Source: a virus. From it: a stretch of DNA of 46,715 nt. The stretch covers positions 1 through 46,715 of the IMG/VR virus record IMGVR_UViG_3300045955_000219. One strand, 5' to 3'. The notes under the pieces are model-generated. The model saw only the letters and a program-made list of their open reading frames with translations, was not told the origin of the DNA and did no database searches. Below are positions 1 to 46,715 of this stretch, piece after piece. Within the stretch, counting starts at the first letter, position 1. Each line of letters opens with the position of its first letter. A program made the translations under genes and the position numbers.

Positions 1-34
1 CTCGGGAAATTGTCTGTACGGGTTGGGAGCGTAG

Positions 35-481
35 GTGCCGGGCCCACCGCCGAAGGATCCGGCAATCCGTCAACGGCGGAATGTCAAAGCGGAGCAGGCG
101 GAATTGTCTGTGCCGCCGGCCGGAACGATCAAAATCCCCAAACTTCCAACGCGCCATGGCTTGAAGTGGCATCCCCTGGCGATGAAATGGTGGAAAGATC
201 TATGGGAATCACCCATGGCGCCGCGCTTTCTGAATACGGACGCAAACGAGCTCGTTCGGGCCGCCGTACTGATCGATGACTTCTGGCGAGCCACATCTCC
301 CGACGATCGCGCGAAACTGGACGCCGCAATCATTCGGCAGACGTCGCGCTTTGGTCTGTCCAACTGGGATCGCAACCGCATGAACTGGACGATTACGGCA
401 GCTGCGGAAGAGAAGCCGCGGCCTCAGTCGCAACCGCAGAGTCCGACGCTTGATCCGAGAAAGGTCTTAAGAGCGGTCTGA
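35..481 (+). CDS. terS: Terminase small subunit
   Basis: A 148-residue protein that would recognise phage DNA at the packaging start and load the large terminase. It opens with the Pro-rich MPGPPPKDP typical of phage small terminases, has a mostly helical middle rich in Trp and Arg, and a Gln/Pro-rich tail. The start is GTG at 35 with GGGAG five bases upstream. Its stop overlaps the ATG of the large subunit (TGATG at 479-483), the usual TerS-TerL coupling. There is no decisive motif, so the call rests on the N-terminus, size and position directly before TerL. Confidence 0.8.
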   Translation: MPGPPPKDPAIRQRRNVKAEQAELSVPPAGTIKIPKLPTRHGLKWHPLAMKWWKDLWESPMAPRFLNTDANELVRAAVLIDDFWRATSPDDRAKLDAAIIRQTSRFGLSNWDRNRMNWTITAAAEEKPRPQSQPQSPTLDPRKVLRAV

Positions 482-2088
482 TGTCGGTGCTGATGGTTCC
501 CAGAGATCGCAAGGCGTGGCCGAGTTTGGGCGGCCAGGCGTGCGCCTGGATCGAGGAGAATCTGGTCTTTGGTCCCGGGGACCTCCGCGGTCTGCCGGCG
601 CGGCTCGATGATGAGAAGCGCGCTTTGATTTGGCGTTTTTACGAAGTCTATCCCCGCAAACACAAGATGGCCGGCCGCCGGCGATTCAAGCGTGCCGGGA
701 TTTCGATGGCCAAGGGAACGGCAAAGACCGAGCTCGCGGCGTGGATCGCGGCAGCGGAGCTGCACCCGGGAGCTCCGGTGCGCTGCGTCGGCTGGAATGG
801 TGATGAGCCTGTCGGCGGACCGGTGACCGATCCCTTCATCGTCTTGTGCGCCTACACGGAAGAACAATCCGACGAGCTCTGCTATGGCGCGCTGAGGGTG
901 ATCCTCGAGTCGAGCCCATTGCGCAATGATTTCGATATCGGCCTCGATCGCATCATGCGGATTAAAGGCGACGGTAAAGCCGTTTCGATTTCTGGCGCGC
1001 CCAGCGCTCGAGACGGCGCACGCACGACGTTTCAGATCTGCGATGAAACGCACTGGTGGACTCTGGAGCGGCTGAAGCGCGCCCACCAGACGATGCTGAC
1101 CAACATTCCCAAGCGGAAACTGGCGGATGCCTGGACGCTGGAGACAACGACGGCGCCAGAGCCCGGTGCAGGATCGATTGCTGAGGCGACGATGGATTAC
1201 GCCAAGCAGATCGAGAATGGAACGCTGAAAGATGACCGCCTGTTTTTCTTTCATCGTCAGGCCTCCGATAAGCACGACTGGAAGACCGAATCTGGAGCGA
1301 AAGCCGCGATTATTGAGGCGGCGGGACCCTGCGCAGAATGGCGCGACAACGAAAGCATCCTGCAGTTATGGCGTGATCCGACCTCCGATCGATCCTACAT
1401 CGAACGTGTCTATGGGAATCGCCTTGTGCGCTCGACGCGGAAGGCTTTCGATGTTCTCGTTTACAAGAAACTTAAAGCCGCAAGTCCGGTCAAGCCGGGG
1501 GATCTGATCACCCTTGGATTTGACGGTTCGAAGTTCCACGATTCCACGGGCCTTGTGGGAACGCACGTCGAGACCGGCTATCAGTTCCTGCTGGGATGTT
1601 GGGAAAAGCCGTATGGCGTCGAGAACTGGCAGGTTCCTGCTGTGGAAGTCGATGCGTGCGTGCGTGAGGCGTTCGACCGCTATTCGGTGTCGCGCATGTA
1701 TGCCGATCCACCGTACTGGCAGGAGTGGCTTGCGAAGTGGTCCGGGGAATTCGGGGAAGAACGCGTTGTGGAATGGTGGACCAATCGCCGCAGCCACATG
1801 AGCCATGCCCTGGAATGTTTCGATACCGCCATCAAAGAGGGAACGTTTTCTCACGATGGCAATGAGGCGGTCACGCGTCATATCGGGAACGCGTATAAAC
1901 GCGTGCTGAGCGAGAAAGACGAACAGGGCAAGCCTCTCTGGCTGATCGAAAAGGAACGCAGCGATTCGCCGCACAAGATAGACCTGGCGATGTGTGCCGT
2001 GTTGAGTCATCAGGCTCGCGTGGATGTGATCGCGACCGGCGCCTTGCAGGGGCAGCATGTTGAGGGCTCTCTGGTCGTCATCGGATGA
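481..2088 (+). CDS. terL: Terminase large subunit
   Basis: A 535-residue ATP-driven packaging motor with a C-terminal nuclease. The ATPase half has a variant Walker A around residues 74-84 (SMAKGTAKTE, where K79/T80 replace the canonical GKS/T order) and a Walker B ending in acidic D188-E189 (FQICDETHW). The nuclease half starts with the metal-binding Asp of LGFDGSKFHD near residue 345, includes a YADPP block, and ends with HKIDLAMA-like residues near 500. Length and motif order fit the Terminase_1 type of HK97-like phages. The last bases overlap the portal start (ATGA). Confidence 0.93.
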   Translation: MSVLMVPRDRKAWPSLGGQACAWIEENLVFGPGDLRGLPARLDDEKRALIWRFYEVYPRKHKMAGRRRFKRAGISMAKGTAKTELAAWIAAAELHPGAPVRCVGWNGDEPVGGPVTDPFIVLCAYTEEQSDELCYGALRVILESSPLRNDFDIGLDRIMRIKGDGKAVSISGAPSARDGARTTFQICDETHWWTLERLKRAHQTMLTNIPKRKLADAWTLETTTAPEPGAGSIAEATMDYAKQIENGTLKDDRLFFFHRQASDKHDWKTESGAKAAIIEAAGPCAEWRDNESILQLWRDPTSDRSYIERVYGNRLVRSTRKAFDVLVYKKLKAASPVKPGDLITLGFDGSKFHDSTGLVGTHVETGYQFLLGCWEKPYGVENWQVPAVEVDACVREAFDRYSVSRMYADPPYWQEWLAKWSGEFGEERVVEWWTNRRSHMSHALECFDTAIKEGTFSHDGNEAVTRHIGNAYKRVLSEKDEQGKPLWLIEKERSDSPHKIDLAMCAVLSHQARVDVIATGALQGQHVEGSLVVIG

Positions 2089-3332
2089 GTTGGCTGAACT
2101 GGTTCTCAAGGAAACAGGCGGTCACGCTGTCGATCGACGAGGTGGTCCGCCGCATCGAGGCCATCATGCAGACCTCCTCAGGGATCACCGTGACGCCAGA
2201 GAATTGCATGGAATCGCCCACGGTCCATGCAATTGTCACAGGCATCACGCGACGCATTATTTCGCTGCCTGTACATGTTTTTCAGAAGTCAGACAGCGAC
2301 GGTCGAACGAAGAAAGAACAACTTCCGAACCATCCCGTAGCGCGACTGTTAAAGACACCGAACGAGTGGCAAAGCGACGTGGAGTATTGGGAAGACGCCA
2401 CTAGCCGTTTACTGCGCTATGGACGCTTTATCGCGTGGAAATCCCGCGGCCAGACCGGTCCTATCCGGCGATTGATACCGCTGATGCCCAGTGCCGTCGA
2501 GATTCTGCAGGACGACGATTACAACGTGACGTATCGTGTCACCTCGGGCGATGGCAGCCAGCGAGACTACACACCCAGGGAAGTGCATTATGCACGCGGA
2601 CCGGCGCGGGATGGGCTGAAAGGCGACTCTCCGATCCATGATTGCCGGGAAGCGATCGCTCTGGAAATTGCGGCAGAGAAGTTCGGGGCATCCTTCTTCG
2701 GCGGTGGTGCGATGCCGGGGATTATTTTCAAATTCCTCGAGGGTTTCATCGGTTTCAGGACCGACGAGGAGCGCAATAAGTTCGTGAACGATTTCCAGCT
2801 GGCCTATCAGAAGCGCGGCCGCTTCCGGGCGATGCTGCTGCCCAAGGGCATCGACATCGGAGAGCAGGTTGGCATCGAGAACGATAAGGCGCAGTTTCTG
2901 GAGACGCGAAAATTGCAGCGCACGGTGATCGCCGGTGCTTTTGGCGTGCCGCTCTACATCGTTGGTGATCTGGAACACCAAACCTTCAATAACGCCGAAC
3001 AGCAGAACCTGAACGCCGTGACCGATGTGGTCCTGCCGATCTGTCGCATTTTTGAATCGGCCATGGAACGCGATCTTCTGACGACGGAGGATCGCAACTC
3101 CGGTGTGATTATCCGGTTCAATATCGATGCACTGCTGCGCGGCGACTTCAAGACGCGCCAGGACGGCCAGAAGATCCAACGCGAGGCCGGTGTGATTTGC
3201 CCGAACGATTGGCGTGAGAACGAAAACATGAACCCGATCTCGAAAGAGAACGGCGGCGAAACGTACTGGCAGCAGGGCCCATCCGGTCAAAGCGGCGCCC
3301 GGCCTGCGCCTCCAGGAGGAACCCCAGCATGA
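2085..3332 (+). CDS. Portal protein, HK97 family
   Basis: A 415-residue portal subunit that would form the dodecameric channel for DNA entry and the platform for the connector. The body shows features of Phage_portal (HK97 gp3 type): an N-terminal segment before VHAIVTGITRRI, a central LIPLMPSAVEI strand region, and a C-terminal helical region with GVPLYIVGDL followed by an NAEQQNLN segment like the HK97 family clip and crown. The C-terminus is Pro/Gly rich. It starts by ATGA overlap with TerL, and its stop overlaps the protease start at 3329. Confidence 0.92.
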   Translation: MSWLNWFSRKQAVTLSIDEVVRRIEAIMQTSSGITVTPENCMESPTVHAIVTGITRRIISLPVHVFQKSDSDGRTKKEQLPNHPVARLLKTPNEWQSDVEYWEDATSRLLRYGRFIAWKSRGQTGPIRRLIPLMPSAVEILQDDDYNVTYRVTSGDGSQRDYTPREVHYARGPARDGLKGDSPIHDCREAIALEIAAEKFGASFFGGGAMPGIIFKFLEGFIGFRTDEERNKFVNDFQLAYQKRGRFRAMLLPKGIDIGEQVGIENDKAQFLETRKLQRTVIAGAFGVPLYIVGDLEHQTFNNAEQQNLNAVTDVVLPICRIFESAMERDLLTTEDRNSGVIIRFNIDALLRGDFKTRQDGQKIQREAGVICPNDWRENENMNPISKENGGETYWQQGPSGQSGARPAPPGGTPA

Positions 3333-4027
3333 AACCAACTCTTGATATCCCGCTGCACGTCAAGGCGCTTGGTACTCGCGAGTTCGAAGGCCATGGTTCG
3401 GTTTTTGGGAATGTTGATCTTGGCGGTGATATCGTCATGCCAGGCGCCTTCGCAAAGAGTATTGCCGAACATCAGGGGGCCGGGATGTTGCCGCAGATGT
3501 TTTGGATGCATGCCATGGATCAGGTCCCTGGCAAGTGGGTCGAAATGCGCGAGGACGATCGCGGTCTCTACGTCAAGGGCGTGCTGGCGGATACGCAGTT
3601 GGGCAATGAAATGCGCACGCTGCTGAACATGAAAGCGGTTCGAGGCCTGTCGATTGGCTACGTCCCGAATGATGTGGCCTACGACAAAGAAGGCAATCGG
3701 CTCTTGAAAGAAATCGACCTCTGGGAAGTGTCTTTAGTGTCTCTGGCCATGAATCCCCTGGCACGCGTGGAAGGCGCAAAATCACGCTTGTCGCGCGACG
3801 GGGAATATGTGCCGACCGAGCGCGAGTTTGAGCGCGCCCTGCGGGATGTAGGGTGTTCTAAAACGGTGTCGCGCATTCTGATTGCCAAGATTTTCGACGA
3901 TGGCCCTGGTGGGATGCCAGGACCCCGGTGGGATGCCGGCGATGTCGAGGAGGAGGCTGTAGCGAAAGCGTTACATGCCCTCGATTCAATCACGGGATCC
4001 ATGATTGGTGCTGCACTCCGGCGCTGA
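3329..4027 (+). CDS. Prohead maturation protease (S78, HK97 gp4-like)
   Basis: A serine protease that cuts the capsid scaffold domain during head maturation. At 232 residues it carries the family signature: GHGSVFGNVDLGGDIVMPGAF near residues 21-41, a His in WMHAMDQ (H61), Ser in RGLSIGYV (S108), and the acidic LWEVSLVS segment (E133) followed by NPLARV. These match the His/Ser/acid arrangement of HK97 gp4 proteases. A C-terminal extension of about 80 residues after the protease core has no recognised domain. It precedes the major capsid gene, whose long N-terminal domain is its expected substrate. Confidence 0.93.
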   Translation: MKPTLDIPLHVKALGTREFEGHGSVFGNVDLGGDIVMPGAFAKSIAEHQGAGMLPQMFWMHAMDQVPGKWVEMREDDRGLYVKGVLADTQLGNEMRTLLNMKAVRGLSIGYVPNDVAYDKEGNRLLKEIDLWEVSLVSLAMNPLARVEGAKSRLSRDGEYVPTEREFERALRDVGCSKTVSRILIAKIFDDGPGGMPGPRWDAGDVEEEAVAKALHALDSITGSMIGAALRR

Positions 4028-4055
4028 TCGTTTTCCCCAAAAATCCCAACCCATC

Positions 4056-4082
4056 AAGCCGCCTTTTCGGGCGGCTTTTTAA
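4056..4082 (+). terminator. Rho-independent terminator before the capsid gene
   Basis: A perfect 8-bp stem, AAGCCGCC (4056-4063) with GGCGGCTT (4070-4077), closes a TTTTCG loop and runs into a T tract. It lies only 17 bases upstream of the capsid start, so it would stop or attenuate read-through from the protease gene. This implies that capsid message is made from its own promoter, from leaky read-through, or from antitermination. Confidence 0.85.
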
Positions 4083-4098
4083 TTTTCGAAAGGGGCTT

Positions 4099-5388
4099 AT
4101 GTCCACTTCATTCCAGTCCATCATGGACGCCATCGACAATCAGGCAAAGGCGTTCGACGCATTCAAGAAAACCAACGACGATCGGATTGAGGCAACGAAA
4201 TCCGGCAACGAAGCTCGCGCCAAGGAACTCGACGCGCAGTTGAAAAAGATCGAGACCGATCTGGCCAAGTATGGCGACATCAAAAAAAGCCTCGAGGTGG
4301 AGATGCAACTCCATCGCGAGCGCATCGAGGAACTCGAATCGCGTAGCAAGCAGCCGGGAAAGACCGTCGAGGAGAAGGCGAAAGACGAATACAAGCAGGC
4401 CTTCATCGACTGGATCCGCCACAAGGGCCAGTCGCCGCACCACGAGCAGAAACTCTGGGAGCTCGGCAAGAAGGATGTCACCATCGGCACAGGATCGGCA
4501 GGCGGCTTCGGCGTTCCCGAAGAGATCTCCCGCATGATCGAAAATCTGGAGAAGAAATTCTCTCCAGTGCGCCGTTTGATCAAAGTCGTCCGGACCGGCA
4601 CGAGTGACTACAAGGAACTCGTCAACATCGGCGGCGGAACGAGCATGGTTGTCGGCTCCGGCTGGGTCGGTGAAACCGATACCCGCAACGCCACGACAAC
4701 GCCGCAACTGCGCGAAGTCACGCCGACCCATGGCGAGTTGTACGCCTATCCGCAGGCGTCAGAGTGGTCGCTCGATGACGTGTTCTTCAGCGTCGAGGAG
4801 TGGCTTACCAATGAGGCGGCGCAGGCCTTCGCCTACCAGGAAGGCGTTGCAGTGCTGACCGGCAACGGCACGAGCAAGCCGACCGGCATGCTGAACACCA
4901 CGCCGGTGACGACCGCAGACTGGGCGTCTCCGCTACGTGCGGCGGCAGCTTATCAGTACATTCAAAACACGGTCGCCTCGCCGATCGTCATCAATCCGGA
5001 CTCTCTGATCGATATGGTGTATGCGCTCAACAGCATGTATCGGAGCGCGGCGACATGGACGTTCAACAGCGTGACGATCGGCGCCATCCGCAAGCTGAAG
5101 GATCAGAACGATCAGTACCTGTGGGCGCCAGGACTGCAGCCCGGTCAGCCGGATCGCCTGCTCGGTTTCCCGTTTGAAACATGGGAACAAATGGACGACG
5201 TCGGTTCGGCCAAGTTCCCGGTGGCCTTCGGCGATTTCCGGCGCGGGTATGTGCTTGTTGATCGCGTCGGTTTGCGCATCACGCGCGACAATGTCACCAA
5301 CGTCGGCTTCGTCAGGTTCTATATCCGTCGGCGTGAGGGTGGTATCGTTCTGAACAACGATGCCATCAAGTGGCTCCGGACGTCGTAA
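4099..5388 (+). CDS. Major capsid protein, HK97 gp5 fold
   Basis: The 429-residue capsid subunit. The start is ATG 4099 with GAAAGGGG just upstream; the same frame stays open further upstream, but across the terminator. Residues 1-125 are a charged, coiled-coil scaffold (delta) domain ending in GKKDVTIGTGSAGGFGVPEEI, a linker common to HK97-fold capsids; the protease is expected to remove it. The rest has capsid features such as the GWVGETDTR loop, QASEWSLDD and the GTSKPTGML segment. Terminators flank it on both sides, so it can be made at a level different from its neighbours. Confidence 0.95.
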   Translation: MSTSFQSIMDAIDNQAKAFDAFKKTNDDRIEATKSGNEARAKELDAQLKKIETDLAKYGDIKKSLEVEMQLHRERIEELESRSKQPGKTVEEKAKDEYKQAFIDWIRHKGQSPHHEQKLWELGKKDVTIGTGSAGGFGVPEEISRMIENLEKKFSPVRRLIKVVRTGTSDYKELVNIGGGTSMVVGSGWVGETDTRNATTTPQLREVTPTHGELYAYPQASEWSLDDVFFSVEEWLTNEAAQAFAYQEGVAVLTGNGTSKPTGMLNTTPVTTADWASPLRAAAAYQYIQNTVASPIVINPDSLIDMVYALNSMYRSAATWTFNSVTIGAIRKLKDQNDQYLWAPGLQPGQPDRLLGFPFETWEQMDDVGSAKFPVAFGDFRRGYVLVDRVGLRITRDNVTNVGFVRFYIRRREGGIVLNNDAIKWLRTS

Positions 5389-5408
5389 GTCTCCCGTCTC
5401 CCAACTCC

Positions 5409-5438
5409 GGCGGGGTTTCGGCCCCGCCTATTTTTTAA
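5409..5438 (+). terminator. Rho-independent terminator after the capsid gene
   Basis: A 7-bp all-GC stem, GGCGGGG (5409-5415) with CCCCGCC (5422-5428), loop TTTCGG, then TATTTTTTAATTTT. It sits 20 bases after the capsid stop. Together with the 4056 hairpin it isolates the capsid gene as a near-monocistronic unit. Confidence 0.88.
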
Positions 5439-5444
5439 TTTTCA

Positions 5445-5573
5445 ATGAAGAAACGAAACGCAAAGAAACCGAGAAAGCCGGTTGATGTTCCACGTCGGAA
5501 GATGCCGGCTCCGGAAAACAAACTGCTGAAAAATGACCGAGTATCTAACAAGACCCCTGCGTCTGGTCATTGA
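5445..5573 (+). CDS. Small basic protein, function unknown
   Basis: A 42-residue ORF that starts 8 bases after the capsid terminator and overlaps the start of the connector gene in another frame. Its first half is very basic (MKKRNAKKPRKPVDVPRRK), which suggests nucleic-acid or capsid contact if it is made. There is no clear Shine-Dalgarno sequence, only an AT-rich leader. It may be a leader for the connector gene or a chance ORF. Confidence 0.35.
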   Translation: MKKRNAKKPRKPVDVPRRKMPAPENKLLKNDRVSNKTPASGH

Positions 5574-6174
5574 TCCGTTGCCATCGGCGTTGCCGGTAAC
5601 CGCTGATCTGGTCCGGAAACATTGCCGGATCGATATCGGCGACGATGATGTATTGCTGGAGAGCTATCAACGCAGCGCGATCACCTGGGCAGAGGGGGCA
5701 ATGCACCGGTCGATTGTCGCGCGTGCGCATGCGTGGACGCTGGAATGTTTCCCCTATCGTGGGATCCGGCTGCCTCGGGGCAAGACGCAATCGGTCTCAT
5801 CGATCGAATATGCGTCCGGCGGCGAGATGCTGGTCCTCAATGGCCCGTCCTCAAGTCCTGTCGGCACGGGGTATCAAGAAGATCTGACCGATGATGACGG
5901 CGGCGTCGTGCAGTATCCGCTGGGCAGCAGTTGGCCGAGTCCCGACACCGGATCCATTTCGCCGGTTCGGATCAACTTTGCCGCTGGCTACCTGAGCGAG
6001 GAACTCCCCGAAGACATTCTGACAGCCGTGCTGTTTGCTATTGCCGATCTGTATGAAATCCGTGGCACCAGTGAAATGGAAAGCCTCGATGCAGCGGGCC
6101 GTTTTGCCGCTGTCCGCGAAACCCTGATCAGTCCTTATTGCCTTTCACGCTGGCATGCTGGCTCCTATCGATAA
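5533..6174 (+). CDS. Head-tail connector (gp6-like)
   Basis: A 213-residue protein matching the gp6/gp15-like connector family (Phage_connect_1), which builds a ring under the portal. Visible cues are the N-terminal helix ADLVRKHCRIDIGDDDVLLESY, a family-typical 'D-D-x-L-x-x-x-x-x-A' helical register, the PRGKTQSVSSIEY beta strand, and a C-terminal helix ending in VRETLISPYCLSRW (connector proteins often end in a Pro-Tyr motif). Its 3' end overlaps the radical SAM gene by 20 bases, so the accessory cassette is directly coupled to it. Confidence 0.82.
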   Translation: MTEYLTRPLRLVIDPLPSALPVTADLVRKHCRIDIGDDDVLLESYQRSAITWAEGAMHRSIVARAHAWTLECFPYRGIRLPRGKTQSVSSIEYASGGEMLVLNGPSSSPVGTGYQEDLTDDDGGVVQYPLGSSWPSPDTGSISPVRINFAAGYLSEELPEDILTAVLFAIADLYEIRGTSEMESLDAAGRFAAVRETLISPYCLSRWHAGSYR

Positions 6175-7060
6175 AATCTCCGACCCGCGCGGTAACGACA
6201 TTATGCAGATCGTCGTGACCACGCGCTGCGATCGCAATTGTTCGAATTGCACGCAACTGTTGCCCTTCCGCGTCGACTATGCGTTTATGTCGCTGGAGTG
6301 TTTCGAGGGGGCCTGTATCTCGGTTGCCGACTGGCCGGGTCTCGTGGCGATGTTTGGTGGGAATCCCTGTGTCCATCCGCAATTTCCGGAACTTTGCCGG
6401 ATCATGGCAAAGCATATTACGCCGGAACATCGCGGCCTCTGGACCAACAACCTGATGAAACACGGCGCCATCGCTGCGGAGACCTTCGGTCGAGGCGTCG
6501 GCCGCTTCAACGCCGGCGGATTGAATCTGAACGCGCACATGAACGGCGCCGCGGCCGACGAAATGAATCGCTGGTTTCCAGGTCGTGTGATCGGTCAGAG
6601 CATCCACTCTCCGGCGAAGCACGCCGGGCTGTTGCTCGATTATCGGGATTTCGGGATCACGGAGGATCAATGGACCGCCCTCCGTGAAAGTTGCGACTAC
6701 AACCGCGATTGGTCCGGTGCCATCGTCGAGCGCGAAGGAAAGCCGTTTGGCTACTTCTGCGAGATCGCGGCGGCCATGGACGGGATCCGTGGCGAGAACA
6801 GTGGGATTGTTGCCGTGCCGGGCTGGTGGCGCGAGCCAATGGCGACCTTCGCTGGACAGGTTAAGAACTGCTGCGACCGCGGCTGCGGCGGTCCGCTGCG
6901 CGACAAGGGCAATCTGGATTCCGACGAGACCTACCGCGTTTCCAGCTCGTTTCTGCCACTGGCTGTCGATCGCCGGAACCTCGGAACGAAGATTCAGGAG
7001 GTCGAGCAGCTCCGTGGCCAATGCCAGCGAACCACCGATTACACGAGGGTCCACGCGTGA
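6155..7060 (+). CDS. Radical SAM protein
   Basis: A 301-residue protein with the radical SAM cluster motif CxxxCxxC at residues 25-32 (RCDRNCSNC); these three Cys would bind a [4Fe-4S] cluster that cleaves S-adenosylmethionine. The GGNPCVHPQF segment (residues 68-77) corresponds to the GGEP strand that contacts SAM in the TIM-barrel. The C-terminal half has more Cys (C180, C202, C239, C240, C244), which could hold an auxiliary SPASM-like cluster. The substrate is unknown. ATG 6155 lies inside the connector gene; ATG 6203 is an alternative, but it would cut close to the cluster. It is the first gene of a modification cassette. Confidence 0.85.
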   Translation: MLAPIDKISDPRGNDIMQIVVTTRCDRNCSNCTQLLPFRVDYAFMSLECFEGACISVADWPGLVAMFGGNPCVHPQFPELCRIMAKHITPEHRGLWTNNLMKHGAIAAETFGRGVGRFNAGGLNLNAHMNGAAADEMNRWFPGRVIGQSIHSPAKHAGLLLDYRDFGITEDQWTALRESCDYNRDWSGAIVEREGKPFGYFCEIAAAMDGIRGENSGIVAVPGWWREPMATFAGQVKNCCDRGCGGPLRDKGNLDSDETYRVSSSFLPLAVDRRNLGTKIQEVEQLRGQCQRTTDYTRVHA

Positions 7061-7788
7061 CCAACGCCGAACTCGAGCAGCACCTGCGAAACCTGACGTC
7101 ATTTCCGGCCGGCATCGTCGAGGCCTGGGAAAAGTTTCTCGAGCGCGATGATGCGCCCTATGGCTGCGACATTTATCCGGAGATTTTCCAGCACGGCATC
7201 CTGTTTCCACTGCAGCGCATGCGCGAGACCGAGAAAATGATTGCGATGGCGCGACGGATCGAGCCTCGAGTGGTGATGGAAATCGGCAGCGACAAAGGCG
7301 GCAGCTTTTATCACTGGGTCAAGGCCTTCTGTCCGGATGTGGCGATCGCCATCGAGATTCGCGGCGTGCCGTTCTATTTTCCGTTCCTGAAACACTTTAT
7401 CAATATGGATTGCTTCTTTTCGGATCGGTCCAGTTATGACCCCGAGACAGTCGCCATCGTCGATAAGGACCTCGCCGGCCGTCAGATCGATGTTCTGTTC
7501 ATCGACGGCGACAAATCGGCCTTTGATAAGGACGTCGAGGCGTATCTGCCGATGGTGCGCAAAGGTGGATTGATCTTCCTTCACGATATCCAGATCGAAC
7601 CCAATGCCAGGCGCGCTCTCCGGATCTGCGAAAGGAAAGGGCACCGGATCGAGACCATCGTCGACACCTCGGAATATGACGAGATTGAAAAGCGAGAGCG
7701 CGCAGGCCTGCCGCCGGCGAGCTCCTACGAGGGATGGTTCCGAATCTGGAAACGAACATCCTGCGGCGTCGGTGTCATCCATGTCTAA
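7057..7788 (+). CDS. Class I SAM-dependent methyltransferase (CmcI/Methyltransf_24-like)
   Basis: A 243-residue Rossmann-fold enzyme. Motif I is VVMEIGSDKGGSFYHW. A second acidic motif is IDVLFIDGDKSAFDKDVEAY, followed by GGLIFLHDI, the pattern of the Methyltransf_24 and cephalosporin hydroxylase-like family, whose members often modify sugars or small molecules. The start is taken as GTG 7057 because it overlaps the radical SAM stop (GTGA); GTG-like coupling runs through the cassette. An in-frame ATG at 7021 would add 12 residues. The target is unknown. Confidence 0.83.
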   Translation: MTNAELEQHLRNLTSFPAGIVEAWEKFLERDDAPYGCDIYPEIFQHGILFPLQRMRETEKMIAMARRIEPRVVMEIGSDKGGSFYHWVKAFCPDVAIAIEIRGVPFYFPFLKHFINMDCFFSDRSSYDPETVAIVDKDLAGRQIDVLFIDGDKSAFDKDVEAYLPMVRKGGLIFLHDIQIEPNARRALRICERKGHRIETIVDTSEYDEIEKRERAGLPPASSYEGWFRIWKRTSCGVGVIHV

Positions 7789-8737
7789 GCTCGTCCTGGC
7801 GAACATCGACTATCGCCGCCACATGACTGACGAGGGCGAGCAATTGCAGGCGGGCCTCGAGGCTGCCGGCTGGATCCTTGCCGGCGCGGGATATGACGAT
7901 GGCTGCCGGGATGTTCGAAAACTGATCGAGAAATACGAACCGACCGCGGTCCTGGTTAGCGACCGCCGAGATTGGGATCCGGAAATGTCCGGAGCGTTTC
8001 GCAAGGACATTGAGTTTTCCAATCTCGGCGAACTCTCCAGGCATCCGGAGATCTTTAAGTTGTGCGTCGTGAAGGATGCCGGGGGAAGCCAGGACTATCA
8101 CCGGCGGTTCTGCGAAGAGGTCGAAGCCGACGCCGTCCTGACGTACTACCACGACCAGAGCGTGGTTCCGTTGAATCCATGGATTCTGCCTTATCTGACG
8201 ATTCGGACGTTCCACAGCATCGACGCCACGCTACAGCTGCACATCCCTCGCGATCGACAGCGCGCCGTCGTGTCTGGAGCGATGAGTAACGCTTATCCCC
8301 TGCGGAAAATGGTCGCGCTGCATAGAGAAGCGTTGGGTGTCGAACTACTCAAACACCCGGGGTATTCGAACAAGGGCTGCCACACGGCCGACTACCTGCG
8401 CCAGATCGCACAATATCGAGTCCACGTCGCCACAGCATCGAAGTTTGGCTTCGCCCTGCGCAAGATCATCGAATCGGTGGCCGTTTGCACCACGCCGGTC
8501 ACGAACCTGCCGGCGCATGACGTGCTGCCGGGGATTGATAAGGCGCTGGTGCGGATCCCGGCAAATGCTTCGCTCGACGAGATCCGCGACGCCATCGATT
8601 ATGCCGACAGGACCTGGAACGGCGAGGAGCGCGTCCACTACGCGGCGATCTGCCGGAACTTTTACGACTTCCGAGCCACCGGTAACGCTCTGGACTTCGC
8701 CATCACCGCCGCGGCAGCGGAAAAGGTGTCCGCATGA
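7781..8737 (+). CDS. GT-B-like glycosyltransferase (CgeB-like)
   Basis: A 318-residue protein whose C-terminal half looks like a family 1-type glycosyltransferase: a VHVATASKFGFALRKIIES helix, then AVCTTPVTNLPAHDVLPGI, then a stretch that aligns with the donor-binding region of CgeB/Glycos_trans_1_2 proteins. The N-terminal half has an alternating strand/helix pattern (KLVLANIDYRRHM, PTAVLVSDRRDW). ATG 7781 overlaps the end of the upstream methyltransferase by eight bases; the open frame extends upstream but only as an overlap. The donor and acceptor sugars cannot be read from the sequence. Confidence 0.68.
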   Translation: MSKLVLANIDYRRHMTDEGEQLQAGLEAAGWILAGAGYDDGCRDVRKLIEKYEPTAVLVSDRRDWDPEMSGAFRKDIEFSNLGELSRHPEIFKLCVVKDAGGSQDYHRRFCEEVEADAVLTYYHDQSVVPLNPWILPYLTIRTFHSIDATLQLHIPRDRQRAVVSGAMSNAYPLRKMVALHREALGVELLKHPGYSNKGCHTADYLRQIAQYRVHVATASKFGFALRKIIESVAVCTTPVTNLPAHDVLPGIDKALVRIPANASLDEIRDAIDYADRTWNGEERVHYAAICRNFYDFRATGNALDFAITAAAAEKVSA

Positions 8738-9294
8738 AGGCCGTCGAGGCGCTCTCACAGCCGCTCTATCAACCGATCGAGACGCCGCCATTTGCGCACT
8801 GCAGCGCCCAGCAACCCTGTCAGGAACGGTTTGACCTGATGGTGCCGCACCTGCCGAAGCCAGGACTGGTCCTCGATGTCGGCTGCCATACCGGCTGGTT
8901 TTGCCGCGCGTTTCAACGCCTCGGGTGGACCGCTATCGGGATTGATCGGTCGCTCGAGTGGATTGCGGCCGCTAGAGAACTGGATCCCAAGTCGAGTTAC
9001 GCCGTTTTCGATGTTGAGACCGAAAGCGCGCGCGCCATGGTCCTGAAGCCGCTCTTCGACGTCGTGCTGTGTTTCAGCGTCGCCATGTATTTCAAGGAGT
9101 GCTACGTGACACTGCGGAAGCTCAGCTGGACGGCGCCGCGGATGTTCTTCGACTTCGGCGGCCAGTATGCCGGCTCGCTGCCGTTCGGCGAGTCCGACGC
9201 GATCCCGGCGATCCTCGAGCACACGCATTACAAAGAAGGGACCCTCATCGGGCGCAGCGCCATCGATCGGCCGCTCTACCTGTTCACACGATGA
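8734..9294 (+). CDS. Class I SAM-dependent methyltransferase
   Basis: A 186-residue methyltransferase with motif I LVLDVGCHTGWFCRAF, motif II GIDRSLEWIAAA (the acidic residue contacts the SAM ribose), and motif IV-like FDVVLCFSVAMYF. It is shorter than stand-alone enzymes of the Methyltransf_11/25 group. It starts by ATGA overlap with the upstream glycosyltransferase and ends by ATGA overlap with the P-loop protein. It is the second methyltransferase of the cassette and is unrelated in sequence to the first, so two different acceptor positions are likely. Confidence 0.83.
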   Translation: MKAVEALSQPLYQPIETPPFAHCSAQQPCQERFDLMVPHLPKPGLVLDVGCHTGWFCRAFQRLGWTAIGIDRSLEWIAAARELDPKSSYAVFDVETESARAMVLKPLFDVVLCFSVAMYFKECYVTLRKLSWTAPRMFFDFGGQYAGSLPFGESDAIPAILEHTHYKEGTLIGRSAIDRPLYLFTR

Positions 9295-9710
9295 TTTTCT
9301 GGGTTTACGGCGGCACGGCTGTCGGGAAAAAACATTTCATTGATCGAGCGGTGAGGAGTCCGGCCGGTTTCGGTCTGCCGCCCTGCCGTCCTGTCTGGAT
9401 TCAGGACGGCGATATGAGCGCGGAGCAGCTGTTAGACGAGGCGAAGGTCTCCCCGATCCTCGTGCGATGGCAATGGGGACGCGAAAACAACATCGGATTG
9501 ATCCGGGAGATCTGGCCCAGTCTGCCGCAGTTGATTCTGCTCATTCGCTCGAATGTTTCGGTCCAGGCGCAACGCGTCATTTTGCGAGAGGGATCGGCAA
9601 GGTGGAACGAATGGATGCTCCGACGCGAATCCGAGGACGTCCAGCATCTGGTCGAGGAACTTTCAATGCAGCACGGAGTCGCCGTGCGCTACATCGACGG
9701 CAACGGATGA
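9291..9710 (+). CDS. Small P-loop protein, kinase-like
   Basis: A 139-residue protein that begins with a Walker A-like loop, FWVYGGTAVGKKHFI, with Lys where Ser or Thr normally follows the GK. A later strand LPQLILLIRSNVSVQAQRV resembles the strand and lid of small-molecule kinases. Its start overlaps the preceding stop (ATGA) and its end overlaps the next start (ATGA). Its length, single P-loop and position fit a sugar or nucleotide kinase that activates a cassette substrate, but the second P-loop position is non-canonical, so catalytic activity is uncertain. Confidence 0.55.
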   Translation: MIFWVYGGTAVGKKHFIDRAVRSPAGFGLPPCRPVWIQDGDMSAEQLLDEAKVSPILVRWQWGRENNIGLIREIWPSLPQLILLIRSNVSVQAQRVILREGSARWNEWMLRRESEDVQHLVEELSMQHGVAVRYIDGNG

Positions 9711-10387
9711 GAATTCACGGCTTCACCGTATCGGTCGACTATTCGGATCACCTTGCAAGGGCGCTGCCGCTCTGGGTTCCCGGGCTCGACAGGCTGACGG
9801 TCGTTACTGATCTTCGGGACGATGCGACCGTTGCCGTCGCCAAGGATCATCACGCCAGTGTCTTTCGAACCGACGCCTTTACGCGAAACGGAGCCGCGTT
9901 CAACAAGGGCCTCGCGCTGTCGGAGGCCTATGCCGCTGCCAGCCCGAGGGATTGGGTCCTGCTCTTCGACGCCGATATCACCCCGGAGTTGGGCTGGTGT
10001 TCGAAGCTTGTCGGTGTGGAGCCTGGCTGGCTCTATGGTGCAGCGCGCCATGACGAGTCAGGGAAAGCCATTCGTGATGATTCGCACGGTTATGGCTGGT
10101 TTCAGTTGTTCCATTCCGGGGACCCGATTGCGCTGGCCACGCCGCTGTTTGAAACCTGCTGGACGCACGGCGGGAATTACGACTCATCGATCATGCTGCG
10201 CTGGAGAAACGTCAAACGTCTCGCGCCGGCGCTCGATATCTGGTTGACCCATGCGGGAATTGGCCCATCCGAGAACTGGTACGGACGCGGTAAACGCGCA
10301 GAATTTGCTGCGATGAAACAGGAACGCGCGCGCCGCGGCGGGGGCTGGGCGAGTCTTGAAGGGGAACGCCTTGGCGCTGCTGGTTAG
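9707..10387 (+). CDS. GT-A-like glycosyltransferase
   Basis: A 226-residue protein with a metal-binding DxD-type motif in WVLLFDADITPE near residue 87, preceded by a Rossmann-like LTVVTDLRDD strand and an AAFNKGLALSEAY helix. Later segments (GYGWFQLF, THGGNYDSSIMLRW) look like an acceptor-side loop. These features fit an inverting or retaining GT-A enzyme, but the family cannot be assigned by eye. ATG 9707 overlaps the stop of the P-loop gene. Confidence 0.68.
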   Translation: MRIHGFTVSVDYSDHLARALPLWVPGLDRLTVVTDLRDDATVAVAKDHHASVFRTDAFTRNGAAFNKGLALSEAYAAASPRDWVLLFDADITPELGWCSKLVGVEPGWLYGAARHDESGKAIRDDSHGYGWFQLFHSGDPIALATPLFETCWTHGGNYDSSIMLRWRNVKRLAPALDIWLTHAGIGPSENWYGRGKRAEFAAMKQERARRGGGWASLEGERLGAAG

Positions 10388-11018
10388 CGCCATCATGCCG
10401 ACGCGCGGGCGTCCAGAAATGGCATTGCTAGCTGTCGAATCTTTTCGCAGGCAGGATTATACGGAGAAAGAACTTCTCATTCTGGACGATACCGACAATG
10501 CGTCGTTTCCGTTTGGTTGGCCAGAACCGATTGGCGTCTGTCACTATAGGCTCCAGGACCGTGCGAGCATCGGAGCCAAACGCAATGCACTTTGCGAACT
10601 CGCCCGCGGTGACATTATCGTCCATTGGGATTCTGATGACTTCAGCCGCTTCGATCGTATCTCGCATCAGGTTCGGCTGATGGAAGAGTCGGGAAAAGCG
10701 GTGATCGGATACCATAGCCTGCTGTTCTATGGCCCGCAGCCGGGCCGCGTGACGAAATACATCGGCGACAGGTTTTACGCGCTGGGCAGTTCGCTCTGCT
10801 ATCGAAAATCCTTCTGGCAAGAGAATCGATTCCGCGACGACTCGATCGGCGAAGATAACCATTTCGTCTTTGGGGCTCTCAATGCCTACCAATTGCACGC
10901 TGTTGACGGGGAGAGTTATCTGGTCGCGCGGATCCACGATGGCAATACTTCAAAGAAGGACTCCAGCGGCTATCGGAATATGCGAGTTGAGGATCTCCCT
11001 GCGGGGTTCCCTGGCTGA
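10371..11018 (+). CDS. Glycosyltransferase family 2
   Basis: A 215-residue GT2-type enzyme. The N-terminus LLVSAIMPTRGRPEMALLAV is the classic GT2 opening, ASIGAKRNALCELARGD is the nucleotide-sugar helix, and IIVHWDSDDFSRFDRISHQV carries the DxDD metal motif. The start is set at TTG 10371 because AAGGGG lies at 10359-10364, with six bases spacing; an earlier TTG at 10356 has no such site. The gene overlaps the end of the previous glycosyltransferase. Its stop overlaps the ATG of the head-tail joining gene (TGATG), so it is coupled to virion structure genes on both sides of the cassette. Confidence 0.87.
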   Translation: MALLVSAIMPTRGRPEMALLAVESFRRQDYTEKELLILDDTDNASFPFGWPEPIGVCHYRLQDRASIGAKRNALCELARGDIIVHWDSDDFSRFDRISHQVRLMEESGKAVIGYHSLLFYGPQPGRVTKYIGDRFYALGSSLCYRKSFWQENRFRDDSIGEDNHFVFGALNAYQLHAVDGESYLVARIHDGNTSKKDSSGYRNMRVEDLPAGFPG

Positions 11019-11410
11019 TGGGTTTTCGTGGCGGGGCGGGCGCCTTGGACCGGTACGTCACCTTGCAGCGGTTGCCAGATCCCAATGACCCGGATGCACC
11101 GAGAAACGACTATGGCGAACTCACCAGCGAACCAGAGGACGATCTGACCAATATCCGATCCACGCGTCTGGAACGTGTCGGCAGCCAGGAATTTCCGGAA
11201 GCGCAAAAGCGGCACACGGACACGACAGGGCGCTTTCGCATCCGTTATCGCGGCGACATCAATACCCAAACACTTTCGGCAACGCACCGGCTGAAATACA
11301 TCGAGGATTATCGATCCAGCCCGCAAGTCATCCGCTATTACAACATCACCGATGCAAACATCATTGGCCGATTTGAAGAAATCCACATTGAAGTGTCGGA
11401 GGTTCGTTAA
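11018..11410 (+). CDS. Head-tail joining protein (gp16/stopper-like)
   Basis: A 130-residue beta-rich protein of the phage head-tail joining family (PF05521 type), which plugs or adapts the connector. Cues are the N-terminal GALDRYVTLQRLPDPNDPD, the central ERVGSQEFPEAQKRHTDTTGRFRIRYR strand pair, and the C-terminal YNITDANIIGRFEEIHIEVSEV, close to the usual 'W.I..i...g.r..l.l.a..v' ending. It would normally follow the gp6-like connector directly; here about 4.8 kb of accessory genes separate them. Confidence 0.85.
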   Translation: MGFRGGAGALDRYVTLQRLPDPNDPDAPRNDYGELTSEPEDDLTNIRSTRLERVGSQEFPEAQKRHTDTTGRFRIRYRGDINTQTLSATHRLKYIEDYRSSPQVIRYYNITDANIIGRFEEIHIEVSEVR

Positions 11411-11857
11411 GTGCTGGATGTTGAGGCTGCGGTCCGCATACAGGCACTGGCGTATGCCCCTCTGGCTGCACTGATCGGTCAGAAGTTGATTCCCGATGAA
11501 GCGCCCCAGGCGACCGACTATCCCATGATCGTCTACAGCAAAGTCGATGACATCCGGGAAAGCAATCTCGACGACGACCAGCGAGGAATCAGCGGTTTCG
11601 CCATCTCGCGCCTTCAGTTCATCTCGCTGGCCAAGGACACGCAGAGTTTCAGAACGGCGAAACTCGCGCACAAATATCTGTTTGAGGCGCTGCACGGCTT
11701 CCGGGGGATCGTTTCGAATAACGCCTCACCGCAGGAGTCGCTATTTATCCAGCGGATCGAATTCAGTGGAGGCTTCAGCGACAACCGCAGCAAGACACAA
11801 TCGCGCGTGGTCGAGTCGGTGCTCACCGTGACGCACGCAGAGCGCCCGCCCAGCTAA
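11411..11857 (+). CDS. Tail completion protein (DUF3168, gp17-like)
   Basis: A 148-residue protein fitting the DUF3168 tail-terminator family (Phage_TAC/gp17 type) that joins the tail tube to the head. The pattern matches: LDVEAAVRIQALAYAPLAALIG at the N-terminus, a DYPMIVYSKV strand, then ISRLQFISLAKDTQSFRTAKL and a C-terminal ESVLTVTH strand. The start is GTG 11411, immediately after the previous stop. A strong terminator follows it. Confidence 0.8.
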   Translation: MLDVEAAVRIQALAYAPLAALIGQKLIPDEAPQATDYPMIVYSKVDDIRESNLDDDQRGISGFAISRLQFISLAKDTQSFRTAKLAHKYLFEALHGFRGIVSNNASPQESLFIQRIEFSGGFSDNRSKTQSRVVESVLTVTHAERPPS

Positions 11858-11883
11858 AAAAGTTTTCGATTGTTCGCACGAAG

Positions 11884-11907
11884 GCCCGCCGGGAAGGCGG
11901 GCTTTTT
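11884..11907 (+). terminator. Rho-independent terminator
   Basis: A 7-bp all-GC stem, GCCCGCC (11884-11890) with GGCGGGC (11896-11902), loop GGGAA, then TTTTT. It separates the head-connector block from the tail tube gene, so the tail tube may be transcribed at a separate level. Confidence 0.85.
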
Positions 11908-11940
11908 CATTTCACACGCAAACTGAGGAGGAACTAAACC

Positions 11941-12387
11941 ATGCCCGGAACGGAGTCACTTGGCCGGATTGGATACGGGACAAAAATCTATTACGGGGAC
12001 GGCATGAGCCCGGAAGTGTTCACGCAGATCCCTGAAGTCGTCAACATCACGGGCATTGGCCGGACTCGGCCGCGCGTCGATATCACTCACCTGGACAGCC
12101 CGGATGAGTCGATGGAATACACGCGCGGACTGAAGGACGGAAAACAGCCCACCGTCACGCTTTGGAAAACATCCGACACCATCCAGTTGATCGATACCCT
12201 GATGGACAGGACCGAAATCAACATCCGCGTCGATTATCCGGCCTTCGAAACGGATACGGCCTTCCGTCAGGCGTTCACCGTGGTTCCAATCGATGACGAT
12301 GGCGGAACGATTGCCCCGAACGACCCCATGCAGATCGTTTTCCAGTTTGCGATCGACGGACCGATCGTCGTGACAGAAATTCCCTAA
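11941..12387 (+). CDS. Major tail tube protein
   Basis: A 148-residue protein matching the siphovirus tail tube family (lambda gpV and Phage_TTP types). The N-terminus has LGRIGYGTKIYYGDGM, the core has NITGIGRTRPRVDITHLDSPDESMEY (the signature is a T-x-x-D-x-T strand and a 'hub' loop), and the end is strand-rich. GAGGAGG lies at 11924-11930, about ten bases before ATG 11941. It sits between a terminator and the tail assembly chaperone, as expected. Confidence 0.87.
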   Translation: MPGTESLGRIGYGTKIYYGDGMSPEVFTQIPEVVNITGIGRTRPRVDITHLDSPDESMEYTRGLKDGKQPTVTLWKTSDTIQLIDTLMDRTEINIRVDYPAFETDTAFRQAFTVVPIDDDGGTIAPNDPMQIVFQFAIDGPIVVTEIP

Positions 12388-12396
12388 AGGAGATTT

Positions 12397-12762
12397 GTGA
12401 GTTTAAAAGTAGCTACTCGCGAAGACGTTCTGAATTGGGGGAAACGCAAGATTTACGACTTCGTTTCCTCCGATGGAACGATCAACATCAAACTGCAGCA
12501 ACTCAGTGCGCGCGACCTCGAGCGCCTGATCGAGTATGAGAAAAAAACCGGCCGGGCGAGCTCCCGCGCCTTACAACTGGTTCTCAGCGCGGTCAATGAA
12601 GAAGGGAACCGGTATCTTGGCGATGACGACATCGACAACATCGAAAAGAACATGGCCCTCGAGGCGTTGATCGAAGTCTGCGACTTCATCCAGGCCAACA
12701 ATGGCATGGGGGAGAAGGCCGACAAGGAAATCGAAAAAAACTCCTTCGCGACCCTGTCCTAG
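12397..12762 (+). CDS. Tail assembly chaperone, short form (gpG-like)
   Basis: A 121-residue protein. It starts at GTG 12397 with AAGGAG four bases upstream, overlapping the tail tube stop. In siphoviruses this product (gpG) and its frameshifted extension (gpGT) hold the tape measure during tail assembly. Here a slippery heptamer at 12735-12741 lies just before the stop, and a second open frame continues in -1. The short form would end ATLS. The N-terminus (VLNWGKRKIYDFV) and helical body fit the tail assembly chaperone group. Confidence 0.82.
   Translation: MSLKVATREDVLNWGKRKIYDFVSSDGTINIKLQQLSARDLERLIEYEKKTGRASSRALQLVLSAVNEEGNRYLGDDDIDNIEKNMALEALIEVCDFIQANNGMGEKADKEIEKNSFATLS
12735..12741 (+). 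promoter_or_regulatory. Programmed -1 frameshift site, A AAA AAC
   Basis: In the zero frame the codons are GAA AAA AAC, which give the canonical -1 heptamer A AAA AAC. Slipping by -1 leaves the ribosome in the frame that encodes residues from 12741 onward. That frame has no stop from 12741 to 13082, whereas the zero frame stops at 12762. A purine-rich AAGGA (12724-12728) lies six bases upstream; the downstream hairpin was not resolved by eye. Confidence 0.88.
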
Positions 12763-13082
12763 TTTTCTCCTATCGGCTGGCCCGTCAACTCCATCAGATC
12801 CGGGACGAAATGATGGAGCGCATGTCGGCCGAGGAGTTCAGGACGTGGGTCGCTTTGGACCGGATGGAACCGGCCGGCGATCGGCTGGTCGCCTCGATGC
12901 TGTTCAATGTCAACCGCAAGGCGGATACGGCCTTCCAGATGCCGCAGGACTTCATGACGGCCATCCGGGAACAACCCGAAGAACGAGCCGTGCATATCCA
13001 GACACCGCGTGAAATCGCGGCGGTGTTTCTGGCCGCTGAGCCGAAAAAAGTCAAACGAGCCCGCAAGAAAACCTCCAAATGA
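12741..13082 (+). CDS. Tail assembly chaperone frameshift extension (gpT-like)
   Basis: The -1 frame is open from 12741 to 13082 and adds 113 residues. Read through the slip site, residue 115 is followed directly by LLRDPVLVFSYRLARQLHQ and then ERMSAEEFRTWVALDRMEPAG. This last block resembles the T domain of tail assembly chaperones (a 'R-M-S-A-x-E-F' helix and a W-rich helix). The fusion would be 228 residues. An internal ATG at 12810 could start a 90-residue protein, but the preceding open frame and the heptamer favour frameshift expression. The C-terminus is Lys rich. Confidence 0.82.
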   Translation, partial: LLRDPVLVFSYRLARQLHQIRDEMMERMSAEEFRTWVALDRMEPAGDRLVASMLFNVNRKADTAFQMPQDFMTAIREQPEERAVHIQTPREIAAVFLAAEPKKVKRARKKTSK

Positions 13083-13483
13083 GCGCGCAGTTCACCATCT
13101 CAGGCTTCCCGGCTCTCTATGAGGATTTCAAGAAACTGGACTGGTCGAAACGACGGCCGGTGATGCAGAAGGCCCTGAAGCAGGCGGCAGAACCGATCCG
13201 TCAACGGGCAGGGGAACTTGCCCCGGTGCTGACCGGAACACTCAGCAGGAACATCATCGTTTCCGGTGCTGGCCTGAAGAATGACGCCAACGTCGTGAGC
13301 GTGCTGATCGGTCCGTCCACGAAAGCCTTCTGGGGATTATTCCAGGAGGCCGGTTATGGGCCAGGCGATCCGCAGCCGTTCCTAGATCCAGCGTTCCGGC
13401 AGGAAGAGGACAGGGCTATTGAGTCCATGGCCGACATACTTTCCGATGAGATCCAGAAATCCATGAGAGGCGGGAAGCGTTAA
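13079..13483 (+). CDS. Tail component, HK97 gp10-like
   Basis: A 134-residue protein of the HK97 gp10 family (minor tail/head-tail completion). Typical segments are QKALKQAAEPIRQRAGELAPVLTGTL, then a strand VSVLIGPSTKAFWGLFQEAG, and QPFLDPAFRQEEDRAIES near the C-terminus. It overlaps the chaperone end (TGA at 13080-13082, ATG at 13079). In many siphoviruses this gene lies before the tail tube; here it sits after the chaperone. Confidence 0.82.
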   Translation: MSAQFTISGFPALYEDFKKLDWSKRRPVMQKALKQAAEPIRQRAGELAPVLTGTLSRNIIVSGAGLKNDANVVSVLIGPSTKAFWGLFQEAGYGPGDPQPFLDPAFRQEEDRAIESMADILSDEIQKSMRGGKR

Positions 13484-16400
13484 TGGCTGCCAAGGTTTCC
13501 TCCCTCACTGGGAACCTGACGATCAACGTCAACCAGTGGACGGCGGGGCTGAAGCAGGCCGAGCGCAACGCGACGGCCTTCCAGAAGTCGCTGAAGCCAA
13601 TGACGCAGTTTGCGTCCACTGTCGGCAAGTCTTTGGTGGCCGCCGGCGTAGTGGTGGGCGGCGCGCTGGTTGCCATGGCCAAGAAGGCTGCCGACTACGG
13701 CGACGAGATGCTGGAGGCATCCCAAAAGACCGGCATCGGTATCCGGCAACTCTCGGCGCTGCGTCTCGTTGCTGAACAATCCGGCAGTAGCTTCGAAGGC
13801 ATCACGGGCGCGACTGCGAAACTGTCGAAAACCATGTTTGACGCAGCGACCAAGGGCGGGGAGTCTGCGAAGGTTTTCAAGTCTCTGGGCATCAACATCA
13901 AAGATGCCGGCGGTAATGTGCGTCAGGCTGCCAATGTCTTGCCGGAGTTCGCGGACCGAATCTCCAGGATGAAGGACGGCACAGAAAAAACCGCCATCGT
14001 CATGAAGGCGCTCGGCAAGAACGGCGCTGAACTGATCCCCACGCTGAACCAGGGATCGGCAGGCTTCGCTCGCGCAACCAGTCTGATCGATAAGTACAAC
14101 GTTGCGCTGACGGAGACGGAAGCAAAACTCGGCGACGACTTCAACGATGCTCTGAAGGAGACCGGCCTCGCGATGCAGGGCCTGGCGAACCAGATCGGCA
14201 AAGCGCTCCTTCCGGCGATGACCAGGATGGTCGAAATGGGCAATAACGCCATTGCCATGCTTTCGAGCTGGGCGAAGGAACATCCGGGGCTCACGCGAGC
14301 AATTGCAGGAACGTCTGCAGCGCTGGTCGGTGCCGGCGGGTTTCTGATCGGCATCAGTGCACTCGGCAACCTTCTGCCCAAGATCACGACAGGCATCGAT
14401 TTGTTCACCAAGATCCTGGTCCCTGGCGGCGCCAAAGCCGCTACGGCCGCAAAGGGCGTCACAAGCCTGTCGGGTTCTATCGCTGGTCTGGGCAGCGCGC
14501 TGACGCGGCTGCTGCCACTCCTGACAAAGGTCGGTGCTGGACTGGCTGCGGTCTATATCGGAAAGAAGATCTCTGATTTCACCGGCCTCACGGATGTCGT
14601 GATCAAACTCGCCTCGGACTTGGAGCGGCTCGGCAAGGTGGTTGTTTTCTTTGCAGGGAACATCAAGGATGCGATCTCCGGCGGTCTGGTTGAATTTGCA
14701 CAGCAATTAAGGTTGATCCTCGATTATGCCGGCTCGCTCGGTGGACCGCTGGGTGCCGTCGCGAATGCTATCGGCAGAATCGGTGAGCAGATCAAGAAGC
14801 TGCCGTTGCCGGACGCCGATGACTTCTTTCTTCACGGGCTCGGAAAACTCACGGGCTCTCTGGCAGATCTCGCCGAGACAACGATCCCTCCGCCACGTCT
14901 TGGCCCGCCGGGGCTAACCGGCAAGGCCCTCGAAGCTTTTGAAGCTGGCAATCCGGAACTCCGCAAACGTCCGGGCGGCATCGATCTTGGTGGACTCTCC
15001 GACGAGGCCGACAAAGCGGCAAAGGAACTGGAACGGCTGAAGGAATCCTTCACTGAATCGCTGCGGCCCGCTGATGAATACGACAAGCTGATCGGTAAAC
15101 TCCGCGCGAACATTAAAGGCCTGACCGACGGCGACATCCTCAGTGTTTACGGCGATCAGATTCTGGAAGCCGCTAAGGCGCAGCGCGAGCACGGCTTCGA
15201 GATCAGCGACAACATCCGATTGCTGGCCACGCAGGTCGTGCGCGTCAATGAACTGAAGGCCGCACAAGAGAATCTCGCCGAAGTCTATGAACGCATGTCG
15301 GACATCTTCGCCAGAGAACGTGAAGAGTTACGCGGCCGCATGCAGCAGCAAGAGGTGACCATTGATCGCGGCGACCTGGCTCCGAAACTTGCCGACATGG
15401 CACGCTGGGGAGCCTTCCGGCAGAGCGTCGCGGATAACGCCGACGAGATCGAGCGGCTGGCTGGAGACATGGCGAAGTTTGCCGACGAAGGCTATAGCGC
15501 AGCACAGATCGAGGCCGTCTTCGGTGCTCGCATGGAAGACGTTATCGAGCGAGCCAAGGTGCTGGGCGTCACGCTGGATAAGAGCACGGTCAGCATCCTG
15601 CGACAGAAATCAGAAGCACAGAAGCTGGCCGATTCCTTTGAGGATACCTTCGGTTCGATCTCCGACAATCTGGTCGACATGATCGTCGACTTCGATTTCA
15701 GTTTCCGGCGGCTGAAGGATATCGGGCTAAGTACCGCGAAGTCGCTGGGACGATCGTTCCTGGACGGCTTCTTTAAGCCGTTCAAGGATCAACTGGAAGG
15801 ACTGGGTAGGAAAGTCGGCCAGTGGGCGTCAGGCTTGCTGTTTGGTGGAAGTGCGGCTCAGGCACAACAAGGACAGCAGCAGGGCGGCTTGCTTGGCGGC
15901 CTCTTGGGCGGTGTCGGTGGCAACCTGCTGGGAAAGATTTTCGGCCGTGGATCTGGCCAGGGTGGGCTGCTGGGCGGAATCTTTGGTGGCGGTGGTGTCG
16001 ATGCTGCGGCAGGCAATCCTGCGATGGCCCTTGCAGGACAGAACCCTGTGGCTCTTGGCTTGCAGATTGCCGACAAGGCCGTCGACCTCTACAACAAGAC
16101 TTTCGGACGCATCGGGGCTGGGCGACGGTCTGCGAACGAAATCGTCAAGTCTGAGGATACCTTCGTTAAGCAAACTCTCGCTGGGATTCTGGCCGACTCT
16201 TCACTATCAGCGACGAACAAACTGAAGCTTGTAACCAACGAGTTTCAGATGTTTCAGGACAATCTCGCCCGGTTCAGTGCAGCAGGAGATAAGAACGTCA
16301 TCACGGCAAATCAATCCTTCGCGACTGTGTCGCCACTTGTCGCCAATATCAAACGTGACCTCATCGCGCAAGGTGCGGTCGAGGGCGGCGGCGACGGATC

Positions 16401-16572
16401 TGGCGGCACCGTGCAGCACATCACCGTTGCGCCTGGTGCAATCGTATTGCAACTGACGGACGTGCACACTCCAGAGGAATTTATTAGCTGGCTCGACAAG
16501 AATAAGGCCGGAATGGCGATTAGAATCGCGGAGCGTGTCTTGGCGTTGGAAGGCGCGATCGTGACACGCTGA
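13483..16572 (+). CDS. Tail tape measure protein
   Basis: A 1029-residue protein that would set tail length. It is helical and has hydrophobic stretches near residues 50-70 (SLVAAGVVVGGALVAMA), 270-295 (SAALVGAGGFLIGISALG) and 340-355. A low-complexity Gln/Gly-rich region near residues 785-835 (AQAQQGQQQGG then repeated GGLLGG) follows. At about 0.15 nm per residue it predicts a tail of about 150 nm. It comes directly after the chaperone and gp10-like genes, the standard order. The TAATG overlap at 13481-13485 sets the start. Confidence 0.94.
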   Translation: MAAKVSSLTGNLTINVNQWTAGLKQAERNATAFQKSLKPMTQFASTVGKSLVAAGVVVGGALVAMAKKAADYGDEMLEASQKTGIGIRQLSALRLVAEQSGSSFEGITGATAKLSKTMFDAATKGGESAKVFKSLGINIKDAGGNVRQAANVLPEFADRISRMKDGTEKTAIVMKALGKNGAELIPTLNQGSAGFARATSLIDKYNVALTETEAKLGDDFNDALKETGLAMQGLANQIGKALLPAMTRMVEMGNNAIAMLSSWAKEHPGLTRAIAGTSAALVGAGGFLIGISALGNLLPKITTGIDLFTKILVPGGAKAATAAKGVTSLSGSIAGLGSALTRLLPLLTKVGAGLAAVYIGKKISDFTGLTDVVIKLASDLERLGKVVVFFAGNIKDAISGGLVEFAQQLRLILDYAGSLGGPLGAVANAIGRIGEQIKKLPLPDADDFFLHGLGKLTGSLADLAETTIPPPRLGPPGLTGKALEAFEAGNPELRKRPGGIDLGGLSDEADKAAKELERLKESFTESLRPADEYDKLIGKLRANIKGLTDGDILSVYGDQILEAAKAQREHGFEISDNIRLLATQVVRVNELKAAQENLAEVYERMSDIFAREREELRGRMQQQEVTIDRGDLAPKLADMARWGAFRQSVADNADEIERLAGDMAKFADEGYSAAQIEAVFGARMEDVIERAKVLGVTLDKSTVSILRQKSEAQKLADSFEDTFGSISDNLVDMIVDFDFSFRRLKDIGLSTAKSLGRSFLDGFFKPFKDQLEGLGRKVGQWASGLLFGGSAAQAQQGQQQGGLLGGLLGGVGGNLLGKIFGRGSGQGGLLGGIFGGGGVDAAAGNPAMALAGQNPVALGLQIADKAVDLYNKTFGRIGAGRRSANEIVKSEDTFVKQTLAGILADSSLSATNKLKLVTNEFQMFQDNLARFSAAGDKNVITANQSFATVSPLVANIKRDLIAQGAVEGGGDGSGGTVQHITVAPGAIVLQLTDVHTPEEFISWLDKNKAGMAIRIAERVLALEGAIVTR

Positions 16573-16988
16573 TGGATCTCGGCTGGTCTGCAACCGAACC
16601 CACCGTTATCGGCGACCTGACGCTTCTGCCGCGTAACTGCCGCTGGGAGTCCAACAAGGTTCCCGGTCTGCTGGTCGAAAAGGTGCGCAACATCACGACC
16701 GGCGGGAGACGTTACGACTGGGAATTCTTCCGCCGCATCTATCGAGAGTTTGTTTTTCGATTCCCCGAAGACGAAAACGACGAATTCCAGGCGATGTTTG
16801 AAGCGGCGATCGCTTCAGATATCTGGTTCGTTCCCAACTCCACCGACATCAGCAGCAAGATGCACATCCGCAGCGAGGACGATGACTATCTGCCTCAGAA
16901 CATCGGCGGCCCTGGAAGCATTCGAGGATCGATGCAGATGTGGGTCGAATGGACGTGGCGGATCAGCACGGAGACCGAGGCTGTCTAG
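16572..16988 (+). CDS. Tail protein, function unknown (distal tail candidate)
   Basis: A 138-residue protein whose start overlaps the tape measure stop (TGATG). It is aromatic-rich (WESNKVPGLLVEKVRN, YDWEFFRRIYREFVFRFP) with an even mix of short strands and turns. Position and size fit the distal tail protein or tail-tip adaptor that follows the tape measure in siphoviruses, but no decisive motif is visible. Confidence 0.6.
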   Translation: MDLGWSATEPTVIGDLTLLPRNCRWESNKVPGLLVEKVRNITTGGRRYDWEFFRRIYREFVFRFPEDENDEFQAMFEAAIASDIWFVPNSTDISSKMHIRSEDDDYLPQNIGGPGSIRGSMQMWVEWTWRISTETEAV

Positions 16989-17006
16989 ATTGAGGAATGA
17001 TTTGAA

Positions 17007-17081
17007 ATGACAATACCTTTAAGTCTGCCTACGGCGAAGGTCTCATTCTTTCCTATGGGAGAAGCGAACGCATGGCTCTGA
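17007..17081 (+). CDS. Possible 24-residue leader peptide
   Basis: An ATG at 17007 opens a 24-residue frame that ends at 17081, overlapping the start of the next gene (17072) in another frame. There is no good Shine-Dalgarno sequence except a weak GAGGAATGA upstream. It may translationally couple the LamG-like gene or be chance. Confidence 0.2.
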   Translation: MTIPLSLPTAKVSFFPMGEANAWL

Positions 17082-18070
17082 TCTTTTGTGACGGCTTTGA
17101 TCACTACAATTCAGTCTCTTTGATGGCGCGCAAGTGGTCGACTGCGTCCGTCTGGACGTTTACGACCGGTCGATTTGGCGGCAGCGCCATCACGAAATCG
17201 AGCGGCCAGATCGGCTCATGCAGTCTAGGTATTCCTGCGACAACGACTCTAATTGTCGGATTTGCTTTCAAGATTAATGCGTTCACTTCAGAGAATCGTT
17301 TGTGTGCACTGAAGGACGGAGCCACGTTGCAGGATGAACTGTTTCTAAAGACCGATGGCCGATTAGAGGTTCGAAGGAATGGCACCGTACTGGCCACCAG
17401 TGCAAATCCGATTCCGCTGGATACGTGGATATATATCGAATGGAAAGTGACGATCGACAATGCCAGCGGAGTCAGTCAGGTGCGTCTGAACGGAAGTTCG
17501 GCTCCGGTTATTAATTTCAGCGGCGATACGCAGAACACTGCCAACGCCACAGCAAACACTGTAGACGTGACTCCTGGCCAGAATGGCGTGCCGGTTTTTG
17601 ATGATTTTTATATTTGCGATACCTCCGGCAGTTTCAATAACGACTTCCTCGGCGACGCCCGGATCAAGGCGGTTTTCCCCGACGGTGCGGGCAACTACAC
17701 GGAGTGGACGCCATCGGCGGGCAGTAATTATCAAGCCGTCGATGAAAATCCACCGGACGACGATACGACTTACGTCTCTTCGAGCACCCCCAATCAGCGA
17801 GACACCTATACCTTCGGCGCGAGCGGACTGCCCAGCAGCACGGTCAAGGCCGTCGTCGTCAACATGCAGGCTCGGAAGGATGACGGCGGCACACGTGAAA
17901 TAGCGGGTATGGCGCGTTCTTCGAGCACGGACGGTGTCGCGGCGACGCAGACGTTGGCGTCGAGCTACGCCAATTATCAAGGCATCTTTGAGACCGACCC
18001 AAATACATCGGCAGCGTGGGGATTGAGCGCGGTCGATGGTGCCGAGTTCGGGCATAAGTTGATCACCTAA
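17072..18070 (+). CDS. Putative tail protein with concanavalin A/LamG-like fold
   Basis: A 332-residue protein with the strand pattern of a LamG/concanavalin-like jelly roll: a GFDHYNS opening, FGGSAITKSSGQ, LIVGFAFKINAF and LDTWIYIEWKVTIDNASG. This order (opening strand, hydrophobic core strand, then 'W-x-x-x-x-x-x-x-x-D') is typical of phage surface or host-binding proteins. The second half is Gly/Ser/Thr rich. The start at ATG 17072 is preceded by GGGAGAAGCG. It is the first of the host-recognition proteins. Confidence 0.6.
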   Translation: MALIFCDGFDHYNSVSLMARKWSTASVWTFTTGRFGGSAITKSSGQIGSCSLGIPATTTLIVGFAFKINAFTSENRLCALKDGATLQDELFLKTDGRLEVRRNGTVLATSANPIPLDTWIYIEWKVTIDNASGVSQVRLNGSSAPVINFSGDTQNTANATANTVDVTPGQNGVPVFDDFYICDTSGSFNNDFLGDARIKAVFPDGAGNYTEWTPSAGSNYQAVDENPPDDDTTYVSSSTPNQRDTYTFGASGLPSSTVKAVVVNMQARKDDGGTREIAGMARSSSTDGVAATQTLASSYANYQGIFETDPNTSAAWGLSAVDGAEFGHKLIT

Positions 18071-18074
18071 CGCG

Positions 18075-21000
18075 ATGGCAGGACGAGTCACACAGGACGC
18101 CGTCGAGATCATCTCGGCGGAAGGTGCCCAGGCACGAGTCACACAGGACGCCGTCGAGATTCTGTCTGCCGCTGGTGCGAATGCGCGCGTCAGTCAGGAC
18201 GCGCTGGAAATCGTCTCCGCGGCTGGTGCAAAGGCCCGCCTTACGCAGGTCGCGGTCGAAATTCTCTATGTCGATAAACCCGGGGAAACCCCGCCACGCG
18301 AAAAAGTCGGTCTCTCCGATCGGCTTAGTCATGTCTTACTCCCTGCACTGAATGGCACGATTCGCGATCGTGTCGGCCTCTCCGACCGCCTCACCTACAG
18401 CCTGCTGACGTCCTACACGGTCACCATGCGGGAGACGTTCGGGCTCGACGATCGGCTCAACGGCGCGCTGATCACGGCCATCACGCGCACGCTTCGAGAA
18501 GAGTTGGCCATGCGCGAACGCCGGGCCAACGACGACACCACGTCGGGGTCAGGCGTTCGTGGGGCGACGCAGCAGCCGTACGGGCCGCAAATGGTAGTCC
18601 TGACGCACATCTTCTTGGACGAGGGCCAAGAGAACTACTCTGGGCATGAACTGATCGGATCACCCCACGACCACTCCGGACAGGTCGTCGCGTTCGGATC
18701 GATTGAAAAGGAAGTCGAAATTCCCACCGGAGCTCCTCGGATTGCGGACATGCGGGTGGTTTACAACGACCATGACGGTTACTGGCGCACGAAGTTCGGC
18801 GGCAAAACACCAAGGATGAGGAAGGCCGATTTCCTGATCGGTCCACGCAGCGGCGACGAGAGTCTGTTCCAGCGGCCGGCGACGATGACCATCACGCACG
18901 CGACCTTCCCTCCACGCCAGATGGTGCTCGATGGCCGGGATCAGAGGTCGAAGTTTCTAGACAAACCATTCCCCAACGTTATCAACAGCGCGAACTATCC
19001 CAACCTGCCGGTTGGGATCACTGAGGCCTTTTTCCCGATCGTCTTCGGAATACATTCCTCGGTCGGTTACGGCGGCCAAGGCGTCTTTCGCTGCATCCAC
19101 GTCGACACCGTCCAGCATCGCTACACGGCGGCATTCCATTACATCCAGGACGCCACCGTTTACACGAAGACGCCGGAAGAGACCGAGTTTCAAATCACCC
19201 CCCATAGCTACACCTTGGTCAACGAACCGATCGTGATCAACGGAAGGAATTTCCAGCCGACCTATATCCAGTTTGCCGGCGCATTGCCAGACGGCACGGA
19301 AGTTCGGGCCGATATTGAGGGCTCGAATTTCCGCGATGCCTGGGGAACGCTGGCCCCGATCAACTTTGTCTCCCGCAATCCGGTCGACCACAACATCGGA
19401 ATCATTTCTTATGCAAAACTTCTCGAGTCGCCCACGCCGGATTTCTCCGACTACGATCTCGCGTCCTTCGCCGAGGTCCATACCAAGGTCACCGGCATGC
19501 ATTCCGACTACGCGATTACCGAGCCGCTGACGCCGAACGAGTCCCTGACGCAGTTGAATGCCCCGTTCATCATCCACCTGGTTCCCGACAATCACGACCG
19601 GATGAAACTGGTCAAGATCACCGATGCGGATTTCGAGAATGCTCCGGAGCTGAATGACTTTGACGGGATGCTACTGAAGTCGGAAATCATCTCTCTGGCA
19701 GCTCCGACCTACAACCGATACCGATACCGCTATGCCCCTAACCACACGGACGGAAGTTTCGGTGCCGAGGAGACCTTCGACAACACCTCAGATCAGGAAG
19801 TGCTTGGCGAGATCGAGGAACTGCAGGTCGATTTTCACTCCGTGCGGGACGCTGATGTTGCCGCGCAACTGATCGCCGAGCGTGCAGGGTGGGAAGACCA
19901 GGACGCCCATCGCATCCGGCTTCAACTGGACGCCCCGACCAATCTCATCAACGTCGACCTGCTGAAACCGTTTCGCCTGACCCATTACGGGGGGCTTGCC
20001 GATGGCGGATGGGTGAACGAGGCGTTTATCACCTATCGGTGGCGGCTCGACCTCGATCTGATGATCTTCGAGATTGACGCGATCCGCCGCGTCGTCGTTG
20101 CGAACCCGCAGGACCAGCTCCAGGCAATCGGTAACTGGACGTTGAACCATCGCGCGGGCGTCGAGTATCTGACGACGGCCAGACGGCTTTACGAATGTTT
20201 TGTCGACACACGCTCAAGCGCGAGTGAGCGAAAGATGGTCGTTCTTGGTTCAGACACGGTCGGCTTGATGGGCCCTATCGATGACGGAACCTATCCCGCG
20301 CTGACCAATATCATCCGGAGTTCGGATACAAAGTGGCACGGCAACAAGCTACACATTGTGACGCAGGAAGAGAATACAGGCCGAGTTGGATATTCGCGCT
20401 TAAATGGCAGCGCAGGCCTCTACGAAATTCTCAATCAGACAGTGCTGGCATCCAACAGCCATGGGGATATTGGCGTCACGATCACCGTGCAGAACCCTAG
20501 CGGATTACCCGTAATCATGTTTCAGGGGGATCGGGAACACCGCACGGCATGGCTCGCACGACCTGGGGACGGGCCAGAGGGGGACTATCGACGCGCCTAT
20601 GTAACCGTCCGCGGTGAAGATGGAACCTGGTCGGCACCGCAGATGATGGGCAATCCTCTCGACGCTTTCGCCAATCTCTGGTTTCCGATCTGGGGCGATC
20701 CAAACTATAACGGCACGGTCCACATCAACACCGGCCGGGCTGAGGCGGGCCTCGATAACCGTGTGCATTTCGTGTTCGGCCGTAAAGAGCCTGGAGACGT
20801 CGCCAATACCTCTGATTTCTGCATTCAAACCCTACGCACGGATGGAAGCCTTTCGCAGACCTGTGAGTTCGAAATGACCGTCGCTCTCGGATATAGTTCC
20901 GATTTTCTCGGCGGCGACCCCTGTGGGATAGAAGATACCAACGGTCAATACTGGGTCGTGTTTCCTGTCGGAAAAATCCTCGAACCCAAACTCTGCATCT

Positions 21001-21461
21001 GGAAAGACAAGGATAATCCCACCATTCCCGACCGGATCATCCTGCTGTCAACGCACCAGGTCCCGCCGGCGACATTCGGAACCCAGTATGCGCCGATCGG
21101 CGTCAGGGCGCACGGGGGCAAGCTCCACGTCATCCATGGACTGCGTGGCGGCTCGGCGGACTGGGCGGCTTATAAGACGATTTCCCAGCCGTTCGAAACC
21201 TCGGAAGCTGTGCCAGCATACACGTCCGGATCCTCGGCGGATCAGATTGGACCCGTCTGGCCGGTGAACACCTATTCGCATCACAACTTCGACATCAAAA
21301 CCCTGCGGGACGGGAAAACCTACATCTTCAAAGTGACGTCAGGGAACTTTGGCGTGCCAGACACCGACGCGCTTTCGATCCACGAGAAGATCGACATTGC
21401 CGAAGACATCCCCGCGGCGCCCGACTACACGATCGCCGACTTCGTTGCCGAACACAGTTAG
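18075..21461 (+). CDS. Large tail protein with N-terminal repeats and propeller-like C-terminus
   Basis: A 1128-residue protein. Residues 4-70 are four 17-residue repeats of the type ARVTQDAVEILSAAGA (51-bp units, nearly identical at DNA level in the first two copies). Then come about three 27-residue copies of a VGLSDRLxxxL motif ending near residue 150. The middle is a tail-tip-like beta region. The C-terminal half has several SGLPVIMFQGDREHRTAWL-type and 'GN-x-L-H-I-V' segments suggesting a beta-propeller, perhaps sialidase-like. It is likely part of the tail tip or receptor-binding structure. Confidence 0.72.
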   Translation: MAGRVTQDAVEIISAEGAQARVTQDAVEILSAAGANARVSQDALEIVSAAGAKARLTQVAVEILYVDKPGETPPREKVGLSDRLSHVLLPALNGTIRDRVGLSDRLTYSLLTSYTVTMRETFGLDDRLNGALITAITRTLREELAMRERRANDDTTSGSGVRGATQQPYGPQMVVLTHIFLDEGQENYSGHELIGSPHDHSGQVVAFGSIEKEVEIPTGAPRIADMRVVYNDHDGYWRTKFGGKTPRMRKADFLIGPRSGDESLFQRPATMTITHATFPPRQMVLDGRDQRSKFLDKPFPNVINSANYPNLPVGITEAFFPIVFGIHSSVGYGGQGVFRCIHVDTVQHRYTAAFHYIQDATVYTKTPEETEFQITPHSYTLVNEPIVINGRNFQPTYIQFAGALPDGTEVRADIEGSNFRDAWGTLAPINFVSRNPVDHNIGIISYAKLLESPTPDFSDYDLASFAEVHTKVTGMHSDYAITEPLTPNESLTQLNAPFIIHLVPDNHDRMKLVKITDADFENAPELNDFDGMLLKSEIISLAAPTYNRYRYRYAPNHTDGSFGAEETFDNTSDQEVLGEIEELQVDFHSVRDADVAAQLIAERAGWEDQDAHRIRLQLDAPTNLINVDLLKPFRLTHYGGLADGGWVNEAFITYRWRLDLDLMIFEIDAIRRVVVANPQDQLQAIGNWTLNHRAGVEYLTTARRLYECFVDTRSSASERKMVVLGSDTVGLMGPIDDGTYPALTNIIRSSDTKWHGNKLHIVTQEENTGRVGYSRLNGSAGLYEILNQTVLASNSHGDIGVTITVQNPSGLPVIMFQGDREHRTAWLARPGDGPEGDYRRAYVTVRGEDGTWSAPQMMGNPLDAFANLWFPIWGDPNYNGTVHINTGRAEAGLDNRVHFVFGRKEPGDVANTSDFCIQTLRTDGSLSQTCEFEMTVALGYSSDFLGGDPCGIEDTNGQYWVVFPVGKILEPKLCIWKDKDNPTIPDRIILLSTHQVPPATFGTQYAPIGVRAHGGKLHVIHGLRGGSADWAAYKTISQPFETSEAVPAYTSGSSADQIGPVWPVNTYSHHNFDIKTLRDGKTYIFKVTSGNFGVPDTDALSIHEKIDIAEDIPAAPDYTIADFVAEHS
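18084..18290 (+). repeat. Four tandem 51-bp repeats in the tail gene
   Basis: Four in-frame copies of a 51-bp unit starting near 18084, 18135, 18186 and 18237. The first two share CGAGTCACACAGGACGCCGT almost exactly; the third and fourth have drifted. They encode the RVTQDAVEI repeats. Tandem repeats of this kind change copy number by recombination or slippage. Confidence 0.75.
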
Positions 21462-21491
21462 CTAAGAAAACAAACAATCCGGAGAAAACCC

Positions 21492-22253
21492 ATGCTGCAC
21501 ATCCCGCAACCGCGGAAGATCGCCAAGCCTCGTTTGGGCGACGTTCTGAAATTCGGCCTCAGCGGTCGCCTGAAGGGCCTTCTGGCCGATGCCCGTACCG
21601 GCAAGGTGCTCATGCGCACCTGCAATCACAACATTATCGTGCGGACCATGCTGGCGACCATCCCGCTGTCGTGGTTCCAGGCGCGCGAGTTCTACGTCAC
21701 ACAGCTGGGCGTTGGATCGGGAATCACGACACCGACTGATACCGACAGCGCGCTGACGACCGAAGTCCTGGTCAAGGCGATCACGGACCCGATCGACGAA
21801 AGCAATCTGACGGGCGCCACGCCGTATGCAATCGCTACGGTCCAGTTCAATCCCAGCGAGGCCAATGGGAATCTCTCGGAGGCGGGCCTGTTCGATTCTG
21901 ACGACGCTCTTGTCAATCACGCCTTATTCGGAACAGGCAGCATCACGGGCGCCACGCAGGCGGACCCCTGCGTGATTACTGACGCCGACCACGGATTGTC
22001 CAGCGGCGACCGGATTCGCATCGATGGCGTCCTCGGCATGACACAGCTGAACTTCAGCGGCTCGAACTATTATTACGTCAGCGTTTTGAGCAGTTCGACC
22101 TTCTCCCTCTATAGCGATGCAGGCCTGACCGATACGATTGACGCGACCGGATTCTCAGCCTACTCCTCGGCCGGAACATGGACGATCAGCATTCCTAAAA
22201 CCTCGAGCAACATTCTGCAGGTCAGTTTCGAAATACAGGCCGAAAACGCTTGA
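21492..22253 (+). CDS. Tail fibre-like protein with FCCH-like domain
   Basis: A 253-residue protein. Residues 38-140 hold a NHNIIVRTMLATIPLSWFQ segment and SALTTEVLVKAITDPIDESN, seen in phage tail-tip/collar-like proteins. Residues 160-225 (ITDADHGLSSGDRIRIDGVLGM, then YVSVLSSSTFSLYSDAG) match the E1_FCCH fold common in phage tail proteins. GGAG lies upstream of ATG 21492. It probably sits at the tail tip or links the fibre. Confidence 0.6.
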   Translation: MLHIPQPRKIAKPRLGDVLKFGLSGRLKGLLADARTGKVLMRTCNHNIIVRTMLATIPLSWFQAREFYVTQLGVGSGITTPTDTDSALTTEVLVKAITDPIDESNLTGATPYAIATVQFNPSEANGNLSEAGLFDSDDALVNHALFGTGSITGATQADPCVITDADHGLSSGDRIRIDGVLGMTQLNFSGSNYYYVSVLSSSTFSLYSDAGLTDTIDATGFSAYSSAGTWTISIPKTSSNILQVSFEIQAENA

Positions 22254-22272
22254 TTCATGGAGGAGGTCGCCG

Positions 22273-22500
22273 TTGAGCACCATCACGGATCTGAGTAAAA
22301 GCGACAGTGAACGACTCGCCTCGATAGAAACAACGGTCGACAATATCGATAAGCGACTCTTCGGCGATGACGGAGCCGGCGGCATGGAAGGCCGCCTCCG
22401 TGCTTTGGAGAATCGTCTCTGGTGGATCCTTGGGGCCGCGGCGGTTCTTGCCGCAAGCGGAGGCCTGGGCGGTGTGATCGCCAAGGCAATCGACAAGTAA
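22273..22500 (+). CDS. Small membrane protein with coiled coil (holin/XhlA-like candidate)
   Basis: A 75-residue protein: an N-terminal coiled-coil-like region (ERLASIETTVDNIDKRLFG, ENRLW) and one C-terminal membrane segment, WWILGAAAVLAASGGLGGVI. This order resembles XhlA-type haemolysin proteins. The start is TTG 22273 because AGGAGG lies at 22261-22266 with six bases spacing; the same frame extends upstream only through the previous gene. It is far from the endolysin, so a lysis role is inference. Confidence 0.6.
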   Translation: MSTITDLSKSDSERLASIETTVDNIDKRLFGDDGAGGMEGRLRALENRLWWILGAAAVLAASGGLGGVIAKAIDK

Positions 22501-22514
22501 GGACTCCCTCTCAA

Positions 22515-22760
22515 ATGAAGCAGGAAAAATGTGTGCAGTGCGGAACCCTGGCTCCGCAGCATCCCATCGTGGCCATTATGGCCTTTGATGAAGACCGCGG
22601 CATGGATGCCATCGATTTCGGCGGGGCCAACGGCAACAAGTTCATGGCGATGCCGATGTGTTCCGCGTGTCATCGTGAACCAAAACTCGACGCCCATTAT
22701 ACCTATCGGGCGCAGTATAAAGTCAGTCTCAGTCGGGCAGGCTCGAGCAACCTCGGTTAG
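22515..22760 (+). CDS. Small Cys-rich protein (zinc-binding candidate)
   Basis: An 81-residue protein starting at ATG 22515 with AAGGA upstream. Residues 6-9 are CVQC and a later CSACH supplies a second pair, the spacing of a zinc ribbon. The middle, AIDFGGANGNKFMAMPM, has no recognised match. It lies among tail genes in the late operon; its role is unknown. Confidence 0.55.
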   Translation: MKQEKCVQCGTLAPQHPIVAIMAFDEDRGMDAIDFGGANGNKFMAMPMCSACHREPKLDAHYTYRAQYKVSLSRAGSSNLG

Positions 22761-22766
22761 TTCCTC

Positions 22767-23201
22767 TTGAATCCCAATTCTGCGAATCAGTGTTGGTCTA
22801 AGTGGGTTTGGTTCGTCCAGCCAGGCCGGTCGATTCCGCGCAAGTTTGTCGAGGTCGAGGCCAACTGCGGGCGCTTCGGGCTTAAGGCCTTCGGATCTGT
22901 CAGCGAAATGAGAATCCGTCAGACCCCGCGCGGCTACATCGTCGAGGTACTGACCGAAGGCCATCCCGTCCACGACCCTCAGTTCAAACAATACATGGCC
23001 GACAACTGGCGACTGTTTTTCGTTTCGGGTTTCGGCCTCGGAACGGCCGTCAAGATGACGGCGAAGTTAATGGCCGGTTCGCGTCAGGACGGAACGGCGT
23101 CCGAGCAACTGATCATTATGCCGACGATTTCCGACCCCGCATTAAAGCACCTGCATTTCAAAAGGAGAACCCATGGCGAACGCATTGTACAACCCGTTTA
23201 A
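22767..23201 (+). CDS. Hypothetical protein
   Basis: A 144-residue protein with no recognised domain. Cues are a Trp-rich N-terminus (CWSKWVWFVQPG), RQTPRGYIVEVL, and a C-terminus that overlaps the next gene by 29 bases. The start is TTG 22767, without an obvious ribosome site, so it may begin later. It lies between tail fibre genes in the late operon. Confidence 0.4.
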   Translation: MNPNSANQCWSKWVWFVQPGRSIPRKFVEVEANCGRFGLKAFGSVSEMRIRQTPRGYIVEVLTEGHPVHDPQFKQYMADNWRLFFVSGFGLGTAVKMTAKLMAGSRQDGTASEQLIIMPTISDPALKHLHFKRRTHGERIVQPV

Positions 23202-23586
23202 ACAGCAACTTCTCGACAATACCACGGCCATCGATATGGATGGCGACACCATCAAAGCCACCCTGATCGACTCGGCGGACTACACGTTTTCTGCCGCGCA
23301 CGATGAATACAGTGGCGGCTCCACCGACGTCGCCACAGCAGCGAAAGTCGCCGAGTCTTCCGGTCTGGGCTCACCGACCTGCTCGAACGGGACCTTTGAC
23401 ACCGCAGATTTCACCTGGACGGCGGTGACCGGGGATCAGTCGGAGGCCATCATCCTCTGGGATGACACTGTGACGAACGATCGCTTGGTCGCATTTTACG
23501 ACACTGGAATCACGGGAATGCCGGTGACGCCGAACGGAGGTAACATCAACGTGACCGTGAATGCTTCGGGATGGTTCTCATTGTAA
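23173..23586 (+). CDS. Phage tail-region protein, function unknown
   Basis: A 137-residue protein with an excellent ribosome site (AAAGGAG six bases before ATG 23173). Its features are common in phage tail-fibre neighbourhoods: MANALYNPFKQQLLD opening, DGDTIKATLIDSADYTFSAAHD, and a C-terminal PNGGNINVTVNASGWF strand region. It probably forms a small beta-rich structural or accessory protein. Confidence 0.65.
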   Translation: MANALYNPFKQQLLDNTTAIDMDGDTIKATLIDSADYTFSAAHDEYSGGSTDVATAAKVAESSGLGSPTCSNGTFDTADFTWTAVTGDQSEAIILWDDTVTNDRLVAFYDTGITGMPVTPNGGNINVTVNASGWFSL

Positions 23587-23609
23587 ACAGCAGTTTTAAA
23601 AAATAACTA

Positions 23610-25949
23610 ATGGCAACGAAGTGCTATCTGCGTAACACGTCGGAGACTACGCCGACCCTGAGTCCTGACGCCGGTTGGGAAGACACTGCGAGCATGGTGC
23701 GTGCATGGCTTACCACCAGCGCAGGCAGCGATGCCATCACGACGGTGACAATTACCGAGACCACTTCCACAGACAAGGATGTTCTTGCCCGTCAGTATTA
23801 CGCACCGCTTGCCAAAGGACAGGCGATCACGGGAGCACAGGCTGTTCAGTTTGTGGCGCGCTTCACAGAAACGACGACAGCCAGCAATATGCACTCGGTC
23901 TTTGGCATTCGAATCATTAACGCCGATGGGACCGTTCAAAAAACGGTGCTCGCCGTCACCCGCGAGGCGAACGAGTTTGATGCCGGAACTCCGGGAACGC
24001 TGGAGTCGCGGAACAACACTCAAACCTCGGCGGCAGGGAATTACACGACGGTCGCCGGGGATCTGCTGGTCGTTGAGATTGGGGCGGGTGGCGATCCGAC
24101 CTCATCAAACCCGCACACCTACAACATCTCGCTCGGCAATAATGCAGCATCGTTCCTCGATGCCAGCGACGTAGATACCGGCGCGGACAACCCATGGGTT
24201 CAACTTGCCGACACGCTGACATTCCGCTGGGATCTAGACCTTCCCACGATCAGCAACACCACAATAAATGTGCCAACGGTGGCGCACGTGGTGGACCTGC
24301 CGAGCATCTCGGCCACTACTGCGAGTGCGCCTGCGCTGGCTTATGCCGTCACCGCGCCGACAATTGGACCCAGTGGAAAGATTGCAGAAATTACGCAAAG
24401 CAGCACGAACCGCAACGACGCTGTACTCATTGCTACCAACAGCAAGTTCGGTCAAACCTTCGACGGAATGAACAAGCTTCTCCGGTCGATCAAGGTTTAT
24501 GGTCAGACGAGTGGATCGGTGTCGGAGGGAGACACCTATATTGAGTTGTTTGTCACAGATGAAAACGGTGCGACATCGTTGCCGACAGGATCGCGGATAG
24601 CCGTTTCAGAAACGAAGTCCACCTCGGTTTTCGGGGCAACAGAGACAGAGGTGGAGTACGCATTTCCTGATGTCTTGCTGGAGTCAGGAACGGAATATGC
24701 GTGGGCGTTTACGTCCACGGTTGGCTCCGTTGGCGCACATATTCAGATTAATTCGACTTCGGATACCGGCGCACACTCCGGGCATCAGGTCCGTTACCGT
24801 GCGAACTTTCTTGATTGGCAAGCCATTGGTGCCGACATGAAGTTCGTCCTCAATGTCCCAGACGCGGCGATGTTCACGCCGACGCTGGAGCAAGCCGGTG
24901 GAGGGGATCAGGACCTCACCGGGAGTACAATCTCGGCGACCACTATTTCTGCTCCTACCCTCGCTTATGTTGTCGAGCCTCCGACTGTTTCCACGACGAC
25001 TGTTTCTGCTCCGTCGACAGCCTATGCTGTCACCAATGACACGATCAGCGCGACCGTCCTATTCGCCGCAACGGTTTCGCCGGGTGCGGTCACTCTAGAA
25101 AACTCGTTCATCGGGCCGACTGTTTCCGTTCATGCGACCACGGTTGCCTATGCGGTTGAGAATGCCACGATTGCCGGGACTGCCATCAATGTGCCGACAG
25201 TGGCTTACGCAATCACAAATGAGACAATTTCTGGGACCGCCCTGAATGCGCCGATCGCCGCCTATGCGGTGGAGTTGGCAAGCATCTCTGGAGCGTCCCT
25301 TGCGGCTCCAACGGTCGCGCACGATACCGGGGATCAGTCTCTCACCGGAGCGTCGATCAGTGCGACCACGGTTAGCGAGCCGATACTCGCCTATGCGGTC
25401 ACGGTATCGACAATCTCTGCCAGTGCGCTGTTTGCTCCAAATACCGCCTACGTTGTCGAACTCACGGCGATCTCTGGCACGGCGCTTTATCCGCAATCGG
25501 TCGCAACTTCCGACTCGCTGGCCCTGCCGGCGATTGGACCGAACGGGGCAGCCGCGGCACCAACACTCGCCTATGCGGTAACTCCGGCCTTCATATCAGG
25601 GACTCAGCTTTACAGCGCTACGGTGGGCCTCGAGCAGACGCTCGTTCTGTCTGCGATTAGCAACACGGCAGTTCATGCGCCATCGACAGCGTATGCCATC
25701 AACGCCGCATCGATTCCAGCCGGAAACCAGCTGTTCGGCCCAGCACTCGCGGCATTCAATAACGTCACGCTGCCCCTGATCAGCGGGACCGTGCTGGTGG
25801 CGCCGCGTGTCTCCACGTCGGTCCAGATACCGCATATCAACCAACCGGGCCTGCGATCTCTCACGGAACGTCGGAACATTTTAAGAGTCAGTCCAGCCCG
25901 GGGTGTCTCCAGTGGCACCGTCAAGAGGGGTGCAATCCATGCTGATTGA
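23610..25949 (+). CDS. Repeat-rich adhesin-like tail protein
   Basis: A 779-residue protein built of Ser/Thr/Ala-rich repeats around a core ISGTxLxAPTVAYAVxxxx, with period about 18-22 residues. A first block lies near residues 208-255, and a second runs from about 437 to 760. They are split by a non-repeat domain (about 256-425; SKFGQTFDGMNKLLRSIKVY, EYAFPDVLLESGTEYAWAF) that looks like a beta-sandwich carbohydrate- or lipid-binding module. The N-terminal 200 residues are also beta-rich. There is no signal peptide. It is likely a long tail fibre or surface adhesin. Confidence 0.62.
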   Translation: MATKCYLRNTSETTPTLSPDAGWEDTASMVRAWLTTSAGSDAITTVTITETTSTDKDVLARQYYAPLAKGQAITGAQAVQFVARFTETTTASNMHSVFGIRIINADGTVQKTVLAVTREANEFDAGTPGTLESRNNTQTSAAGNYTTVAGDLLVVEIGAGGDPTSSNPHTYNISLGNNAASFLDASDVDTGADNPWVQLADTLTFRWDLDLPTISNTTINVPTVAHVVDLPSISATTASAPALAYAVTAPTIGPSGKIAEITQSSTNRNDAVLIATNSKFGQTFDGMNKLLRSIKVYGQTSGSVSEGDTYIELFVTDENGATSLPTGSRIAVSETKSTSVFGATETEVEYAFPDVLLESGTEYAWAFTSTVGSVGAHIQINSTSDTGAHSGHQVRYRANFLDWQAIGADMKFVLNVPDAAMFTPTLEQAGGGDQDLTGSTISATTISAPTLAYVVEPPTVSTTTVSAPSTAYAVTNDTISATVLFAATVSPGAVTLENSFIGPTVSVHATTVAYAVENATIAGTAINVPTVAYAITNETISGTALNAPIAAYAVELASISGASLAAPTVAHDTGDQSLTGASISATTVSEPILAYAVTVSTISASALFAPNTAYVVELTAISGTALYPQSVATSDSLALPAIGPNGAAAAPTLAYAVTPAFISGTQLYSATVGLEQTLVLSAISNTAVHAPSTAYAINAASIPAGNQLFGPALAAFNNVTLPLISGTVLVAPRVSTSVQIPHINQPGLRSLTERRNILRVSPARGVSSGTVKRGAIHAD
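24235..25895 (+). repeat. Degenerate protein-coding repeats in the adhesin gene
   Basis: Many 54-66-bp degenerate copies encoding ISxTxLxAPxxAYAV, in two blocks near 24235-24370 and 24920-25895, separated by a non-repeat domain. The repeats are diverged at DNA level, so they are old rather than recent expansions. Confidence 0.6.
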
Positions 25950-26292
25950 GCATTTCATTCGTGACAGCGATAATCAGATCAAAATGACGCTCACCGAGGA
26001 CGGCACCGCGATTTCAGGCAGCTGGGATGCACTGGACATCTGGATCGGCGATGACGTGAACCTGCATCGCGAGAATGATGGCGACGGGATCAGTCTGAGC
26101 TCCGAGGGCCTGCTGATCATCACGCCTGCTGACCTGCAAGTCGCAGAAAAAGAGCAGATCGCCGCCCTATTGAAGCGCACCAACTACCGGGTTCAGATCA
26201 TCGTCACCAGTATCAACAACGATGACGGGGCCGTTTTCGGCGGCGACGGCTCGGACCGCATCGTATTTCTGATCAGCGACAAACCGGAATAA
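25939..26292 (+). CDS. Hypothetical protein
   Basis: A 117-residue protein, acidic and beta-rich (LTEDGTAISGSWDALDIWIGDD, IIVTSINNDDGAVFG). GAGGGG at 25925-25930, eight bases before ATG 25939, sets the start; the frame extends upstream only inside the adhesin gene, which it overlaps by 11 bases. It probably forms a complex with, or caps, the upstream fibre. No family was recognised. Confidence 0.6.
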   Translation: MLIEHFIRDSDNQIKMTLTEDGTAISGSWDALDIWIGDDVNLHRENDGDGISLSSEGLLIITPADLQVAEKEQIAALLKRTNYRVQIIVTSINNDDGAVFGGDGSDRIVFLISDKPE

Positions 26293-26322
26293 ATCACCAG
26301 ACAATTTTCTGAGGCAAACCCT

Positions 26323-27918
26323 ATGAAGAAACCGTTACTAGTTTTCTTCGCAGTCCTTTTCCCGCTGACCACCGCTCGCGTTCACACTGCGACAACCATT
26401 AATGCGGCATCCTGCGCCGTGGCTGATCTAAGGTCTGCTGCCGCTCGTGTGGTAGCTGGCGATACGCTCGAAATTCCTGCCGGAACCTGTACGCAAACGG
26501 AGAGCTGGGAATGGTCGCCACCGTCCAACGTCACGATTCGGATGAACCAGACCGTCATCATTGACGACATGGACCGGCGTGGCTTCGACGCCGGACTGTG
26601 GAATATCGGAACGTCGGCCGATGGCGGATTCCGGATGACTGGCGGCACCTTTAAGGGAAGCGGTAACACGAACGCCATCACCTACAACGGCGTCATTCGC
26701 ATTTCCGGTCAAACGAAATCGCTTCGACTGGACCACTTGAAGATTGAGAACCTTCCGTACTTTGCGTTGATGATTAACGGCCATATGTACGGAGTGATCG
26801 ACCATTCCGTCTTCGATCTCGCGGGCGGTTCTGCTATCAAATTCAACGGATATAACGAGGGCGATACCGCATGGTCTGAGCCGACCGAACTTGGCTCTAA
26901 CAAATTTGTCTTCATTGAAGACAATGCTTTTCGTTGTTTGCCTCGCAGCGGCTCTGTCCAGGACTCCTATTTAGGGTCGCGTTGGGTCGCCCGCTACAAC
27001 AAGCTGGAGAATTGCGGCTTCCAGACGCATCCGACAGGCGGAAGCGGCAGAGCACGCGGCACTCGGGCCTTCGAGATTTACAAGAACGAGGTCACCGCGA
27101 CAGGGAACAATTTCAACTTCTTTTTTCTGTCGTCAGGTACAGGCGTGGTGTGGGGGAATACCGTGCCGGCACTGTTCGATTTCTTCGTCACGCTGCATTC
27201 AATGCGATTCGACTCCAAGACCTACCAGCAGACACCGACTCCCAATGGATGGGGCTACTACCGCTCAAACTTCGACGTGGATGGCTTTGCGATGGATCAG
27301 CCAGGACAAGGCCAAGGAGACTTACTGGAAGGGGCATTCCCGAACGTGCGGAATGTCGCCACTGGCTGCGATGCGACAAAGCCATGCGTGAATCCGCGTC
27401 AGAAATTAGAGCCTGTCGCGATCTTCGAGAATACCTATCTCGGCGGGAACCTTACCTTCGTTTACGAGCCCGACGTCTTGAAACTGGACCGAGACTTTGT
27501 CTTAACCCGTCCGGTCAGCTACACGCCGTATATCTATCCGCATCCGCTGAACACCGATGGGCCGATTCCTCCTCAGCCAACGCCGAATATAGCTCCGGAG
27601 ATCACGCTTCTCCAGATCAAGAACGGCAGCACGGCGCTCGATCCCACCGCGCCGATTACGATCAAGAAGGTCACGATTGCGACGGCAGCACGGGATGACA
27701 CTGGGATCAGCTGGCTGGAGATTTCCGCACGCCTGTCCAGTTCGACGCAAGCCCAAGTGCTCAAGGCCGCTGCGCCCGAGGCCAACCCGACCACAATGAC
27801 CGTCTCCTGGACGACGCAGCCCTATAAAGGGAAAGGCGACGTCATTCTTGAGGTCACCGCGCGAGACGCCGATGGACTGATCACGAAGAAATCGGTGACG
27901 GTGAGAGTCGCCAGATGA
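26323..27918 (+). CDS. Exported parallel beta-helix protein (depolymerase candidate)
   Basis: A 531-residue protein. It starts with a Sec-type signal peptide (MKKPLLVFFAVLFPLTTARV, cleavage likely near residue 23). The body is a right-handed parallel beta-helix of the pectate-lyase type: IEIP-style rungs (DTLEIPAGT, VTIRMNQTVIIDD, GGFRMTGGTFKGSG, SLRLDHLKIENL, GVIDHSVFDL), with Cys pairs. The last 90 residues form an Ig/cadherin-like domain (PEITLLQIKNGST, ISWLEISARL). Phage tailspikes usually lack signal peptides, so this may be a secreted polysaccharide lyase. Catalytic residues cannot be assigned by eye. Confidence 0.65.
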   Translation: MKKPLLVFFAVLFPLTTARVHTATTINAASCAVADLRSAAARVVAGDTLEIPAGTCTQTESWEWSPPSNVTIRMNQTVIIDDMDRRGFDAGLWNIGTSADGGFRMTGGTFKGSGNTNAITYNGVIRISGQTKSLRLDHLKIENLPYFALMINGHMYGVIDHSVFDLAGGSAIKFNGYNEGDTAWSEPTELGSNKFVFIEDNAFRCLPRSGSVQDSYLGSRWVARYNKLENCGFQTHPTGGSGRARGTRAFEIYKNEVTATGNNFNFFFLSSGTGVVWGNTVPALFDFFVTLHSMRFDSKTYQQTPTPNGWGYYRSNFDVDGFAMDQPGQGQGDLLEGAFPNVRNVATGCDATKPCVNPRQKLEPVAIFENTYLGGNLTFVYEPDVLKLDRDFVLTRPVSYTPYIYPHPLNTDGPIPPQPTPNIAPEITLLQIKNGSTALDPTAPITIKKVTIATAARDDTGISWLEISARLSSSTQAQVLKAAAPEANPTTMTVSWTTQPYKGKGDVILEVTARDADGLITKKSVTVRVAR

Positions 27919-28325
27919 CACCCGACGACCTCTTGCGCGAATTCATGCTTGCTCTGTGCTGTTATCGAGAGGCCCGCGGCGAAAGCCCTCTCGGCAAGGC
28001 TCTGGTTTGCCAGACAATTCTAAACCGCACGCGCGATCTGAAGAAACGATGGCCGCGAACGATTCAGGGTGTCGTGTGTCAACCGCTGCAATTCTCCAGC
28101 TTTAACAGAAACGATCCTAATGTGACGGTGTATCCAACGGAAGGCGAGCCTGCCTGGATCGAATGTGTCGGGGCATCCCAACGGGCTCTTGCGGCCGATC
28201 CACCTCTGACGACGGCCAATCACTACCTCACGACATCGCTGTTCAAGTCCAAACTGAAGCCGCTCTGGGCGGACCCGAGCAAGGTCCTGATCACCGAAGG
28301 CCATCACGTTTTTTTGGAGTTGTAG
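27915..28325 (+). CDS. Endolysin, SleB-like cell wall hydrolase
   Basis: A 136-residue Hydrolase_2 (SleB/CwlJ-type) enzyme. The motif CCYREARGESPLGKALVCQT carries the catalytic Glu, and IQGVVCQPLQFSSFNRND is the second signature. The family cleaves peptidoglycan glycan strands. It has no signal peptide, so release would need a holin; a holin-like gene follows. It overlaps the end of the beta-helix gene by four bases (ATGA). Confidence 0.85.
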   Translation: MTPDDLLREFMLALCCYREARGESPLGKALVCQTILNRTRDLKKRWPRTIQGVVCQPLQFSSFNRNDPNVTVYPTEGEPAWIECVGASQRALAADPPLTTANHYLTTSLFKSKLKPLWADPSKVLITEGHHVFLEL

Positions 28326-28327
28326 AT

Positions 28328-28660
28328 TTGAAGTTTAGATTGAACGCCCCACCGTTTCTGGTCGTGACGACAACGATGGGTTTCTTCACGCTCCTGGGAT
28401 TACTGTTCTTCATGGCCATTCCCGAAGCAACGAAGGATATCCTGCAAGTGATGCTCGGGGCCGTTGCGACGCAATGGACGGCGATCATCCAATATCATTT
28501 TGGATCGTCCAGTGGCTCTCACCGCAAGACCGATATGTTGAACGAGTTGACCGGAGCCGGTGACGGGAACACGAAGGTCACGACGAACGCCACCATCACG
28601 ACCGAGAAAGTCACCAAGGTCGAACCATCGCCGGAAGCTGCAAAGGAGAAAGTAAAATGA
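28328..28660 (+). CDS. Holin-like membrane protein
   Basis: A 110-residue protein with two hydrophobic segments, PPFLVVTTTMGFFTLLGLLFFMAIP and DILQVMLGAVATQWTAIIQYHF. These are followed by GSSSGSHRKT and a charged tail. This LGAxxTQW...YHFGSSxGSxxK pattern is seen in phage holins next to endolysins. The start is TTG 28328 with GGAG ten bases upstream; the longer open frame overlaps the endolysin. It would open the inner membrane to release the endolysin. Confidence 0.72.
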   Translation: MKFRLNAPPFLVVTTTMGFFTLLGLLFFMAIPEATKDILQVMLGAVATQWTAIIQYHFGSSSGSHRKTDMLNELTGAGDGNTKVTTNATITTEKVTKVEPSPEAAKEKVK

Positions 28661-29094
28661 TTTCCAGAAGCCGACGTTTCCGAACCGGGCTATGCCTTGT
28701 GCTCCTCATTCTGTTTTCCGCCTGTAATGAGAACGCCGCCAAAGCACTTCGCGATGCTTCGGTTGCCAACGACATCGTCCAAAAGTTCGCCATCGATGCA
28801 CATAGCAAAGGCCTGATGACCACCGAGGAGACGCGCCTTATCGTGGAGGGGACGACCAAGATTGCCGAATCGGGAAAGGTAGCTGTGGCTGTGCTGCGTG
28901 GAATCCATGCGCAGGATCCGGAGAGTCGAAGCAAGGCACTCGACGCCATCGGCTTGGTTGCCGATCAACTCGGTGCGTTAATCAAAACGCTGGATATTAA
29001 GAACGATCGTGCGCGCCGAGAGATCGAAGCGGGCCTCCTGGTCGTGCAAACGGGACTGAATTCCGCGCGCCTGATCGTTGCGGGATCGAACTAG
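28657..29094 (+). CDS. Phage lipoprotein (outer spanin-like or exclusion candidate)
   Basis: A 145-residue protein with a basic N-terminus, a hydrophobic stretch LCLVLLILFSAC, and C23 as the likely lipid-modified residue. The -3 residue is Phe, so the lipobox is imperfect. The rest is helical (ALRDASVANDIVQKFAI, GLVADQLGALIKTL). Because it follows the endolysin and holin, an outer spanin role is plausible, but a superinfection-exclusion lipoprotein is also possible. AAAGGAG lies eight bases before ATG. Confidence 0.65.
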   Translation: MISRSRRFRTGLCLVLLILFSACNENAAKALRDASVANDIVQKFAIDAHSKGLMTTEETRLIVEGTTKIAESGKVAVAVLRGIHAQDPESRSKALDAIGLVADQLGALIKTLDIKNDRARREIEAGLLVVQTGLNSARLIVAGSN

Positions 29095-29102
29095 GAGGAA
29101 AC

Positions 29103-29291
29103 ATGGAAACGGCATTATTAATCGCGCAATTGCTGAATACGGCGACTCCTGGTATCGCGAACCTGATCATCCTTGCGAAGAGGAAGGACGGAACGATCGA
29201 CGTCGTGACGCTTCTCGACGAGGCGGATGAGAAGTTTCAGGAAAGCATCGACCGGGGGAAGGCCTGGCTGGCCGCGAATCCGAAGCAGTAA
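29103..29291 (+). CDS. Small hydrophobic protein
   Basis: A 62-residue protein with AGGAGG five bases before ATG 29103. Residues 4-25 (ALLIAQLLNTATPGIANLII) are hydrophobic, followed by a charged amphipathic helix (LLDEADEKFQESIDRGKAWL). It ends the rightward late operon and could join the lysis complex. It overlaps the last leftward gene by 55 bases, tail to tail. Confidence 0.6.
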   Translation: METALLIAQLLNTATPGIANLIILAKRKDGTIDVVTLLDEADEKFQESIDRGKAWLAANPKQ

Positions 29292-29488
29292 CAGTCTTTT
29301 GCGCATAGAATTGTGTTGATTCCCACGTCGTCATACTCCAAGACAAGTCGCCGCGCCGGCTTTCCGCTTCCATCCGTGAAGAGCATGTACTCCGATCCAA
29401 TGATCAGGAAGTCCTCGTCGCCCGGATCAACCTCCGCAAATGCAACCGCCGCGTCGCGATACCTGTTCAACTTCTCCTCGATATTCAT
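29237..29488 (-). CDS. Hypothetical early protein
   Basis: An 83-residue protein, the last gene of the leftward operon. The N-terminal two-thirds is convincing (LNRYRDAAVAFAEVDPGDEDF, GSEYMLFTDGSGKPARRL), while the C-terminus (CAKDCYCFGFAASQAF) overlaps the late gene at 29103-29291. GGCGGAACGG upstream of ATG 29488 is a weak ribosome site. No family was recognised. Confidence 0.6.
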   Translation of the reverse strand: MNIEEKLNRYRDAAVAFAEVDPGDEDFLIIGSEYMLFTDGSGKPARRLVLEYDDVGINTILCAKDCYCFGFAASQAFPRSMLS

Positions 29489-29700
29489 CCGTTCCGCCTA
29501 AACCTCTCCCTCGCCGGGCACACGGCGTGATGACTCTCAAACCGTTTCGGATGGCCGGTACCTTTCCGGCTGAACGGCATCCACTGTTTGTTGGGGGTGA
29601 AGAACCAGGCGATTGGCGCCTGGCATCCCCGGCACCAGCCGGTGTCCTTGAAGAGGTAGCCTGCAGCCTGCAGCTCGTCGAGGGATTCGGGTATGGGCAT
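29485..29700 (-). CDS. Small Cys/His-rich phage protein
   Basis: A 71-residue protein with the layout of a phage zinc-finger family: MPIPESLDELQAAGYLFKD, then CRGCQAPIAWFFTPNKQWMPF, and HHAVCP. A CxxC pair and a later His/Cys pair would bind one zinc. It starts directly after the previous stop and its stop overlaps the next start. Its role is unknown. Confidence 0.7.
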   Translation of the reverse strand: MPIPESLDELQAAGYLFKDTGWCRGCQAPIAWFFTPNKQWMPFSRKGTGHPKRFESHHAVCPARERFRRNG

Positions 29701-29877
29701 TTACGTTCCTCTTCGCCGCGGCTTCATCTCAATCGCCACCTTCTTCGACCCACATTCCGGACACCGCGCAGCCTTCATCGACGCGATCGCAACCTGCACC
29801 GGAGCTTCCACGACAATGTCGATCCTGCAGCGATGGCCACGCGACTCGCACACGACCGGAAGTTTCTGGATTTTCAC
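29701..29877 (-). CDS. 58-residue zinc-ribbon-like protein
   Basis: A short gene with GTG start at 29877. The strong ribosome site GAGGAG lies five bases upstream, and the GTG overlaps the previous stop (GTGA). Residues include VVCESRGHRC and RCPECGSKK, giving two Cys pairs for a zinc ribbon, and a basic C-terminus (MKPRRRGT). It is one of a series of small Cys-rich proteins in this operon. Confidence 0.72.
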   Translation of the reverse strand: MKIQKLPVVCESRGHRCRIDIVVEAPVQVAIASMKAARCPECGSKKVAIEMKPRRRGT

Positions 29878-30242
29878 CAGAGCTCCTCGGTATAGCGGAT
29901 GCCCTGAAACCCGCGCCGCGTGATCGGTTCCGGAGGTCTACTGACCGGACCGGTGCACAGCGCCCAGACTTTCGGCTTCCGGATAGTTTCGTCCCAGCAC
30001 TCGCGCGCGTCCCCTGGTTCGTATCCGGCAATGTTGAGGCGCACCTGAATCTCCCCGTCGATCAGGAGGTACATGTGCAGCACATCGACGCGCGGCACGC
30101 ACTGAAGCGCGATGTAGATCGCTGGTAGTCGGCCAGCATCGAGCAACTCGATTGACTTGTGATAACGCTTCGCGCCGATCGACGCGTCGCCATATAGGCT
30201 GGGCAGTGTGCGGATAATCCCGGTCGGGCGCGACTCCTTCAC
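29874..30242 (-). CDS. Hypothetical early protein
   Basis: A 122-residue protein. The GTG at 30242 overlaps the stop of the upstream gene (GTGA); an open frame upstream of it lies inside that gene and is not needed. Segments include RTLPSLYGDASIGAKRYHKSIE and LLIDGEIQVRLNIAGYEPGD. It may be a small alpha/beta protein with an acidic middle. No known family is evident. Confidence 0.6.
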   Translation of the reverse strand: MKESRPTGIIRTLPSLYGDASIGAKRYHKSIELLDAGRLPAIYIALQCVPRVDVLHMYLLIDGEIQVRLNIAGYEPGDARECWDETIRKPKVWALCTGPVSRPPEPITRRGFQGIRYTEELW

Positions 30243-30517
30243 GGCTGAACCTCCACATCTCCGAGCATGAATTTCCGGCCATTGTTCTGCCAGTGGTTGA
30301 AGTGGGCACGGCAGAGATCCACTCCGGGAGAGATTTCGTTCCGGCATATATTGCACATCGGCACGTCGCACGTCGTGCGCTGGCCTTTGCGGATGACGGG
30401 GCGACCGCAAGCGAATGATGACGGGCGGCCGCAATAATAGCAGGGCTTCCGACGCTGGCCGCGATTACACAGGATTGCGGTACCGCCACCGGGAAGCGGA
30501 ATGGGATCGCAGCCCAT
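30239..30517 (-). CDS. Multi-zinc-finger phage protein
   Basis: A 92-residue protein with many Cys/His: LCNRGQRRKPCYYCG, FACGRP, TTCDVPMCNIC and LCRAHF. This arrangement (CxxC, C, CxxxxCxxC, CxxH) could bind two or three zincs. ATG 30517 overlaps the upstream stop (TAATG), which supports it over a GTG at 30529. It probably binds nucleic acid or a host protein. Confidence 0.72.
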   Translation of the reverse strand: MGCDPIPLPGGGTAILCNRGQRRKPCYYCGRPSSFACGRPVIRKGQRTTCDVPMCNICRNEISPGVDLCRAHFNHWQNNGRKFMLGDVEVQP

Positions 30518-30744
30518 TATCGCTTCCACCTTCTAATGTTGGCGTGCTGGGTTGTCGCAAGATGCAGATCAATACATGCATGCACCTTGCAGCAGGGACA
30601 CTGAAATACGGACAGATCGCTGTCGACCTCAATGAGCCTGAAATTGGTCCAGTCGGTCGCTCCCGTCGCTTTAGGGCACGCGTGGCCAACGCGGAAGTTC
30701 AGCGACAGCAGGTCGAATTTATACCGCCGTCTTCGCTTCTCCAT
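30517..30744 (-). CDS. Small Cys-rich early protein
   Basis: A 75-residue protein with CPCCKVHACIDLH near residue 48 and a His/Arg-rich tail. The start ATG 30744 overlaps the upstream stop (TGATG). The basic N-terminus MEKRRRRYKF suggests nucleic-acid binding. No family was recognised. Confidence 0.6.
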   Translation of the reverse strand: MEKRRRRYKFDLLSLNFRVGHACPKATGATDWTNFRLIEVDSDLSVFQCPCCKVHACIDLHLATTQHANIRRWKR

Positions 30745-31502
30745 CAGTGCACCCCCTTGCGCTGCCGGCCGGCCGCCTTCTGGTTGATGTCGGCGCCGGA
30801 GAGCAGGGGATCCTTGCCTTTCGCCTTCTCTGGTTCGGCGGTACCGTTCATCTCCTGTGCGATCGCGGCGGCCTTCTCCGTGTTCCGGATTCGGGTTACC
30901 TCCTCACCCTCGGCGCGCTGGTCGACGTGCGCCTGACAATAGGCGAGCGTCTTCGATCCCTTGACGATGAATTCCGGATTCGGCGCGTCACACAGCCGGC
31001 ACAGCAGGTCTGCGTACTTGTCGGGCTCTTCGAACAGTGACGGCTGCAGGACTTTGAACGTAATGAAGATCTTCTCGTGCAGCAGCTGGAAGAAGTCCTT
31101 CATGACGCTGGGATCGTCGGGCTCAAAGGAAACTGTAAACATCAGCGCGAAGTCCGGGCTCTCGGGTGTCACCTTGCCCGCCTCGAGCTTGCTGATGAAC
31201 ACGGCTTTGATGAAAACGCGATCGCCGGGATAGTCCGGATGCCGGCAGAAGCTCAACGAGTAGGGCTTGGGGCTGCCATTGTTGAAATGGATCCGGTCGA
31301 CGATGGCTCTCGGCAGCCACTCCGTACCGAGCTTGTGAAACAGCGCATCGGCAAGCTCCTGGGAAACCTCGAGCGCGCGATCGCGCGAGATCGGGTTGAC
31401 GTACAGGCGCAACCGGATGATGCGCTTGTCCTTCTCGATTTCCGGATAGGCGTCCTGGACATAGCATTCAATGTGTTCTGAGGAAAAGATAGGCACCTCC
31501 AA
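30744..31502 (-). CDS. Hypothetical early protein with C-terminal zinc motif
   Basis: A 252-residue protein. The first 165 residues are a compact alpha/beta region (RIIRLRLYVNPISRDRALEV, PKPYSLSFCRHPDYPGDRVF, FALMFTVSFEPDDPSVMKD). Residues 170-200 hold CRLCDAPNPEFIVKG and AYCQAHVD, a probable zinc site. The end is charged and low complexity. The start is uncertain: TTG 31502 is given, but GGAGGTG, the only strong ribosome site, overlaps it and the next GTG, and no ATG follows nearby. No known family was found. Confidence 0.6.
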   Translation of the reverse strand: MEVPIFSSEHIECYVQDAYPEIEKDKRIIRLRLYVNPISRDRALEVSQELADALFHKLGTEWLPRAIVDRIHFNNGSPKPYSLSFCRHPDYPGDRVFIKAVFISKLEAGKVTPESPDFALMFTVSFEPDDPSVMKDFFQLLHEKIFITFKVLQPSLFEEPDKYADLLCRLCDAPNPEFIVKGSKTLAYCQAHVDQRAEGEEVTRIRNTEKAAAIAQEMNGTAEPEKAKGKDPLLSGADINQKAAGRQRKGVH

Positions 31503-31503
31503 A

Positions 31504-31755
31504 TTAAATGTGTTTTGAAGTCCGCCGCTTTCTGAGCGAAAGCAGCCATTGTGTCGTCTCGGTCGCCAGTTGTTCGTTCGGCCCCCGATGGCGATCGGGA
31601 TGGCAGAGTTTGATCAGCGCTTCAACGCGCTCAGATTTGAAAAGTTCACTGGCCGCAGTGATCTTCGAAACGCATTCTTCCCAGCAGATCCAGCGGCCGT
31701 CCAGGAGCCCAATCAGAGTGCGGTTCTTGCCGTTACAAAAGGAGCAGGCGCTCAT
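31504..31755 (-). CDS. Zinc-motif and J-domain-like protein
   Basis: An 83-residue protein. Residues 4-28 (CSFCNGKNRT to WICWEEC) hold a CxxC...CxxxC zinc site. Residues 41-75 contain VEALIKLCHPDRHRGPN, with the His-Pro-Asp signature (H52-D54) by which J-domain proteins stimulate Hsp70. The J-like part is short and lacks full flanking helices. ATG 31755 overlaps the upstream stop (ATGA); the open frame extends upstream only inside that gene. Confidence 0.7.
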   Translation of the reverse strand: MSACSFCNGKNRTLIGLLDGRWICWEECVSKITAASELFKSERVEALIKLCHPDRHRGPNEQLATETTQWLLSLRKRRTSKHI

Positions 31756-32405
31756 TGGTCCTCGCCTTGGTACTTCAGATCGTCCTTGATCTTGTAGTGC
31801 GCGATCTTGACGGTGCAGTTCGGGCCCGGATGGATCCACATGTCCTTGGCCAGATCGGCATCGGCCAGACGCCGGAGCCTGGCCATCTCACCACACTTTG
31901 GGCAGCGCGTGGGTTTGCTCCAGACGAACTGGCGGTCGGTTAAGCGGCGTGGCGCATCACCTTCATCGTCGTCGTCGAGCTCGTCCTCATTGATGATCAC
32001 GTCGTCGGTGAGATCGAGCCGCTGCGCAGGTCTGCGCTCGCGCTTCGCTGGCTCCTGGGGCGTGGACGCCCCATTCTTTGCCTCTCTCTTTTTCCGCTGG
32101 TACTCGTTCTGATAATCGCGGATGCATTGCCGGCACTTGCCCTTTTTGTCGAACTCCGTCGCGTTGGGATGCTTCGCGCAGCTCGGTGCTTCACCGAAAG
32201 CACGCCGGCCGCGGCCGCGGACCCTCACGACCTTTTTTGGCTTCCGGCCGCGGCGTCTTCGCTCCGCAGATGGAGCCTCGATCATTGTGGGTTCAGCGGG
32301 AGGAGCCGGCTGCAGCGAGTTGCCATAGGCTTTCAACACGTCGATCGCAATGGAAAGGTGCTCGCGCTTCGTTTCGAGATCTCGGACAACGTCAGACAGA
32401 TTCAT
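31752..32405 (-). CDS. Basic DNA-binding-like protein with zinc motifs
   Basis: A 217-residue protein. An N-terminal helix (VVRDLETKREHLSIAIDVLKAYG) is followed by a Pro/Arg-rich AT-hook-like RRRRGRKPKK, then CAKHPNATEFDKKGKCRQC and a C-terminal CPKCGEMARLRRL with a late Cys. An acidic run (EDELDDDDEG) separates them. It looks like a DNA- or RNA-binding regulator. GGAG lies six bases before the ATG. Confidence 0.65.
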   Translation of the reverse strand: MNLSDVVRDLETKREHLSIAIDVLKAYGNSLQPAPPAEPTMIEAPSAERRRRGRKPKKVVRVRGRGRRAFGEAPSCAKHPNATEFDKKGKCRQCIRDYQNEYQRKKREAKNGASTPQEPAKRERRPAQRLDLTDDVIINEDELDDDDEGDAPRRLTDRQFVWSKPTRCPKCGEMARLRRLADADLAKDMWIHPGPNCTVKIAHYKIKDDLKYQGEDQ

Positions 32406-32590
32406 CAGGCAGCTCCCTTCGGTTTGAGCGCATCGTGGTATTTCTTCCGGACCTCCGGACGATCGCAGCTGGAGCAGACGCCGATCGCCTGCTCGCGGTT
32501 CACCAGCACCCAGCTGCAGCCCAACGGGCAGGCCTCGATGTCAGTGCAACCACACATCACGCACATGGCTTCGTTGACGGTTTTCTTCAC
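32405..32590 (-). CDS. Small zinc-finger phage protein
   Basis: A 61-residue protein starting at GTG 32590, which overlaps the ParB-like gene's stop (GTGA); AAAGGA lies upstream. The Cys pattern CVMCGCTDIEACPLGC followed by VCSSC binds two metals in related phage proteins. Such mini-proteins are common in siphovirus early operons, with unknown function. Confidence 0.72.
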   Translation of the reverse strand: MKKTVNEAMCVMCGCTDIEACPLGCSWVLVNREQAIGVCSSCDRPEVRKKYHDALKPKGAA

Positions 32591-34146
32591 TTCCGTTTTC
32601 CTTTCGACTTGGTTGTGGATTTCGACTTCGCTGCAGACGTCTGCACGGGTGGCTTGGCCATCTCGTCGCGGACCTGTTTCTCGATGGCCTTACGGTCGAT
32701 CTTGTACCGAGCTGCATACTCGTCCGCAATGTCACCATCCATGTATCCGTGTAAATCCTGACCGACAGTGTGGGCGGTGATCAGCTGAGCCAGTTCGCGA
32801 TCGCTCATTTTGGCGAACGCCTTCGGCAATTGCTGACGGGAACACTTCTCGAGTTTGAACGCCTTGAAGCGTTCGGCGATGTAGTCATGGACGGCCGTTG
32901 GAATGTCAGACATGAAGTGGAGGTTTGCGGCGATCAGCTCGCATTCACGTCGGCTCAGTTTCGTGATTGCGTCGAGGACGTTACCGAGGAAGAGAACGTC
33001 TGACTTGGCCTCGACCGCCGCGTTGAGCTCCTGCTTCTCATTGTCAGCCTCGCGTTCCTTCCGTGACTTCGACGGCGTAGATCTGCTGGTGCTGGACTGT
33101 TTCCCGGGGTAGTGAACCTTGCAGCTCTTGGTGACGCAGACTTTCCTTGTCTTCCCCTTCTCGTATCCCTCGACGCAGATGCCGACGATGGCGTTCTCGC
33201 ACTTCTTTGCGCCCGCACCGCCGGCATCCGGGACGTTGTACCAATTGGCATACTCACTTTTGCCAAATTCCGTTGTGAGCCCGACCATTTCGCCGGAATC
33301 CACCTTCTGCGTGATGAACGCGTCAATCTTCTTGTCGAAGCACTTCTGATCGGTGCAGACATCGTTCTTCCCGAGCTCAGGGAACAGCTGAGGATTCGAG
33401 CCGCTGCGCTTCGGGCACGTTTCGCATGCACCGGCAGCCGGCACGAGATCAGCATCCTTCGGACTGAAGCAAGCCTTCGCAAGCTCCCTGTGAATGTTGC
33501 TCTGGATCCACGCACCGAGAGCGCGCACGCCGGCGAGCTCCTTGATGTGCTTCTCGCTGTTGCGATCGTAGAATTCGCGGAACAGGCCTTCCTTGACGGT
33601 CTTGATTTGTTCATGCACCGGCAGCCGGGCCAGCAGGATCGCGTGCCCCGCCGTGAGCTCGCCGGCGTAGAACTTCGCCTGGATCTCCGGAAGCAGATCG
33701 CACAGCTTCAGCCTGGCGTAGATGTACCCCTCCGACTTGTCAACCTTCGAGGCGAGCGTGGCGACATCGTATCCCGCAGTCTTCATCAGCTCCTTGTAGC
33801 CGTTGGCTTCGTCGAGCTCGTGAACGTCCTCGCGCTGCAGGTTCTCGATCATCAGGATCTCGAGAAACTCTGCGTCCGACATTTCCCGCACCTGGACAGG
33901 GAGCATGTTGACGCCGGCATTCTTCGCCGCGCGGTACCGGCGATGCCCCGCAGCGATCTCGTGCTGGCCAGCGCCGCCGATCGGCCGAACCAGCAGCGGT
34001 GTGATGACGCCGTACTTTCTGACGCTCTCGGTGAGCTCCGCCATTTTCTTTTCGTTGTAGGTGTGCCGCGTGTTGAGCTTCGACTCGATGAGTTGGTCAA
34101 TCGGAACCATCATCGCGATCGACTCCGGTGCTGTTGCTGTTGGCAT
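32587..34146 (-). CDS. ParB/Spo0J-like protein with Cys-rich insertion
   Basis: A 519-residue protein. Residues 15-125 are a ParB N-terminal domain, with VPIDQLIESKLNTR, the GHRRYRAAKNAG motif and an ENLQREDVHELDEA helix, followed by an HTH (ATLASKVDKSEGYIYARLKL). Residues 245-280 hold CETCPKRSGSNPQLF and CTDQKCF, a metal-binding insertion seen in plasmid/phage ParB-like proteins. No ParA is found in the window, so a classic partition role is doubtful; a regulator, CTPase clamp or nuclease is possible. Confidence 0.82.
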   Translation of the reverse strand: MPTATAPESIAMMVPIDQLIESKLNTRHTYNEKKMAELTESVRKYGVITPLLVRPIGGAGQHEIAAGHRRYRAAKNAGVNMLPVQVREMSDAEFLEILMIENLQREDVHELDEANGYKELMKTAGYDVATLASKVDKSEGYIYARLKLCDLLPEIQAKFYAGELTAGHAILLARLPVHEQIKTVKEGLFREFYDRNSEKHIKELAGVRALGAWIQSNIHRELAKACFSPKDADLVPAAGACETCPKRSGSNPQLFPELGKNDVCTDQKCFDKKIDAFITQKVDSGEMVGLTTEFGKSEYANWYNVPDAGGAGAKKCENAIVGICVEGYEKGKTRKVCVTKSCKVHYPGKQSSTSRSTPSKSRKEREADNEKQELNAAVEAKSDVLFLGNVLDAITKLSRRECELIAANLHFMSDIPTAVHDYIAERFKAFKLEKCSRQQLPKAFAKMSDRELAQLITAHTVGQDLHGYMDGDIADEYAARYKIDRKAIEKQVRDEMAKPPVQTSAAKSKSTTKSKGKRK

Positions 34147-34362
34147 TTAAAATAGTCCTTTCGGTTTAGCTGCAGGTTCGAATCCGAGGCGATCGGCGAG
34201 CGCATGAGACCCAGGAGCGGGCGGCTCCTCCTCATCTTCCTCCACGCACTCCGGGTGATAGGCCCACCTGGAGTCCGGGTCGTAGCGAATGGTCTCGCCC
34301 TTGGCGATGGCCCTGCCGCACTCGTGACAGTTCGAAGGGAATTTAGCGGTGATTGTTCTCAT
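34147..34362 (-). CDS. Small zinc-finger protein (LIM/PARP-like pattern)
   Basis: A 71-residue protein. Residues 1-45 contain CHECGRAIAKGETIRYD and WAYHPEC, a CxxC...HxxC zinc site like PARP-type or LIM-like fingers. The tail is acidic and Pro-rich. GAGG five bases before ATG 34362 sets the start; the open frame upstream has no such site. The ParB-like gene starts immediately after its stop on this strand. Confidence 0.65.
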   Translation of the reverse strand: MRTITAKFPSNCHECGRAIAKGETIRYDPDSRWAYHPECVEEDEEEPPAPGSHALADRLGFEPAAKPKGLF

Positions 34363-34461
34363 CAGTCCTCGAACCTGAATCCGGTGCCATTGGCAACGCC
34401 GGACCAGGCCTCTAAATACCGGCGCGACCACATCTGCATTGCCGTTTTCCCTGAAGGGAAT

Positions 34462-35487
34462 TCAAATTTTGGTGATGCCGAGGAAGTACTTTCCCTTCTC
34501 GACCTTCTTGGCGTAGGGCTGCTTCAATTCATCGATTCTGGCTTTCACGTCGTCCGGGATGTTGTACTTCGTGTCTCGCTGCCACTGGCCCTCGATGAGA
34601 AAACCGCCGGCGATCGCCATGTCGGTGCCGTGCAGCTTCTTCTTGAGTGCCGCGTCGAGCGCTTTCCACTCCTCGCCTTCGCCGTGGATCTCGTGCCACC
34701 GTTCGAGCTGTTGGATGAGCTGCTCGTCGACAAGGACCTTTGCTCCATTCGTGAACGATGGCGGCTGACAGATGGATCCAAAGAACGGGCAGCGCTTACA
34801 TTCGGAGTGATCCGCGGTGAAGCTGGGCAACGTCTTCGCAAGAATGTGATCGACGCAGGTTTCTGCATCCGCCAGGAAGCCCTCCATCTGTTGAAGGTTT
34901 TCTTCGAGGTTGACCTGGATTAACCGCGGCAGGCCCGGGCGGTCGAGAATCAGCAGGCCATTCGGCGCATTCGTCGCATACAGGTACGAGAGCAACTGAT
35001 GCGCACCGCTCCACAACCAGACGTTCTGATACAAGTCGGCGAACGCATGGACGCGATCGGTCAGCAGGGGAGACCAACTCTTGACCTCGAATGGCCAGCG
35101 CTCTCGCGTTGAGAACTCAATCTTTCCGTCGATCTTGCCGCTGATGACCAGGCGCCCCTTGCGATCGGTGATCCGGATCCGTTCCTGCTGGGAGATTACC
35201 GAGAACGACGGCTCGCAGATCCGGCCGACACGCTCGAGGTCAATGCCGATATCGCGCTCGCGATCGACGCCGCGGCGCAACCTTGCCAATGCATCCGGAT
35301 CGAATGCCGGCAGGTAGTCGGGATGTGTCGACTCAAGCACGGATCGCCGAAGGCACTTGCGCCGCTGTGAGGCATACAGATACTCGCGTGCCTGGGCCGG
35401 CGAGCGCCGCGACTCCCTGACGACGTGATCCGCCCAGGCCTTCTCGAGAAGCGCCAGCGTGGACAGGGGTTCAACCGCTGCGCTCAT
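34462..35487 (-). CDS. PD-(D/E)XK nuclease, Cas4/RecB-like
   Basis: A 341-residue nuclease. The catalytic motif is ISGKIDGKIEF (D120) followed by WPFEVKSW (E134, K136). A Cys near the N-terminus (C45) and CKRCPFFGSIC (C230, C233, C240) fit the four-Cys [4Fe-4S] arrangement of Cas4/AddB-type nucleases. A phage enzyme of this type would resect DNA ends for recombination. It starts by ATGA overlap with the upstream Zn-ribbon protein, so the two probably act together. Confidence 0.83.
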   Translation of the reverse strand: MSAAVEPLSTLALLEKAWADHVVRESRRSPAQAREYLYASQRRKCLRRSVLESTHPDYLPAFDPDALARLRRGVDRERDIGIDLERVGRICEPSFSVISQQERIRITDRKGRLVISGKIDGKIEFSTRERWPFEVKSWSPLLTDRVHAFADLYQNVWLWSGAHQLLSYLYATNAPNGLLILDRPGLPRLIQVNLEENLQQMEGFLADAETCVDHILAKTLPSFTADHSECKRCPFFGSICQPPSFTNGAKVLVDEQLIQQLERWHEIHGEGEEWKALDAALKKKLHGTDMAIAGGFLIEGQWQRDTKYNIPDDVKARIDELKQPYAKKVEKGKYFLGITKI

Positions 35488-36368
35488 CCGTCTTCTCCGG
35501 GCTGACGCTGTTCCTGCGCGGCAGCTTTCTTGTCGGCGATCTTCTTGAGCAGGTCCTCGTGGTTCACGATGACCTTGTCTTTGGGGTGCTTACTGTAATT
35601 CGGGCAACCCCAGAACGGTGGATTGCCTTTCGGCCGGAAGACCAGCTTCGTGCCGGGCGGACAGGCACCACATTCCGGGATGTCGGCGGGGTCAATGTTG
35701 CCGCTGGAGGCATCGCCCTGGCCGAGTCGCTGATCCTTCGAACCGAAGCCGCGGCCCTTGTTGCACATCTCGGTCTTCTTCCAGGTGCCCTTCCACGCGG
35801 TCTCCAGCTCCTCGAGCGGTACAGACTTCATGCCGGCGAGTTCGCGCGTAATGCCACCATCGAGATTTGCTCGAGCAGCCTTGCGCACAGCAACCTCACG
35901 CTGGATGCCCTCAGCCTTCTCTTCGGCGTAACGCTCGTTGCTGTAGCGCACGCCCTCCATCTCGTAAACAGACTCGCCGGTCATCTTGCAGTGTCCATCA
36001 CCGGTGATTCGGTAGGCGAAAGCGCCATCGGCCGCGACGCCGTCGCCGGGAATCCGATCCATCTGGCCGAGGTTGTCGATCTGGATCCCCCACAGCTTCT
36101 TGATCCGATCGCAGCCTTCGTCTCCGAGGAATCCAGTGACGACGCCGTCAGTGTTTCGAAACAGGGTCCAGTCCCGCGGCGCGGTCAGCTTGATCGACGC
36201 GGAGCGCAGCGCCTCAAGAATCTCGGTGCGCTGCTCGATGATGGCCTTGCCGCGATTTTGCTCGAGCGAGGCCAGCTCATTGATGTTGGTGGGGATGCTG
36301 GGCTTGCGAAGTTCAAGGGCGCGATCGCGCTCGATAACCTCGGGCTCGGCAGTCGGTGTTTCTTCCAT
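35484..36368 (-). CDS. Recombination-type protein with C-terminal zinc ribbon
   Basis: A 294-residue protein preceded by a strong AGGAGG. Central segments (TLFRNTDGVVTGFLGDEG, GDGHCKMTGESVYEMEGVRY, RKAARANLDGGITRELAGM) resemble a phage family found next to end-processing nucleases. Residues 229-262 hold CGACPPGTKLVFRPKG and FWGCPNYSKHP, a topoisomerase-type zinc ribbon for single-stranded DNA. It lies immediately upstream of the Cas4-like nuclease. A single-strand annealing or recombination-mediator role is inferred, not shown. Confidence 0.6.
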   Translation of the reverse strand: MEETPTAEPEVIERDRALELRKPSIPTNINELASLEQNRGKAIIEQRTEILEALRSASIKLTAPRDWTLFRNTDGVVTGFLGDEGCDRIKKLWGIQIDNLGQMDRIPGDGVAADGAFAYRITGDGHCKMTGESVYEMEGVRYSNERYAEEKAEGIQREVAVRKAARANLDGGITRELAGMKSVPLEELETAWKGTWKKTEMCNKGRGFGSKDQRLGQGDASSGNIDPADIPECGACPPGTKLVFRPKGNPPFWGCPNYSKHPKDKVIVNHEDLLKKIADKKAAAQEQRQPGEDG

Positions 36369-36378
36369 TGTTTTCCTC

Positions 36379-36732
36379 CTAAGACTCTGTCGCTCCCAGA
36401 TGGGCGTCGTGCTCCCGGAGCTCGGCATTCCGTGCGGAGTTCTGCGGGAACACCCACGACGCCACTTTCTCCGGCGATCCCCAGCACGGGGCGGGCGCCT
36501 CGTTATAGAGCCAACGCACGATGGCAGGAAGCGCGGCCAGGCACTCGTCGTCACCGCGTGCGATAACTTCCTTGAGATCGTTTTTCAGCACAGCCTGCAG
36601 GAAGTGTCCCGGCACGAGACCCTTAGCGATGTAATGGATCAAGCCGAAGTGCAACGTTTCGGGAACGCCGTAGCGCTCCAGGGTTTCGTCGAGCGGGCCG
36701 GATTCGCCGAGGATGAAGGGGTTCTTTCTCAT
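36379..36732 (-). CDS. Hypothetical early protein
   Basis: A 117-residue protein with ATG 36732 overlapping the upstream stop (ATGA). It has helical segments (ETLHFGLIHYIAKGLVPGHF, CLAALPAIVRWLYNEAP) reminiscent of an HTH-rich accessory protein, without a clear domain. It precedes the recombination genes. Confidence 0.6.
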   Translation of the reverse strand: MRKNPFILGESGPLDETLERYGVPETLHFGLIHYIAKGLVPGHFLQAVLKNDLKEVIARGDDECLAALPAIVRWLYNEAPAPCWGSPEKVASWVFPQNSARNAELREHDAHLGATES

Positions 36733-36965
36733 CGCTTGCGCTCCTTGCTATCCAGATCGCGCAGCACTGTTGCCACAAGCTCTTGCGCACCGCTGAGCGC
36801 ACGCTCCCGAACCTCACATACCAACTGAGCGACCGCCATTTTCTCGTCCTCGCTCCAGCCGTAGCGCACCGCCATGCCGTGCACGGCTCCGACGAAATAC
36901 TCGACATCGTTGTCGACGGTGGAGGCGACCAGGTTGTGGATCAGAGCGCGGTTGATCTTGCCCAT
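36729..36965 (-). CDS. Hypothetical small early protein
   Basis: A 78-residue helical protein (RALIHNLVASTVDNDVEYFV, DEKMAVAQLVCEVRERALSG). GGGAGGAG sits four bases before ATG 36965, so this start is preferred to longer in-frame starts. It overlaps the next gene (ATGA). No family was recognised. Confidence 0.65.
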   Translation of the reverse strand: MGKINRALIHNLVASTVDNDVEYFVGAVHGMAVRYGWSEDEKMAVAQLVCEVRERALSGAQELVATVLRDLDSKERKR

Positions 36966-37051
36966 GACTCCTCCCAATCCATCTCGGCGGCGAGCTGCTG
37001 ACACTGAATCCGGATCTCTGCAATAGCCACCTCGGGTCTTATCAATTCCAC
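36941..37051 (-). CDS. Possible 36-residue protein
   Basis: GTG 37051 opens a 36-codon frame (VELIRPEVAIAEIRIQCQQL...) with coding-like composition; the open frame extends upstream to 37116 in the same phase but has no standard start. It overlaps the end of the 31-residue ORF above and the start of the gene below. It may be the end of a gene continued from the other frame (see findings). Confidence 0.35.
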   Translation of the reverse strand: MELIRPEVAIAEIRIQCQQLAAEMDWEESWARSTAL

Positions 37052-37137
37052 GTTGGCGAGTGCCCTGACGGCTCCAGCGAATTTGACAAGAGCAACACTC
37101 CGCGCTTAGTCCAGGGATAGGAAGGATTCGCGCTCAT
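37042..37137 (-). CDS. Possible 31-residue protein
   Basis: ATG 37137 overlaps the upstream stop (ATGA), as in most junctions in this operon, and opens a 31-residue frame (MSANPSYPWTKRG...). After about residue 13 its composition is less protein-like than the -1 frame beneath it, so a true frameshift or sequence error may be present. Confidence 0.35.
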   Translation of the reverse strand: MSANPSYPWTKRGVLLLSNSLEPSGHSPTWN

Positions 37138-37436
37138 GGGATGTCCTCCCGATGTACCGTTCTCCGGTGGCCGAACCATGCGTCGGAGGCCTGCTTGCCC
37201 ACGTGGAGCGTCTCGAGCAGATCCATCCCTTCGATGCACGTCGACGTGACGAGCTCGGGCGGATCACAGTCGTTGCAGACCAGGCCCACGGTCAGCGTTT
37301 CCTCGTTGCTGTAGAACTCCGGCGCGCTGGAGTTTTTGATGCAGGTCCGGCAAAGAATGAACTCGTGATCACGGAACCACATCCCCTCGATGACGCGATC
37401 GCAGCCATCACACCGAATTTGAAAATGTGTGCTCAT
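37134..37436 (-). CDS. Cys-rich early protein
   Basis: A 100-residue protein with CDGCDRVIEGMWFRDHEFILC, then CRTC and a later CNDCDP pair, which could bind two zincs. ATG 37436 is about ten bases downstream of AGGAGAGG; the frame extends upstream without a better start. It is one of the Cys-rich set of this operon. Confidence 0.65.
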   Translation of the reverse strand: MSTHFQIRCDGCDRVIEGMWFRDHEFILCRTCIKNSSAPEFYSNEETLTVGLVCNDCDPPELVTSTCIEGMDLLETLHVGKQASDAWFGHRRTVHREDIP

Positions 37437-37532
37437 CCAGACAGACCTCTCCTGTATGGCTCCAGTTCCTAAAGGGTTTCGGAAATCGCGGCCTGACAGC
37501 TCGCGACATCCCGAGGCCTTCACGCGGTTAAC

Positions 37533-37760
37533 TCAGCCAAGGAACCAGGCCTTCGCGGTCCGCTTGTGTTCCTCGGCCTTACCTTTCCGTTCCAACTCCT
37601 CCCACGTCGTCAACCCCTCGTTGACGAGGCGATTGGCGATTACATAATCCGAACCGCACAGCCCTCGACATTCCGCGACCCTGTTGCATTTGGGTCTCAA
37701 ACAAATCCTTTGCGGTTTCGTCGACGCGGGGACAATCGTTGTCTCCCGTGTTGGTTTCAA
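37533..37760 (-). CDS. Small zinc-motif phage protein
   Basis: A 75-residue protein of a common phage family: CLRPKCNRVAECRGLCGSDY supplies four Cys, and NRLVNEGLTTWEELERKG is the typical amphipathic C-terminal helix. The start is TTG 37760 because AGGAGG lies four bases upstream. It is the second gene of the leftward operon. Confidence 0.72.
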   Translation of the reverse strand: MKPTRETTIVPASTKPQRICLRPKCNRVAECRGLCGSDYVIANRLVNEGLTTWEELERKGKAEEHKRTAKAWFLG

Positions 37761-37769
37761 GCAGCCTCC

Positions 37770-37991
37770 TCACGCAGCCACTTCCTTTACAGCGAAAGTC
37801 TTCACTGGAACTCGAAGCGCCGCGGCGAGCGCCTTGGCTGTCGACTGATGCGCGCTGTTACGTGCAAGCGCCTTTGCGATCGTCGTGTAATGAACCTTCC
37901 GCCCCGCCTCTTCGGTCATCCGTTGCAGGTCGGCCAGCGTCAGTGACCGCTCCCTCATAACTTCTCGAACTTTTTTGAAGTCGTACTGCAT
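37770..37991 (-). CDS. Cro-like HTH regulator
   Basis: A 73-residue helix-turn-helix protein: FKKVREVMRERSLTLADLQRM, then VHYTTIAKALARNSAHQ. It is the first gene of the leftward early operon and is divergent from the repressor gene. Its ATG at 37991 lies about four bases after the predicted transcript start, so the message is probably leaderless. Its position and size fit a Cro-type antirepressor/regulator that acts at the shared operator. Confidence 0.75.
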   Translation of the reverse strand: MQYDFKKVREVMRERSLTLADLQRMTEEAGRKVHYTTIAKALARNSAHQSTAKALAAALRVPVKTFAVKEVAA

Positions 37992-38001
37992 TGTGTGGCG
38001 A

Positions 38002-38029
38002 ATTGTAAACAGTTTACAAAACGTGTCAA
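38002..38029 (-). promoter_or_regulatory. Leftward early promoter
   Basis: On the minus strand, TTGACA (plus 38024-38029) is separated by 16 bases from TACAAT (plus 38002-38007). That is a near-consensus sigma-70 promoter (12 positions, one mismatch). Transcription would start near 37995. The operator palindrome covers the spacer and -10 box, so repressor binding would block it. Confidence 0.75.
38003..38019. promoter_or_regulatory. Phage operator palindrome
   Basis: A perfect inverted repeat, TTGTAAAC-A-GTTTACAA, 17 bp. It overlaps the leftward -10 box and the spacer. A second weaker inverted repeat, CAAGAA (38027-38032) with TTCTTG (38048-38053), lies to its right. They are the likely binding sites for the repressor and the Cro-like protein. 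Confidence 0.8.
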
Positions 38030-38037
38030 GAAGTTTT

Positions 38038-38066
38038 TTGAAAGAATTTCTTGGAGTGTCTACGCT
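38038..38066 (+). promoter_or_regulatory. Possible rightward repressor promoter
   Basis: TTGAAA (38038-38043) is followed after 17 bases by TACGCT (38061-38066), a weak -10 with 3 of 6 consensus matches. If used, transcription starts at or just before the repressor ATG (38076), giving a leaderless message as known for phage lambda cI from PRM. Evidence is weak. Confidence 0.3.
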
Positions 38067-38075
38067 TGCCGCCGG

Positions 38076-38537
38076 ATGGCCTCTCACAGCAAAAGCCGAG
38101 CGCGAAAAAAGATTGACCCAAAGGCGAAGGCCTGGATGGAGGAATTAGGTAGTCTTGTTAAGGAATTAAGGGGAAGCGACAAGCAGGAGGCCTATGCAGC
38201 AGAAGCGGGAATCTCGAGAACCAAACTTAGCATCATCGAGAACGCGGCAAGGGGATACCAAGTTGATGTGCTGGTAAAGGCGCTAAGCGTGCGGACAAAT
38301 CCGGTAAAGAAATTGATCGCCGCCCGAGATGGAGTCGATCGACTAACCTCGATGCAGATCCAGGCTTGTTGGACGGTGATCGCGGCGTTGAAGAGCGACC
38401 AGCATCGACAGAGCGCTATTGATTTTCTCAACATGCTCGACCGCGCCCTGGGAACAGACAGCAGAACAGACGAACTTCGAAAGGAATTCGAAAGATCAGA
38501 AAGGCAGGATGGTCCTCGCGCGCGCGAGAAAGTCTGA
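38076..38537 (+). CDS. HTH phage repressor (CI-like)
   Basis: A 153-residue protein with a basic N-terminus and a helix-turn-helix: KQEAYAAEAGISRTKLSIIEN. The rest is helical (QIQACWTVIAALKSDQHRQS, FLNMLDRAL) with no visible LexA-type peptidase, so RecA-linked self-cleavage is unlikely. It is divergent from the Cro-like gene and shares its operator. ATG 38076 has no ribosome site, again consistent with a leaderless message. Confidence 0.75.
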   Translation: MASHSKSRARKKIDPKAKAWMEELGSLVKELRGSDKQEAYAAEAGISRTKLSIIENAARGYQVDVLVKALSVRTNPVKKLIAARDGVDRLTSMQIQACWTVIAALKSDQHRQSAIDFLNMLDRALGTDSRTDELRKEFERSERQDGPRAREKV

Positions 38538-38760
38538 ATGGCCCGCGCCGGTGAATGAGTCAATCGGCGTCGGGCGACCAAGGACGAAGCACTATCGATA
38601 TGTCGAAATCATTAACTACGTGACCGGTCCGGGCGACCTCCGACTGTTCATTAGACATTTGGAGAACTGTCAACCATGCCGTGCTAAGGCTGAAAACGCT
38701 AAGAGGATCGGCGAAGAAGTCGATGTGGCCGTTCGTCGATCGAAAGGAACTGTAGAATGA
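38509..38760 (+). CDS. Small HxxxCxxC protein (anti-sigma-like zinc motif)
   Basis: An 83-residue protein starting at ATG 38509 (AAGG upstream) and overlapping the repressor end. Residues 50-57 are RHLENCQPC, the H-x3-C-x2-C of zinc-binding anti-sigma (ZAS) domains. A gene at 43937 has the same RHLExCxxC motif. In the immunity operon it could control host or phage transcription. The role is inferred. Confidence 0.55.
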   Translation: MVLARARKSEWPAPVNESIGVGRPRTKHYRYVEIINYVTGPGDLRLFIRHLENCQPCRAKAENAKRIGEEVDVAVRRSKGTVE

Positions 38761-39677
38761 AAAAGATCTCAGCAGCGATTCTGATTGTGCTTCTTGGTCC
38801 GATCTGCCTCTTGGCTCAGTCCACGATTTGGTTCTATCGTACAGCCGACTCGCCCAATCCGCGCGACGCACCCACCGTTTACGAAAACGGCGGCATTACT
38901 CGCGCATTGGCAACGCTGAAACCCGGCGAATTCTTTGGAGTGTCCGTGATGCCCGGAGCCTACCGCTACAGCTACACTCGCGCACCTGCTCGCGGCGAAA
39001 GTGTGGATGTACAGGTACGGCCTGGCGAGGACGTTTTCATTGAGGTTGAGTTCAGGCGATTCAGGGTTGTCGGAGGCGATGCAGGCAGGGTCGCCTTAGC
39101 CGCGACGCGACCAATCGTTCCTGATAGCGGCGCCCAGTCAAGTCTGGTTCTTACAGCGCCTTTCCAATCCTCAACCTCGGTCAACGCTCCAATAGAGCCA
39201 AGATCGACTGGCTCAATTGCGTCGACCAGGCCAACGGTGGCGGGTGAAGATCCGGTCCGGCTCTACATCTATGCCGCACGTTCCGTGGATGGCTTCATTG
39301 AGTCGACCCGGGTCGAGGATTCGGCAAAGGACATTCGTGGTGCATTCAAGGACAAGAAGAGCATCCTGCTCGTCGACAGCGCTGATGCGGCCGACGTGAC
39401 GCTTGAAGTGAAGTTCTCAGGCTATGCGCCGAGTGGCGTGAAATCAGAAACGGCACTTCGAAAGGGAACCTTCGGTGGAATCGACAGCACGACAACGGTC
39501 AATGCCGTGAGCTTACCAGCCATCGGAACAATCCTGAGAGTTCGCGGGACAGAATTCGAGAAAGAATTCTCGGTCATGTCCCAATCGTTTTGGAAAGTAC
39601 TTGCAGGCTATGTGGCTACGAATGTCGACGATTGGATCAAGACCAACTGGCGACAACTGAAAGAGAAGACCAGATAG
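38757..39677 (+). CDS. Exported protein of the lysogeny operon
   Basis: A 306-residue protein with a clear signal peptide (MKKISAAILIVLLGPICLLA, cut likely before Q21). The N-terminal 90 residues (STIWFYRTADSPNPRDAP, GEFFGVSVMPGAYRYSY, VRPGEDVFIEVEFRRF) resemble the DUF2846-like envelope domain. The C-terminal part has SILLVDSADAADVTLEVKFSGY and alternating strands. It starts by ATGA overlap with the small HxxxCxxC gene and would be made in lysogens, so it may alter the host surface or block superinfection. Confidence 0.65.
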   Translation: MKKISAAILIVLLGPICLLAQSTIWFYRTADSPNPRDAPTVYENGGITRALATLKPGEFFGVSVMPGAYRYSYTRAPARGESVDVQVRPGEDVFIEVEFRRFRVVGGDAGRVALAATRPIVPDSGAQSSLVLTAPFQSSTSVNAPIEPRSTGSIASTRPTVAGEDPVRLYIYAARSVDGFIESTRVEDSAKDIRGAFKDKKSILLVDSADAADVTLEVKFSGYAPSGVKSETALRKGTFGGIDSTTTVNAVSLPAIGTILRVRGTEFEKEFSVMSQSFWKVLAGYVATNVDDWIKTNWRQLKEKTR

Positions 39678-39909
39678 GCGGTTTGATCGCAGGCCTGGGA
39701 AAGATTTAGGGCAAGCCCGAGGGAGATACGGTAGAGCGACGTCTTCACACCGAGCTCGGCAGTAACGCCGAAAATTCCAGTTGACACCTCCCCCCGAGAT
39801 TTTGCAATATCCGTCCCAGCCTGACAGCTCGCAGGCGCCGCGGTAGTAAAGGCGCCACTTCTGAACATCCTCCATCCTTCACGCTCTCGAGAAATGAAAG
39901 CGAGGGCGT
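39678..39909. other. Intergenic region with one promoter-like site
   Basis: 232 bases without a convincing gene on either strand. It holds TTGACA at 39781-39786 and TGCAAT at 39803-39808 with 16-bp spacing, directed toward the genes starting at 39910. No terminator hairpin is visible. Confidence 0.6.
39781..39808 (+). promoter_or_regulatory. Rightward promoter candidate
   Basis: TTGACA and TGCAAT (4 of 6 matches) with a 16-bp spacer. It would drive the set 39910-42274 (small membrane proteins, repeat protein, excisionase). The surrounding CCAGTTGACACC recurs at 46064-46077, upstream of the 46092 gene. Confidence 0.45.
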
Positions 39910-40038
39910 ATGACATCACCACAACTACAACCGTCTGATCGTTCGGCCAGCAACATTGCCGTCGACATCCTGTCGTTTATCGCCGGCGCCTGCTTCGCGC
40001 TGCCGTTGATCTTTGCCGCCATCGCGAGACTGGGATGA
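39910..40038 (+). CDS. Small membrane protein
   Basis: A 42-residue ORF with one hydrophobic helix, AVDILSFIAGACFALPLIFAA. Its stop overlaps the next start (ATGA at 40035). The pair of small membrane proteins follows the lysogeny operon. Confidence 0.55.
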   Translation: MTSPQLQPSDRSASNIAVDILSFIAGACFALPLIFAAIARLG

Positions 40039-40343
40039 GTTGGCCCGCGGCCACGGTTCTCATCGCACTGACCCTGGGCACGGCCTACGTGCTGCCGGTT
40101 CTCTATGAACTCTCGGGCAAGCTGAGACCGGCGAAGCATCCGTGTGCAGACACGTGCACTCCGGTCGTCATCGGCGTGAAGCCGCTCGAGGGTGAAAATC
40201 TGGCGTTCAAACAGACCGTGGTGCTCAAACGCTGCACGCGATGCGGAGCGCACATTGCCGTCGGCTATGCCGGCGTGTGGACCGTTGAAGAATTCCTGAA
40301 GAGGGAAGCCGACGAGGCGCAGTTTGCGCGGATGATGCGATGA
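40035..40343 (+). CDS. Membrane protein with zinc motif
   Basis: A 102-residue protein: an N-terminal membrane helix (ATVLIALTLGTAYVLPVLY), then CADTCTPVV, KRCTRCG. The two Cys pairs could hold a cytoplasmic zinc ribbon. It is coupled to the upstream small membrane protein. No family was recognised. Confidence 0.6.
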   Translation: MSWPAATVLIALTLGTAYVLPVLYELSGKLRPAKHPCADTCTPVVIGVKPLEGENLAFKQTVVLKRCTRCGAHIAVGYAGVWTVEEFLKREADEAQFARMMR

Positions 40344-40379
40344 ATATTTGCACAAGCTGAAGGTATTGGAGGGACTGAA

Positions 40380-40691
40380 ATGAAGATGTATCGGCAGGGA
40401 GATGTTTTGCTGAAGAAGGTTCGCGCGATTCCAACGAGCGCAGCCAGGCAGGAAGTCAAAGACCGAATCGTGTTGGCCTACGGAGAAGTCACGGGGCACG
40501 CTCATGCGATTCACGATATCGACAGCGTGGACGTTTTCGTCGGCAAAAACGGCGAGCTGTACTTGTCGGTCAAGGGCGATGTCGCGCTGCGCCATGAGGA
40601 GCATGCGGCGATCGCGCTGCCACCTGGGAATTACGAGCGCGTGATCCAAAGAGAATATTCGCCTGAAGAAATCCGGAACGTGATGGATTGA
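40380..40691 (+). CDS. Phage protein, YRQGDVLL family
   Basis: A 103-residue protein with GGAGGG five bases before ATG 40380. MYRQGDVLLKKVRAIP, VLAYGEVTGHAHAI and ALRHEEHAAIALPPGNYERV are conserved in a family often encoded directly before repeat proteins of the DUF6745 type, as here. Its function is unknown. Confidence 0.75.
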   Translation: MKMYRQGDVLLKKVRAIPTSAARQEVKDRIVLAYGEVTGHAHAIHDIDSVDVFVGKNGELYLSVKGDVALRHEEHAAIALPPGNYERVIQREYSPEEIRNVMD

Positions 40692-41918
40692 ATGATGGCG
40701 AAGAAGAAGATCGAAGACCTGACTGACGCGCAACGCGCGCAGATTCCTGCGTACGTGAAGCGATGGACCGAGGTCGGCTTATCTACAGCGCCGGCCGACC
40801 GTCCGGCTGCCGAGGCGGCGATTGCCGCCGCCTATCGCGCAGCCGGCCTCGCATCCCCGAAAATCGTCTGGTGCGGTTCGCCCCTGTCTCAGGGGCTCAC
40901 TCGCGCCCTCGTCCTCGATAGGAAATTCGCCGAAAAGGTTGGGCGGCTGTTGTCGGCCAGCGTCAGGGACAGCGTCAGGGACAGCGTCGGGGACAGCGTC
41001 AGGGACAGCGTCGGGGACAGCGTCTGGGCCAGCGTCTGGGACAGCGTCAGGGACAGCGTCGGGGACAGCGTCTGGGCCAGCGTCTGGGCCAGCGTCAGGG
41101 CCAGCGTCAGGGCCAGCGTCAGGGCCAGCGTCAGGGACAGCGTCTGGGACAGCGTCAGGGACAGCGTCGGGGACAGCGTCTGGGCCAGCGTCTGGGCCAG
41201 CGTCTGGGACAGCGTCTGGGACAGCGTCGGGGACAGCGTCTGGGACAGCGTCTGGGCCAGCGTCAGGGACAGCGTCTGGGACAGCGTCGGGGCCAGCGGT
41301 TACGGTCAACACGATGCGTTCTGGATTGGCTTCTATGCGTTCTTCCGTGAGCAATGCGGCCTAACCGAGGAGACCGAAAAGATTCAGGGCCTGACGTCAC
41401 TCACCAAAAGCGCGGGCTGGTTTCTGCCTCACGAAAAAATCTGCTGGGTTTCCGAGCGTCATAACATTCTTCGCCGTGATGAGCGCGGCCGATTACACAG
41501 CATCGCGGGGCCGGCAGTTGCGTACCCGGATGGCTGGGCAATCTATGCCGTTCATGGCGTGCGCGTGCCTGCCGACATTATCGAAAAAAAGGAATCCATC
41601 ACGTCGGACCGGATCGACAACGAATCGAACGCAGAAGTTAGAAGGGTCATGATCGAACTGATGGGTTACGAGCGCTACATCTTCGAGTCGGGCGCGAAGC
41701 TGATCCACTCCGACGAAACAGGAGCACTCTACAAAAAGGAATTTACTGACGATGAGCCTCTCGTGATGGTGCATGTCGTCAACTCGACGCCTGAACCGGA
41801 CGGCACGATCAAGAAGTATTTGCTCCGCGTGCCGCCACAGATGGAGCGTGCGCGGCAGGCCGTGGCTTGGACGTTTGATATTCCCGAGATGGAGTATCGG
41901 CCGCTGGTGGAGACCTAG
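40692..41918 (+). CDS. DUF6745-like protein with tetrapeptide repeat array
   Basis: A 408-residue protein. A helical N-terminus (DAQRAQIPAYVKRWTEVGLS) is followed by 28 tandem tetrapeptides of (D/A)SV(R/G/W) at residues 89-200, then a conserved C-terminal region with IAGPAVAYPDGWAIYAVHGVRVP, the DUF6745 signature. The repeats probably fold as a solenoid or long fibrous stalk. It starts just after the YRQGDVLL gene with which related proteins are paired. The function is unknown. Confidence 0.75.
   Translation: MMAKKKIEDLTDAQRAQIPAYVKRWTEVGLSTAPADRPAAEAAIAAAYRAAGLASPKIVWCGSPLSQGLTRALVLDRKFAEKVGRLLSASVRDSVRDSVGDSVRDSVGDSVWASVWDSVRDSVGDSVWASVWASVRASVRASVRASVRDSVWDSVRDSVGDSVWASVWASVWDSVWDSVGDSVWDSVWASVRDSVWDSVGASGYGQHDAFWIGFYAFFREQCGLTEETEKIQGLTSLTKSAGWFLPHEKICWVSERHNILRRDERGRLHSIAGPAVAYPDGWAIYAVHGVRVPADIIEKKESITSDRIDNESNAEVRRVMIELMGYERYIFESGAKLIHSDETGALYKKEFTDDEPLVMVHVVNSTPEPDGTIKKYLLRVPPQMERARQAVAWTFDIPEMEYRPLVET
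40956..41291 (+). repeat. 28 perfect-register 12-bp repeats
   Basis: 28 copies of G[A/C]C AGC GTC [A/G/T]GG in 336 bases. Only two positions of the 12 vary, and every change alters the amino acid (D/A and R/G/W); no synonymous change occurs in any copy. The codon at the last position is never CGG. This is likely a recent, slippage-prone array. Confidence 0.95.
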
Positions 41919-42014
41919 ATGCGGGTATTGCATTTCATCCGGCCGTGGAAGCGCGGAGACATCATCGAGTTCATCAACCGATGGAACCGTAGTGTCCGGA
42001 GACTGCCGGCGTGA
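41919..42014 (+). CDS. Possible 31-residue protein
   Basis: ATG 41919 directly follows the repeat-protein stop and opens 31 codons (MRVLHFIRPWKRGDIIEFIN...). Its stop overlaps the excisionase start (TGATG). Basic and aromatic; its coupling suggests it is translated. Confidence 0.45.
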   Translation: MRVLHFIRPWKRGDIIEFINRWNRSVRRLPA

Positions 42015-42274
42015 TGGAACCCCTTCTTACCTACGAGCAGGCCGCGAAAGTGCTCTCAATTTCCCAGACGAAACTGAAGCGGTTGATCCGCGAAGGGGCT
42101 ATCCCGGTGGCTTGCCTGGGCCGTGTTCGGCGCATCGAACCAAGCGATCTGCGCGCCTTCATCGATGCACAAAAGACTGTAGTGAGAACTGTAGGTAGTC
42201 CGTGCATTCCAGGGGAGGTCGCACCGGTTAAGTCATTCACCCAAGTCACTGAAAAAATTGGAGGGGTCCGGTGA
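42014..42274 (+). CDS. xis: Excisionase-like HTH protein
   Basis: An 86-residue protein with the helix-turn-helix of the excisionase/MerR-like family: LLTYEQAAKVLSISQTKLKRLIREGAIPVACLGRVRRI. It lies beside the attP-like region and integrase, so it likely directs prophage excision. Its 3' end carries one of the CTGTAG repeat pairs (42177-42199), so its coding sequence overlaps a candidate arm-type site. Confidence 0.8.
   Translation: MEPLLTYEQAAKVLSISQTKLKRLIREGAIPVACLGRVRRIEPSDLRAFIDAQKTVVRTVGSPCIPGEVAPVKSFTQVTEKIGGVR
42177..42199 (+). repeat. Candidate integrase arm site (left)
   Basis: CTGTAGTGAGAACTGTAGGTAGT, a doublet of ACTGTAG at 42176 and 42188 (12-bp period). It matches 42393-42415 at 20 of 23 positions. 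It lies about 110 bases from the attP-like core. Confidence 0.5.
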
Positions 42275-42304
42275 GGCTGTCTGGGGCATGGAGTCGCAAT
42301 CGTT

Positions 42305-42343
42305 TTCGAAGTCCGATGCTCTATCCAGCTGAGCTACGGGCGC
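42305..42343 (-). other. 5' half of a tRNA-Arg gene in the attP region
   Basis: Reading the minus strand, GCGCCCGTAGCTCAGCTGGA and the following TAGAGCATCGGACTTCGAA give the acceptor 5' strand (GCGCCCG), the D arm (GCTC...GAGC), the anticodon 5' strand (TCGGA) and loop CTTCGAA with anticodon TCG (Arg). The match ends at the 3' edge of the anticodon loop; no 3' half follows. The segment is 32 bases past the integrase stop, on the same strand. It is the likely attP identity block. Confidence 0.72.
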
Positions 42344-42375
42344 AGGTTAAAACTCAACAAGTTGCAGAAGACCGA

Positions 42376-43506
42376 TCACCCCTTCATGGCGCCTGTAGTG
42401 GAAACTGTAGGTACTTCAGGCCTCGCCTCGCCCCGGAGCATCGCGTTCATCGTCTCGAGCTGCTCGAAGGCCCGCTCCAGCCTGGCCGGCGTGGGGTGTA
42501 CGTACTTCTGACTCACCATGACCGAAGAGTGTCCCATGATTCGCATGATAGTGAAAGCGTCCGCATCCGGACACAGGCCCAGCCGGGTCCCGAAGGTGTG
42601 CCGGAGGGAATGGAGGACGAACGTTTTGGGCAGCACTTTACCGTCCTCCAGAATCGTGTTCTGCCTGGCCGCGATGTGCAGGTGGCCGAGCGAGGAGACC
42701 AGGACATGCGTTCCCTTCCGGATCCCAGGGAAGACGTACTTGCCTTCGGGATTGAAGCGGCGGCGGTTGGCCAGCATGGTCTTCACCCGCGGCGTGATCG
42801 AGAGGATCCGGCGGGCATTCTTGCTCTTACCTTCCCGGATGAAGATGTAACCGAGTTTGGCGTTGGGCGCGCTCTCGAGGTGGACGTCTTCCCAGGCCAG
42901 GCTGGCGCCCTCGCCGGCGCGAACTCCCGTATCCAGCGAAAGGATTGCAAAGTCTCTCAAGGTGGCCGTGGCCTGGGCAAGGTACGCCTTCTCCTGTTCG
43001 TAGCTCAGAACGAAATCCCTTTCGACCTCGCCGGGCAGCCGGAGAAACGAGGGCACGCCGCTGATGAGCTTGTGGGTCTTCCAGGCAATGCGCAGGGCTT
43101 TGCGCAGCGTCGCCAGTTCCCTGTTGATCGAACCGGGGCCAACCGACGTTGCGCGATGCTCCACGTATTGCTGGATCAGCTTCTCATCAATCTCAGAGAT
43201 GCGGGTTTCGGCCAAGGGCTTGAATTCGAGCAGGCGTTTAAGCTTCTCCTCGTAGAAGCCAATCGTGCGCGGCCGCTTCTTATTGTGAATCGCGATGAAC
43301 TTCTTGAAATCTTCCGCGTAGATCTGAAGCGCAGGTCCGGGCTTCAACTCCCGGATGCCGATGCGTCCCAGTGCGAGGTTCGATTTCAATGTCGTGACGA
43401 ACGTCTCGGCCTTCCGGATGTTCCTCAGCTTTGTCGATCCCTGAAACCTCTTGCCTTGGAAAACGAACGTGTACCAGTAGACGGTGCCGCGTTTGTACAG
43501 GGCCAT
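42376..43506 (-). CDS. int: Tyrosine integrase
   Basis: A 376-residue phage integrase. All catalytic residues are present: R196 (DTGVRAGEG), K227 or K229 (REGKSKN), H299 and R302 (HSLRHTFG), H326 (MGHSSVMV) and Y335 (SQKYVHP). The N-terminal SAM-like core-binding region precedes (LIQQYVEHRATS, INRELATLRKAL). AAGGAG lies eight bases before ATG 43506. It lies beside the excisionase and attP-like region. Transcription runs toward the tRNA fragment. Confidence 0.95.
   Translation of the reverse strand: MALYKRGTVYWYTFVFQGKRFQGSTKLRNIRKAETFVTTLKSNLALGRIGIRELKPGPALQIYAEDFKKFIAIHNKKRPRTIGFYEEKLKRLLEFKPLAETRISEIDEKLIQQYVEHRATSVGPGSINRELATLRKALRIAWKTHKLISGVPSFLRLPGEVERDFVLSYEQEKAYLAQATATLRDFAILSLDTGVRAGEGASLAWEDVHLESAPNAKLGYIFIREGKSKNARRILSITPRVKTMLANRRRFNPEGKYVFPGIRKGTHVLVSSLGHLHIAARQNTILEDGKVLPKTFVLHSLRHTFGTRLGLCPDADAFTIMRIMGHSSVMVSQKYVHPTPARLERAFEQLETMNAMLRGEARPEVPTVSTTGAMKG
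42393..42415 (+). repeat. Candidate integrase arm site (right)
   Basis: CTGTAGTGGAAACTGTAGGTACT, the second copy of the doublet, inside the integrase 3' end. It lies about 50 bases from the tRNA fragment and 216 bases from the left copy, in the same orientation. Confidence 0.5.
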
Positions 43507-43554
43507 GATTCCGCTCCTTTGACGCGTGGGCGCTCCTTAAATCCTTGGTCGGGC

Positions 43555-43731
43555 TTGGAGCGTTCGCGCGGAGCGGAAGTCTATAGATTTCCCCGTCACT
43601 CTTCCACTCAACTCAGCTCACCTGTATGGCAAGAAATCGAAGAAAAACTCGCCTCTGCCGGAGGAACCGTTAGCGCGATTCGACGGGCGCGCTATTCCTC
43701 CGGCCTCTCATTTCTCGGGGCTGCGGCATGA
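43555..43731 (+). CDS. Possible 58-residue protein
   Basis: The frame ending at 43731 has coding-like content (PVWQEIEEKLASAGGTVSAI) and its stop overlaps the next start (ATGA), which suggests translation. The only usable start in frame is TTG 43555, without a ribosome site. The alternative is an ORF with no real start. Confidence 0.3.
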   Translation: MERSRGAEVYRFPRHSSTQLSSPVWQEIEEKLASAGGTVSAIRRARYSSGLSFLGAAA

Positions 43732-43940
43732 ACTGCTGGCACTGTACCGACGGCCGATGCTCCTGCATGTTCTGCGAGGGCAAATGCAAACCCTGCGCCG
43801 GCCGCGCGCGCATCGTCAAGGAACTCGAGCTCGCTGCGCGTCTGCGTCTCGACGTCCAGGACATTCGTAATTACCAGATCGTCCATGACGGGCCCCACCA
43901 GTTTCGCCGCTTGAAACTTCCTCCAGGAGTTGCCGCGTGA
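43728..43940 (+). CDS. Cys-rich small protein
   Basis: A 70-residue protein whose N-terminal 25 residues hold eight Cys (CWHCTDGRCSCMFCEGKCKPC). Such Cys density suggests two metal sites. The C-terminal part is a basic helix (ELELAARLRLDVQDIRN). It starts the operon of small proteins upstream of the replication gene. The role is unknown. Confidence 0.65.
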   Translation: MNCWHCTDGRCSCMFCEGKCKPCAGRARIVKELELAARLRLDVQDIRNYQIVHDGPHQFRRLKLPPGVAA

Positions 43941-44110
43941 GCTTCAGCGATCGCTTCCATAGGCACCTGGAGGAGTGTGTCCGCTGCCGCAACCATCCTT
44001 TCGATATGTGCATCGACGGGAGGGTTCTTCTTCAACTAACGACTCTCGATCGCAAGCCTGATGAGGAACTGAAGCATGAGACTGCTGAAGCTGGACCGCA
44101 TGGATCCTGA
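43937..44110 (+). CDS. 57-residue HxxxCxxC protein
   Basis: A short gene with GTG 43937, overlapping the previous stop (GTGA). RHLEECVRC (H10, C14, C17) repeats the motif of the 38509 gene, and a further CIDG Cys follows. A ZAS-like anti-sigma zinc site is possible. It was below the usual gene-size cut-off. Confidence 0.6.
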   Translation: MSFSDRFHRHLEECVRCRNHPFDMCIDGRVLLQLTTLDRKPDEELKHETAEAGPHGS

Positions 44111-44219
44111 AACCATCCGCTTCACTGAACCCGGTGAACCTCCATCCGAAACGGGCTGGACGATCACCGCCGTTATCGGCCTGGTTGCAGCCGGCATCGC
44201 GATCGCCGCGCTGTGCTAA
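44076..44219 (+). CDS. 47-residue membrane protein
   Basis: ATG 44076, with GAGGAA upstream, overlaps the previous gene in another frame. It has one membrane helix, WTITAVIGLVAAGIAIAALC, and a Pro-rich cytoplasmic N-terminus. Its function is unknown. Confidence 0.55.
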   Translation: MRLLKLDRMDPETIRFTEPGEPPSETGWTITAVIGLVAAGIAIAALC

Positions 44220-44236
44220 GGAAGAAGGGAAACGGT

Positions 44237-45022
44237 ATGAAACAGTTTCGGGTTCGCAACTTCGAAAAGTTCCAGCATTACAAGGACCGGAATCCTCCCT
44301 GGATCAAGCTGTATCGATCGATCCTCGACGATCCCCGGTTCTTCCAGTTGAGCGAACCGGACAGATTCTTGCTGTTGGGTATCTTCATCCTCGCCTCGCA
44401 GACCGACAATCGCCTTCCCGCCGACCAGGCCTGGCTGAAGACAAAACTCCTCACCAAGAGGGCCGTCCCAATCGACCTTTTAGTGACCTCGGAATGGCTG
44501 GAGTGGATCGAGGATTCTGCTATCAAGGATGCTAGCAAACACGCTAGCAAACTTGCTAGCAAGCACGCTATCAATAGTGCTAGCGCCGCTGCTAGCACAT
44601 ATGCTAGCCCTCGCGCGCTCGCGAGAGAAGAGACAGAGAAGAGTCAGAGGCAGAAAGAGAGACAGATCCCTCTCCCACAAAGTTCTCAAACCCAGATAGT
44701 TAACCGCTCGATAGAAGCTGCGGGCGAGCGGTCACAAATAACACCGGAAACCCTTGAAAACGTTTGGTTCGCCATTCAGAAGCACTTGCAATTGCGGATG
44801 ACGCCGGGAGGGTTTCTCCAGCATTGGTCCGGGCTGAAGCTGCTGGGCTTCGACCCGAAGTACATCCACGTCACCTGTCCCTACGACCCCGGGGACGACA
44901 CCGAATGGATGGAAGACCAGCTCACCAAGGCTGCCGTGGAGGCGGGTCATGACCGTGGCCGGCGCGTTAAAATCGGGGTGCTGTTGCCCGACAGTCCCAT
45001 GGATGTGGAGAGGCCCGCATGA
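44237..45022 (+). CDS. Replication initiator with internal iterons
   Basis: A 261-residue protein. The N-terminus (RVRNFEKFQHYKDRNPPWIKL, PRFFQLSEPDRFLLLGIFIL) resembles phage replisome organisers. Residues 95-126 are encoded by eight 12-bp iterons, giving ASKHASKLASKH-type repeats. A charged Gln/Glu/Arg linker follows. Residues 169-237 (ETLENVWFAIQKHLQLRM, then DPKYIHVTCPYDPGDDTEWM) resemble DnaA domain I, which binds the DnaB helicase. It would bind the iterons in its own gene and load the helicase, as lambda O does. AAGGGA lies before ATG 44237. Confidence 0.75.
   Translation: MKQFRVRNFEKFQHYKDRNPPWIKLYRSILDDPRFFQLSEPDRFLLLGIFILASQTDNRLPADQAWLKTKLLTKRAVPIDLLVTSEWLEWIEDSAIKDASKHASKLASKHAINSASAAASTYASPRALAREETEKSQRQKERQIPLPQSSQTQIVNRSIEAAGERSQITPETLENVWFAIQKHLQLRMTPGGFLQHWSGLKLLGFDPKYIHVTCPYDPGDDTEWMEDQLTKAAVEAGHDRGRRVKIGVLLPDSPMDVERPA
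44519..44614 (+). repeat. Eight 12-bp iterons, probable replication origin
   Basis: GCTAGC-based 12-mers start at 44519 (GCTATC), 44531, 44543, 44555, 44567 (GCTATC), 44579, 44591 and 44603, each exactly 12 bases apart. The spacer is more variable (AAACAC, AAACTT, AAGCAC). A purine-rich stretch (44627-44670) follows. Iterons inside a replication gene define the origin of lambda-type phages. Confidence 0.8.
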
Positions 45023-45525
45023 GTGCAGACGTCTCCAACTCCCGTCGGATTGAGTTCACGATTTTGGCCCAATGCGCGAGCCTGAAAAACAGCCGGCAGA
45101 TTGTTCCCGTCAGACAGAAGCACGGCGAGACCCGAGGTGGATCCAAATGCCCCTACTGCGGACAGAAGCAGTGGCTTATTCCGGTGCCGAGCGAAGAGGC
45201 TCGCGTCTTCCAGGCGCATTTCAAAAAACAATTGCCGGCCGAGGCCTGTGTCGGCTGGGACATGCCGGTCGGTGTGGAGATTTCGATCTACTATCGCACC
45301 AACCAGTCCGACCTGGATGAAGCGATCGTGCTCGACATGATGCAGGCCTGCGGTGTGATCAAAAACGATCGCCAGGTTGTGTCGAAGTTCGTTCAGAAGT
45401 TCATCGATCCGGAAAGTCCTCGAGTGATCGTCGCTGTCGTCCCTGTGCTGTGGAACCGCAACGGCAAACAGGCTGGCATATTCACAGAGGATCAGCGAGT
45501 CAATCCTCTGGAGTCCATCGCATGA
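45019..45525 (+). CDS. RusA-like Holliday junction resolvase
   Basis: A 168-residue protein. The catalytic region NQSDLDEAIVLDMMQACGVIKND (D98, D100, D117) matches the metal-binding Asp pattern of RusA. An unusual extra zinc site, CPYCGQK near residue 44, is inserted near the N-terminus. RusA enzymes resolve branched DNA at replication and packaging. It overlaps the replication gene (ATGA) and the following gene. Confidence 0.82.
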   Translation: MSADVSNSRRIEFTILAQCASLKNSRQIVPVRQKHGETRGGSKCPYCGQKQWLIPVPSEEARVFQAHFKKQLPAEACVGWDMPVGVEISIYYRTNQSDLDEAIVLDMMQACGVIKNDRQVVSKFVQKFIDPESPRVIVAVVPVLWNRNGKQAGIFTEDQRVNPLESIA

Positions 45526-45746
45526 AACCCCAGCGCTACTGCGACGACACCAACCCGGGCTTCTCGCTCGACACTGCGATGTTCTGCGTTGAGCCGACCT
45601 GCGAGCAGGTGTTCATGGGAACGTCGACGTGTCCGAAGTGTGGGTCCGCCGCCGTGGTGAGCCTGAAGACTTGGCTCGATCGAAAGCCAGTCCCGCAGTC
45701 CGAGGCGTGGCGTGAACATCACGATAAAACCCTGGTCGAGGCGTAA
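45522..45746 (+). CDS. Small zinc-motif protein
   Basis: A 74-residue protein whose ATG 45522 overlaps the RusA stop. CVEPTCEQVF and STCPKCGSAAV form a CxxxxC...CxxC zinc ribbon. The rest is a charged tail. Its function is unknown. Confidence 0.65.
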   Translation: MKPQRYCDDTNPGFSLDTAMFCVEPTCEQVFMGTSTCPKCGSAAVVSLKTWLDRKPVPQSEAWREHHDKTLVEA

Positions 45747-45747
45747 T

Positions 45748-45948
45748 GTGATCCTGACTGTGCGCATCCTCACCGGCAGCCCGGAAGCTTGGCAGGAAGT
45801 CGAGGCAAGTGACCTGGTCGTCAAGAAACGCTGCCTCCAATGCGAAGAGCGATTCGACACACGAAACCTTGATCAGAAATACTGTTCAACCCGATGTAAA
45901 TGGGACGCGCAGAACGATCGACGGTCCAGTTCTACTACCCCGCCGTAG
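45748..45948 (+). CDS. Small zinc-ribbon protein
   Basis: A 66-residue protein. GTG 45748 is chosen because GAGG lies six bases upstream; an earlier GTG (45712) would overlap the previous gene. KRCLQCEERFDTRNLDQKYC and STRCKWDA give the CxxC...YCSxxC pattern of a known ribbon in phage and restriction genes. It follows the packaging and resolvase genes. Confidence 0.68.
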   Translation: MILTVRILTGSPEAWQEVEASDLVVKKRCLQCEERFDTRNLDQKYCSTRCKWDAQNDRRSSSTTPP

Positions 45949-46091
45949 TAAAAACTTCTTCTCACAATGAATTTGTTCCGGTAAAACACTCCTGATTAGT
46001 TCTGTGCTTGTTGCCCGGCGTAGCGTCCGGCCCGCCCTTCGTGCGACGGGGACTTTTAAGAGCCCCAGTTGACACCGCATTTCCAAAACAA

Positions 46092-46355
46092 ATGAAATCA
46101 GCAAAGGTTCGCATTCTGAATCCCATTGCCGGTGAAGCGAATTTCACCAGCGAGAAACGCGCGACTCAGTTCGTCCAACGCGGCATCGCCGAATTTCGAA
46201 ACGGCGGATTATTCTTCACGCATTCCCTTCGTGGATTCCGACGTGTTCGCCGAGATGCTGAGGATTACTGGGCTTCGCAACGTGACTGCATCCCTTGGGC
46301 TGGACGCACCGGAAACAGTGCGCTTCTCTTCAGCCCTGGAGAGATTCGTTCTTGA
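46092..46355 (+). CDS. Hypothetical protein before the HNH gene
   Basis: An 87-residue protein. The N-terminal RILNPIAGEANFTSEKRATQFVQRGIAEFRNG matches a family common upstream of phage HNH and terminase genes. ATG 46092 is preceded by TTGACA at 46069-46074, but no clear ribosome site. Its stop (46353-46355) precedes the HNH start by no bases (TGATTG). The C-terminus is less typical, so a frameshift cannot be excluded. Confidence 0.5.
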   Translation: MKSAKVRILNPIAGEANFTSEKRATQFVQRGIAEFRNGGLFFTHSLRGFRRVRRDAEDYWASQRDCIPWAGRTGNSALLFSPGEIRS

Positions 46356-46691
46356 TTGGGCAAGCCCTGCCCGACTGTCGGATGTCCTCATCTGCAACCG
46401 TGTCCCACACACAAACCTCAACCCAACCGCGATACCAAAACCTTCGACGAGCGGAAGTTCTACTCTTCCCATGCGTGGCGTGTTCGTAGTGAACGCCAAC
46501 GGGAAATTGAGCCGACCTGTCGCCTCTGTAGAGTCCATGGAATCTATTCCCGTGCTGAGGTCGCCGATCACATCATCGCCATTCGTGATGGTGGATCGAA
46601 ATGGGATGACACCAATATCCAGAGCGTCTGCTGGCCTTGTCATCAACGCAAACGTGCGGCCGAACGACGAGCTAGGGGGGGGGATACTTAA
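46356..46691 (+). CDS. HNH endonuclease
   Basis: A 111-residue HNH nuclease. N-terminal CPTVGCPHLQPC may form a first zinc site; the HNH core is TCRLCRVHGIYSRAEVADHIIAIRDGGSKWDDTNIQSVCWPCHQRK, with DHI, the Asn of the N and the final CxxCH. HNH genes beside TerS help cut the packaging site. The start is TTG 46356 with GGAGAG upstream. It ends in a 9-G run at 46675-46683. If the genome is circular it lies directly upstream of terS. Confidence 0.88.
   Translation: MGKPCPTVGCPHLQPCPTHKPQPNRDTKTFDERKFYSSHAWRVRSERQREIEPTCRLCRVHGIYSRAEVADHIIAIRDGGSKWDDTNIQSVCWPCHQRKRAAERRARGGDT
46675..46683 (+). repeat. G9 homopolymer at the HNH 3' end
   Basis: Nine consecutive G in the last codons of the HNH gene, shortly before the window end. 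Such runs are prone to sequencing error and to slippage; one base more or fewer would change the HNH C-terminus. Confidence 0.9.
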
Positions 46692-46715
46692 GCTATTTGG
46701 CTTTGCCTCCACGAC

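Follow-up and report, generated by a model that had tools for sequence, protein, structure and literature searches.

Phage-encoded glycosyltransferases modify capsid and tail-tube proteins of the mycobacteriophages Che8, Corndog and Myrna (Freeman et al. 2023, as described in PMC12363180, PMC12619734 and PMC11256854). Radical SAM and glycosyltransferase genes also occur together in the host-recognition islands of pelagimyophages, which are tail-fibre islands of T4-like phages and for which no mechanism was given (PMC7029224). The locus described here lies in a 46,715-nucleotide stretch of DNA, positions 1–46,715 of IMG/VR record IMGVR_UViG_3300045955_000219 (hereafter the window). It resembles the mycobacteriophage systems in its phage-encoded glycosyltransferases, known here from the genes, with glycosylation itself proposed, and differs from them in having a radical SAM enzyme (rSAM) as core marker, two methyltransferases and a GT-B/GT2 set, all inserted inside the connector genes. 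With the pelagimyophage islands it shares radical SAM and glycosyltransferase genes in a variable phage island, a likeness at the level of gene class, but it lies between connector genes. Bacterial flagellin and pilin glycosylation islands are similar in that glycosyltransferase, methyltransferase and radical SAM homologues are found near a protein-polymer gene, an rSAM homologue near flagellin among them, whereas the present cassette is viral and close to capsid and tail genes. To our knowledge, radical SAM enzymes are not standard members of such islands. Glycosyltransferases are likewise carried by phages in the gtr-type serotype conversion clusters of P22 and SfV. These clusters encode membrane proteins including a flippase; the window cassette, in contrast, has no membrane flippase or membrane glycosyltransferase.

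The cassette spans positions 6155–11018 on the plus strand, where seven overlapping open reading frames separate a gp6-like connector gene from a Phage_HCP joining gene (Table 1). They encode one radical SAM enzyme, two methyltransferases, three glycosyltransferases and one P-loop protein. All seven have coding-like codon statistics, and their GC content and codon scores are like those of neighbouring genes. Frames, enzyme classes and flanks were thus all recovered as given in the first-pass annotation, which had slightly overstated the junctions as nearly all ATGA/GTGA: all eight from gp6 to HCP do overlap, by 1–20 nt, with four being true 4-nt ATGA/GTGA overlaps and the others measuring 20, 8, 17 and 1 nt. 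Homology, dN/dS and codon scores rule out chance open reading frames as the origin of the cassette genes, and identical junctions in two separate contigs (L002 and L005, possibly one virus) rule out an assembly artefact. What was computed directly comprises the enzyme classes and gene order, the empty site, the module's mobility, the purifying selection on it and its recurrent link to structural and to sugar genes.

Table 1. Cassette genes, slot borders and major structural genes of the window.
Feature	Position	Strand	Evidence
Major capsid protein (MCP)	4099..5388	+	PHROG 10 major head protein 7.7e-68
gp6-like head-tail connector (Phage_connect_1), left border of slot	5533..6174	+	PF05135 2e-6; PHROG 442 head-tail adaptor 5.7e-18
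Radical SAM enzyme (rSAM)	6155..7060	+	Pfam Radical_SAM 0.0018, below cut-off; CxxxCxxC
SAM methyltransferase, Methyltransf_24	7057..7788	+	PF13578 3.8e-8; PF04989 0.0032, below cut-off
GT-B fold glycosyltransferase, GT4-like	7781..8737	+	AlphaFold2 model and Foldseek; without Pfam match
Class I SAM methyltransferase (Methyltransf_11/23)	8734..9294	+	PF13489 8e-11; PF08241 4e-10
Small P-loop protein	9291..9710	+	Walker-A-like GGTAVGKK; kinase-like by inspection only
GT2-like glycosyltransferase (GT2a; GT-A, invariant DAD)	9707..10387	+	PF00535 3e-4, below cut-off
GT2 glycosyltransferase (GT2b)	10371..11018 (TTG start 10371 or 10356)	+	PF00535 1.5e-12
Phage_HCP head completion/joining protein, right border of slot	11018..11410	+	PF05521 1.4e-6
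Major tail protein (MTP)	11941..12387	+	PHROG 158 1e-10

As a single sequence the window rSAM is a weak Pfam match (18.9 bits against a cut-off of 29.5). Its CxxxCxxC motif is nevertheless invariant in alignments of 10 and 7 rows (A5 and A7), save for one extra residue before the second cysteine in some rows, and the same alignments contain four more invariant cysteines towards the C terminus (C180, C202, C239 and C244 in window protein numbering). These C-terminal cysteines probably hold a single, Twitch-like auxiliary Fe-S cluster. The structure model is of low confidence, and its weak Foldseek matches to MoaA, SpeY and BtrN all lie above an E-value of 0.001. In one viral clade the rSAM is fused to a GT47 exostosin glycosyltransferase (Exostosin_GT47, 1.6e-27).

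Three glycosyltransferases are encoded in the window: GT2b above the Pfam cut-off, GT-B by structure and GT2a weakly (21.1 bits against a cut-off of 23.3). The AlphaFold2 model of the GT-B protein (pLDDT 92.3, pTM 0.90) gave 86 Foldseek matches in the PDB at E≤0.001, the best being the GT-B/GT4 glycosyltransferases 7qsg (2.3e-7), 5e9t and 8jjn, and model and matches together fit a GT-B fold of two Rossmann-like domains. The DAD motif of GT2a is invariant in the alignment, and its PDB match is mannosyl-3-phosphoglycerate synthase (0.003). The Methyltransf_24 protein matches the O-methyltransferase 2gpy in the PDB (1.5e-4) and shows a weak likeness to O-methyltransferases and to CmcI/rhamnosyl O-methyltransferase. 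For the P-loop protein there was no relative in Pfam, NCBIfam or the PDB and only a chance-level PHROG match; it occurs only in the window and in contig L003, where it is 56% identical and retains the P-loop. None of the seven proteins has a convincing membrane helix: no hydrophobic stretch exceeds a KD score of 1.8, the highest being 1.77 in methyltransferase MT2. Neither a flippase nor a polymerase is present in the cassette. It also lacks sugar-nucleotide synthesis genes, and host donors would therefore be required.

That gp6 and the joining gene are normally neighbours, as had been claimed, is borne out by three cassette-free relatives, in which the two genes are separated by 2 nt (L128, with a major capsid protein 58% identical), overlap by 4 nt (L133) or, as judged by profile match, lie no more than about 80 nt apart (L130). 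A search for the same gene order in other phages found the complete gp6, cassette, HCP arrangement in the window and five other contigs (L013, L023, L029, L030 and L037), and gp6 beside a cassette whose right side is cut off in four more (L003, L008, L025 and L027; L008 and L025 are possibly one virus). Between the window and L003 the cassette proteins are 50–84% identical, whereas the gp6 proteins are 32% identical and the major capsid proteins match at about 22% only. The cassette genes are under strong purifying selection, with dN/dS of 0.06–0.29 in this pair, the rSAM at 0.06, and synonymous sites near saturation. On the rSAM tree, occupation of the gp6|HCP slot requires a minimum of two changes, both on branches with good support, and by this tree the cassette reached the slot at least twice. 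The cassette is a mobile accessory module, missing in relatives and swapped between phages whose head genes are about 22–32% identical. The earlier view that its genes are too coupled for a recent random insertion holds as regards age, given the low dN/dS and synonymous saturation, but not as regards mobility.

The rSAM marks a larger and apparently undescribed system. IMG/VR holds 104 candidate loci of the family (48 representatives at 90% identity), whereas tblastn of 50,697 cultured-phage records, many mycobacteriophages among them, gave no match to the window rSAM, to three divergent members of its family, or to the GT-B and GT2a proteins; a terminase positive control matched 1,985 records. 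Of the 46 scored neighbourhoods, 42 have a sugar or methyl-transfer gene no more than 5 kb from the rSAM. Within that distance 36 of the 46 have a recognised packaging, head or tail gene, at a median of 0.66 kb, a count not set against random positions in genomes much of which structural genes fill. One viral group (L087, L089 and L091) has no annotated structural gene within 5 kb, and L079 has one just beyond. Homologous cassettes also carry NDP-sugar epimerase-like, sulfotransferase-like and cytidylyltransferase (CTP_transf_like) genes, and a common enzyme core is retained in lineages with unrelated structural genes. No published description of a phage radical SAM/glycosyltransferase structural cassette was found in a search that lay largely outside the subscription literature.

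Among cellular proteins, the nearest homologue is an rSAM from Chromatiaceae that shares 58% identity with a viral member and whose gene has flagellin and FliW genes some 3 kb away; this adjacency is that of a single close homologue, with a match in one of 369 genomes of its class, namely the query genome. A distant Geobacter homologue has both a pilin-type gene (N_methyl) and a GT41 gene close by, and others have ALTTAQ repeat proteins and sugar genes of the GHMP-kinase type in their vicinity.

On balance, the cassette probably serves as an accessory module that glycosylates a virion structural protein in the cytosol. The first-pass annotation proposed a modified glycan on the virion or on a host envelope, co-expressed with head genes. 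Its glycan theme is supported by the rSAM-GT47 fusion and the sugar genes, and its structural-gene link recurs in many unrelated phages; the lack of a convincing membrane helix, flippase or polymerase in the cassette narrows the proposal by favouring an acceptor in the cytosol, for instance a structural protein. We infer acceptor, glycan structure, step order and benefit as follows. Set in the late structural gene cluster, the cassette and the connector genes are probably co-translated. The glycosyltransferases of the cassette would put a short glycan onto an abundant structural protein and lengthen it there, ahead of particle assembly or in its course; the major capsid and major tail proteins are the likeliest candidates. 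The rSAM, probably a Twitch-type dehydrogenase or epimerase-like enzyme, would use radical chemistry to alter a carbon of a sugar, hydroxyls would be capped by the two methyltransferases, and a possible role for the small P-loop protein is phosphorylation of a sugar or intermediate. The module, differing between phages and exchanged as a block, would probably shield the particle or change its surface. No acceptor was found, a shared Ser/Thr-rich tail or glycosylation motif not being demonstrated on the window's structural proteins. Collagen-like Gly-X-Y genes lie just upstream of the gp6-like genes in L013, L027 and L029; no such gene turned up in the window's first 24 kb in that scan, and they were rejected as acceptors.

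A role in altering a surface glycan of the host (capsule or lipopolysaccharide), for instance to block superinfection or change serotype, is rather unlikely. The window may be temperate, given its genes for an integrase and a repressor-like HTH protein, GT2b is similar to WcaA/TuaG-type enzymes, and O-chain modification was the authors' reading of pelagimyophage glycosyltransferase genes in islands where radical SAM cassettes are also acquired (PMC7029224). The lack of a flippase, a polymerase or any convincing membrane protein argues against such a role, as does placement within the structural cluster rather than beside the integrase, with homologues in unrelated phages likewise by structural genes.

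Still less probable is a glycan built on hydroxymethylated bases of the phage DNA. GT2b has a sub-threshold match to the TET-associated glycosyltransferase (TAGT) family (PF20691, 7e-4) and a weak PHROG match to HMC-glucosyltransferase, and base-modification clusters are known to include both radical SAM enzymes and small P-loop proteins. Unlike TAGT sets, however, the window has neither a C5-methyltransferase nor a thymidylate synthase-like partner; each occurs in 1 of 35 related records, several of them fragments, in searches that detected their positive controls. TET/JBP dioxygenases gave no match in the 35 records, nor in control genomes. This reading also fits poorly with the cassette's place amid the connector genes and with a cellular homologue that has a flagellin gene nearby. 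We give equally little credence to a host-derived cargo block that sits in a tolerant intergenic site and has no particle-related role: the cassette is indeed accessory, missing from relatives and exchanged between phages, but strong purifying selection and the core shared across lineages with unrelated structural genes speak against it. Similarly improbable is a diffusible glycoside or nucleoside-like small molecule directed at host or competitors, for although SpeY and BtrN, weakly matched by the rSAM model, are antibiotic-pathway dehydrogenases and natural-product pathways combine methyltransferases with glycosyltransferases, there is no scaffold-forming or export gene and the structural-gene link is tight across unrelated phages.

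Virion glycosylation in phages is so far known from a few cultured mycobacteriophages. The present cassettes add a defined enzyme family that is missing from the searched cultured phages and has a recurring slot, empty-site controls and a radical SAM-glycosyltransferase fusion. Their recurrence beside structural genes in dozens of uncultured phages suggests widespread, unstudied decoration of particles with modified sugars. More tentatively, a Twitch-like rSAM in this mobile family may remodel a sugar linked to capsid or tail proteins, a virion glycan chemistry that would be new to viruses. Some radical SAM and glycosyltransferase genes listed as auxiliary metabolic genes in virome studies thereby gain a functional hypothesis, and the frequency of particle glycosylation among phages, and its role, become testable.

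The window is a 46.7-kb virus record with HK97-type head genes, in the order terminase, portal, protease, major capsid protein (MCP), gp6-like connector, the seven-gene cassette, the Phage_HCP joining gene (HCP), tail completion, major tail protein and tape measure. From gp6 through HCP each gene overlaps the next by 1–20 nt, and four of these eight overlaps are of the ATGA/GTGA type. In L128, the nearest MCP relative long enough to read (58% MCP identity), the gp6 and HCP genes are adjacent with a 2-nt gap; in the contig L133 they are again adjacent, overlapping by 4 nt, and in L130 the two lie within about 80 nt of each other, as judged by profile match. The cassette is therefore accessory, placed exactly between two otherwise adjacent genes.

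The complete arrangement of gp6, cassette and HCP is found in six contigs. Four further contigs carrying the gp6 side end on the right, and two of these four may represent one virus. The cassette also occupies other positions: in L026 it follows an MCP-like gene, in L031 it is flanked by a gp10-like gene on one side and the major tail protein on the other (both '-like' labels were assigned by inspecting the sequence and the order of the genes), and in L024 and L034 the major tail protein is downstream of it. On the tree of the radical SAM enzyme (rSAM), at least two changes are needed to account for the slot between gp6 and HCP. Separately, L025 (7386-7925) and L008 (5383), which share a metagenome of origin, have head genes that are almost the same, yet the distance from gp6 to rSAM is not equal in the two, by about 0.66 kb; the insert holds a minus-strand open reading frame with no Pfam match, possibly a mobile gene.

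Coordinates of features in the window and in compared loci
Feature	Locus	Position	Remarks
HTH protein	window	38076-38537	weak match; fits temperate phage
DUF6745 protein	window	40692-41918	short repeats (DSVRDSVGDSVWASV) in a run at N-terminal end
Tyrosine integrase	window	42376-43506	fits temperate phage
Collagen-like Gly-X-Y protein	L013	3-563	directly 5' of gp6-like gene
Collagen-like Gly-X-Y protein	L027	7202-8014	directly 5' of gp6-like gene
Collagen-like Gly-X-Y protein	L029	6408-7496	directly 5' of gp6-like gene
Exostosin GT47 and radical SAM domains in one polypeptide	L040	8023-9873	related loci L041, L042, L044, L048-L050
Chromatiaceae locus	L099	4130-14876	FliW, flagellin, GT-like and methyltransferase-like genes; closest cellular homologue of viral rSAM
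Contig binned as Phycisphaerae	L101	6341-15201	GT2, GT-B, methyltransferase, rSAM, GT2a, terminase-like gene
Alphaproteobacterial protein, about 590 aa	L111	6134-7903	rSAM homologue at N-terminal side; weak GT2 match in C-terminal half
Alphaproteobacterial protein, about 590 aa	L112	8992-10773	rSAM homologue at N-terminal side

All seven cassette genes recur in the window's order in L003, together with one extra methyltransferase. Identity between the two is 32% for gp6 and only about 22% for MCP. Pairwise dN/dS values are 0.06 for rSAM, 0.08 for the glycosyltransferase GT2a, 0.12 for GT-B, 0.15 for both methyltransferases and 0.29 for the P-loop protein, figures that are only rough because dS is high throughout and GT2b is saturated.

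The GT-B assignment of one cassette glycosyltransferase is made from a confident predicted structure. In alignments of rSAM the SAM-cluster motif is present and additional cysteines are invariant, and we tentatively regard the enzyme as Twitch type. Family searches with the P-loop protein returned no identified family.

A profile search of IMG/VR with rSAM gave 104 candidate loci, of which 80 were kept and reduced to 48 representatives at 90% identity; two of the 48, outside the main rSAM cluster, were excluded from the neighbourhood count (n=46). Cluster labels were set by us from Pfam/PHROG searches of representatives, with a few, such as an NDP-sugar epimerase-like cluster, assigned by inspection only. 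Sugar or methyl-transfer genes lie within 5 kb of rSAM in 42 of the 46 neighbourhoods, and in 36 of 46 that span contains a gene recognised as having a packaging, head or tail function, both being raw counts without a random-position control. In one clade rSAM is fused to Exostosin_GT47 and placed between MCP and downstream genes; another has terminase and portal genes just downstream.

Among 84,980 species genomes searched, rSAM matches occurred in only 31 loci, some of which are probably phage-derived. One of them, L101, carries the whole cassette core and a terminase-like gene; this contig probably belongs to a phage, which hints that some members of the rSAM family come from phages of planctomycetes. 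A Chromatiaceae homologue is nested within a viral clade of the rSAM tree, with flagellin and FliW genes about 3 kb away. Distant Alphaproteobacteria homologues have either a fused glycosyltransferase-like region or ALTTAQ repeat proteins nearby, and a distant Geobacter homologue is close to an N_methyl gene as well as a GT41 gene. Few in number, the cellular homologues favour a putative glycoprotein role.

The acceptor of the cassette is most likely cytosolic, since a convincing membrane helix is absent from all cassette proteins (highest Kyte–Doolittle value 1.77, in the methyltransferase MT2) and DNA-modification partners are nearly absent. Location among structural genes and the precedent of mycobacteriophages such as Che8, Corndog and Myrna, in which phage glycosyltransferases modify capsid and tail tube, point to a virion protein; it is acceptor, glycan and benefit alike that we infer here. 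The collagen-like Gly-X-Y proteins of the cassette-bearing phages L013, L027 and L029 are possible glycan acceptors. From its gene content the window virus may be temperate, because a tyrosine integrase, ParB and RusA are encoded.

No match to the cassette proteins searched was found in cultured phages, with a positive control search. Phage virion glycosylation is already known; the published papers searched gave no description of a radical-SAM-centred, mobile and connector-lodged form. If glycosylation is real, the cassette would be a radical-SAM-centred, connector-lodged version of known phage virion glycosylation.
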